From NCBI RefSeq assembly GCF_028583425.1, contig NC_072794.1, positions 31,431,232-31,495,231 of the forward strand: 64,000 nucleotides of DNA, in the 5' to 3' direction. The notes under the pieces were generated by a model. That model was not told where the DNA came from and made no database searches. It worked only from the letters and a program-made list of their open reading frames with translations. Shown here piece after piece: positions 1-64,000 of this stretch (position 1 is the first letter of the stretch; the number at the start of each line of letters is the position of its first letter). The position numbers and the translations under genes were made by a program. This DNA is from Eublepharis macularius. Lineage: Eukaryota > Chordata > Lepidosauria > Squamata > Eublepharidae.

Positions 1-449
1 CTTGTACGGTGCTAATTATGAATTTGCAGTTTAAGATGAATGTGCAGTAATATATAATTCATGTAATTTCTACAATAGCACTTTAGCAACAGCACTTGAT
101 GTATACTATGTCTATAGGTTATGAGGTCTTTTATAATATAGCACTTGTATGAATTGTTCCAATTGTGAGTAGGGAGTCAAAGTTCCTATTAGTATATACT
201 TTAAGGTTTCAGTGTGTATTTAACAAGATTTCATGAATTGTTATTAAATAATTGAATTGATATGTCTGGATTTTTGGTAAATAGGATTATTAGTAAGTTT
301 ACATGGGATCTTTTGCTTCTGTGGGCTCATACCGCATTACTCTTTTTGGGTACCAGAGGGTCATGTTGGCATCAGTGGAACAGATTAGTAGGAATCAACC
401 CATACAAAATGCAGCTTTTAAAAATTTATCTCCCCCCACTGGTATCTAG
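1..449 (+). other. DHX9 intron (partial) at window start
   Basis: AT-rich sequence upstream of the first DHX9 exon in the window. It ends in a pyrimidine-rich acceptor (TCCCCCCACTGGTATCTAG) immediately before position 450. I see no coding or repeat structure in it. Confidence 0.7.
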
Positions 450-3400
450 GCTTGAGACTCATATGACCCCAGAGATGTTCCGAACACCACTGCATGAAAT
501 CGCTTTGAGCATCAAACTGCTACGACTGGGTGGAATTGGGCAATTCCTGGCCAAAGCTATTGAGCCGCCCCCATTGGATGCAGTGATTGAAGCAGAGCAT
601 ACACTGAGAGGTACTTGGCTAACCCTGACAGATGGTGTTCTCACTTACCTTCGTTGTTAGACTGTTACTTCTGGATGGTGTAGGTCAACCTTCCAAATAT
701 GTCCACTACTTTAAGCCTACAAGACTTTTCCTCAGTTTGCCTGCCCTCTTGATGCCTATTCCAGTCATTTGTGGCCCACGTATCTGATAGTAAAGGGGAT
801 GGATGGGAGGAGTTTTCATGTAAGCTTTCCTGCCTTGTCTCCTAGAGAAATGTCTTACTACAGGCAGCTGAGTTTGCATGTCACAGATCATTGTGAATTG
901 TATTGAAAAGACAAGAAATTCAAAAAATTTTGCATGTAGAAGTGAAATTCAACTGTAAATCTTGCATGTGGAGCAAATCAGCAGCAAATCTTGTGTGGAG
1001 AGCAGAAGTCTTGCATGCAGAGGAGATCAGCATCAGTCAGCATGGTTTTCAACACCAATGGGCTAGTTCAGGCTCTTGTAACAAATTGGAGAGTATTAGA
1101 CAAAGTTAAAGGAAGCTGAAACCCATTAAGACCAAATTATATCGTAATCGCCTAAATTCACTGAAGCTGTATAAGTAGACAAGCTCAAAACAGGAAAATT
1201 GAAGAGAAACTGCTTAGTGGTTTGCAATATAAATTCAAAGAGGTAATTTAACATGAAGGGGAAATAGCATATGTACAATCAGCGGTTATAAAAAAGTTGT
1301 AAAGATAGCAAGGGCTGATGTAAAAGATTATACACTTACAAAAAGCAAGCATTCTGCTTAGCAGCTCAGTGTTTAGTCTGATCACCTGCTTGTGCTAATG
1401 TCTGTTGTGTACCCCATGTACTGAAGATCTGATCAGAATCCTTTGAAAGATCCTGGGAGGAAAGCTGGAGTTAAAATGAATAATAATCTGATTTTCATCT
1501 CATTTACAATCTTGCAAATTCCCACAAAAATCATTCCTGCCATCTTTCCATGTTTAAAGTCACCCTTTAAAACTGGCACTTTCAGAACATTTGAGAAAAC
1601 TCAAATTTGAATTTGGGTTACAACTAGGCATGGTGATTTCAGGCAAGATATTTTCTATCCTCATTTCTCTAAGAACTGCCTTGTTGGATCAAATCCAACA
1701 TCCATGATAGTTCAATATTATAGTTTTAATGGTGGCCAGCCCATACTGCCTTGGAGACGCTTACAAGCTGGTTGCGGGGGAGGGGGGGGGAGACTTTCCT
1801 TCTGTTGCTGTCTGTATAATTTTAAATGCTTGACTAGTTCTGAGGGTGGATAAAAAATTACAGGAAACTTGAATAGGTGTTGCTGATACCATCGCGGCTT
1901 TTGTTTCAGAGCTTGATGCCTTGGATTCAAATGATGAATTGACACCTCTTGGGCGAATTTTAGCTAGGCTCCCCATTGAACCTCGCCTTGGGAAGATGAT
2001 GATAATGGGATGCATTTTCTAGTAAGTGCTGTTAGCAAGATTAGAAAAAATGTGTGGATACATGGAGTCCTGATAGATGTGGGCAATTTTATGATAAGAG
2101 ATTTGTGTAGTTTTTTTTAAAAGCCAGGAGTACAAATATTTACTCGAAGGAGGAAATGCACGCAGACATTATTAAAGAGTTAGGAACGTCTTCATGCTCT
2201 CAGTCCAGGATTGATGAGAATAATTAAGGCCAATAATGGGATGATGCCTCTTCTTCCAGTATCTAGCATCCATACTGATGCATTTTGCTGCATGGTTTTG
2301 ACAGTGGAGCTCATAGTTAAGTATCAAGATTTATTGAAGTCAAGCTCTGGAAATTAGTAGCAAGACCAAGAGGAAATAGATTCCATGGTTTCTGTTTCAG
2401 TGTGGGAGATGCTGTATGTACCATCTCTGCAGCCACTTGCTTCCCAGAGCCTTTCATCAGCGAAGGGAAGAGGCTGGGTTACGTCCACAGGAATTTTGCT
2501 GGAAACCGGTTTTCGGATCACGTGGCCCTGCTTTCGGTCTTCCAGGCCTGGGATGATGCACGGTAATTTTGGCTGTGAATGGTTGGCATTGCTTATTGAT
2601 GCATTCCACTTAGCTGTCTTGTGGAATGGCTCTACCAGTTAGTTGCAAGTCAGCCTCTTTTCCCTGTTTCATTTTTCCTATTTGCAGAATGGGTGGGGAA
2701 GATGCTGAGATCCGGTTCTGTGAGCACAAGAGGCTCAACATGGCGACACTAAGAATGACTTGGGAAGCCAAAGTACAGCTGAAAGATATTCTTGTGAATT
2801 CTGGCTTCCCGGAAGGTAGGATGCGGGGGGGGGGGCAACTTGGGTGTTGCTTTTTCACATTTTTGGAATTTGGAAGGGGACTCCATTTTGTATCGGAAAC
2901 GTTAAGGTTGATTTTTAAGATAAGAAATTCAGGAGGCTGGGGTTATTCTGACACAGGGAACTGCCTCCCACTTTGGCGCCTTGTGTGGCAGTGGCTGATG
3001 GCAGGAGGAGGCCAAGTATGTAGAAAGTAAACAAAAAACTAAAACTTGGGTAAAACTTGTATTCCCTCCAGAAATTGTACAAATACTTCCTCAGTTGCTT
3101 CCACTGTTTGCTGTCAGAGAGAGATTCTGCAATAGTCTTAATCCCATTTTTGGACCAAATGCCATAATGGATTTTAAAGCTATGCAAGGAGCGCTTTCTG
3201 CACGTGCAGTTACAAGACACGCCATTTGTTTCCAGAGGGAGATTTCAGCTTTACTATATTCCATCTCCTGTGGGAGAGGAAAGTAATACTTCTGTTCATT
3301 TTTAAGAGTTGAACTAAAGAATAAGTAGATGTTCCTTTCAGTACGGTCTCTTATATTCAAAGGGTTCGTTCACAGCTCTTCAGAAAAGGAAATGCAAACT

Positions 3401-6400
3401 GAAAGGAAGGGGGCTTTTTGTTGTGTGTACAGTGCAGAGAAAATCCAAGTTTCTGTTCTCTTCCCAGAGTGTTTGATGACACAGATATTTAACAACACTG
3501 GACCAGACAACAATCTGGATGTCGTTATCTCTTTGCTGGCCTTTGGCTTATACCCCAATGTCTGTTACCACAAGGAGAAGAGGAAGATTCTGACCACCGA
3601 GGGGCGCAATGCACTGATTCACAAATCTTCTGTAAACTGTCCATTCAGCAGTCAAGACATGAAATACCCTTCACCATTCTTTGTTTTTGGAGAAAAGGTA
3701 GGTAGGCATAAAACAAATGCTGAGTCAACAAATGATCTTGTGCTTTTGAATATACCATTCAACAATTAAAGGGTATATTCAAGGGGGAGGGAGGATCAGT
3801 TTCTTTCAGTGCCCCCTAAAATGTCCACATCTTTCCAGTTTTTTTTTCCTGGCCCTTCACTTCTCTAACCTTGCTCTGTAGTTCTGCGTTGGCAAATGCC
3901 TTGCTTTTTGGGGGCCATTGGAAGCAAAATGTAGTTTTATGTAACAGAAAGGTCAAAGCTCTTCTTTAAAATATATCTTGTACATTTTTATATGTTGTTC
4001 AGATAACCTGGATTCCAGTATTTTGAGGTTTCATTCAGAATTATAAAATTTGATACATTTCAGGATGGTAAAGTCAAAGGGGTGTGCGAAGCAGATAGAG
4101 GCTAGTTAGTGGTAGACTGGGACAGAAATGGTGCAAAATCTTTCAGTGTTGGGAGGGTTTTAGCCTTCACTATGACCCTGACATCTAGAAACTTGTTCTT
4201 TGAAATGTGAATGTTGAGCGTGTCATGATTTCATGCAATGCACCGGATCCCATGTGTGCGTGATGTGTATTTGTTCCACTTGCAGATCCGGACACGAGCC
4301 ATTTCTGCCAAAGCAATGACCTTAGTGAGCCCTTTGCAGCTGCTTCTGTTTGGCTCAAAGAAAGTCATATCTGATGGCGAGATTATTGTGCTGGATGACT
4401 GGTATGGACTTCTGGCTGAAACTGGAAGTTAAATGCATGGGGAGGGCAGGTGCTGTGAGGTACAGCAGCTGGATTCTTGGCTTAGAAGTGCTGTATAAAT
4501 TAAGACATAGAAAAATACGATTTTTATTAGTGCATTCTACAGGGAGTGTTGTGCAGCTTTCCTCAGTTAAATCCAAACTGTGAGGTAGTGGATGAATTCT
4601 TGAGGAGCAAATATGAACAAGAACCACTGTGCAGTAGTCATGGAAGTGATCTTGAAACTTTGCACCTTTTCCCTAATCAAGATTTAACTAATCCTTATTT
4701 GGAAAACCCTTTTGACTGAACACTCAGAAGTTTGTATCTTTAATAGTACAGATAAGGTCCTGTTTTAAAGTTTGCTCCAGTTCTTGCACATCTCATAGAG
4801 CGAATGACTGACTACATGACTAATATTGATGACAGTGTTGGTGCATCAAATATGGCAGCAAGAGAGAGAATACAGCAGCTCATTAAAAAAAGACACTTCT
4901 AAATATGTCTGCTCCCTCCTTTCCTGCCAAAAAAAAGTTGAGATCTCTCTCAGCATTCTTGTGAAATTACATTTTTCCATTGCTTTTGGGGGTAGTGAAT
5001 AAGTACATAAGAGTTAAATTCTCACATTGGCCAAATCTGGAGGAGTCAGGATGGTACAAGAGATGGGAACAAACAATTGCCATAATAAAATGGAAATAAA
5101 AGTATGGGTCATGTTGAATTGCAGCTAGCACCCCAGAAATTTTAGTTGCCTTGTAGAATGCTTTCTGCCCCAGCAGAGTAATACATTAATGATGGATATG
5201 CTCATTTGAAACTGCTTTCTCTACTTAGGCTCAAACTGTGCATGCCACACAACGCTGCTGCTTGTATTGCTGCCTTGCGTGCAGCAATGGAAGCCCTTGT
5301 TGTAGAAGTAACTATGAACCCAGAAATCATCAGCCAGCTGGACCAGCTGAATGAGCACATGCTGTCTGTAATTCGACAGATCTCCCGACCCATTGCCGCT
5401 GGCATCAACCTTGCAGCCGGCAGTACAAGGTTCGTGCCAGCCTACCATCACACAAATGCCCCTGAGAGCATTTTCAGCGACCAGGGATCAGAAAGCGGGT
5501 GGCTCTTACTTATCATTTGGGGGCTAGTTAAGACAGGAAACAGAGTCAGAATAAATGCCCCGTCTTCACAGTGGAGGGAGGTAAACTGTGAGGATCCGCA
5601 GGGGTCTAGATACTGTATCTAACAAATCATCTGAAGGGGAGGAAGTCAGATTTATGGGTTGGTGTGAAAATGTTCAGGTTAGTAAAATAGTGCAGTCCTC
5701 CATGAGGTCCTTGCATGACTGACCAGGCAAGCAGATGGCAGATAAGATTCAAGTGTTAAGTGCAAAGCAATGAACAAGGAAAAGGTAAGCATGATGTTAG
5801 GAGATAAGGGACAGTTAGAACATTGTTTACCATCCTCGTTGCTTCAAACCAGCAAAGGTATGATAAAACTAGAGAAGGTATAAAAAAGGGTATGCAATAG
5901 AAAGGTTTAAATCAGTTAAAACTTTTGAAATACATAAAAGGAGGAGGCTGCAGATGTTTGTAGACATAAGTGGTATAGAGTATGAAGAAGGGAAAATTGT
6001 CCTCAGAATACTTAATTGTTCTTTAAAATAGTTAAATACATACCAAGCTTCTATGCTTAGTCACCAATGTGAAATTGTGATTTCTTATAGACGGTGTGTG
6101 TATACATATATGAGTAATGGCTTTCATTTTGCCTCTAGATTTGGTGACGGACCTCGCCCCCCCAAAATGGCTCGATATGACAATGGAGGAGGCTACAGAG
6201 GAAGAGGAGGCAGTGGGTGGCAAAGTGGGGGATACAGAGGCGGCTATAACTCTTCTCGTGGAGGTGCTGGAGGAAGGGGATATTCAGGGGGTGGAGGTGG
6301 ATTTCGAGGTGGTGGTGGCAGTTTTAGGCGACCATCTGGAGGCTTTAGAGGTTCCGGTGGAGGATTCCAAAGTGGGGGAAATAGAGGAAGTGGGTTTAGA

Positions 6401-6421
6401 GGAGGATGGAGTGGTTACTGA
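450..6421 (+). CDS. DHX9: DHX9 (ATP-dependent RNA helicase A), 3' part: last eight coding exons
   Basis: DHX9 unwinds RNA and DNA duplexes in the nucleus and acts in transcription, splicing and the control of structured or inverted-repeat RNA. Coding exons with GT-AG borders are 450-610, 1910-2021, 2401-2562, 2688-2815, 3468-3697, 4286-4401, 5229-5429 and 6139-6421 (TGA 6419-6421). Together they give about 463 residues, roughly the last third of the 1270-residue human protein. Exon 1 here carries [16 protein letters not shown], and the next three carry the HA2 region ([34 protein letters not shown]). Exons 3468-5429 cover the OB-fold region ([29 protein letters not shown]). The last exon has the nuclear-transport segment [15 protein letters not shown] and a Gly/Arg tail with about five RGG motifs. 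Exon phases join without a break. The 5' two thirds lie outside the window. Identification rests on near-identity to the recalled human protein. Confidence 0.97.
4772..4903 (+). other. 43-codon coding-like fragment in a DHX9 intron, unrecognised
   Basis: An open stretch of about 43 codons lies in the intron between DHX9 exons 4286-4401 and 5229-5429. It reads [18 protein letters not shown] and continues to [15 protein letters not shown] and a stop. It is not part of DHX9, because the flanking exons join in phase without it. The amphipathic, charged composition looks more like real protein than translated intron, so it may be the C-terminal end of a retrocopy. I do not recognise the parent gene and cannot exclude chance. 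Confidence 0.25.
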
Positions 6422-6612
6422 AGAAACTAGTAATAGTAACCAGCACAAAATGATGCATGATCTTGTTTTCTTCCATAAAATCATTTGTAATGTAGAAACG
6501 TTCCTACTGCTGGGTTTTATTTTGAATTCTGATATTTATGTAAAATATTATGTTTGTTGTAATATTACATATTGCATTCAGTTTGATCCTAATAAAACAT
6601 TTTTTTGTTAAG
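6422..6612 (+). terminator. DHX9 3' UTR and polyadenylation signal
   Basis: A short A/T-rich 3' UTR follows the TGA. An AATAAA hexamer at 6591-6596 is followed by a T-rich stretch and the GT-rich run TTGTTTTTTGTTTAG at about 6630. This fits cleavage near 6610. Confidence 0.8.
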
Positions 6613-7979
6613 CCCTGTCCTGGGCACTGCTTGTTTTTTGTTTAGTGCTTCAGCTTGAGGCAAACTCAGGGAGTCACAAATAATATCAAACATAAACATA
6701 CAGTGAAATACTAATACTAGAAGCCAAAAAATCGTCCGTGCACTGTGCTATATGCTCCACTCAAGAAGTGTGAAATGGCAAATAAGTAGAGCAAGAAGCC
6801 GAAGTAGGAGTTTATAACTACAGCTTAAAGCAGGTTCCAGGCTGAGCTTTAAATTCTAAAGCAGGGGTCTCCAACCTGTGGACTGTATGCAGCCCCCAAG
6901 CTCTTCCTGTGCAGCTTTCCAACCTGCTTGTTTGCTGCTGTCCTCAATGCATTTTCCCTCAGATCCACACTCTTCTTCCTGCCTCAAAAGGCACCACCGA
7001 CAGCTGTTCTTCCTGTTCCTTTTTTGAAAACACAATAACATTGTTTCTTCTGGTCTCCATCTTCCTCCTGTTAGCCCCTCTTGGTCTTATCTTCCATGCT
7101 AGCATTTTGGCCACCCTGGGTGCTTTGCTAGCCAGCACATCTCAGGTGTGTGTGTGTGGGTGGGGGTGTGTGTGGGGATACAAAATATTTTGCATACCAT
7201 TCATTTCTAGAAGCTCCACCCATCAAGGTACCTCCAAGTGGCAGTTCCAAGGTTACTGGTGGTGTTGCTTCTGCAGGCAAAAGCTCAACAAGAGCTGGTT
7301 GCTTTGTCTTTTTGCCTTGCTTGCTTCTGCCTCTCTTCCCCTACCCACTCCCGCTAGGAGTCTTCTCATACATCTGTGATTGCAGGAGCTGGTGAGTTGG
7401 TCCCTTGGGTTAAGAGGGAAGGAGTACCCTCTTAGCAGGGAAGCTTATGGGATCCCCCTTCCCACATCTTCCTCTAGCCCAAGTTCCCCTCCTCCTCGGC
7501 TGCCGTTTTGCTTCTCATGATTGAGGCTTGGCTGGCAGGCAGTGATGTGTATGTGTACCCTGCATATAATTTGAAATCAATGGCATATCCCTCCACTTCA
7601 GGTGGGAGGCTGCCCTTTTATTTGCTTTCTACCTGCCCTTTTTTGGAGGGCCCCCAAAGCATTAGCATGTGCAGATTCAAACCTCACAGCAGTGTGTTTA
7701 TTAAATGTGCTTAGGATTGCAACTCTGTAAGCTGGTAGGTCAGATTCATAAATTCATTAAAAAAATTTTTTCCTGGCCTGTGCATATAGCACAATACTCC
7801 TGAGAACTGTAGAGGCAGGGGTTCTTCTGTGCCATGATCAAAATGAAAATCCCCAGCTAACAGCAGTTAGAGTGGGGGGGATTTGATGAGAGGGAAGTTA
7901 GACCCCCCAAAAACTATACTTACATTTAATTCAACAAATTAAATTAAATGAAACTCTGCAATTGCTGCTCTGCTAAAAA
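6613..7979. other. Intergenic sequence after DHX9; no gene seen
   Basis: Mostly unassigned sequence. At 6864 the run CAGGGGTCTCCAACC resembles a hAT-type transposon end, and about 7145-7178 is a GT-rich microsatellite. Open frames at 6909-7379 and 7150-7395 have no recognisable protein features and lie partly on the GT repeat. Confidence 0.5.
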
Positions 7980-8490
7980 TATGTAAGATGTCTGCAAAAG
8001 AAAGTTTCAAAGAAATGAAAAACTGCAGACGAGTATGTCTTTAATGACGAACTACTGAGTAATTTGTTTTAAACAAGGATAAAACGGTTTGCTTGATACA
8101 TTTTGAAACTGAGTAATTAAAGGAGTACAATGTTAAGTGGCACTTTGAATCCTGTCACAAGAGCTACTCAATATGTCGAGGAGAGGTGCGAGTGAACAAG
8201 ATAAATTCACTTGAAAAAAATTTTTTTTAAAGCAAAATAGTTTTAGAAAGCACATTGAGGAGAACCTGTCTACTGTGAGGGCCAGCTATAAAGTTGCTAA
8301 ATGTATTGCTGAGAGTGGTAGGCCATTCACTGATGGCAAATTAAAAAGTGTGTGGTTAAAGTACTGGAGGAAATATGCCCTGATAAGGTATCTTGTGTTA
8401 GTTGTATAAGTTTATCTGCATCTACAATCATCAGCTGTGTTGAACCAGAAGTGCTGCATGTCACTAATTGTCAAGGCAAAAAGTTTTGTT
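7980..8490 (+). mobile_element. Decayed hAT-type transposase gene, left fragment (GTF2IRD2/ZBED-like)
   Basis: Broken reading frames here resemble the N-terminal half of hAT-type transposase-derived proteins of the GTF2IRD2/ZBED class. A finger-like segment KEYNVKWHFESCHK lies near 8110-8160. It is followed by SYKVAKCIAESGRPFT at about 8285-8335 and ICPDKV...ISLSAST at 8370-8430. Several stops and frame changes interrupt it, so it is a fossil. The similarity stops at about 8490, exactly where the DIRS element begins, and resumes on the other side of that element at about 20817. No transposon ends were found with confidence. Confidence 0.7.
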
Positions 8491-8494
8491 CTCC

Positions 8495-8607
8495 CTCTGA
8501 GGCGGAGGACATCTTGGGTTGTTCCCACCATCCAATCGGGGAGGCAGGAAGTTGAATCTTCTTCCTCTTCCTTTGGAGTGTGCGGGACCACCCTCTCTCC
8601 TCAGTTC
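8495..8607 (+). repeat. DIRS left inverted terminal repeat
   Basis: This 113-bp block matches the reverse complement of 20668-20782 with few differences. Shared landmarks are GACATCTTGGGTTGTT, GGGGAGGCAGGAAGTTGAAT and GGACCACCCTCTCTCCTCAG. Confidence 0.88.
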
Positions 8608-11600
8608 TGTTCCTGCCTCCGGGGAGAGCAGTTCATACTAGGCTAGCGTTGCTACCTTGTTCCTTTTTCTCCTTGCTAAATCTTCTTACTCTTTACCTTA
8701 TCTTACTTTAACTCTCCTTTTTTCTCCAGTTTTTTCCCTTCCCTTCCCTTTAGTTAGGGCAGTAGAGAAGGCTTCCAAGGCCTTGCAGGAGTCATCGGAC
8801 TTGGAGGACAGTTTTTTGGAGAAGGCACCAGGCCGTTGCCAAGGAGCCGTACTTCTGGCGGTGGGGACAAACCCAGCCAGCGCCAGCATATCCTCTCTGA
8901 TTGCCAGGCTCCCCGGCAAGGAATGACCACAATGGAGACTCAGCCTTCCAAACGGGCCGGTCTGTCACAGAGGGCCCTGGTTTCTGAGATGTGCCAGGGT
9001 CTGGCGACTGAGAGCAGCACTGCACGGAGGAGCTCTTGTTTGGCAGGAAGAAAAAGCGCAGCAGCCATTTTCCCGCCAAAACCAGACGACGTGCTTGCCA
9101 ATCTCCTGGCGGGAGAAGCGCAACAGGAAAGACCTTCCGGCACTAAATGCCTCTATCTGCCCCTTATCTCCGTAATTTCTAACCGTACTGAGACAGATGA
9201 TGAGAGAGGAAATCTTGTCACTCTGCCAGGCCAATATTCTGTGTCCTAGCCAGGTTAACCCTGGCCCTTCTCCAGGGACCTCTCAAAGGGGTCAGGAGCA
9301 GGGTGGACCATGGCCTACCAAGGCGGCCAGAAAGAGACCCCAGACCAAAGTCCTGAATCAGTCTCCCAGGTGGCCTGAGGAGGATCCCTCACTCAGTGAG
9401 GAATCTGATGAGGAGGGAGTTTCTATCTGAAGAAGAAGAGCAGGAAGAGGTCCCCGCTTCTGAGCAGGCTATCAGGCTGTTTCACTCTGAGGACTATCAG
9501 TACCTCCTAGCTAAAACCCTGTCAGCTCTTGAGTTACAGGAGGTTCAACTGGGGGAGGAAGAGGAAAGCAAGTTGGGGGGGAACCAAATCCAGACCCAAG
9601 GGTAATGGAGAGTTCTTCCCCAGGTCAAAGGAAAGGGCCAAGGTGTTTCCCTTCCCAGAGTTCTTTGAATGCCAGTTAAAGGCTGAATGGAACATGTCAG
9701 CAGCATGCAAGCAGTTTCCCAATGCCCTTAAAAAGTTGTATATGATGCCTGAATTTACTAACGAGTTATTGCAGGTCCCAGTTATCGATGCCCCGGTGGC
9801 AGCTCTTCAGTCTCAAGGCCTTCTGTCTGAGGATGGTCAAGGGACCATAAAGGACTTTCTAGACAGGAAAGGTGACGCTGCCTTGAAGCGGACTCATGAG
9901 GCTGTTGCCATGGCAATCAAGGCCTCTGCCATAGCATCAACCGTCTCAAGAGCGTCGGTAGTTTGGATCAGGAGACTGATGGAGCTTCTGCCGGCAACCA
10001 ACAAGCGAATGCTAGAATTCTCAAGGCTAGCACCTTCACAGCCAATGCCACCCTCGACGCCATGTCCTTCGCATCTAGAGCAATGGCCTCAGCAAACGTG
10101 GCCAGACAGCTCCTGTGGCTGCGAGCCTGGCCAGCAGACATGCAATCAAAAACCATTCTGACGTCTTACCCATATCAAGGAAAAAAGCTTTGGAGATCAG
10201 CTGGAAAAGATCCTCGTGGAGACCAAAGATAAGAGAAAGGCCTTACCAAGATCCTTGAAGAGAACAGAGAGACGGGGGTCCAGTTTCCAGCCCTTCAGGT
10301 CTCACCATACGCTGCCAAGAGGTCGTCAGGACTTCAAACGCACACGGAATCCTCCAAGGTCCCAATTTCACAAGGGAAGTTTCCAGCCCAGGTCCCAGAG
10401 ACAGCAAGGGGGTCGTGCTGCCAGGCACGAACCAGAGGACAGAGGGCAGAAGCCCTGACTCTACAGCCGCTCGGTAGGAGGGAGACGACTTCTTTTTTAC
10501 CAGGCTTGGGTCGAATCCATCGCTGATGCCTAGGCCAGAGAAGTGATATCTTCAGGTTACTCAATAGAATTAGTCTCCTTTCCGCCAGAGTGCTTCCTTG
10601 TGTCCCCCCTCAACAGGAATCTGCTCAGACGTGCGGCTATGCTACAAGCCGTCTGGCATTTACTAGACATCAAGGCGGTGGAACCAGTCCCCCTCAACAA
10701 AAAAGGAAAAGGCGTTTATTCGATCTTCTTCATGGTTCCCAAGAGGAACAAGGTCTGGAGATCCATCCTAGACTTGAAATATGTAAATCGCTTCATCAAG
10801 TTGTGCCATTTTCGTATGGAGATGTTTCTATTGCAGAGGCCCTGCAGCAAGGGGAGTTCCTCACCTCGATAGATCTGACAGAGGCATATCTGTACGTCCC
10901 TATAGCTGTGTCTCATCGCTAGTTCCTATGATTTTGCGTGAAAGACTTGCACTTCCAGTTCCAGGCAATGCCCTTTGGCCTCGCCACAGCACCGAGGGTG
11001 TTTACCAAACTTCTCATCGTACCAATAGTCTGGCTGCGAGAGATGGGTCTCCATCTACACCCATATCTGGACGATATCCTGATCAGGTTGGCCACTCAGG
11101 AAACCTCTCACAGGGAAACAGCACTCACGATCTACTTTCTAGACAAGCACGGCTTCCTCATAAATACTTCCAAGTGCTCACTGCAACCGTCTCAACACCT
11201 GGAGCATTTGGGACTAAAAATAGACACTCAGAAAGGACTGTTCTACCTTCCCAGGGAGAAGGTCAACAAAACCAAGCAGATAGTATCTGCTGTCATCAAA
11301 CAACCATCCTCCCTCCTGTTGGAATTGTCAAAGCTTCTGGGTCTTTTAATAGTGGATGCAGAAGCAATATACTGGGGCCGTTTTCACACCAGGCCACTAC
11401 AGAAGCTGCTTCAACCCTTTCAATTTCAGATTGCCTGAAAGGAGGCCATCAGAGTACGGGTTCCTCCTGTTGTCAGGAGGAGCTTACAGTGGTAGACTTT
11501 CAACGCAAACCTCCAACAGGGCAAGAATTTCCTCACCCCCCCAATTCACTCAGTTGTTCACGGATGCCAGTCTGAGAGGATGGGGAGCCACACTCAACGG

Positions 11601-12502
11601 CTCCCTGGTGCAAGGACTATCGTCCGGGGTGGAGAGGTCTCTACCAATCAATGTCCTAGAAATGAGGGCCATTTATCTAGCGTTGACACACTTCAGGGAC
11701 AGGATAGCTCATCATCACATCCTGATTCACATGGACAACGTCGCTGCAAAGATCTGTATGAAAAAGCAAGGGGAAACCAGGTCTTCCAGGTTGCAACAGG
11801 AAGCTTACAGAATCATCACTTGGGTGGAGACTCTGCAGTCGATCCAGGCGGAACATATCAAAGGAATGCACAACATCCAAGCGGATTGGCTGAGCCAGGA
11901 GTGCCTTCATCTGGGAGAATGGTATCTCTCTTGAGAGAGATGTTCTGCCTTGTGTCAGATCACTTCGGAAAGCCTCAGGTGGATCTGTTCGCCTTGCACC
12001 TGAACTGTCAAGTCCCCTGCTTCTTCTCGAGGTACTTCCACCCAGCAGCAGAGGGCACGGATGCTTTGACGTCTCCTTGGCCGGTGGGCCTCCTGTATGC
12101 CTTCCCTCCACTTCCAATACTACCCAAGGTGCTCAGGAAGATAGTGGAGCAGGGGCGAGGGTGGTACTGATCGCGCCGCTGTGGCCACGGAGACCATGGT
12201 TCTCAACCTTGTGATACTTGTCAGAGGAGCCTCCTCCTTTGGCTACCAGTCCTACCGGATCTCCTACAGCAGGGGCCCGTTTGGCACCCTCACCCGGAGT
12301 GGTGGTCCTTGACCAGGTGGAAATTGAGAGGGAATCTCTTCACCGCAAAGGCTACCCGTCGGAGATCAGAGAGATGCTACTGGCTTCCAGGAAGAAATCC
12401 ATGTCCAGGATATACAACATGACCTGGAAAGCCTTGGCCAGATGGTGTAGGAGGAAGAAGGTAGATCCTTTACAGTCCTCCTTGAGTAGCTTCCTGGGCT
12501 TC

Positions 12503-13254
12503 TGTAATGATTCCAAGTAAATGTGTGCATGTGTCTTTAAATGCTTGGTTTGAGCTAGGTGAAGAGTAGGGGTGAGAGAGGGAAGAGAGTGTTATGATTG
12601 GTTGATGACTGAGTGGGCGGAGTGAATGCAGTTTAGACTGACAGGGCAGAGAGAAAAGTTTCAGTCAGAAGAAAGCAGGCTAGCTGCGTGCTGCCTGAAT
12701 ATGTTGAAATATTTATGAGAGAAATATAACCTGTGTGGAACCTGAACTGAGCATGTTTGTGAAAGGACACTCAGTCAGGGAAAGGGAGGCCAGCTGTGTG
12801 CTGCCTGAGCAGGTTTAATATTTCTGTGAATAAGAGTCAGAGAGGCTAGCTGTGTGCTGCCTGAGGAGTTTCAAGCATTTCTGTGAGACAAATACTGAGT
12901 TAGAGAAAGAGGCTAACTGTGCATGAAACCTTGGAAGAGATCTGTGTGAATGAGAGTAAATGAAGTAACTTTAAGCACCGAGAACTACTTTTATGAAACC
13001 AATACGCTTCTTAACTAAATAAAAGTTTATTTTGTTTTATTATATCCCAGTGTAGCTGTCATTGCTATATTCCACTCCTATCCTCAGGGCCACATAGAAC
13101 CACGAAGGAGCCTGACGCTTTGGGAACGTTACCAAAGGGAAGATTTAAATAAAATATCTTGGAATAAAATATTCCTGGTGGAAGCAGACTACCCAGAGGG
13201 TTAAGGGATAGATTAAAAGAAAAATCTACCCCAAGGAAAATAAAGGTCGTAACA
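12503..13254 (+). mobile_element. Solo LTR inserted in the DIRS recombinase region
   Basis: A 752-bp block starts TGTAATG and ends GTAACA. It is flanked on both sides by the 5-bp direct repeat GCTTC (12498-12502 and 13255-13259). DIRS recombinase sequence continues on either side of it. A polyadenylation signal AATAAA lies at about 13018, placing the R/U5 part to its right. The upstream part holds three to four imperfect copies of a motif like GCTAGCTGTGTGCTGCCTGA at about 12679, 12789, 12845 and 12910. This is an LTR left after internal recombination. An endogenous retrovirus is likely, but a Gypsy-type element is not excluded. The intact 5-bp duplication and TG...CA ends suggest moderate age. 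Confidence 0.82.
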
Positions 13255-14165
13255 GCTTCCCACAAGAGGGACCGGACAGAGGCCTTAAACTGGCGACTCT
13301 GAAGAAGCAAGTAGCAGCAATCAGCAGGATTGTCCCAGTGATGGAGGGAGTTCCTCTTGCATCACATCCTCATGTTCGCAGATTTCTTGGGGGGGGCACT
13401 CCTGAGTCATCCGACGGTGCACCGGTTCCTGACATGGCGTCTACATGCCGTTTTGACTGCACTTACTAGGGCGCTCTTTGAACCAGTCAAAGACTTTTCT
13501 TGAAATGGCTGAAACTGAAGACTCTTTTTGGTGGCCATCACCTCCACTCGCCATATCTTGGAATTGGCCGTCCTGTGTATACGACTGGACTTGTGCATAT
13601 TTCATAGGGACAAGGTTGTGTTAAGAACGTACCCTACCTTTCTGCCAAAAGTCTATTCTAAATTTCATTGGTCTCAAGAAATTAATTTGTCCTCGTTCTG
13701 CCCAGATCCAAAACATCTGAGGGAAAAGGATTGACACAGTCTCGATGTGAGGAGAACACTCAAGGCATATATTATTAGGACAGAATCGATACGTCAGACG
13801 GACTCTCTATTCATTAACATCTCCTGTCCCAACCTGGGACAACGTATGTCTTCGGCGGCCATTGCGTATGGCATCAAGTCATGCATCAGGGAGGCCTATA
13901 AGGTCTTGAAACTTGAGATCCCGACTGGCATTATGGCACACTCACCCAGGAGTGCAACGACCAATGCCACCCTTTGAAGGAATGCTTCTGTTGAGGACAT
14001 TTGCAAGGCGGCTACTTGGTCCTCACTGTCCGCGTTCGTTCGGCATTACCATCTACACATGAATTCATTAGCCGATGCTGCATTTGGCAGGAGGGTTCTT
14101 CAACAAGTAATAGTAGATGAAGATCTAATCCCACCCAGAGAGTAGTGAACTGCTTTGGGAGCACC

Positions 14166-14254
14166 CAAGATGTCCTCCACCTCAGAGGAAGAATGGACCT
14201 TTGGACACTTACTGTGAAGAGTCCTTCTCCTCTGAGGTCAGAAGGACATCTTGC
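14166..14254. repeat. DIRS internal complementary region
   Basis: The first half (CCCAAGATGTCCTCCACCTC...) is the reverse complement of the element's left outer end near 8495-8518. The second half (GGACCTTTGGACACTTACTG...) is the reverse complement of the right outer end near 20761-20818. In DIRS elements this region is thought to template joining of the two ends into a circle. Confidence 0.82.
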
Positions 14255-14422
14255 CCTCCCTAGATCTTTGCTTAGCAGTGAGGGGCTTCAACAGAGGTCT
14301 CACCGTTCTTTTCTCCTCTACTGCATGATTTAGTCTATCTTGTTGATCTTAACGCCTTCTATTTTTTCCTTTCTACCATACATAGGACTCTTTTGCAGTC
14401 ACAAATTAGTCATAGATACATG

Positions 14423-14439
14423 GAATTACTGCTGTTGGG
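14423..14439 (+). repeat. L1 target-site duplication, left copy
   Basis: GAATTACTGCTGTTGGG, identical to 20643-20659. It lies in DIRS sequence that continues on the far side of the L1. Confidence 0.93.
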
Positions 14440-15351
14440 GACTTCCGGTTTGGGATCCATGGAGGTCTGAAGCAGCTCCATTTGCGGAGCTGACCGGACT
14501 GCCGTTTTAAGCGGCCGGTGGGGTGAAAATAGCCCGCGGCCGACTGCTCTCAGGCGGAGAGCAGGCAAAGAACGCTCGAGACCCTAGGGTGAGTTAGATC
14601 TCGGACGAGAGGGGCTCTACACAATGGGTCCCCTCCCGATCCTTGAGGTCCCACCCTGCGACGGGTCGGCTACAATCTCTGCGGCAGTTCTGGGGCCAAT
14701 TCGGCTGGCATAAGATCTACATACCCAAGCTTCGATTGGGGGAAGAAGTGGAGAGGAGAAGTTAAAATCGAAACAGCGATTACAACCCGAGAAAAGTGAA
14801 GGAGAAGGTAAAGATCACTATCTTCCGATACGGGACAGATTGATAAAAGCAGAGAGGAAAAAAAGTAGATTTTTAAACTGCAACAGATTAAGGAAAAGGA
14901 GGGGAAGATTCGGCAAGAGTTGTATTTGAAAAGAGACTAAGTTTAAAGAAGTTATTAAGGAAATCGGACTATTGTTTTGAATACTTGCAGTTATGAAGCT
15001 GTGAGAAAAAGACACCATCGCGAGATCTGCTGTGGGAAGTTGGGAGACAGGAAGTGCGTAATAACAATAGAGTGGCTGGAGAGAAGCGGCCCTTGCTAGA
15101 GGGCAGGAAGAAGGGAATCGCCATCTTTGAAAGGGGAAGGGTCGCGGCTTCAGCGGAAAAGGAAGTAGGCCATTTTGGATTACAAAATCATAGAGAGACC
15201 ATAGAGAAAAGACGCCCGACATTTTGGACTTTTTAAAAACTAATTTATGCAAGAAGACCGGGACATTTGAAATAAAAAAGGTATTAAATTTAACGCCACG
15301 GAGTTAAGGAAGAGAGCGGACTCGTGGGAGCGAGCCAAAGCAAGCCCCACG
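14440..15351 (+). promoter_or_regulatory. L1 5' UTR / internal promoter region
   Basis: A 912-bp leader before ORF1. The first 250 bases are rich in G, C and CpG, as expected for an L1 internal promoter, and the remainder is purine-rich. No upstream ORF of clear function is seen. Confidence 0.7.
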
Positions 15352-16146
15352 ATGTCGAAAAAAGAGTGGCAATCGGCAATAGAAAACCTGGATAAAAAAC
15401 TTTTAGAGGTGATTAAAGAGTTCAAAGACATGAAATTGGAGCTGATTAAAGAGGTTAAACAGACAGTAAAATCGGAGCTGTCAAAAGTAAAATCGGAGCT
15501 GTCAGAAGTGAAGAAAGGTATGGAAACAATACAAAATGAATTACAAGGAACGCAGCAGAGAGTTAAAACAGTAGAAGGAGCGATGGAAAATTTAGCAGAC
15601 ACGCAACAAACAGAGATGAGACTGATGAGGGGAAGAATGGCGGTTGCGGAAAGTAGACACATGGAGAAGCAGCTGAGATTTCGCGGTCTGCCGGAGGTGG
15701 AAGGAAAGACAGCGCAAGAACAGATGACTGAGGTGTTAGCTGAATACCTGGGGAAGGAGGAGGAGGAAGTTGTGGCTATCCTTGATGTGGCATATCGTGT
15801 AAACTCGAGAATTGCAACCCAGAGGAAAGTACCAAGAGATGTGATTGTGCAATTTACAACACGAAACATGAAAGAGAAGATTGTGACTAAACAGTTTCAA
15901 GACCCATTGGAGATCGATGGCAAGACAATTATCATAATGAAGGAATTACCCAGATCAGTGTTACTAGATCGGAAAAAATATAAAGTGCTAATCCAGATGT
16001 TGAAGGACATGAAAATCAGGTACAGATGGGAGCTTCCAGAAGGTTTGTCCTTTGAATTTGGAGGGGCCAAAAAGCGCATTAGATCTGAGCGAGAGATGGA
16101 GCGGTTTATAAGGGACAATGAAAAAGACTTACCAACAAGATTATGA
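15352..16146 (+). CDS. L1 ORF1 protein (RNA-binding chaperone)
   Basis: 264 residues, complete. L1 ORF1p coats L1 RNA as a trimer and is needed for retrotransposition. Residues 10-105 are a long coiled coil rich in K/E/L heptads. It includes an internal duplication (KSELSKV-KSELSEV, coded by a 21-bp tandem repeat near 15472-15514). Residues 106-200 match the RRM-like domain (LRFRGLPE, DVIVQF), and residues 205-264 match the C-terminal domain (YRWELPEGLSFEFGG). The ATG at 15352 sits in the first long open frame after the 5' UTR. The stop overlaps the ORF2 start in the tetranucleotide ATGA. At 264 residues it is shorter than the human protein (338), mainly in the N-terminal part. Confidence 0.93.
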   Translation: MSKKEWQSAIENLDKKLLEVIKEFKDMKLELIKEVKQTVKSELSKVKSELSEVKKGMETIQNELQGTQQRVKTVEGAMENLADTQQTEMRLMRGRMAVAESRHMEKQLRFRGLPEVEGKTAQEQMTEVLAEYLGKEEEEVVAILDVAYRVNSRIATQRKVPRDVIVQFTTRNMKEKIVTKQFQDPLEIDGKTIIIMKELPRSVLLDRKKYKVLIQMLKDMKIRYRWELPEGLSFEFGGAKKRIRSEREMERFIRDNEKDLPTRL

Positions 16147-19100
16147 GTATGGAGTGTAAAGTTTTATCTTGGAATGTAAATGGACTAAATTCACCGAATA
16201 AGAGGAAAAATATTTTCCACTGGCTACTAAAACAAAAATGTGACATTGTTTGTTTGCAAGAGACCCATATTCGAAAGCAGGATGTAAAATATTTAAAATT
16301 GGGAAAATTGGGCAAGGAATTTGTAGCGGCCTCAAATAAGAAAAAAAGAGGAGTGGTGTTGTATTTAAAAGAGGAGCTACAGCCAAAATTCGTAATGAAA
16401 GATGTGGAAGCCAGATTTATAGCAGTGGAATGTACTTGGAATTTAAAGAGAGTGTTGGTAGTCGGAGTTTACGCACCTAACGGTGCAAAAGAAAGCTTCT
16501 TTGAGGATTTGAGGAAGCAACTAGACGATCTTTCATATGACCAGATAATTCTTGCTGGAGACTTCAATGGAGTGACAAATTTGGAACTAGATAAAAAGAC
16601 AATAACGGCACAAAAGAAAAGAGGACTATTACCAAAGCTCTTTTTTGAGTTGATACAACAGGAAACTCTAGAAGATGTATGGAGAAGAGAATATCCCAAA
16701 AGCAGACAGTTTACTTTTTATTCTGCAAGGCACTCTACATTATCAAGAATCGATATGATCTGGGCCTCAAAAGACTTAGCGTTTTGGACTAAGGAAGTAG
16801 AAATAATGCCGATGGTAGGCTCAGATCATAATCCAATTATGTGGAAATTAGGGAAAAGGAGAAAAAGGAAAGCATGGAGAATAAATGAGGACTTGCTACA
16901 GGAAGGAGAGAATATGGAGATGCTGAGAAGAGAGACAAAGTTCTTCATACAATATAACGTGAATAAAGAAGTACCAACTGATAAAGTTTGGGACGCTTAT
17001 AAGGCGGTTATAAGGGGCATACTAATGGACTTAAATGGCAGAGCAAGAAAAAAGAAAGAGGAGAAAAGACAAGAGATTGAGGAGAAAATAAAAGCCAAAG
17101 AAATACAGTTAAAAAAGAGACCAGGGAAAAAGAAATTATATCAGGAAATAAAAATACTTCAACAACAGTTAACAGCAATGAGTAACAAAGAATTGGAGTG
17201 GAATCTTAAAAGACTGAATCAGAAAGCGTTTGAAGGCGCAAATAAACCTGGGAAGTACCTGGCATGGCAATTGAAGAAGAGAAGGGAAAAGAAAATAATA
17301 AATAAAATTTGTGAAGATAATAAAACGTATTTGGAACAGACTACCATTAGTAGAGCCTTTTATAAATTCTACGCTAAGCTGTACAATAAGAAAGAGGTAA
17401 ATAAAGAATCAATAGCGTCATATTTGGAGAAAACGAAACTTCCAGTAATCTCGGAAACTTGGAGAAACAAATTGAACAGTGAAGTAGCGGACGAGGAAAT
17501 AAGTAAGGCAATACAATCTGCAAATCTAGGAAAGGCGCCAGGGCCAGATGGACTTACGGCTAAATTTTATAAGACAATGGCCAATGAACTGGCACCATTC
17601 CTAAAAGAGGTGATTAATGGAGTTCTAAGGGATCAAAGGATTCCAGATACCTGGAATGAAGCGAATATATCATTGATCCCAAAAGAGGGCCAAGACTTGA
17701 CTAATGTGAAAAACTACAGACCTATATCGTTACTTAACAATGACTATAAAATCTTTGCGAAGATATTGGCGGAGAGACTGAAGGGGTGGCTCTCGGAAGT
17801 TATAGAGGAGGAACAAGCAGGCTTTTTGCCAGACAGACAAATCAGAGACAATTTAAGGATAGTGATTAATGCTATTGAATATTGTGACAAGCGTTGTGAC
17901 AAAGAGGTTGGTTTCTTCTTTGTTGACGCAGAAAAGGCGTTTGACAATTTAAACTGGGACTTTATGTTTGCCACTATGGAAAAGCTACAAATGGGAGAAA
18001 GATTCATCAGAGCAATTAAGGAAATTTACAGAGACCAGACTGCAGCAATTGTGGTGAACGATGAAGCGACTAAGAAATTGACTATAAGTAAAGGAACAAG
18101 ACAAGGTTGCCCACTGTCTCCACTGTTGTTCATTTTAGTATTGGAGATCCTGATGATACACATACGACAAGACGAAGAAATTCGAGGAATAAAAATAAAG
18201 GACTATTCATACAAGGTCAGAGCATTTGCGGATGATATAATGTTAATTGTAGAGGACCCATTGGAGAACATGCCAAAAGTGATAGATAAGATTAAGGAGT
18301 TTGGAGACTTGGCAGGTTTTTACATTAATAAAAAGAAGTCAAAGATATTATGCAAAAATATGACTAAGCAGAAACAACAATTGTTAACGGAAATAACGGA
18401 CTGTGAAGTAACAAGTAAGGTGAAATATTTGGGAATTGAACTGACTGCAAAGAATATAGACTTATTTAAAAACAACTATGAAAAACTATGGACTCAGATA
18501 GAGAGAGACTTGATTAAATGGAATAGGCTGAATTTGTCATGGTCGGGTAGGATTGCAGCAGTTAAGATGAATGTGTTACCAAGAGTAATGTTTTTGCTAC
18601 AGACGATACCAATCATCAGAGACTCTAAGCAATTCGAAAAATGGCAGAGGAAAATATCAGATTTTGTATGGGCAGGCAAGAAGCCTCGAGTGAAAATGAA
18701 AGTTCTACAAGACGCAAAAGAAAGAGGCGGAATGCAACTGCCCAATCTGAGACTTTACCATGACGCAATCTGCCTAGTGTGGTTGAAAGAGTGGATGACG
18801 TTAAAGAACAAAAAACTATTAGCCCTAGAGGGATACAAAAAAAATATTCGGATGGCACGCATACCTATGGCATGATAAAGTAAAGGTGAACTCGATGTTC
18901 CTGCATCATTATATACGGAGAAGTTTATATATAATCTGGAAGAAGTACAGAACTTATCTACAAGAAGGAACCCCTTTGTGGGTAGTTCCATATGAGGTGA
19001 TAGATCCGAGAGCGGTTGATAATGAGCAACAATGTTTAACTTATAAAGAAATAACTAGAACTGAAGCATCCAAACTTAGAATAAAGACGCAGGAGGAACT

Positions 19101-19905
19101 ATCACCTTATTATGACTGGTTCCAGTACAGACAGATTAGAGATTTATATAATTCGGACTCTGTAAAGGGAGGTATACGAACAGAGAATTCGGAACTAGAG
19201 CAGACCCTTCTTAAAGAGGACAAGAAAAGAATATCTAAGGTATACCAAGTACTGTTGAAATGGTATACTGAGGATGAGATAGTTAAAACACAAATGGTGA
19301 AATGGGCTATAAATTTCAATAAAGAAATAACAATGGAGGCATGGGAATACTTGTGGAAGACTACAATGAAGACAACGACATGTACTAGTATTAAAGAGAA
19401 CATTTACAAAATGATCTATCGTTGGTACATGACACCAAAGAAGATTGCGCTAGGGAATTTGAACACTTCTAATAAATGCTGGAAATGCAGGAAGCATGAG
19501 GGCTCCCTCTATCATATGTGGTGGTCGTGTGAGGTAGCTAGGCAGTACTGGGGGGAAATAATAAGAGAAATGAGTGAAATTTTGCAATTTCAAGTAAATA
19601 AGAACCCAGAACTCCTGCTACTAAACTTGGGAATGGAGGGAATTCCAGCCCATCATAGGACGTTGATATTTTACATGACGGTAGCAGCTAGAATTTTGTA
19701 TGCGCAAAAATGGAAAGTACAAGAAGTGCCAACTATTGAAGATTGGATCTACAAATTGCTGTATATGGCAGAAATGGACAAGATGACAAGAAAACTGAGA
19801 AATCTGGACTCAGGGCAGTTTAACACAGACTGGGAGAAGCTGAAACAATATTTGGAGAAGAAATGGGAGGTGGGAGGAGAACTGTGGCAGTTTAAGAACT
19901 ATTGA
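16143..19905 (+). pseudogene. L1 ORF2 protein (endonuclease-reverse transcriptase), one frameshift
   Basis: ORF2p nicks target DNA and reverse-transcribes L1 RNA at the nick. The first frame runs 16143-18875 (910 residues). The remaining part continues in another frame, 18886-19905. The change of frame lies at an A8 run, 18837-18844. Endonuclease motifs: WNVNGLN (residues 10-16), QETH (Glu40), GDFNG (about 140) and SDH (227-229). RT motifs: GKAPGPDGL, NYRPISLL, AFADD (FADD at about 695-698) and TRQGCPLSP. A C-terminal Cys/His knuckle of pattern CX2CX8HX4C is coded at about 19477-19530. Total length of about 1250 residues is normal for L1. Everything except the one frame change looks intact, so it is a young copy, or the extra base is an assembly or sequencing error. 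Confidence 0.93.
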
Positions 19906-20642
19906 AGTACAATAAAATGTAGAGGGGGGTGACTTTACCGGGGGGGAGAAGAGGCAAACGTGAATCTCTAAGCAGTCAGGTTAATAGATTGATATATATA
20001 GAATAACAAATAGAATATTGATAGAAAATAACTAACCATAAGGGTTAACTATAAGGACTGATTAATTAATAATATTTTCTTTCTGGTAAGATTTGTATAA
20101 TGTACCAAACTGAATATGTTTATTTGAAGATATATATGAGTCAAATTGATTGATTATATGATGATAGTTATATAGATTTACTATTGAAGGGGAATAGAAA
20201 TATTAATGTAATTAAACATAACTAAAATAGAAAGAAGAAGATAGAAGGAGTAACATATAGAGTATAAGTCAAATTGTTTGATTTATATGAATGTATGATT
20301 TATATGGTTTATATGGTTTATGATCTATAGAAATATTTGAAATTGGAATTATGAAAAATGGGATAAATTGTCTATCCAATATGGAAATAAGGACTCATAG
20401 TTTGGGTACAGAGTATTAAAAATAGTTAAAGAAGTATTGCTTAGAATAAAGGGAGAATATACATCTGTTAGATAGAGGAATTTAAAAGGAGTAAGGGAGA
20501 AGGGACAAAGGGTTGGAAAACTGTTGGAAGTCAACAAAAAGGGGGGGAAAGGGAGGGGGTTAGAAATTGGAAAATGGGAGAATTGATTGTAATGTGAAAA
20601 TAATTGATCCTAACCCAATAAAAAAATTTTCAAAAAAAAAAA

Positions 20643-20659
20643 GAATTACTGCTGTTGGG
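20643..20659 (+). repeat. L1 target-site duplication, right copy
   Basis: Second copy of the 17-bp repeat, immediately after the L1 poly-A tail. Confidence 0.93.
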
Positions 20660-20667
20660 AGTCACCT

Positions 20668-20818
20668 GAACTGAGGAGAGAGGGTGGTCCCACACACTCC
20701 AAAGGAAGAGGAAGAAGATTCAACTTCCTGCCTCCCCGGTTAGATGGTGGAAACAACCCAAGATGTCTTCCTAACCTCAGAGGAGAAGGCCCTTCTCCGT
20801 AAGTGTCCAAAGGTCCAT
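20668..20818 (-). repeat. DIRS right inverted terminal repeat with outer extension
   Basis: Positions 20668-20782 are the reverse complement of the left repeat. The extra outer stretch 20783-20818 is absent on the left but is mirrored in the internal complementary region. This asymmetry is normal for DIRS elements. Confidence 0.85.
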
Positions 20819-21420
20819 TTTCTTTGGCATTAAATGACAGCAATGACATAGACATTGCTCAACTACTAATATTATCAGGGGGACAGATTCCAACTTCAGA
20901 ATTACAGAAGAGTTGTGTGCACTGCAGACTTTGAAAGGCGCTACAACTGCAGAAAACATATTCTTAAAGGTGTGTGAAACAGTAGAAAATCTTGGTCTGA
21001 GTTGAGATAAATTGAAAAGCATCACAACTGATGGTGCAAGAAATATGGTGGGAAGTAAAACTGGTCTAGTTGCAAGACTAAATGAAGATATACTGAAATT
21101 AAACGGTACACTTCCCATGCAATTTCACTGCGTCATCCATCAGCAAGCCTCATGTAGGAAGCTTCAGTGAGAAAATGTGATGTGTATTATTGTATCCAGC
21201 ATTAATTACATCAAACATGGCCTTACTCATCATCAGTTTCAAAATTTTCTCTCAAATAAATACCGACTATGGAGATATATTGTACCATGCAAAAGTCAGG
21301 TGGCTTAGAAGAGGCCAAGTCCTCAAATGTTATTTCAGGTGTTTGTCATGAAGTTGATGTCTTTCTCAAGGAGAAAGGAAAAGGTCTATTCTGAATGTTA
21401 TGTGATCCTCTCTTGTGTCC
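20817..21420 (+). mobile_element. Decayed hAT-type transposase gene, right fragment
   Basis: This continues the fossil that stops at 8490. The first residues after the DIRS right end read FSLALNDSNDIDIAQLLI, matching the DDE-domain start of this class (consensus FSLALDES-D--DTAQL). Further blocks follow: KLKSITTDGARNMVGSKTGL at about 21013-21073, QFHCVIHQQA at 21121-21150, and a degenerate RWL-RG-VL segment near 21295-21335. The order and spacing match the hAT catalytic domain, with scattered stops. The decay is heavy, so this is the oldest layer of the nest. Confidence 0.75.
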
Positions 21421-22512
21421 TGGATGAAAATGGGGGAAAGGGTTCAAGTAGAAGCTCCTTGGTAAAGAAGCAGAACAACAGCTGAACAACAACAACTACC
21501 ATCCAGTAGTAGGGACCTGTAAGAGCAAAACTAAGTAACTAGTAACTAAACCATAGCTACCTCTTGAATTATGGATAGTCTTACGGGCACACTGCCAAAG
21601 TACCAGTTAGACTATTCATACTATGCAGTAAATGAAAAATTTGTCTGCTATGGAGGTTAGGGTCTCCCTGAAGGACAGCTCACATACTACTTTAGGCTTC
21701 TCACTCTAAAAAAAAGCCTGCTGTATGCAGCCTATGTACAAGGATGCTCTGAGCACATCTGATTTAATGGAACTGACTCTGTGACAAGTAGCTGCATGAG
21801 CTGATTTCTCATACCTTTGGGGATATGGTATATCACATATTACAGTTTTTGACAATGAACCCATCTAGCCTTGCTTTTGGTGACATCCAAACCAAGCAAT
21901 CGTAGCATGCTCTATACAGGGCTATCTGTGAAGTCTTCAGACTTCAGCTGGTACAAAAAACACAGCAGCAAGAGCATTTATTGATACTTTTAGTAGTGAT
22001 ACCAACTAAAGCCAGTTCTGTATCAGATACCTACTTGTTTCTGGGTCAGTGTGCTGGTGCTGTCCTTTAAAAGCACAAAACAGGATCAAAGAGAATTTTT
22101 TTTTTAAAGTATAGCATGTAAGAAAAATTATTAACACATAAGACTCTAGATATATCCTACTTTTGATTCTTCATCAGATTCCTAAAAAAATTCCAGGCAA
22201 AGCGTATCCCAGCAAGTGGGGCAACAGGCTGGAAAATCTGTAAGATGCAAGACAGACCACTCCCTTTTGTACTGACCTCAATCATTATTGTCCTCAAAGA
22301 AACTGACTCAAATAATTCTGAAGCAGAGGAAAGTAATCCCAGCGGTAAATCACCAAAAATGGTCTGTACATTCCAACATGCAAAAGATACCAGTTAGATA
22401 ACAATCAAAATCTGTAAACTATGATCTGTTGTCATTACTCACTTTAATTAAGAGAACAAATATTTTGTTAGCTTCACAGCAAGAAACAGCTGAAACTGCA
22501 AAGCCTACTGGC
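21421..22512. other. SHCBP1L 3' UTR (minus strand) and flanking unassigned sequence
   Basis: No gene or clear repeat is seen. Read on the minus strand this is downstream of the SHCBP1L stop codon. A plus-strand TTTATT at 21977-21982 reads AATAAA on the minus strand and could be its polyadenylation signal, giving a 3' UTR of about 0.55 kb, but other signals are possible. Confidence 0.4.
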
Positions 22513-38239
<15,727 letters not shown>

Positions 38240-38400
38240 GGCCTCGAGAGCGCACGAGGCCCAACAGAAAACTTTACGCGCCCAATCGGAACTACTTTCA
38301 CGGGAGGTAATCGCGCCTTTTGACAGGAGAAGACGGCGGAGGCGTTCGTCTCACGCGACCGCGTTCGCCTTCAAAATCTTTTCATTTGTAATATGTCTTC
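38240..38400 (-). promoter_or_regulatory. SHCBP1L promoter and 5' UTR region, CpG-rich
   Basis: CpG-dense sequence directly upstream of the SHCBP1L ATG, continuous with a GC-rich exon 1. A CCAAT element at 38282-38286 (ATTGG on the gene's strand) lies about 43 bp before the ATG. No TATA box is evident. The start of transcription cannot be fixed from the sequence. Confidence 0.5.
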
Positions 38401-38630
38401 TTCCGCAGCCAGTATAAATAGCTCTGACTTCTGTAGAAAGTACTACCGAACAAAGATAATGATGGATTTATGTCACAGGAAAACGCGCTGCGTATAACTA
38501 GTTTGTATTGGTCGTCGTATAGCCCGTGTAAAGTGTACATATAATGTTTGTACACATGCACTGAATGTATGTGAGTACAATCCCTGTTAAGTGTATATCA
38601 GCCCTACCATGGCGATAGATCAAAATGGGT

Positions 38631-40192
38631 AGTCCTGTTAGTCTGTCTGTAGCAGTAAAAAAGACCAAGAGTCTAGTAAAATCAAAAAGAGTCCAGTAGC
38701 ACCTTTAAGACTAACCAATTTTATTGTAGCATAAGCTTTCGAGAATCACAGTTCTCTTCGTCAGATGCATGGAGAGCAAAAAGAAACTGGTCAGATATAG
38801 AGGAGGAGAGGGGAGGGCGGAGTAGATGCAAACAGCTCCTTCTGATATGGAGATGCAAACAGCTCATTCTGATATGGAGATCAGTTTGCTTCTGTTGAGG
38901 AAATCAGTTACCTTTGATAATGAGATAACCATTCATAGTCCCTGTTCAGTCCCAGCTTGACAGTCAAATTTACATATGAATTCCAATTCAGCAGCTTCCC
39001 ATTGGATTTTGTTTTTGAAAGGTTTCTGTTGAACTACAGTGACCTCTAAGTCTTTGATGGAATGTCCTGGTAGATTGAAGTGTTCTCCCACTGGTTTCTG
39101 GACGTTTCCATTTCTAATGGCAGATTTGTGTCCATTTATTCTTTTGCGTAGAGGTTGGCTCATTTGTCCAATGTACAGAGCAGAAGGACATTGTTGGCAC
39201 ATGAGGGCATATATCAGATTGGAGGATGAGCAGCTGTAAGAGCCAGAGACAGTGTAGTTGATGCCATTGGGTCCTGTAATTGTATTCCCTGGGTAGATAT
39301 AGGGGCAGAGCTCGCATCTGGGTTTGTTGCAGGGCCTGGTACCTGTGCTGGTGACTCTGCTGGCCGATTCATGGTTGTGAGTGAGAAGTCGTTTAAGGTT
39401 GGGGGGCTGTCTGTAGGCAAGGAAAGGTCTTCCACCCAGGGCTTCTGAGAGAGAGGTATCATTTTCCAGGATGGGTTGTAGCTCACTGATGATACGTTGG
39501 ATGGGTTTGAGCTGGGAGCTATAGGTGACAACCAGTGGTGTTCTGTTGTTAGTTCCTTTAGGTTTGTCCTGGAGTAGGCTGTTTCTGGGTACTAGTCTGG
39601 CCCTGTTGATTTGTTTCCTCACTTCATTTGGTGGGTACTGTAGCCCCAAAAATGCTTGTTGTAAATCTCTTAAGTGGGAGTCCGGATCAAGAGCATTGGA
39701 GCAGATACGGTTGTAACGCAAGGCTTGGCTGTAGACAATTGACCGAGTGCTTTGTGTTTAGGGTGGTAGCTGGAGGCATGTAGATATGAGTATCGGTCTG
39801 TGGGTTTCTGGTATAAGGTGGTATTTATTCGTCCATTATGTAGTTGTACAGTGGTGTCCAGGAAGTGTACCTGTTGTGTAGAGTGGTCCAGGCTCAGGTT
39901 GATAGTAGGGTGAAAGTTGTTGAAGTCCTGATGAAATCTCTCAAGGGCTTCCTTCCCATGGGTCCAAATGATGAAGATGTCATCCAAGAATCTTAAGTAT
40001 AGTAGTAGTTCCAGTGGATGGGAGCTGAGGAAGCGTTGTTCCAAGTCCGCCATGAATATGTTAGCATATTGTGGTGCCATGCATGTGCCCATGGCTGTGC
40101 CATTAACCTGTAGATATAAGCTGTCACCAAATTCGAAGTAATTGTGAGTCCAGTAGCACCTATAAGACGACCAAAATCTGTGGTAGGGTTAG
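38631..40192 (-). mobile_element. Penelope-like retroelement (RT plus GIY-YIG endonuclease), 5'-truncated and broken
   Basis: Minus-strand reading regions encode the C-terminal part of a Penelope-type reverse transcriptase (motif GTCMAPQYANIFM and catalytic RFLDDIFIIW, about 40092-39960). They then encode a Cys-rich finger (RPCNKPRCELCP, about 39340) and a GIY-YIG nuclease domain (SALYIGQ...LRKRINGHKSAI, about 39190-39100), ending near 38933. The 3' region holds a duplicated 27-bp motif (38829-38883) and the hammerhead-like terminal segment (38665-38770). At the 5' end, 40148-40192 is a piece of the same terminal sequence abutting the truncated RT. Such repeats at both ends are typical of Penelope insertions. 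The coding region is interrupted. Confidence 0.85.
38665..38770 (-). ncRNA. Hammerhead-ribozyme-like motif at the Penelope 3' end
   Basis: The minus strand reads GCATCTGACGAAGAGAA, then TTCTCGAAAGCTTATGCTAC, giving the CTGANGA core, stem II GAGAA/TTCTC and GAAA. A candidate stem III of three pairs is AGC/GCT. Small hammerhead variants with very short stem III are known from Penelope-like elements. Self-cleavage is inferred from the motif only. Confidence 0.5.
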
Positions 40193-40210
40193 GGTATAAT
40201 CCATATACCA

Positions 40211-40468
40211 TAGGATTGCCAACTCCAAGTTGAGAAATTGAGCCCGTCTGACAGGGAGGGCGGTCTAGAAATGAAATAAATAAAATTCCTGGAGATTTGG
40301 GGTTGGAGCCTGGTGAGGGAGGTTGGGATTTGGGGAAGGATTTCCGAGGGATTCAATGCCATAGAATCTATCCTCCAATCTATCCTTCCACTTTGTCCAG
40401 AGGAACTGGTCTCTGTAGCTTGGAGATCAGTTGTAATTCCAGGAGATCATTAGACCCCACCCTATATG
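40211..40468 (-). mobile_element. hAT-type MITE (GGGTTGCCAG family), reverse copy
   Basis: Starts TAGGATTGCCAACTCCAAG and contains CCTGGAGATTTGGGG, then GGAGATCAGTTGTAATTCCAGGAGAT. It is a reverse-oriented relative of the well-delimited copy at 41405-41623. It directly follows the Penelope copy. Confidence 0.65.
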
Positions 40469-40964
40469 CGCATGATTTTTGTTTGTTTGTAGAAGCACTG
40501 AACAATTCTTATGTTACAATTAACATATGTATATCTGAATGTGCAATTGAAGTCCTGCATTTATGCAGGTACTGGTCCCTGGTTTCAGTGGTAAAATGAA
40601 CACATTGCCTTTTTCCTATATATGTACACATACATGCAAGATGTGCACTGTGATGTGTGTACAGAGCAACATGTTACAGTGAACATGCATACAACATTGC
40701 CATGTGCCCATTGAGAATGGAGATACTCTCGCACCTGCCTGCTGTTGTCCATACTTGCTCTAATGAGCGTGGGAGGAAAATGGGTGGGGAAACAATGACT
40801 TGATATCACTTCTAGGTGAGCCTGCTTGCGGAGAGAGAGGGCTAGAAATCAACTGGCAGCAGGAAGGGGAGATCAGATCCTCAGGATTTGTAAGTCTCAG
40901 GTAGGTCAACAACAATTCTATGTTCCGTTTCTTGGTATGTATCCCAGTCCTGAAACTGTATTTA

Positions 40965-41137
40965 ATCTTGACGGACCATTGATCCATCAAGGTCAGTACT
41001 GTCTACTCAGGCTAGCTGGTAGAGGTCTTTCACATTACCTGCTTCCTGATCCTTATAAGTAGAAATGTCCAGGATTGAACCTGGGACTTTCTGCATGTCA
41101 AGAAGATGCTTGACCACTGAACCATGGCCCACGGGAA
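40965..41137 (-). mobile_element. tRNA-derived SINE, reverse copy
   Basis: GATCCATCAAGGTCAGTACT, AGAGGTCTTTCACATTACCT and then GGATTGAACCTGGGACTTTC...TGACCACTGAACCATGGCCC. Read on the minus strand the right end is a tRNA-like head with B-box GGTTCAATCC. Confidence 0.7.
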
Positions 41138-41139
41138 GT

Positions 41140-41213
41140 GATTTCTGTAATGTGGAGATCGGTTGTAGTTCTGGGAGAACTCCAGGTCATATCTGGAGGT
41201 TGGTAACCCTAAT
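41140..41213 (-). mobile_element. hAT-type MITE fragment (GGGTTGCCAG family)
   Basis: GGAGATCGGTTGTAGTTCTG, then CTGGAGGTTGGTAACCCTA, the outer end of the family in reverse orientation. Only this end is present. Confidence 0.6.
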
Positions 41214-41396
41214 TGTCATCTCTGTTATTTTATTTATTATATTTGAATCCCAATTTCCTTTCAAAGAAATGAGGCCCTAGCCACATGTTAAACTATGTAC
41301 AGTCCTGCCTCAAACCATGCCCTCCCCTGTGCTGCATTCCCAACCTGAAATGACCCCAAGGAGCCACTATTTGTTCCACCTGGAAAACAAACGTGC

Positions 41397-41631
41397 ACAG
41401 AGGGTAGGGTTGCCAGCCTCCAGGTAGTAGATGGAGATCTCCTGGAATTACAACTGTTCTCCAGGCCACTGAGATCAGTTCACCTGGAGAAAATGGCTAC
41501 TTTGGGGGATGGACTCTATGGAATTATGCCATGCCAAGGTCCTTCCCCTTCCCAAACCCCACTTTCTCCAGGTTTCACCCCCCAGATATCCAGGAATTTC
41601 CCAACTTGGAGCTGGCAACCCTAACAGAGGG
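41397..41631 (+). mobile_element. hAT-type MITE with perfect 8-bp target duplication
   Basis: The element spans 41405-41623 (219 bp), from TAGGGTTGCCAG to CTGGCAACCCTA, which are exact 12-bp terminal inverted repeats. It is flanked by ACAGAGGG at 41397-41404 and 41624-41631. An 8-bp duplication is the hAT hallmark. There is no coding capacity. This copy defines the family found in at least six other places in the window. Confidence 0.9.
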
Positions 41632-43430
41632 CCTGCACATAGGTTTTCCCAGCAAGGCAAAGAGGGGCTCTCTGGGACCTTTCGAGTCAGGAGAATGACT
41701 CAGAGTGGGGGGAAAGTTAAGCCCCCTCTTCCTAAAGTCCTGATCCAGTGGGCCCTCATGAATCTGAGAATCTCATTTGCAGTAGGGAACATCCATTGTA
41801 CATCTGCTTGTGAAACGTGCAGTTAAACCATGAAGAGTGGTGGTTTGACCTCAGAAACGTCCTGTGAGATTGATTACGCTAACAAATAATTGCTGGCCTA
41901 AGGATGCCTGGTGGGTTACATGGGTGAAGATTTGAACCTGGATTTCCCACACCCATGCTTAACATTGTAATGTGTTAGCTTCATTCTCTTGACCATATTT
42001 CCTGTCCTATTGGTCTGCCAAGTCTGGTAGGCTGTCTTACTTTCAGATTAGAACTCCTACAGTTTTGGCAATGTGCATTTAATCTTGACATTTTGCACAA
42101 TATGCTACATGGGGCCACTATTCTTACGTTGTTTATTTTTTAAATTATCCAGAGTAGTTTAACAGCATTTTTTTTGTTAGATATTTCTTACTTGGGCTAA
42201 TTCCTAGTTAGAAAAATCTAAAGAAATTGGCAGGGGTTTCACACAATGTTCTGAGAAGAGGAATAACAAAACAGGAGAACACCTGCTATCTCATAGTCTC
42301 ATCTGGAGAGAATCTTTTAGACCCCGAGTATTTGGACTCAGTATGAGCAATGTATTAGCTGTGTGTTGTAGTTATGTACCTCATGGGAGCTATCAATCAT
42401 GTGTTTGTCCTTGTAATTGAAAATCCAGATGTTGTTAGCAGCTGGTTCCATTCTCTATGAAATAAGAACAAATAGCTATTATTGTATTGTGGCTCAGTAT
42501 TGTTCTATCCAGAAAGAAATCAGGTGACCTGACACCCCCTCGCCTCCTGATTTTAATCTTAGTGCTGTACTCACCCTAGATCTGATCTGGCTCATTCAAT
42601 GGCTAGCTTTTTTGCAGAGCAACAATTCTACTGCTGTTTCACAATATTTTAAAAACAAGGCTGGGTGAATGTTGCATACTCTGCACAATTTGGGAGGAGT
42701 GGGGGAAGCATAAACAGTCCACATGTTTTAAAATGTGAATGCTCCAAAAATGATGGAACAACAAATGGGAGAGGAAGTGGACACCCTCACTTTTTTTTAA
42801 AACACGACTTTTCTTCTAAACTAGCATTATATGACAGGGTCCCGCCTTGTCATATTTACTGAAATTTAACTCCACTTGGTGACCTCAAGTTCTTGTCTGG
42901 AACCAGAGGACATTGTAAAGCTGGACATTGTGAAGCTGGATTTCAGAGGACCCTTATTCGAAGTCATGTGCTGTCATGGAATCATGGGCCTAATTCCATG
43001 TGAACACTTTAGGACCACCTTAGGACAATTCAACATTATCCTGTCACGGAGCATTGCAAGCGATAGATAGTGGTGCAAAATTTTTCTCATTGAGGAACCT
43101 TTCTTCTGAATTCCATCTGGGCTAAGTTTGCCTTCCTCTCCCTGCTAGTACTATAAGGTTTGGGCATGGCAAGAGGCCTGACCTCTTGGATGCAAGTTCA
43201 AATGCCATTGGCCCTTGTGCTCACCTGGTGCCCTTGGAGGAACCATGTATCTGATCCTAAGCAGCCCAAGATACATGGTTGTTTGGTTGGTTAGGTTAGT
43301 TTATTTATGCTGTTTTCTTGTGGTTCTTGTAAGCCACTTTTGTTCTCTTTGGGGAGAAAAAAATTTGAATAAATAAAAGCTCTGAAGAACCCCAAGAGTT
43401 GGGAAAAGAATGTTTCCTAATGAATGTATC
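41632..43430. other. Intergenic, no gene or clear repeat seen
   Basis: AT-rich unique-looking sequence. The only local structure noticed is a short imperfect repetition GGACATTGTAAAGCT / GGACATTGTGAAGCT at about 42909-42938. Confidence 0.5.
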
Positions 43431-43743
43431 CAGGGGTCATTTTGTAGAAAAAGAGCTGGAGGAACTCATTAGCATAACTCATTAGCATAACTCATTAGCA
43501 TATGCCACACCCCCTGACATCACCTATTCTGGCTGTTTTGGACCCAATCCCGGCCATTCAGGGCCGAAATTGGGCCCAAAATGGCAAAAAAGTGGCTGAA
43601 AATGGCCAAAAAGGGGCCCAAAATGGTCAGGATCGAGCCGCTGCTGAGCAGGAGAGTGATCCACCACCCATCAACGGCCCTATCCAGGCCATTTTGTCCC
43701 CAAACCAGGCCGAAATGGGCCCAACATGGCCAAGAGTCAGGTG
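43431..43743 (+). mobile_element. hAT-type MITE (CAGGGGTCATTT family), truncated on the right
   Basis: Starts CAGGGGTCATTTTGTAGAAA. It has three tandem ACTCATTAGCATA units (about 43467-43502), then GGCCAAAAT-type G/C blocks, and aligns in reverse to 54020-54444. The right terminal part of the family is missing after about 43743. Confidence 0.75.
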
Positions 43744-43747
43744 GACT

Positions 43748-43821
43748 CACACATGGCAAGCCTCTAGACTATATACAATTGCCACACACATGGCAAGCCT
43801 CTAGACTATATACAATTGCCA
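43748..43821 (+). repeat. 37-bp tandem duplication
   Basis: Two adjacent near-identical copies of a 37-bp unit starting CACACATGGCAAGCC (43748-43784 and 43785-43821). They begin right where the preceding MITE is cut off. Confidence 0.85.
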
Positions 43822-44646
43822 AGATGTATGCTTGTTGTGCATTTGTGGGGGGGAAGATTTCCTTCCTAAAAGATGGGCCGAGTGACCTGGATAACCAGCT
43901 GGAGAGGTAGAGCTAGATAGCTGAAGCAGAAAGTCTTGACAGCCATCTTTCCTACTGCATCCTTTCTTCCGCTTATTAACTAGGAGTTTTGTTCTAGTGC
44001 CAGCTTTGGAATGGTGCTTGTAGGCCACTTAATTCAAGCTCTTCTGAAATGAATGTTACTTACTTTCACATGATGTGTTTAAGGTCAGAGCATTAGAGAA
44101 ATCAGCCCAGATGTTGGAACAGGAGTCACGCTAATCCCTGGAGATGAGGGTGCAATGTCATAGCAGGGAGATCAGATGATCTGGCACTACGTCCAGGACT
44201 CTCTGTCTCTTCTGCTATGCATCTGGGCTGCAAGACGTCTGTCCTCCAGGACAAATGCTTGCTCCTAAGATTGACTTTCACATTCGTGCTAATGGCTAGA
44301 TTTTTTAAAAAATAAATATTTTCAGGGTCAGAAAAGCCACAAGTATTCAGTTTTTCTTTCTTACCTAAGCTTTGGTCCAAATGCAGTCACAGGCATGATG
44401 TCAATGGCAGGTTGAGCAAAAGTGAGCTCAAGGTCAACCTGCTTATTTGATCCCTCTTTGGTTGTAGCTGCTTAGATGAAAACCTGCTAAATGAAATAAC
44501 TTTAGAAACCAAATCTTCCTCACGGCAAATTGTAATATATATTAATAACTGCTAAAAGAAAGGGAGATTTTATGCTCCTAGACTTTCAGCAGGAACCAAT
44601 GAATTACAAACAGAAGGCCTTTTTAAAGCTATACCATCAGTCTATT
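43822..44646. other. Intergenic, no gene seen
   Basis: No recognisable coding or repeat structure. The short open frames here show no protein-like features. Confidence 0.45.
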
Positions 44647-44866
44647 ATAGGGTTGCCAGCCTCCAGGTGGGGCCTGGAGCTCTCCCAGAATTACAGCTGA
44701 TCTCCAGACTACGGAGATCAGTTGTCCCCTGGAGGAAATGGCAGTTTTGAAGGGTTGACTCTATGGTAATATGCCCCACTAAGGCCCCTCTCTTTCCCAA
44801 ACCCTGCCTTTCCCAGGTGCATACCCCAAATCTCTAAGAATTTTCATGCCTAGAGTTGGCAGTCTA
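44647..44866 (+). mobile_element. hAT-type MITE (GGGTTGCCAG family)
   Basis: TAGGGTTGCCAGCCTCCAGG to GAGTTGGCAGTCTA, with the same internal layout as 41405-41623 (GAGATCAGTTGTCCCCTGGA, CTCTATGGTAATATGCC). The ends are diverged and no target duplication could be matched. Confidence 0.75.
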
Positions 44867-44924
44867 ATTCTGTTAGAAAGTTGTCGAAAGTTTAGATGGT
44901 CAGACAGATGTGTAATTGCTTCAG

Positions 44925-44992
44925 TGGTGTGCTTTGGATCTCAGTGAGAAAGGTGGCCTATAAAGAGAGATAAATAAATAAATAAATAAATT
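44925..44992 (+). mobile_element. LINE/SINE 3' end with (AAAT)n tail
   Basis: GGATCTCAGTGAGAAAGGTG, then GGCCTATAAAGAGAG followed by a (TAAA)n microsatellite. This is the common 3' end of CR1/L2-mobilised repeats. Confidence 0.55.
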
Positions 44993-45015
44993 TGTGTAGT
45001 GTATTGGTTAGTATG

Positions 45016-45116
45016 TCAGACTAGTAGGATTTAAGTCTGGTGGCACTTTAGAGATCAACAAGGTTTTCAGAGTATAAGCTTTGAGAGTTAAAGCTCCCTT
45101 CTTCAGATACAAGTAG
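45016..45116 (-). repeat. Penelope-like terminal fragment
   Basis: Contains AGTCTGGTGGCACTTTAGAG, ATAAGCTTTGAGAG and CTTCTTCAGATACAAG in reverse orientation, with the same element order as 37714-37830. It is diverged. Confidence 0.55.
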
Positions 45117-46796
45117 GAATGGAAATCTCTGAGCCTTTATATCCTAGCCAAAAGGGGTGTGTGTGTATGAGGGGGGTGGGGTGTTACAAGGAATGGAATC
45201 AGGATGCAGATACAATGCAGTTTGATTAGATAGGAGGAGTTTGGCAAAGGAGGATATCAGGATGGAAAGGTACAATGCAGCTTGATTAGAGCAGAAATTA
45301 AGCATTTGTAGAGAGATAAGACTCCTACGTCTCTATTAAGTGCAGGGGTGGGGGATGATTTGTTGCTTGTGTTTAATCCTTATTAAACCTTTGCCTTTGG
45401 ACCTTCAATTCAGCTCCTCTTTACATTACCTTAAACTTTTACCTTAGGAGGGCCCAGGTCACAATCAATACTCCTTATATTTACACACACACACACACAA
45501 CTTCAGTGTTCCCTACTTTAACCAAGCGTTTACCTCAAGAACACATTCCCTTTTATGTGTGTATGTGTGATGTATATATTGCTGCCTCCCTGACTCCCTC
45601 ATAAGGTTTTCACTACCTCCAAAGGCTTTCACTTTAGATCTCCTCAGTTATAGATGGTAGTTTGACAGAACAGTCAGCAAGTGAAGGCGATTGTGAGGGG
45701 GAAAAGGGATAGCATGATGGTTGCAGATTTTTAATAAGTGTATTGGTTTCAGGATAGTTCTTAAGCTTGGTGATTTCATAAATAATTCTCTCTTCTTAAA
45801 GACTCAGTCTAGGATCCCATTCCCCTGGTTGGGGCAAGAGATCCCTCACTTTTAGCCTCCATCTCCTGCCATTTTTCACCTAGCTGGCAGGCAGAAAGTC
45901 ACGGGAACAGGTTTAAAACTTTCCAGAGTGTGCCCCTGGTGCTCTGGATGACTTCCATGTCATGCCAGGAATGATGTCATTCACGGTGCAATGCAGAAGC
46001 AATACAGAGTATGTGCAAGAGGTAGGTTTTCCTGGCATGCCCCCTCCAAGTGACCCCCCTCCTGGGGGCTTGGGAACCCTAACTCAGGCACGCAGTCTAA
46101 TTTTCCACACAGATCTTCAATAGCGAACTAAACTCTCTTCTCATCCACACAGTCATAGATTCACTCAGGCCTTCCCACACAGCTTGCCTGACCTAGATAA
46201 TCACTCTCTAATATACACAAACGGACCCAGGTGCACACTCAGTTTGCCTGACTTAGACACAATTAGACTCTCTGGGTTCCACACAGTTTGCCTGATTCAG
46301 TCAGAATCTTTCTCTGAAACACCCAAAGGCTGACTGAAAACCTTTCAGCTCTCTGAGAGACGTTCTAAACAAGATGAATTAAATGAGGACACTCAAGTGA
46401 AGTGAGGCGCAATGTTAGCCGGGAAGCCCAGTTCTTAAAAGGACAGATGGGAAGGTGTTGTCAAATTCCCTCTCTACAGAGCCTGCAAATATGGCTCCTC
46501 AGGGGGTTTATTTCCTCTTCCACTCCTAGAAGGGGAGGTGAAACTGACAGAAATAATTTAATTTGACTTGTCTTATAATGGTGTACCTTTAATTCCCCCT
46601 GTTCCTTTAACTTTGTTCCTTTATAACTCACAGTGGGAACCTCTGCACATAGCCGTTGGTTTGCAGTGTGCTGACACAGACACGCAAGAGAGTTCACGTG
46701 TCTGTGTGGTTAATAGTCTCACATTGCCCATTGCAGTATTTAATTTGTAGATATTTTTAATGAAGGAACCACTCAGATATATAATTGTTTATATTA
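45117..46796. other. Intergenic, no gene; one possible decayed transposon
   Basis: Contains an AC microsatellite (about 45482-45500). A block at about 45815-46081 (TCTAGGATCCCATTCCCC ... GGGCTTGGGAACCCTA) has weak inverted ends like a decayed hAT MITE. Nothing else is recognised. Confidence 0.35.
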
Positions 46797-47290
46797 TTCA
46801 GGGTTTATTCATATTTCAGGTGTATGGTGGATCGTTAGTATGACCCCTGATGAAGTTTTTATGAAACAAGTTGCACAGTAGCCGGCCCCTTGTCAGGTCG
46901 TTGGGGTCCTCCCCTTGGTTGTCAGTTCCACCTGGAATGAGAAAGACAATTGTTTGTTACTACTTACCTGTTACTTCTGGTGTTTCCTTCCACAACGGAC
47001 TTCATATTCTGCATACCTGCAAAAGATAAGAGCAAAAAAGGAAGAAAGAAAAAAGAGCAATGACATACTCTTAATATTTGTGCCTTCACTCTTTTACAAA
47101 TTTCAGGACTTTCCAGCTGTCTTAAGAAATTTTTGTATGACATTTACTCTGGACAGTGATTGTGAAATATTTTGATACTGTATATTTATGATATTTATTG
47201 TATTTAATATGTACTATCACTTTGTCACTACTGCACTTTATAAATAGTTACTATATTTTTTATATCCATTCCTATTGTATTCTGTCCCCT
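46797..47290 (+). mobile_element. Possible Penelope-like terminal remnant with hammerhead-like core
   Basis: CTGATGA (46847-46853) followed nine bases later by GAAA (46863-46866) fits the hammerhead core spacing, but the intervening AGTTTTTAT does not form a strong stem II. It is preceded and followed by AT-rich non-coding sequence. Assignment is weak. Confidence 0.25.
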
Positions 47291-47599
47291 TCGTTAGTAG
47301 TAGCCCACTTCAAGTTTTAACTTATACTTGAGGGGCGCTTCTTTGGTGTGTACCTCTCCTGATCCTAGCTGGGTGAAGGCGGGGCAGGCATTGCTGCCTG
47401 GTCCGTGCCTGATCCCAACCTGGGCTTCTCATTGCAGCGCATTGTCTGGAGGGACTTGCTGCCTTGTCTGGGCTTCCCTCCACGGCAGCGCCCTCTGGAG
47501 GCGCACCAGGGTAGGAAGTGAGTTGTCAGGAATACAGTTAGTCTTTTATATAGTAGGATTCTAAATGGATCAGCCTGTACAGTCAGCTCTGAAACTCCA

Positions 47600-48130
47600 G
47601 TTGGTAAAAAATGCCACACGTAAGTTGCTGTCGGGAGCTAGGCAGAGCATGTATATCATACTCATTCTGTAGTCACTTCACTGGTTACAGATCAGCTACT
47701 GGATTCAGTTCAAGGTACTGGACAAGGTACTGGTTAACACTTACAAAACCGTTTATGTCCTTGGACCCATCTTTCCTGCCACACACTGTCCTGGCTGTTC
47801 ACAGCTTCAGTCGTCAGTTTTAAATATCTGTAGATGTGGCCTAGTTGAGAATTAAATATATTGATGATAGGGTTGTAGTCTATTACAATCGCTTTTCTTT
47901 TACTGCATTATCTTCTATCTTTGTAATCACTTTCTACATTATGGTATGTCATGCTTTAGACAGGTTTTTCTTTTTTGTGCATTGTTTTTCATTTCTGTAA
48001 TCCTAGTCATGTTGCATTGTTTACTGGATGTTTTATGCTGACTGATTTAAGTGTTTTTTGTATTTTGTAGTCTGCCTTGAGTCTCAGTAAGAAAGATGGG
48101 CTATAAATGAAGGAAATATATTGGATTGTA
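47600..48130 (+). mobile_element. LINE 3' end (L2/CR1-like)
   Basis: The start resembles the degenerate end of an L2/CR1-type ORF2 (…CAGTTCAAGGTACTGG…TTACAAAACCG…CTTGGACCCATC…). It is followed by a T-rich 3' UTR and the common terminal segment GTCTGCCTTGAGTCTCAGTA...GGGCTATAAATGAAGG. Heavily decayed. Confidence 0.5.
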
Positions 48131-49548
48131 TCCGTAAACATACCGTCCTTTAGCTGTCCAGTAGTATTCCCCAATTAACTGGGTGGAACTGATTCCAATG
48201 CCCTTTTAATTAAATCATTTTTTTAAAGTGCCTGTAATGGAAGAGGGCAGCTGAAACACCATGGAACAATCCACCTCTTTATTTTGGAAGAGACACAAGA
48301 TAGGGTGGGAACACATACAAATTTTTATATCCTGTTGACCTAAATGCTGTCTCAGGTCTTTGAGCACTTTGAACTCAGAGGATGAACACATCTGCCTAAA
48401 GTAAGTTAGGTGACTCTTTAGGACTGAAGGGAATGGTGGACCAAGATAAGAAATACAACCTCCATCCAGCCCTGAAGCCATTGCAGGGGCTGAAGAATCA
48501 CCCTGGCAGACCCTTCTTTTATCTTCTGAGTTCAAGATGCACAAAGCCCTGGGATGGTGCTAAGGCCAAAGATTCTCCCCTATATAGCCAAAGTCTTCAC
48601 AGGGAGGGGTAGAAGAACTGGGTGTCTCAAGAGTCTCCAGTGTAAAGAAACCTATCTTTCCATTTTAGCACATAATATGTCTGTATACAGGACACCCGCC
48701 CTTCTTATGGAGTGATGCGTCTTTTAGAAATGCCTAAATTCGGAGTGGGGTTTATGCACAAACTAAGTAAACTACAGTTTAGGGATTTGGATTATGAGGG
48801 GCCTCTAAATGCAAAAATAATTTTCTAAAAATTACCAAATTACCAATTTTTTTTTGCAATGCTACAGTGCCTCTTAAACTTGATACAGTCTAGGGTGGTA
48901 GCATGCCTTTATTGGGCTCTGCTTGAGTTTTAGGACTGTTACAGCTGATCGTAGCATTGTGTGACATGATCTGAGGACAGAAAATAATCTCCTTTGAAAC
49001 CGAGGTCATTTTACTTTATACTTCACTGTTTACAAGAAGACTTCAGAGCAGTATCTGTCCTGTAAACCACTTTATTTGGAAAGCAAACAAGGGAATCTCC
49101 TTTCAAAAGGAAATTTGTCTATTTTTAATACAGTTGTATCGTTTTCTTTCCACTGCAAGCAATGCCCACTTCAAAGTTTAAAGGCAACGTTTCCTTCCTT
49201 CACCATCTTGTCAAATGTAAAAGTGTCAAACCAGATTTATGTAACGATAGTTCATTCTTATAGGACTTTACATCTTCAAAGTGTTTTAGAGTCTTTGAAA
49301 CTGGACATGCTTTTGAGAACACGTACAAAAACAAGCAGGAACCTCTGGGTCCCAATAACTTCTTTGCATAAGCCAATTAAAACTACATTCTGAAAACTTC
49401 AGGAGTGTAAAGTTGTTAGTTATCAGCTACTGAGATTACTTGTATCGTTTTTCCTGTATCATAGAAAGAAGAACTATTTTATGTTATTATATCCATTAAG
49501 CCAAGGGGAAGGTGTTGTTCTGGAGAGGAAGTCCATTACAGAATAGTA
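48131..49548. other. Intergenic, no gene or repeat recognised
   Basis: Unique-looking AT-rich sequence. No exon-like open frame with splice sites was found. Confidence 0.45.
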
Positions 49549-49710
49549 CTTGGGTGAGTCACAGATCTCTCAGAGTTCTCTCAGCCTCACCTATCTCACA
49601 GGGTGTCTGTTGTGGGGATAAAATAACACTAACTTTGTAAACTGCTCTGTGTGTGGCATTAAGCTGTCCTGAAGAGCTGTATATAAGCACAAGGTTGTTG
49701 TTGTTTTTAC
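49549..49710 (+). mobile_element. SINE fragment
   Basis: Body and tail of the SINE family also seen at 29748: CTCAGCCTCACCTATCTCAC, GTTGTGGGGATAAAATAACA and AGAGCTGTATATAAGCAC, ending in a GTT-rich tail. The tRNA-like head is missing. Confidence 0.6.
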
Positions 49711-50624
49711 TACTTCCAGTTACCTGATCAGCAATTAGTTTAACTAGAGGGCCACTTTATTGAGAGGGATGAAAGACCAAATGCTTTTCCTTGTTTGGTG
49801 GCAAGAGAAAGCAGCTGGGTTTTTTCCCCCCATTCTTTGCTTTTAGATTCACAAATGGAGATCTATGTGGACCCTCCTCAGATGGTTATATTTCACTTGG
49901 GGGTCACCAGTTGCTGATGCCTGTTATTGTGTGTGTGTTATGTGTCATCAAGTTGCATAGCATTATTATTTTTTTCTAGGATGAGTTTGGGAATATAGTA
50001 CCTTAGAGAATGGCTAACTGTCTCTGGTGACATCGCCGTCTCTTCTCTATCTGCAAAGTTCATTACTAGTGGAAGAATTTCAGCTGAGCCAATGATGGAA
50101 ATAGTTATGGAATCTGGTTTTATTATTGTTGAAAGAACAATAACAAGTGGCCAGTTCTAAGGGAACACATTGAAACTATAGAACAGGTCCAAGAGTGATT
50201 CACCTGACTTTGTATAAGTGAAAAATTCTCCATGCTATTGAATCAGTCATATGTTTTTCCTGTGGATAACCCTGTTATCCAGAGATCAAGATAGATACCA
50301 TAGGATCCTCTGAGAGGGAGCAGTAACTTAAAGTACTTACTGTCATATCAAAAAGCTATCAAGTAATGAGCTCAGTTCATATTTTAGCTGTAAACAAGTA
50401 GCAGAGCTTCCATATCAAATTTGTGAACATGTCAAATACCGACATACAGTTTTGGAGTGTGTTGAATTTTACTGCACTAATATTCTAAAATTTTATCTTT
50501 ATATTTGATGGTCATTTAGGAGTAAAACCCATTAAAGTCACTGGAAGTCCTTCTGAATAAATTTGCACAGGCTATTCAATCATCACTAATCATAGTGACT
50601 TTGATGGCTTGTCAATTCTGGCTC
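49711..50624. other. Intergenic, no gene or repeat recognised
   Basis: Nothing supportable was seen here on either strand. Confidence 0.4.
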
Positions 50625-50735
50625 AGAGAAATGCCTGGAAATTTGGGGACGGAACTTGAGGAGAGGATAGGGTTGTCAGCCTCCAGGTGGTGGCTGGAGA
50701 TCTCCTGGAATCACAAATGATCTCCTGGCTACAGG

Positions 50736-51340
50736 TGTCATGACCCACTCTCTGACCACGCCAGTGACTCAGACCTGGAGGGCTCAGAAGAACAGCCTGA
50801 GGACCAGCAGGGTCAGGATGGGGCTGGTGCTGCAGAGATACCAGCTGACCACATGTCAGTAGTGCCAGAGTCCACTGTGCCAGACTCTGCGAATGAAACA
50901 CTGGCCAACCATGCCCCAACAGCACCAGTGACCACCCTACCAGAGCCTGCTAGTGAGTCCTTGTTGCCTGCCTCAGAGATCATCACTGCGCCCCTGCCAG
51001 GCAGGACACAAACTATGCCCCGTAGCCCCTCCTGTTCACCTTCCATGCAGCAGGAACCACACTGGCAAAGGGCCCAGATGGTGCAAAGGAGGCAAAGTAC
51101 GAGTGTTGCAGCATACCACTTGTCTGCAGACTGGGAACAGAACACCGAGTGAGATACTTCCTTGCAGGATCATGGCCAGAGCGAATTTAGGCTGAGGCTT
51201 ATGAGAGCTGCATTGCTGGATCAGGCAGTCCACTCGGCCTAAGCCCTGTGTTCCATGCCCGTTCCAGCTTCTTTTGCCTCAGAGGCCAGCTGGCCAAGTG
51301 ACTCACTCCTGAGGAGTCCAGCTGGCCAGTCATAGGACAA
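50736..51340 (+). other. Unidentified ~605-bp insertion with a 139-codon open frame
   Basis: Sits inside the split MITE. The frame beginning at 50736 stays open to 51152. It codes an acidic then Ser/Thr/Pro-rich sequence (SDSDLEGSEEQPEDQQGQDG near its start) and ends WEQNTE. The block is GC-rich compared with its surroundings and begins TGTCATGACCC. It could be part of a retroelement, such as an LTR with its adjoining coding edge, or a captured gene fragment. I recognise neither and could not match a target duplication. Confidence 0.4.
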
Positions 51341-51355
51341 GAGAGATCAGTTCCT

Positions 51356-51646
51356 CTGGAGAAAATAGATCCAGAGGAGTTAGCTGTGTTAGTCTGTAGT
51401 TGCAAAATAGTAAAAAGTCCAGTAGCTCCTTTAAGACTAAGACTAACCAACTTTATTGAGGCATAAGCTTTGGAGAACCACAGCTCTCCTCGTCAGATGC
51501 ATGAGGGTGATAGATTTCCTCTTCATTTGGCTGAATGCGGCGCTTTCCATGATCATAGATCCAGAGGAGTTAGCTGTGCATCTGACAAAGAGCTGTGGTT
51601 CTCAAAAGCTTATGCCTCAATAAAGTTGGTTAGTCCTGGAGAAAAT
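51356..51646. mobile_element. Penelope-like terminal insertion with 11-bp target duplication
   Basis: Two facing Penelope terminal pieces (51367-about 51505 on the minus strand; about 51555-51635 on the plus strand) lie between the direct repeat CTGGAGAAAAT at 51356-51366 and 51636-51646. Landmarks: AGGAGTTAGCTGTGTTAGTC, AAGACTAACCAACTTTATTG, CATAAGCTTTGGAGAACC and CTCCTCGTCAGATGCATG. The flanking bases rejoin the MITE consensus. Confidence 0.8.
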
Positions 51647-51757
51647 GGCTGTTTTGAAATTATACCAGGCTGAAGTCTCTCATCTCCTCAGACTCTACTC
51701 TCCCCAAGTTGCACCCCCAAAGTCTCCAGGAACTTCCCAGCTTGGAGCTGGCAACCC

Positions 51758-51886
51758 TCTGAGGGGAGGATATGCCAAAGAATCCACCTTCCGAAGCTGC
51801 CATTTCCTCCAGGGAAACTGATCTCTGTAGTCTTGAGATCAATTGTAATTTTAGGAGGTCTCCAGGTATCGCCTTGAGGTTGGTAA
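51758..51886 (-). mobile_element. hAT-type MITE fragment (GGGTTGCCAG family), reverse
   Basis: AGCTGCCATTTCCTCCAGGG, CTGATCTCTGTAGTCTTGAG, then GAGGTTGGTAACGGTAT. It lies back to back with the split copy on its left. Confidence 0.6.
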
Positions 51887-51904
51887 CGGTATATGAAAGA
51901 TATA

Positions 51905-52092
51905 GGATGTGAGAAACCCAGGTTCAAATCTCCACTTTGCCATGGAAGCTCACTGTGTGACCTTGGGACAGTCACACGTCCGGCCTAACTTTCCTCACAG
52001 GTTTGGTGTGAGGAGAATGGTGTAAGCTACCTTGAGTTCCTATTGGGGAGAGAAGTGGGGTATAAATGAAGTAAGTAAATAAATAAATAGTT
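51905..52092 (+). mobile_element. tRNA-derived SINE with (AAAT)n tail
   Basis: B-box-like GGTTCAAATC, then CTCCACTTTGCCATGGAAGC, TGACCTTGGGACAGTCACAC, GGGGAGAGAAGTGGGGTATA and a TAAATAAATAAATA tail. Related copies are at 53870-54011 and 58751-58952. Confidence 0.75.
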
Positions 52093-53869
52093 AATGATTC
52101 TGCATGCACCTGTCTCCACATGCTGAAGTGAGGACATATTTCGCTATGGGAAATCCATTACAGGCAGGCCCTGAATTGTCTCTCAAGGAAGGATCATGCC
52201 TGTAAGGTATGCCCCCCCCCACTCAAACTCCTGCAACAAATACATATATTTCTAGCTAATATTGTATGTTGCCATGTGTTGAGTATGAGAGCTTCTTTTT
52301 AAGGAAAGTCTCAAAATTAGCATGTGCCAGAGGAAGGTTGATGGCTTTTCGACTACTTTGTTTATGCGCAGAAAGGGTTCCTATCACTGTGAGTATATAG
52401 AGCTGTAGAAGGGAGACCAGCATCTTTCATGCAGATCTGGATAAATGGAACAAATAACCCTTGGCAGTCAGAATCTCAGCACTCTGAGTATATAGAAGAA
52501 TGAAAGGAATGTATCTGTGATAGGGCTGTTGTTGATGCCTTTCTGGAAGAATTAAAGTTTTATGCATCAGTATTACATTAAAATCCCCTAGAGAAGGACC
52601 ACCAATTTATACTGTTTTAGGAAGAAAAAGCTAATGCGGCATTATAGATTCTCTGGCCTTGAAAAATCACTGAGTCCCAGGGATATGTCCCTTTTAAAAA
52701 AGATCTCATCTGTAGACAAGAAATTCAGTTCTATGCGGAAGTTATTTTCACCTAAAGGGGTTGCTAGAGGGCTGGAATGTTTGGCAAAATAGCTCTTCTG
52801 AGATTTCCCAGAACAAAACGTAGGTTATAGTAAGCATCGTCAGATGGGTCTGTAGCATGAATTAGAAAAGACCCTTGAAGATATATGATGTTTTAATTAT
52901 CCATATTTATGCAAACATTACATTTTGTGTTGTGAGATTGACACAGTCTTATTTTTCTGGACCCAACATTTCTGTGCTTGACTAGGAACTATTTATTTAA
53001 AAAACTAAAAAGAAGATCCAGGGCAAACAAAAAAAAAGTGTTGCTGCTGAGAAACAGTAAGGTATAACATCCAGCCTGTGCACAAAAATATTAATCTGCG
53101 TTGAGTTGAATAATTAGCATTTTACTAGCCAGACAGTTGGAAAGAACTCTGTACATTATAGACTTCTTTATTGTATAATTCTAAAATAGTTTTTAGCTGA
53201 CTTTGGCTAATGCACACACTGCTAGATCAAGGTTAATAAAAGCAGCATAACAGGTCTGTAACGAGGTCTGATAGAAACATAGATCAGGGTGTTTTTTTTT
53301 ACCGAGCTATACAGAGATAATGTATTTGAATCACAGCTTGGCAGGTAAATTGATTATAGCTAACATACGGAAAGCAATGAACCCTCCTAGAATTCTATTA
53401 TAGTGATCAAGTACATAGGACATGGTTACAATGAAAAAGATAATGCCCCATGAAATTAAACTCCTTGACATTAAGGACGCACCAAATTAATTTATTGTCT
53501 TAAATGCTACCTGGAAAAGGGACGAGTCATCTGCTGTATACCAAGTGTTTAAAAAAAATACCTTTTTTTATACTAAATTTGCAGTCTATATGATTCGCTG
53601 ACTACACATTTGTTGCTTTCTTACGCATTTCATAAGTTCTAACATCCTGAAGTTGATTCCAATGAAAAGGTATTAGGTACCACAGGAATCATTCAGCTGA
53701 GGTACTGGTTCTATTCCATTAGGACATTAGCAATACAGCCCAGAATCCTCTTGGGCCTGGGAGTCAAGTCACCCCAGATAGCCCATTCTGTGTAACCACA
53801 TGCTGTAAGCTCTCATATCCCGTGCACTCGCTCTAGTGTTGTGGGTTTTGTGGGGTAGTAGTAGGCAAG
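52093..53869. other. Intergenic, no gene or repeat recognised
   Basis: AT-rich, unique-looking. No supportable feature. Confidence 0.4.
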
Positions 53870-54011
53870 GATCTACGAGACCCGAGTTCAGATCTGTCAT
53901 GGAAACTTGCTGGGTGATCTTAGGCCAGTCGCTTTCCCTCAGCCTAACCTCCTCACAAGGTTGTGAGGTTAAAAGAGAACAATGTTGTAAGCTCATTGAG
54001 GAGGAAAGTAG
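53870..54011 (+). mobile_element. tRNA-derived SINE, body fragment
   Basis: ATCTACGAGACCCGAGTTCA, then GAAACTTGCTGGGTGATCTT, CAGCCTAACCTCCTCACAAG and GTTGTAAGCTCATTGAGGAG. It is interrupted on the right by the MITE at 54020. Confidence 0.65.
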
Positions 54012-54452
54012 AATATAAACAGGGCTCATTTCGAGGGGGAATGCACAGGAGCGCAGTTCCGGCAGTTGCCCAAAGAGGTCACATGTCAGGCGGCCCTGCC
54101 CACCTGATTCTTGGCCTTTTTGGGCCTATTTTGTCCTGGATTGGGGCCAAAACGGCCCGGATTGGGCCTCTGACAGGTGGTGGATCACTCTCGTCATCAG
54201 CAGCAGCCCAATCCTGACCATTTTGGGCCCCTTTTCAGCCCCTTTTTGCCATTTTGGACCCAATTTCGGCCCTGAATGGCCAGGATTGGGTCCAAAACAG
54301 CCAGGATAGGTGATGCCAGGGGGTGTGGCATATGCAAATCAGTTATGCTAATGAAACATTTCCAGTGATGTCAAGAGGCGAGGCATATGCTAATGAGTTA
54401 TGCTAATGAGTTCTTCCAGCTCTTTTTCTATGAAATGACCCCTGAATATAAA
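54012..54452 (-). mobile_element. hAT-type MITE (CAGGGGTCATTT family) with perfect 8-bp target duplication
   Basis: The element spans 54020-54444, with inverted ends CAGGGCTCATTT / AAATGACCCCTG. It is flanked by AATATAAA at 54012-54019 and 54445-54452. The interior is built of G/C-rich GGCCCAAAAT-like blocks and ATGCTAATGAGTT repeats. It is non-coding and sits inside the tail of a SINE. Confidence 0.9.
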
Positions 54453-55761
54453 TATATAGATTAACAAATGATGATGCAAGGAAAACTTGGCTACGCATGC
54501 CACAGAAGGTGGTAGAGGATTTTGAGGTGGTAGAATAAGCTGTACCACTTCAGATTGTAGGTGAGGAGGACCACATTTTTAAGGTTCCCTTATGTAAAAA
54601 AAACTTCCTGTAAATTAAAAAGTAGCACATTAGGGGAATCTTTTCTAGCCAAGCCCTTTGCATGCTATGTTAGTTTTCCACTTATAGGAAATTATTAAGG
54701 GGGGGTGCTGTGAAAAAGTAATCCTTACCGTTCAACAGCATTCTGCCACTGCAGAATCCTGCTCCCTTATTCCATTTTAAAAAATTACAAGTCATTTTGA
54801 GAAATGGTGAAGGGAGGGCATGCCGTTTTTCTACTCCAAATCACTGTTTCAAGTAAGCATTCCCTTCACCCTGTTAGGGATAACAGGCTTATGCTTGCAA
54901 CATATGACTGGAATGAAAAGTCACCAGGGGAGAAATTTGGAGCATAGAAATGATGAGTTGAGAAATGTGCCTTGTTCTCTCACTTCTCGGCTCTAAATTC
55001 CCTGCTCCTCAATTGGGTTCCTGGTTTGTTTGTTCTTTTGAATTAAGTTTGTTTTTTTTGAATTAAGTGTCCTATACATATTTTTGAATGTTATGTGTAG
55101 CTAGCCCCTCTACCTTACCAATTTATTGCTAATGGATACTACCAGATCTGCCTCAAGCACATACCAGCTCTTTTCTCACAGTATATTGTTTTTATTGTCC
55201 AAAACTGAAACGACTAAATTAAGGGTGGAAATGGTGACTCATAAAGAGTGCTTTAAAATCACTCATTTTGCCTACAAGAAATTCTATGACTAATTGTTTT
55301 TGATATTGCTATAATTTTATTTTGTTGTTTCTGGTAACTCCGGAGAAATCTGTTCAAGCCAACTGGAACTGCATTTCACCAATAAAACATTTTAAATTAA
55401 AACATTTCAAACAGAATTATCAAATATAACCATATGTAATGATATAGCCTTTTCTGTTCAATTTGGAAAGCTTTTAAAAGTCCTGGATAAACAGTAGCTA
55501 ATTTATATAGTATGAGCAATGTCTCGCCAAAGTTAAGCACATTTTAAGCCCCATTAATTCCATGGGACTCATTAACCACCTGCTTGAATCAACAGGACTT
55601 AATTTGCTTGCCCTTGGCTGGCTCGTGCCCTTTGTTTCTCATTCGCCTCAACTTTAGCATTGGAAACAGACAGATACCTAGAAAAATGCCTATGCAATCT
55701 TCATTTTGTTGTGGTTTCTTTTAAGGTCACTTTCAGAACTTTATCTTCTGTTTCAGGCTAT
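54453..55761. other. Intergenic, no gene; one short repeat remnant
   Basis: Nothing gene-like. About 55540-55620 (TTTTAAGCCCCATTAATTCC ... ACAGGACTTAATTTG) resembles the widespread reptile repeat also seen at 60603-60680. Confidence 0.4.
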
Positions 55762-56145
55762 CTTTTTTGTAGAGATAGGCATGAACTGAAATACAAACCA
55801 AAGCTTGTCATGAACCAGGCTGGTTTGTGGTTCGCGAACTGGTGGTTTGTCAGAGCCCATTTCTGACAAACCGCCACAAACGTTAGACCTGTTCGTTTGA
55901 TTCATTTTTCGGTTCATCACTGCAGACAGCCTGGTGCTGATCAATCAATTTCCTAGGCAACAGGGGGAGGAGCTTTCAGCAGACCTTCTGCTGCCCCAGA
56001 AATGATGTTTTCACAAACCAAACAAACCTGTTTGCAAACCAGGGCAAGTTCATGAAAGTTCATGATTCATGGTTCGTGAAACGCGACGAACCATGAATCA
56101 CACAGTTCGGTATTTTCCCAATTCATGTCCATCTCTACTTTTTTG
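55762..56145. mobile_element. hAT-type MITE (TAGAGAT...ATCTCTA) with perfect 8-bp target duplication
   Basis: The element spans 55770-56137 (368 bp), with inverted ends TAGAGATAGGCATGAA / TTCATGTCCATCTCTA. It is flanked by CTTTTTTG at 55762-55769 and 56138-56145. The interior is rich in short inverted words such as TTCGTGAA / GGTTCGTG and AACCATGAATC. It is non-coding. Confidence 0.9.
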
Positions 56146-56407
56146 TCATTGCATAGATAACAGTAATCATCTGTCTTCAGTTCTTCAAAAAGTTTGAAGA
56201 CGCACGCGTTTTCTAAAATAAGGGTTCCCTTAAGTTCTCTGAGGATGATGAATACAGATTGTTGGTCCCCTAATTGATGAGCAGGTGCAGGATTGGAAGG
56301 TGGTCACATGGAGCACCAAAACATTGGAACTCCTTCCCCAAGGATGTACATTTGGCCCTTGGCCCTTCTTACCTTTTGAAGACAGAGCTGTCAAGAGGCA
56401 CTATAGG

Positions 56408-56612
56408 CCTAGGATTGCCAACTCTGACTTGAGAAATTCCTGGAGATTTGAGGGTGATGTCTGGGGATGGAGCTCAGCAGGAATATGGTGCCATAGAGTC
56501 TGCCCTCTGAAGCTGCTATTTCCTCCAGGAAAACTGATTTCTGTAGTCTGAAGATTAGTTGTAATACCGAGAGAACTACATGCCTCATCTGAGAAGTCGG
56601 TAACCCTATATG
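56408..56612 (-). mobile_element. hAT-type MITE (GGGTTGCCAG family), reverse copy
   Basis: TAGGATTGCCAACTCTGACT to AGTCGGTAACCCTATA, with CCTGGAGATTTGAGGGTG and CTGCTATTTCCTCCAGGAAA inside. It is nearly full length. Confidence 0.75.
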
Positions 56613-56659
56613 GGCTCCCAGACATGATTCCTTCCAGTTCCCTCCTCAAAGAATAATGG

Positions 56660-56908
56660 CTTGGACCTAGGGTTGCCAGGTCTCTGCTCAGTAGGTTGGA
56701 GGGGGAGTAAGGGAAAATGCCATTTTATTGACAATGTGATATCATTTCTGGGGCTTTCCAGAGAGTTTCCACTGAATTCTAGAGTGGTGTGATGTTACTG
56801 CTGAATTCAACCCAGAAAGGATGTCATGCACTGATGGTATGGCACCCCCATGTCCCGCTCCAGTCTTCCTTCTGGTACCAGCTTCTGGCTGCCAATTGTA
56901 CTTGGACC
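56660..56908. mobile_element. hAT-type MITE (second TAGGGTTGCCAGG family) with 8-bp target duplication
   Basis: The element spans 56668-56900 (233 bp), starting TAGGGTTGCCAGGTC and ending CTGGCTGCCAATTGTA. It is flanked by CTTGGACC at 56660-56667 and 56901-56908. The interior differs from the 41405 family. Confidence 0.75.
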
Positions 56909-57007
56909 TCATGATCTATCACTGGAGGGGGCTAAGGGTCACTAATCTTTCCTGTGTTCCCCTTCCCCTCAGCAGTCAATTATGATCCTAGAAAATTTTA
57001 TGCCTGG

Positions 57008-57605
57008 TGTCACAACCCATATGAGGTTAGGAGGCTACCAGGAGTGGTCTCAATGATTCTGGGGCCTGAGCAAAAGTCCAGAATCAATACCACACTCCCA
57101 CCAGGGCTCATTCTCCTGCTGGAGGTACCCCAGGCCCTAGGCGAGGCAGGTGGATGGGTGTGGCCACCGTTGAGCCAACTGTGGCCTGAGCCTGGAGAGG
57201 CTGCCTGAGCCTCAGGGGGGCCGGCACACATCACTGCCATGCCAGCTACCCAAGAGTCAAAGGTGGTGGGTGTCAGCTGGGCTGTCTTCACTTCCTGTTC
57301 TTTCCTCCTCTGCTGGAGGTTTGGGCTATAAGTGTCTGGGCCCCCCAGCTTGGGGCTCAGGACAGCTGCCCCAGATACCCATGTCTAAGACTGGCCTTGA
57401 AGACTGCAGAGGGGAAAGGGAAGGAAATGAACTGGCCTTTTCTGTCTTTTCTGCCAACTGAGCCCCATTGATGGAAGATCGTAGAAGATGGAGAGAATCA
57501 CTCTCTTTCCCTTCCCCATTTGCGGCTCACCAACCCAGAAAGACTACTGATGCAGCGCAACCCTTGGAATAAACTTCTTTAGAATTAGAAAGACCTCTGT
57601 TGGAA
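57008..57605 (+). mobile_element. Candidate solo LTR, fossil, family unknown
   Basis: A GC-rich block starts TGTCACAACCC, carries a TATA-like CTATAAG at 57326-57332 and has AATAAA at 57568-57573. This is the order of parts expected in an LTR. The right end is uncertain and no target duplication was matched. Only one copy is present and there is no internal region. Confidence 0.35.
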
Positions 57606-57734
57606 GAGAATATGGGAAAGATTAAGAATCCTTGCATCTGCAGGATCCAATTCAGTAAGATGTAAGTTGATGTTAATGAATTATTAGGCTATTCGTGATA
57701 TTTTTGTGCATGCTATGCCTTCCTTTTTCATTTC

Positions 57735-57905
57735 ATGACTCACATTTGTACCCCACCCTTCCTACAAGGAGCTCAAAGCATGTATAGACCTCACTATTTT
57801 ATTGTAACAGCCACCACCCTATGAAGTAGGCTGGGCCAAGAGGGAGGCTAGCCCAAGGTCATACTTCCTCTCTCCTCAGTAAAGGCACCACTGAATGTAT
57901 AGCCA
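57735..57905 (-). mobile_element. SINE/LINE-tail fragment, reverse
   Basis: GTACCCCACCCTTCCTACAA, AACAGCCACCACCCTATGAA, GTAGGCTGGGCCAAGAGGGA and then GCCCAAGGTCATA. This is the reverse complement of the SINE body seen at 58751-58952. Confidence 0.55.
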
Positions 57906-58750
57906 GCCACCAGATCCGTTTCCCTAAGGGTGACCAGGGCTCTCACAATTTTGTCCTCCTACCGTCTCGGTAGACCTGCAGAAAATGTGAAAACCATCAT
58001 CTTTCCATGTGCCTTTTGGTTTGAATATAGTGGTTGTAGAGAAGATATTTTACTATTGGCTGATTTTGGATTTTAAGCAGGCTGAATTTTTAAAAATAGC
58101 ATTCTGCTTCTTGTTTTTATTGTGCTGGTTGCTCTGATGACCTTTTATTTACTTTTTTGTATTTTATTGCGTGGGGTGTTTTTAACCATATTGTAAGCTG
58201 CATTACAAGCGCTATTGGAAAGCAGACTATATTTAAATAAATTAACACATAGCAATGGTATCATTCTCTTGGCATTACTTGGCGGGACAAACTGGCTTGT
58301 CAAGTGATTTATATGTGTACTGTGGGTTATCTTTATACATCCTTAGTTTGGTAGTTAACATCATTCTTTGCTAATACATGATGAGGGCCAGATCCTCAAA
58401 AGTGGACACAACAATTGTAAATCTGCCCTCAGTAATCCTCTTTGTCCCAAAATACATGGCATATTTTCAAAAACCAAAATTTGAAAGTAGGGGAAGATTT
58501 TGTTTTGTTTTAAAGGGATAGCTCTCTTGCAGCAGCTTGTAAGCTCAGTACGCGTCCAGTAGCAAGCCATGTGAATTTTTTCTGGCGATGCTTTTCTTTG
58601 GAAATTGTTCCTTTGCTTTCATGCTTGATCTATTTGCTGCACTCCCTCAAAGCCCAAGCCAGAAGATTGGCAGTAGTTCCCTATAAGCTGTTTGGAGGGA
58701 AGGAGAGAGCTGGATTTAGTTCCCCTTATACCCAGAACAGCTGATTAGTA

Positions 58751-58952
58751 GCCAGTGTGGTTACCGTGTCAGATTAGGATCTGGGAGGCCCAAGTTTGCA
58801 TCCCCACTTTGCCATGGAAGCTTGCCAAGTGACCCTGGGCCAGTCCAAGCCTAACCTACCTCTCAGGGTTGTTTTGAGGATCAAATGGAGGGTAGAATGA
58901 TGTTGTAAGCTCTTATGGGTCACTATTGGAGAGAAAAGCAAACAAATATTGC
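58751..58952 (+). mobile_element. tRNA-derived SINE
   Basis: The head is GCCAGTGTGGTTACCGTGTC ... CCCAAGTTTGCATCCCC (degenerate B box). The body is GCCATGGAAGCTTGCCAAGT, CCTACCTCTCAGGGTTGTTT and TGTTGTAAGCTCTTATGGG. Confidence 0.7.
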
Positions 58953-59856
58953 CTATTACCTGACTTGTGGTGTCCATGTATGAATATCAAAATGTAAATG
59001 AGACTGACATCCTTAAAACCCATGTATTTGACTGCCTGGTATATACACACAGGTGTTTTAAGGATGCATATGTTTGCTGAAGGAAAACCAGTGCACAAAG
59101 ATATAACTACAGTTTTCATATTTGCGACATAAAGTGTAGAACTGAATGTACTGGCCAGTCACTAAAGTCAGGCAATATATAGCAACCATCTGAACTCCCA
59201 TCTTTCTAAAATGAAAACATTTGGCCCAGACTTATTTCATGTGTGATTATTCCTGCGGATATACTTGTAATGTGCCACTGTGTATAAGAGCATTCAAATT
59301 GCCAGTTGGAAGCTTTTGCCTCATGTAAGGTAACTAAAGCGAAATTGACCGATTGCCTTCAGTTCCCACATCAATTAGGAACTCAATGATTGTTGGCTGA
59401 ACAAAGGAATGCGTTGAAGTAAGCTTGCCTTTCCTCACTACAAGTCAGCCAGGCCTTACACAAGAGCAAGCCCAACCTTTATTTGCATTCCTGAATCTCA
59501 AATGGCCTAGGGAGATCCCATGGTGATAGCTGTCTCATTCTTAGGGCAATAAATCAGAAGCAGTCCCTGGTCCCTAGCTAGGACTGCAGGTCTGAGGCAT
59601 GTCATAGCTGAGGACCTCAGACAACATAATGCCTAGGGGGATGGGGATGAGTTGATTAAGAATTGCAGAAAGGGAAATGTTTTATCTTTTCTCTGCTTCA
59701 GTTGCGTATACACTAATAATGTCAGAAGCAACCCAAGCCTCATGTTTATTATTAACTGTTTTTTTTTTTTAAAAAACCTTTTCTTTCCAAAAGCCTCCTG
59801 AGACACTGTCTGATCGGGAAGACAGAATACAAGAAACAAACTGAGATTCAACCTGA
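58953..59856. other. Intergenic, no gene or repeat recognised
   Basis: Only an AT-rich run (T11 then A6) near 59758-59775 was noted. Confidence 0.4.
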
Positions 59857-60500
59857 ATGAATGAATTTATTTGCGGTCAGAGACCATAACAATGGCAATA
59901 CATCCTTAGCAATCAATAGAATAGTTGAATCCAGCGTAAAAATTTAAAGGACATGGAAAAGTACATTTAGCATTTAAAATCTTATCTTAAAATGTATATA
60001 GTTCTCTGGGAACCACAGTAATTCTAATATTTAAAACACTGACATTAAAATAGTTAAAATCATGAAAAGAGCAAGACAGACTATGTATGGCTATGCTTTT
60101 TATTATGGAATTTAACCAAATGGAGACAGAATTTGGCTATTTGCCTGGAGATAGTTGGATTTTCATCAATTAGGAGTTTCTCCAGGCAGGCCTTATTTGC
60201 CTCTGCAATTGGTCTGTCTAAAAGTGGGGAAATAAACTTGTCCCTATAGACTTGATGGAAAGGACAGCAAAAGAACATATGAATAAGTGATTCCACTTCA
60301 CCAATGGAGCAATGGCAGCGTCTGTCCTCGTATGGGATCTTTCTATATTTCCCTTCAATGACCATCGAAAGGATAACTTCACATCAGGCCAGGGTAAAAG
60401 CTCTTCTACAAGATGGGACATCCAAATGAGCGAGATATCTGGCCATACCCATAACATATCTAGATTCCCTAGGGGCCATAAAATGAGGAGATTGGGCTAA
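59857..60500 (-). mobile_element. Non-LTR retrotransposon (LINE) 3' end
   Basis: The minus strand codes a C-terminal LINE ORF segment (KYRKIPYEDRRCHCSIGEVE, then LIHMFFCCPFHQVYRDKFIS), with the Cys/His-rich pattern of LINE ORF2 tails. The frame ends near 60081. A 3' UTR of about 220 bp follows, ending TGACCGCAAATAAATTCATT on the minus strand. The element is strongly 5'-truncated. I cannot fix the clade from this piece. Confidence 0.65.
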
Positions 60501-60602
60501 ATCTCGTTGACAGTCTATGTCTCTCACCCTTTGTTTAACAAGACTTTTTGGCTGAATTCAACCTGTATATTAATGGCAGTTGCCAACATTCTGAGAGCAA
60601 GC

Positions 60603-60680
60603 CTAAGAGGATCTACTCAGAAGTACGTCCTATGCTACTCAGTGGGCTTCCTCCCAGGAAAGTGCCCTTAGGGTTGGAAG
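60603..60680 (+). repeat. Widespread reptile repeat fragment
   Basis: CTACTCAGAAGTACGTCC, CTCAGTGGGCTTCCTCCCAG, then GAAAGTGCCCTTAGGGTTG matches a very common short amniote interspersed repeat. The family name is not certain. Confidence 0.5.
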
Positions 60681-61149
60681 CTAGGCTGCATGCTCACATT
60701 GTAGAATATTGCACTGTCAATTGTAACTGGATTGTCTTATTTTCCCAAATCCAGTTGCAAATGATTGCTTATAGCATAATAGCAGCGTTATTTTACAGTG
60801 TGTAGATGTGGCCAAGCACAGAGAATTTGGGATGCGGAAAATAGCAGCAACCTTGATTAATAATGGCTGGGGTCAACAGAAGTAGGGAGCAGATATAGTC
60901 ACATCAGAAAATGTACTGTGACTAGTAGCAGAGTTCTGTGAGAATATGCATCCCCCATCAATCATGTTCAGTACATGACTGTGATATCCATTTGGATCTC
61001 CTCCAGATCTAGGTGTGCACTGTAACACAGATGTATGTTGGATGACTATCTGCATCAGATCTGCACACACAGGGGCTTGCTCTGGTGACTGGTCAACCCC
61101 TGCAATGAATAATTTCTAATGAACTGTAGCATCTTTAACATGGTTTTAG

Positions 61150-61345
61150 AAAGTGCCAACAAGCTATAGCCAATTTATGGTGAGCTTTTCAAAACAAGAG
61201 ACTAACACAAGCAGTTGGCCATTGCCTGCCTCTATATTGTGACCTCTGTCTTCCTTGGTAATCTCTCATCCAATTACTAACTAAAGCCAACTCTGCTTAG
61301 CTTCTGAGATCTGATGAGATCAGGCTAGCCTGTAACATTGGGAAA
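61150..61345 (-). mobile_element. 5S rRNA-derived SINE (5S-Sauria type), reverse copy
   Basis: On the minus strand, GATCTCATCAGATCTCAGAA, GCTAAGCAGAGTTGG and AATTGGATGAGAGATTA match the 3' half of 5S rRNA (GATCTCGTCTGATCTCGGAAGCTAAGCAGGGT…TTGGATGGGAGACC), with substitutions. The body GTTGGCCATTGCCTGCCTC and the left part CAACAAGCTATAGCCAATTT follow the known layout of squamate 5S-derived SINEs. Confidence 0.8.
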
Positions 61346-62427
61346 TATTATGTGGAATATTTAATGATGCATTGCCAGAGACTCCTGATCTCTACTGGTA
61401 TACAGTGCTCCAAAGCGAGTCACATAAAACACTAATGTAATTCTGAAATAAATCATTCCCTTGTCACACTTTGTTTCTTTTCTCTCTATCTGAACTCTCC
61501 TATCAAAATAATTTACCCCTTGGTGTTCAAGCTTCTTTCACTTGCTCCTTATTTGTTTTTGTTACACTGCCTCTCTCTTCCCTCTGCTCCATCCTTTGTC
61601 CCTCTCCACTTCTGAAATGTAAATTCTACATATCTTGGGGCAGCGAGCTGTCTGCTGGGCTTAGGAAATTCTGTACATTGCCCTGTACAAGTAACCTTTT
61701 GGAATGCTGATAGGTAATTACTATATTTCATTTCCAATTGACATAAAGTAAATATATCGGGCCATATGCTTACGATCACTCAGATGGCGTGAAATGAAAA
61801 TGATATATTCTGTTCTCAGCTGTGTTACTTATCTTACCGGCCTACTCCTAAAGTACTAGGAAATTAATTACAGGAAATAACTCAGATGCATTTGAAAGCA
61901 GCTAAATCCTTCTAGCTTGTAAAAGTTTTTGGCTTTCATATTGGCAAGGTTTATTAAAAATCATATTGAAGCTCCTCTGGAGAGGCTTTTGGAAACAACT
62001 TGCATTGCAGTTAAAACTCTGTCTTAGCCTGTGACTAGTATTTTATTGACAGGCATTGGAGTAAGGACCAAATAATGCCGAGAGGTTGTCACAGAAGCAG
62101 ATCTATTCTGGTCCAGCAGGAAATTCTCTGCTCCAAATCCACCAGGCCTAATATAAATAGGAGCAGCTGCCTGGATTCAGTACTGCAAGACCATATTCAA
62201 CAGGGGTGGAAATTTGATTTCAGAGGGTTGGACCCAGACTGAATTTTCCAAGGGCAGAATGGAACTTTCCAGCCTGGCCCTTTCCACTGCAGCCCACAGA
62301 ACTCCATAAGATGCTTCTCCCAGCGGAGAGGGGACCCTAAGGAACGACATGGTGGTTGCAGTGGGGAGGAGGAATAGGTGGAATTTGCCCATTTATTCTG
62401 GATCTAAACCAGAATCCTCATCTATAC
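61346..62427. other. Intergenic, no gene or repeat recognised
   Basis: Nothing supportable was seen on either strand. Confidence 0.4.
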
Positions 62428-62690
62428 ATGAAGGTAAAGGTGCAAGAACCAAGTCATTACTGACCCATGGGGGGACGTCGCATCATGACATTTTCTTCGC
62501 AAACTTTTTGTTATGGGATGGTTTGCCATTGCCTTCCCCAGTCATCTACTCTTTACCCCCAGGAAACTGGGTACTCATTTTACCAACCTCAGAAGGATGG
62601 AAGGCTGAGTCAACCTTGAGCTGGCTACCTGAACCCAGCTTCCACCAGGATTGAACTCAGGTCATGAGCAGAGCTTGAACTGCTAGAGGG
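62428..62690 (-). mobile_element. tRNA-derived SINE, reverse copy
   Basis: GGTAAAGGTGCAAGAACC, TTACTGACCCATGGGGGGAC, TTTGCCATTGCCTTCCCCAG, GGATGGAAGGCTGAGTCAAC, then GATTGAACTCAGGTCATGAG (B box on the minus strand). The tRNA-like head at the right end is degenerate. Confidence 0.75.
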
Positions 62691-62789
62691 TATTAAAATC
62701 CTAGCAAGTATTTAATGACATTGAACGTATGTGTCACATCTCCATGCACACTGCCACTCTAAACTGAGCTTAGAAGGGAGCACCTCTGT

Positions 62790-63696
62790 CTCTTAACCCC
62801 GCGGGAAATTTACTGATGATGGGCCCCGCGAGCCAGTCCCCTTCAGATTTGGCCGGAGAACCGTGACACCCCCCCCCCCCGCCCCATTCCCTTTGCAAAT
62901 GAACAAGCGTGATAGAAAGGCGCACAAGCCGCAAACCCTTTGCCCGGTGACATGGGAATCAGGGCCATTCATTTCCAGGTAAGGGTGCAGATCCCAGTGG
63001 GATTGCCTTTCGAACAAGACACGTAGAGGGCTCGCATCGGAGTAAAGTCCTCTTGAATTCGCCGGGGCTTACTTGCAAGTAAAGACGCGGCGCACGCCAG
63101 AGTCACACGCTGTGCTAAACGCAAGCATTACAAGAACACCTTCCGGGAAGGCAGCCCAATCGAGTTAGATGGAGTTTACTTAGACAGGCTGCGATTGCCC
63201 CGTTTCGGAGAGCCCCGCAACTGATTGCAGCTCGTTTTTCAAACCATCCGCCCTGCGGCGTTGCAGGAAGCGGCGGCTCGGCTCGCCCCGTTCCCCCGGG
63301 GGCTCTTTTCCCACGGGGGCATTCCTCTCCCATTCAAAGCGTTCCAAGGAGGAAGAGGAGGAGGCTGCTTCGCCGAGGTCCCCAGCCGAGTCACTCGATC
63401 CCGGGCCGGCCCCCTCCTCCGCTGGAGGGCTGAGCATCCCAGCGTGCAACGCGGCGCCCCCACCCTTTCTGCAAAGCGGGCGGGCGGGTGTGTGTGTGCG
63501 CGCGGGTGTGTTGCACGCCTGGTTGTTGGAGGCGACTCTGCTCTTCCCGCGAGCAGCCGGGCCCGCCGCGTCCGCCTTCCCCGGATTGCTGCAGACGCGA
63601 GAGCAGGGAGCGGCCGCGGCAGGCTCTGTCCCTTCTTCGGCGGACATTCCTGCCTGGGGCTCGGGAAAGGAAGCGGGGCCGAGGAGGAGGAAGAGG
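62790..63696 (+). promoter_or_regulatory. LAMC1 promoter / 5' UTR CpG island
   Basis: GC content and CpG frequency rise sharply from about 62800 and remain high through the LAMC1 start. A GC-box array GGGCGGGCGGG lies at 63478-63488, followed by a GT/GC tract. No TATA box is evident near the ATG, which fits a CpG-island promoter. The transcription start is not determinable here. Confidence 0.65.
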
Positions 63697-64000
63697 ATGA
63701 GCGGCCGGCTGCGCCTGGGGCTGCCCTGGCTGCTGCTGCTGCTGCTGCTGGCCGGGCTGTGCGGCGGCGCCATGGACGAGTGCGGGGACGAGCCGGGCCG
63801 GCGGCCCCAGCGCTGCATGCCCGAGTTCGTCAACGCGGCCTTCAACGCCACCGTGGTGGCCACCAACACGTGCGGCAGCCCGGCCGAGGAGTACTGCGTG
63901 CAGACTGGGGTCACCGGGGTCACCAAGTCGTGCCACCTGTGCGACGCCGCCCAGCCTCACCTGCAGCACGGCGCCGCCTTCCTCACCGACTACAACAACC
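63697..64000 (+). CDS. LAMC1: LAMC1 (laminin subunit gamma-1), first exon, partial
   Basis: Laminin gamma-1 is the gamma chain of most basement-membrane laminins and is secreted. The ATG at 63697 opens a 25-residue signal peptide: a short basic start (MSGRLRLGLPW), an eight-residue Leu core (LLLLLLLA is visible) coded mostly by CTG repeats, then GLCGGA. The mature part begins MDECGDEPGRRPQRCMPEFV and continues NAAFNATVVATNTCG and YCVQTGVTGVTKSCHLCDA. This is nearly identical to the start of the human laminin N-terminal (domain VI) region, including conserved cysteines and an NAT glycosylation site. The reading frame is open to the window end, about 101 of roughly 1600 codons. This start was chosen because it gives a proper signal peptide directly before the conserved MDEC. 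Confidence 0.97.
   Translation, partial: MSGRLRLGLPWLLLLLLLAGLCGGAMDECGDEPGRRPQRCMPEFVNAAFNATVVATNTCGSPAEEYCVQTGVTGVTKSCHLCDAAQPHLQHGAAFLTDYNN

What the first reader, a model, noticed from the sequence alone, without database searches (positions are those of the whole stretch)
7980..21420. Four-layer transposon nest with a readable order of insertion
A hAT-type transposase fossil stops at 8490 and resumes at 20817, at a continuous place in the protein family. The interruption is one DIRS copy with both inverted ends. Inside the DIRS copy are a solo LTR with a 5-bp duplication and a full-length L1 with a 17-bp duplication. The borders are clear enough to order events: hAT, then DIRS, then LTR and L1. 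This gives an internal clock for four element classes at one locus and explains most of the DHX9-SHCBP1L spacing.
Basis: partly seen in the sequence, partly recalled or inferred. Interest (0 to 1): 0.75.

Follow-up and report, generated by a model that had tools for sequence, protein, structure and literature searches.

The report
Ordinary nest of four transposons
Between two neighbouring genes of this animal a retrotransposon landed inside an older DNA transposon and was later hit by two more elements; the layers and their order are real and precisely bounded, but such nests are an ordinary feature of animal genomes.

Summary
The nest is real. In 7 of 7 fetched own-genome paralogs of the hAT-type element, window 8488 runs straight into about 20818, so the two halves are one element. 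It begins at a terminal inverted repeat at 6862, not 7980, and homology stops at 21386. The interruption, 8489-20819, is a DIRS1-like element: inverted termini, internal complementary region, RT/RNase H and a tyrosine-recombinase gene. Among 29 DIRS paralogs the LTR site is empty in 27 of 27 readable and the L1 site in 25 of 25. The LTR (12503-13254, GCTTC duplication) has 5 of 5 fetched relatives that are also solo. The L1 (14440-20642, 17-bp duplication) starts at the same base as 24 of 29 paralogs. Divergence mostly agrees with nesting: hAT 0.08-0.11, DIRS about 0.02-0.05, LTR about 0.026, L1 about 0.008 per site, suggesting LTR before L1; the whole DIRS branch (0.138) fits only after allowing for change before insertion. 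Corrections: four elements in three levels; hAT borders wider. No other squamate genome was available, so dates are relative. Well bounded but ordinary: nested transposons of known classes.

The parts
6854..6861 (.). putative left 8-bp target duplication of the hAT element (TTCTAAAG); no right partner near 21386
6862..8488 (+). left part of the hAT-type DNA transposon fossil, starting with TIR CAGGGGTCTCCAACC
   Evidence: matches the paralog at L042/L004 at 80.4% (6862-7130) and 78.6% (7176-8487)
8489..8607 (+). left terminus of the DIRS1-like element (inverted terminal repeat; closely paired part 8504-8607)
   Evidence: (95% complementary to 20668-20771)
8489..12502 (+). DIRS1-like element, first segment: presumed gag region (by position only), RT (10932-11438), RNase H (11353-11934), start of the tyrosine recombinase; bases 12498-12502 are the first copy of the LTR's target duplicate
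12503..13254 (+). solo LTR, 752 bp, TGTAATG...CGTAACA, duplication GCTTC at 12498-12502 and 13255-13259
13255..14439 (+). DIRS1-like element, second segment: rest of the tyrosine recombinase gene (to about 14139) and internal complementary region; 13255-13259 is the second copy of the LTR target duplicate
14163..14253 (+). internal complementary region of the DIRS element, complementary to both outer ends
   Evidence: pairs I2, I3, I4
14440..20642 (+). full-length L1, 6203 bp with A-rich tail; ORF1 15271-16146, ORF2 16122-18875 continued in another frame 18829-19905; duplication at 14423-14439 and 20643-20659
20643..20819 (+). right terminus of the DIRS1-like element (first 17 bases are the second copy of the L1 target duplicate)
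20820..21386 (+). right part of the hAT-type fossil (BLAST match begins at 20818, inside the shared TT); homology lost after 21386

Best explanation
Four separate, conventional transposition events at one intergenic site. (1) A hAT-type DNA transposon of roughly 3.3 kb inserted about 0.4 kb downstream of the DHX9 reading frame, decayed and lost its right end. (2) A 5.35-kb DIRS1-like retrotransposon integrated into a T-rich tract of the hAT remnant without a target duplication, as expected for tyrosine-recombinase insertion of a circular intermediate at an NTT core. (3) An LTR element inserted into the DIRS recombinase gene, making a 5-bp duplication, and was reduced to a solo LTR by LTR-LTR recombination (inferred from structure). 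(4) A full-length L1 inserted near the DIRS right end by target-primed reverse transcription, with a 17-bp duplication and A-rich tail (mechanism inferred from structure). Shown here: borders, empty paralogous sites, duplications, relative divergence. Inferred: the biochemical mechanisms, and that (3) preceded (4).
For: hAT continuity in 7 of 7 fetched paralogs with 3-11 bases between the halves; TIRs and the same 8 bases TGTTAGAG outside both ends of the copy in L042. DIRS termini and internal complementary region; of 16 right ends that I picked out for listing, 8 read CCAAAGGTCC(A/G)TT exactly and 8 are close variants, each before a different flank; RT and RNase H by Pfam; recombinase continuous across the LTR (tblastn of the L023 relative: 12257-12511, then 13257-13400 and 13360-14136; that relative hits Phage_integrase at 1.8e-6). 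Empty sites: LTR 27 of 27 and L1 25 of 25 readable among 29 DIRS paralogs. LTR: 5 of 5 fetched copies solo with 5-bp duplications (4 exact, 1 with one mismatch). L1: 24 of 29 paralogs start at the base equal to 14440; an independent full-length copy in L044 matches 14440-20642 at 91.7%. Divergence with Poisson 95% ranges: hAT 0.079 (0.058-0.106) and 0.111 (0.085-0.143); DIRS ITR per arm 0.024 (0.008-0.056), codon positions 1+2 0.046 (0.031-0.066); LTR 0.025 (0.015-0.040); L1 0.008 (0.005-0.013).
Against: No orthologous locus from another squamate could be examined. Terminal branch lengths come from small samples of paralogs, chosen by similarity, and are upper bounds on insertion age. The DIRS branch taken whole (0.138) exceeds the hAT estimates (0.079, 0.112) and by itself would be out of order; codon positions (15:14:50) say that most of it accrued before insertion under selection, but that is an interpretation. 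The L1 differs from the majority of its 29 relatives at 42 of 2100 columns, 2.0%, which overlaps the LTR range; only the branch estimate (0.8%) separates them. The LTR branch rests on 5 relatives. Pfam did not recognise the hAT transposase in the window; a short majority sequence gave only sub-threshold DUF4371.
Confidence: 0.96

Rival explanations
1. The two hAT pieces are separate fragments that happen to flank the DIRS element.
For: The hAT-like family is repeated in this genome (40 scored matches, the window itself included), so chance neighbours are conceivable.
Against: 7 of 7 fetched paralogs join the two pieces with 3-11 bases between them, in the same order and strand; the two pieces show similar divergence (0.074 and 0.097 from the majority of the others).
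Confidence: 0.01
2. The nest is an assembly artefact, repeats joined wrongly.
For: Repeats are where assemblies fail; raw reads were not available; the ORF2 frame break lies at an A run whose length differs from that of L044.
Against: The assembly has 72 contigs for 2.24 Gb and every border shows the biologically expected signature (17-bp and 5-bp duplications, L1 and DIRS ends).
Confidence: 0.02
3. LTR and L1 arrived with the DIRS element, that is, the DIRS was already carrying them when it jumped into the hAT.
For: Not excluded by nesting alone.
Against: No readable sampled DIRS copy has either insert at these sites (27 of 27, 25 of 25); the LTR splits the recombinase gene; the L1 branch is several-fold shorter than the DIRS estimates; a 12-kb element would be about twice the largest of the 28 elements described in PMC3266345 (6283 bp; section 10 read).
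Confidence: 0.01

Closest known systems
DIRS1-like retrotransposons of lizards (AcDIRS1, AcDIRS2 of Anolis; PMC3266345, section 10 read, other passages by find)
   Same: inverted termini, paired internal complementary regions, NTT-type ends, no target duplication, RT-RNase H and tyrosine recombinase; 5354 bp without the inserts against 5938 and 5997 bp
   Different: reading frames broken, recombinase gene split by an LTR, right part split by an L1; Repbase family assignment not tested
hAT DNA transposons (TIRs and 8-bp duplication; the defining features are recalled)
   Same: the paralog at L042 has TIRs with identical 8-bp duplications; the window copy keeps the left TIR
   Different: right end lost; no intact frame; transposase recognised only weakly, from a short majority sequence
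Full-length L1 LINE
   Same: ORF1 with a weak L1 RBD match, ORF2 with endonuclease and RT, A-rich tail, 17-bp duplication; many near-identical copies
   Different: ORF2 is in two frames, with the break at an A run that differs in length from L044
Transpositions in Transpositions (TinT) chronology, PMC3014933 (abstract and section list seen)
   Different: TinT uses thousands of nests in a genome; here it is one

Membership tests
DIRS1-like retrotransposon | inverted terminal repeats | tested here: met
   8504-8607 vs 20668-20771, 95% complementary; 5 of 104 differ
DIRS1-like retrotransposon | internal complementary region matching both outer ends | tested here: met
   pairs I2, I3, I4
DIRS1-like retrotransposon | tyrosine recombinase gene | tested here: met
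   window 12257-12511 and 13257-14136 match the stop-free relative in L023, which hits Phage_integrase at 1.8e-6, just above the cut-off; relatives in L036 and L037 hit it below the cut-off, L011 and the window pieces alone not at all
DIRS1-like retrotransposon | RT and RNase H | tested here: met
   PF00078 5e-9, PF17917 2.3e-7
DIRS1-like retrotransposon | methyltransferase domain | not tested
   region 11940-12220 lies where it is expected (recalled); not scanned on its own
DIRS1-like retrotransposon | no target duplication; NTT core | tested here: met
   hAT flanks resume without duplication beyond the shared TT
hAT transposon | TIRs and 8-bp duplication | tested here: met
   met in the paralog at L042; the window copy has the left TIR only, right end lost
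hAT transposon | hAT transposase | tested here: inconclusive
   no transposase match in window or L042 frames (only unrelated sub-threshold hits); short majority sequence DUF4371 0.0049, below cut-off; no PDB match
L1 LINE | ORF1, ORF2 with endonuclease and RT | tested here: met
   PF03372 1.3e-16, PF00078 1.7e-39; ORF1 PF02994 5e-4, just below its cut-off
L1 LINE | A-rich tail and target duplication of variable length | tested here: met
   17-bp duplication, A-rich 3' end
LTR element, solo LTR | TG...CA ends, short target duplication, copies elsewhere with the same ends | tested here: met
   5 of 5 fetched copies; 40 scored matches including the window, nearly all end to end
LTR element, solo LTR | a full-length parent with two LTRs and an internal part | tested here: inconclusive
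   no two of the 40 listed matches lie within 100 kb of each other, but 3603 candidates were not all scored; the search for an LTR end followed by a primer-binding site did not complete

The most novel reading that the evidence does not exclude
The innermost L1 is so little diverged (terminal branch about 0.8%; 9 of 2100 compared columns with a base seen in none of the 29 paralogs) that it may still be polymorphic in the species, so that DIRS-with-L1 and DIRS-without-L1 alleles coexist between DHX9 and SHCBP1L and give a presence/absence marker. Abundant LINE insertion polymorphism is reported for a lizard, Anolis carolinensis (PMC5389967, title and start of abstract seen in the listing).
Probability: 0.2. 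Interest if true: 0.25.

Novelty: new member of a known kind. Interest (0 to 1): 0.15.

Why it matters
It is a clean worked example in which structural nesting and sequence divergence give a compatible order for four element classes, and it shows a DIRS insertion with base-level borders inside an older element. It is not a new kind of element or mechanism, and one locus does not date anything in years.

Tried and rejected
Rejected: chance neighbours for the hAT halves; assembly artefact as unlikely; co-transported inserts. Rejected as a clock: the whole DIRS branch of 0.138, because codon positions 15:14:50 show selection on most of it. Led nowhere: Pfam on the fossil hAT and window recombinase frames; PDB for the hAT majority sequence and for the DHX9 glycine-rich tail; a right-hand copy of the hAT duplication TTCTAAAG near 21386 (3 matches in the window, none there). 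A query with 14262-14439 returned only the window itself, although one search had shown diverged copies of that stretch (L011, 81.7%): the first look of the genome search misses diverged copies. Not answered and so not done: whether 21380-22100 is itself repetitive, and a search for full-length parents of the LTR. My early note and the query placed the LTR at 12502-13249; one search corrects this to 12503-13254. The script used the old borders, so its 'expected' LTR gaps are 4 bases too large; the observed gaps then agree to the base in most loci. Literature: searches; none of the titles and abstract starts listed there describes this locus; I did not search for it by species.
Full report
What was checked. 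The window lies on contig 5 of a 2.24-Gb, 72-contig assembly. No relatives were available, so the tests use paralogous copies within the same genome.

hAT layer. A 91-base query ending at 8490 gave 40 scored matches, 8 of which were cut out: the window itself and 7 paralogs. In all 7 paralogs the sequence matching up to about 8488 is followed, after 3-11 bases of a T-rich tract, by the sequence that resumes at 20818-20822. Against L004 the match is 78.6% over 7176-8487 and 87.6% over 20818-21386, with a further piece at 7027-7130. The longer stretch of the same copy, L042, has TIRs at 4396 and 8422 with the same 8 bases, TGTTAGAG, outside both. That is 4027 bp, of which about 750 are absent from L005, so the element itself is nearer 3.3 kb. 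The window copy keeps the left TIR at 6862-6876; at E 0.001 the only matches of the L042 element in the window are 6862-7130, 7176-8487 and 20818-21386, and the presumed duplication TTCTAAAG has no right partner nearby. The hAT label rests mainly on these termini: window and L042 frames gave no transposase match and a short majority sequence only a sub-threshold DUF4371.

DIRS layer. Termini 8504-8607 and 20668-20771 are 95% complementary; 14163-14253 is complementary to both outer ends. This is the arrangement described for DIRS1-like elements, which insert by recombination at a 3-bp junction, mostly NTT, without target duplication (PMC3266345, section 10 read, passages; the same ITR and ICR layout in passages of PMC9210276). 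The window ends are TTCTCCC from 8489 and CCATT up to 20819. Of 16 paralog right ends that I listed, 8 read CCAAAGGTCC(A/G)TT exactly and 8 are variants (14 of the 16 end in ATT or GTT), each before a different flank. RT and RNase H are recognised by Pfam. The recombinase of L023, stop-free over 430 codons and hitting Phage_integrase, matches the window at 12257-12511 and then at 13257-13400 and 13360-14136, so the LTR splits that gene. Without inserts the element is 5354 bp.

LTR and L1. One search returned 40 DIRS matches, 30 cut out (L009, the window itself, and L010-L038). Of these 29 paralogs the LTR site could be read in 27 (not L026, L027) and is empty in 27; the L1 site could be read in 25 and is empty in 25. 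L018 counts among the 25, but its 3' part is rearranged. L011, L012 and L013 are exact to the base at the L1 site. The LTR, 752 bp, TG...CA, has GCTTC on both sides; one search scored 40 of 3603 candidates, the window itself included, nearly all matching end to end, the others at 91-95%. The 5 copies fetched (of 39) are all directly flanked by a 5-bp duplication, 4 exact and 1 with a mismatch, so they are solo LTRs too; the parent class is unknown. The L1 query (14440-15040) gave 40 scored matches of 3385 candidates, 30 cut out; of the 29 paralogs, 24 begin at the same first base and 5 begin 1-11 bases further in, with 96.3-98.6% identity over 1062 to 2104 aligned bases. L044 is another, distantly related DIRS copy with its own full-length L1 in the opposite direction; it matches window 14440-20642 from end to end at 91.7%, which fixes both L1 ends independently.

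Relative ages, in substitutions per site. hAT: terminal branches 0.079 (20818-21386) and 0.112 (7950-8488) with 7 paralogs, some of them partial. DIRS: ITR pair 5 of 104, that is 0.024 per arm; ITR pairs of other copies differ at 4 of 98 (L040), 9 of 104 (L013) and 7 of 103 (L043, rearranged) aligned bases. The whole branch of the window DIRS copy is 0.138, more than the hAT values; but its derived changes in RT-RNase H fall 15, 14 and 50 on codon positions 1, 2 and 3, so most of it accrued while the lineage was still under selection; positions 1 and 2 give at most 0.046. In the same region the private changes of L010 and L011 are 17, 9, 12 and 11, 9, 8. LTR: 0.026 with 5 copies. L1: 0.008 with 29 copies, with 9 private columns and 42 differing from the majority out of 2100. 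All are upper bounds and depend on sampling by similarity.

Genes. The window ORF 256-660 contains a stretch matching residues 635-690 of RNA helicase A (DHX9) chains at 8.7e-29, and 5182-5622 one matching 940-1001 at 2.6e-21, on the plus strand. That the glycine-rich frame ending at 6421 is the DHX9 C-terminus is recalled from the human protein; PDB gave nothing significant for it. An SHCBP N-terminal domain lies at 28829-29104 on the minus strand (1.6e-12), and a sub-threshold beta-helix match (9.5e-4) at 24704-25105. That the latter belongs to SHCBP1L is inferred. The genes therefore point tail to tail and the nest lies between them. The DIRS with its inserts is 12.3 kb of about 18 kb between the two nearest coding pieces found; the SHCBP1L stop codon was not located.

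Verdict. Every piece is a member of a known class acting in its known way, and reading chronology from nests is an established method (PMC3014933, abstract and section list seen). The interest is low.

Noticed in passing
window 38933-40188 (-): Reverse transcriptase (PF00078, 7e-7) beside a weak GIY-YIG match (0.004, below cut-off) on the minus strand: looks like a Penelope-like element (the family name is recalled).
   Followed up: no
L018 / L043 6330-6724: A DIRS copy whose 3' end is inverted between the internal complementary region and the right terminus; the only one of 21 DIRS loci with both parts readable. Its right end is shortened, so it is not a perfect isomer.
   Followed up: partly
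L044: Another DIRS copy independently hit by a full-length L1 of the same family, in the opposite direction.
   Followed up: partly
L035 2-141: A fragment of the same LTR family (matching 13026-13164 at 89%) directly abuts the right end of this DIRS copy: here the DIRS may have landed in the LTR, the reverse order.
   Followed up: no
L055 and L061: Two L1 copies share the same 15 bases upstream of the 5' end and are almost identical: a segmental duplication, or insertion into the same repeat.
   Followed up: no
window 12661-12886: The LTR carries three diverged copies of a unit of about 36 bases.
   Followed up: no
window 18837-18844: The L1 ORF2 frame break lies at an A run whose length differs from that in L044; it may be a real mutation or a sequencing error.
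   Followed up: partly
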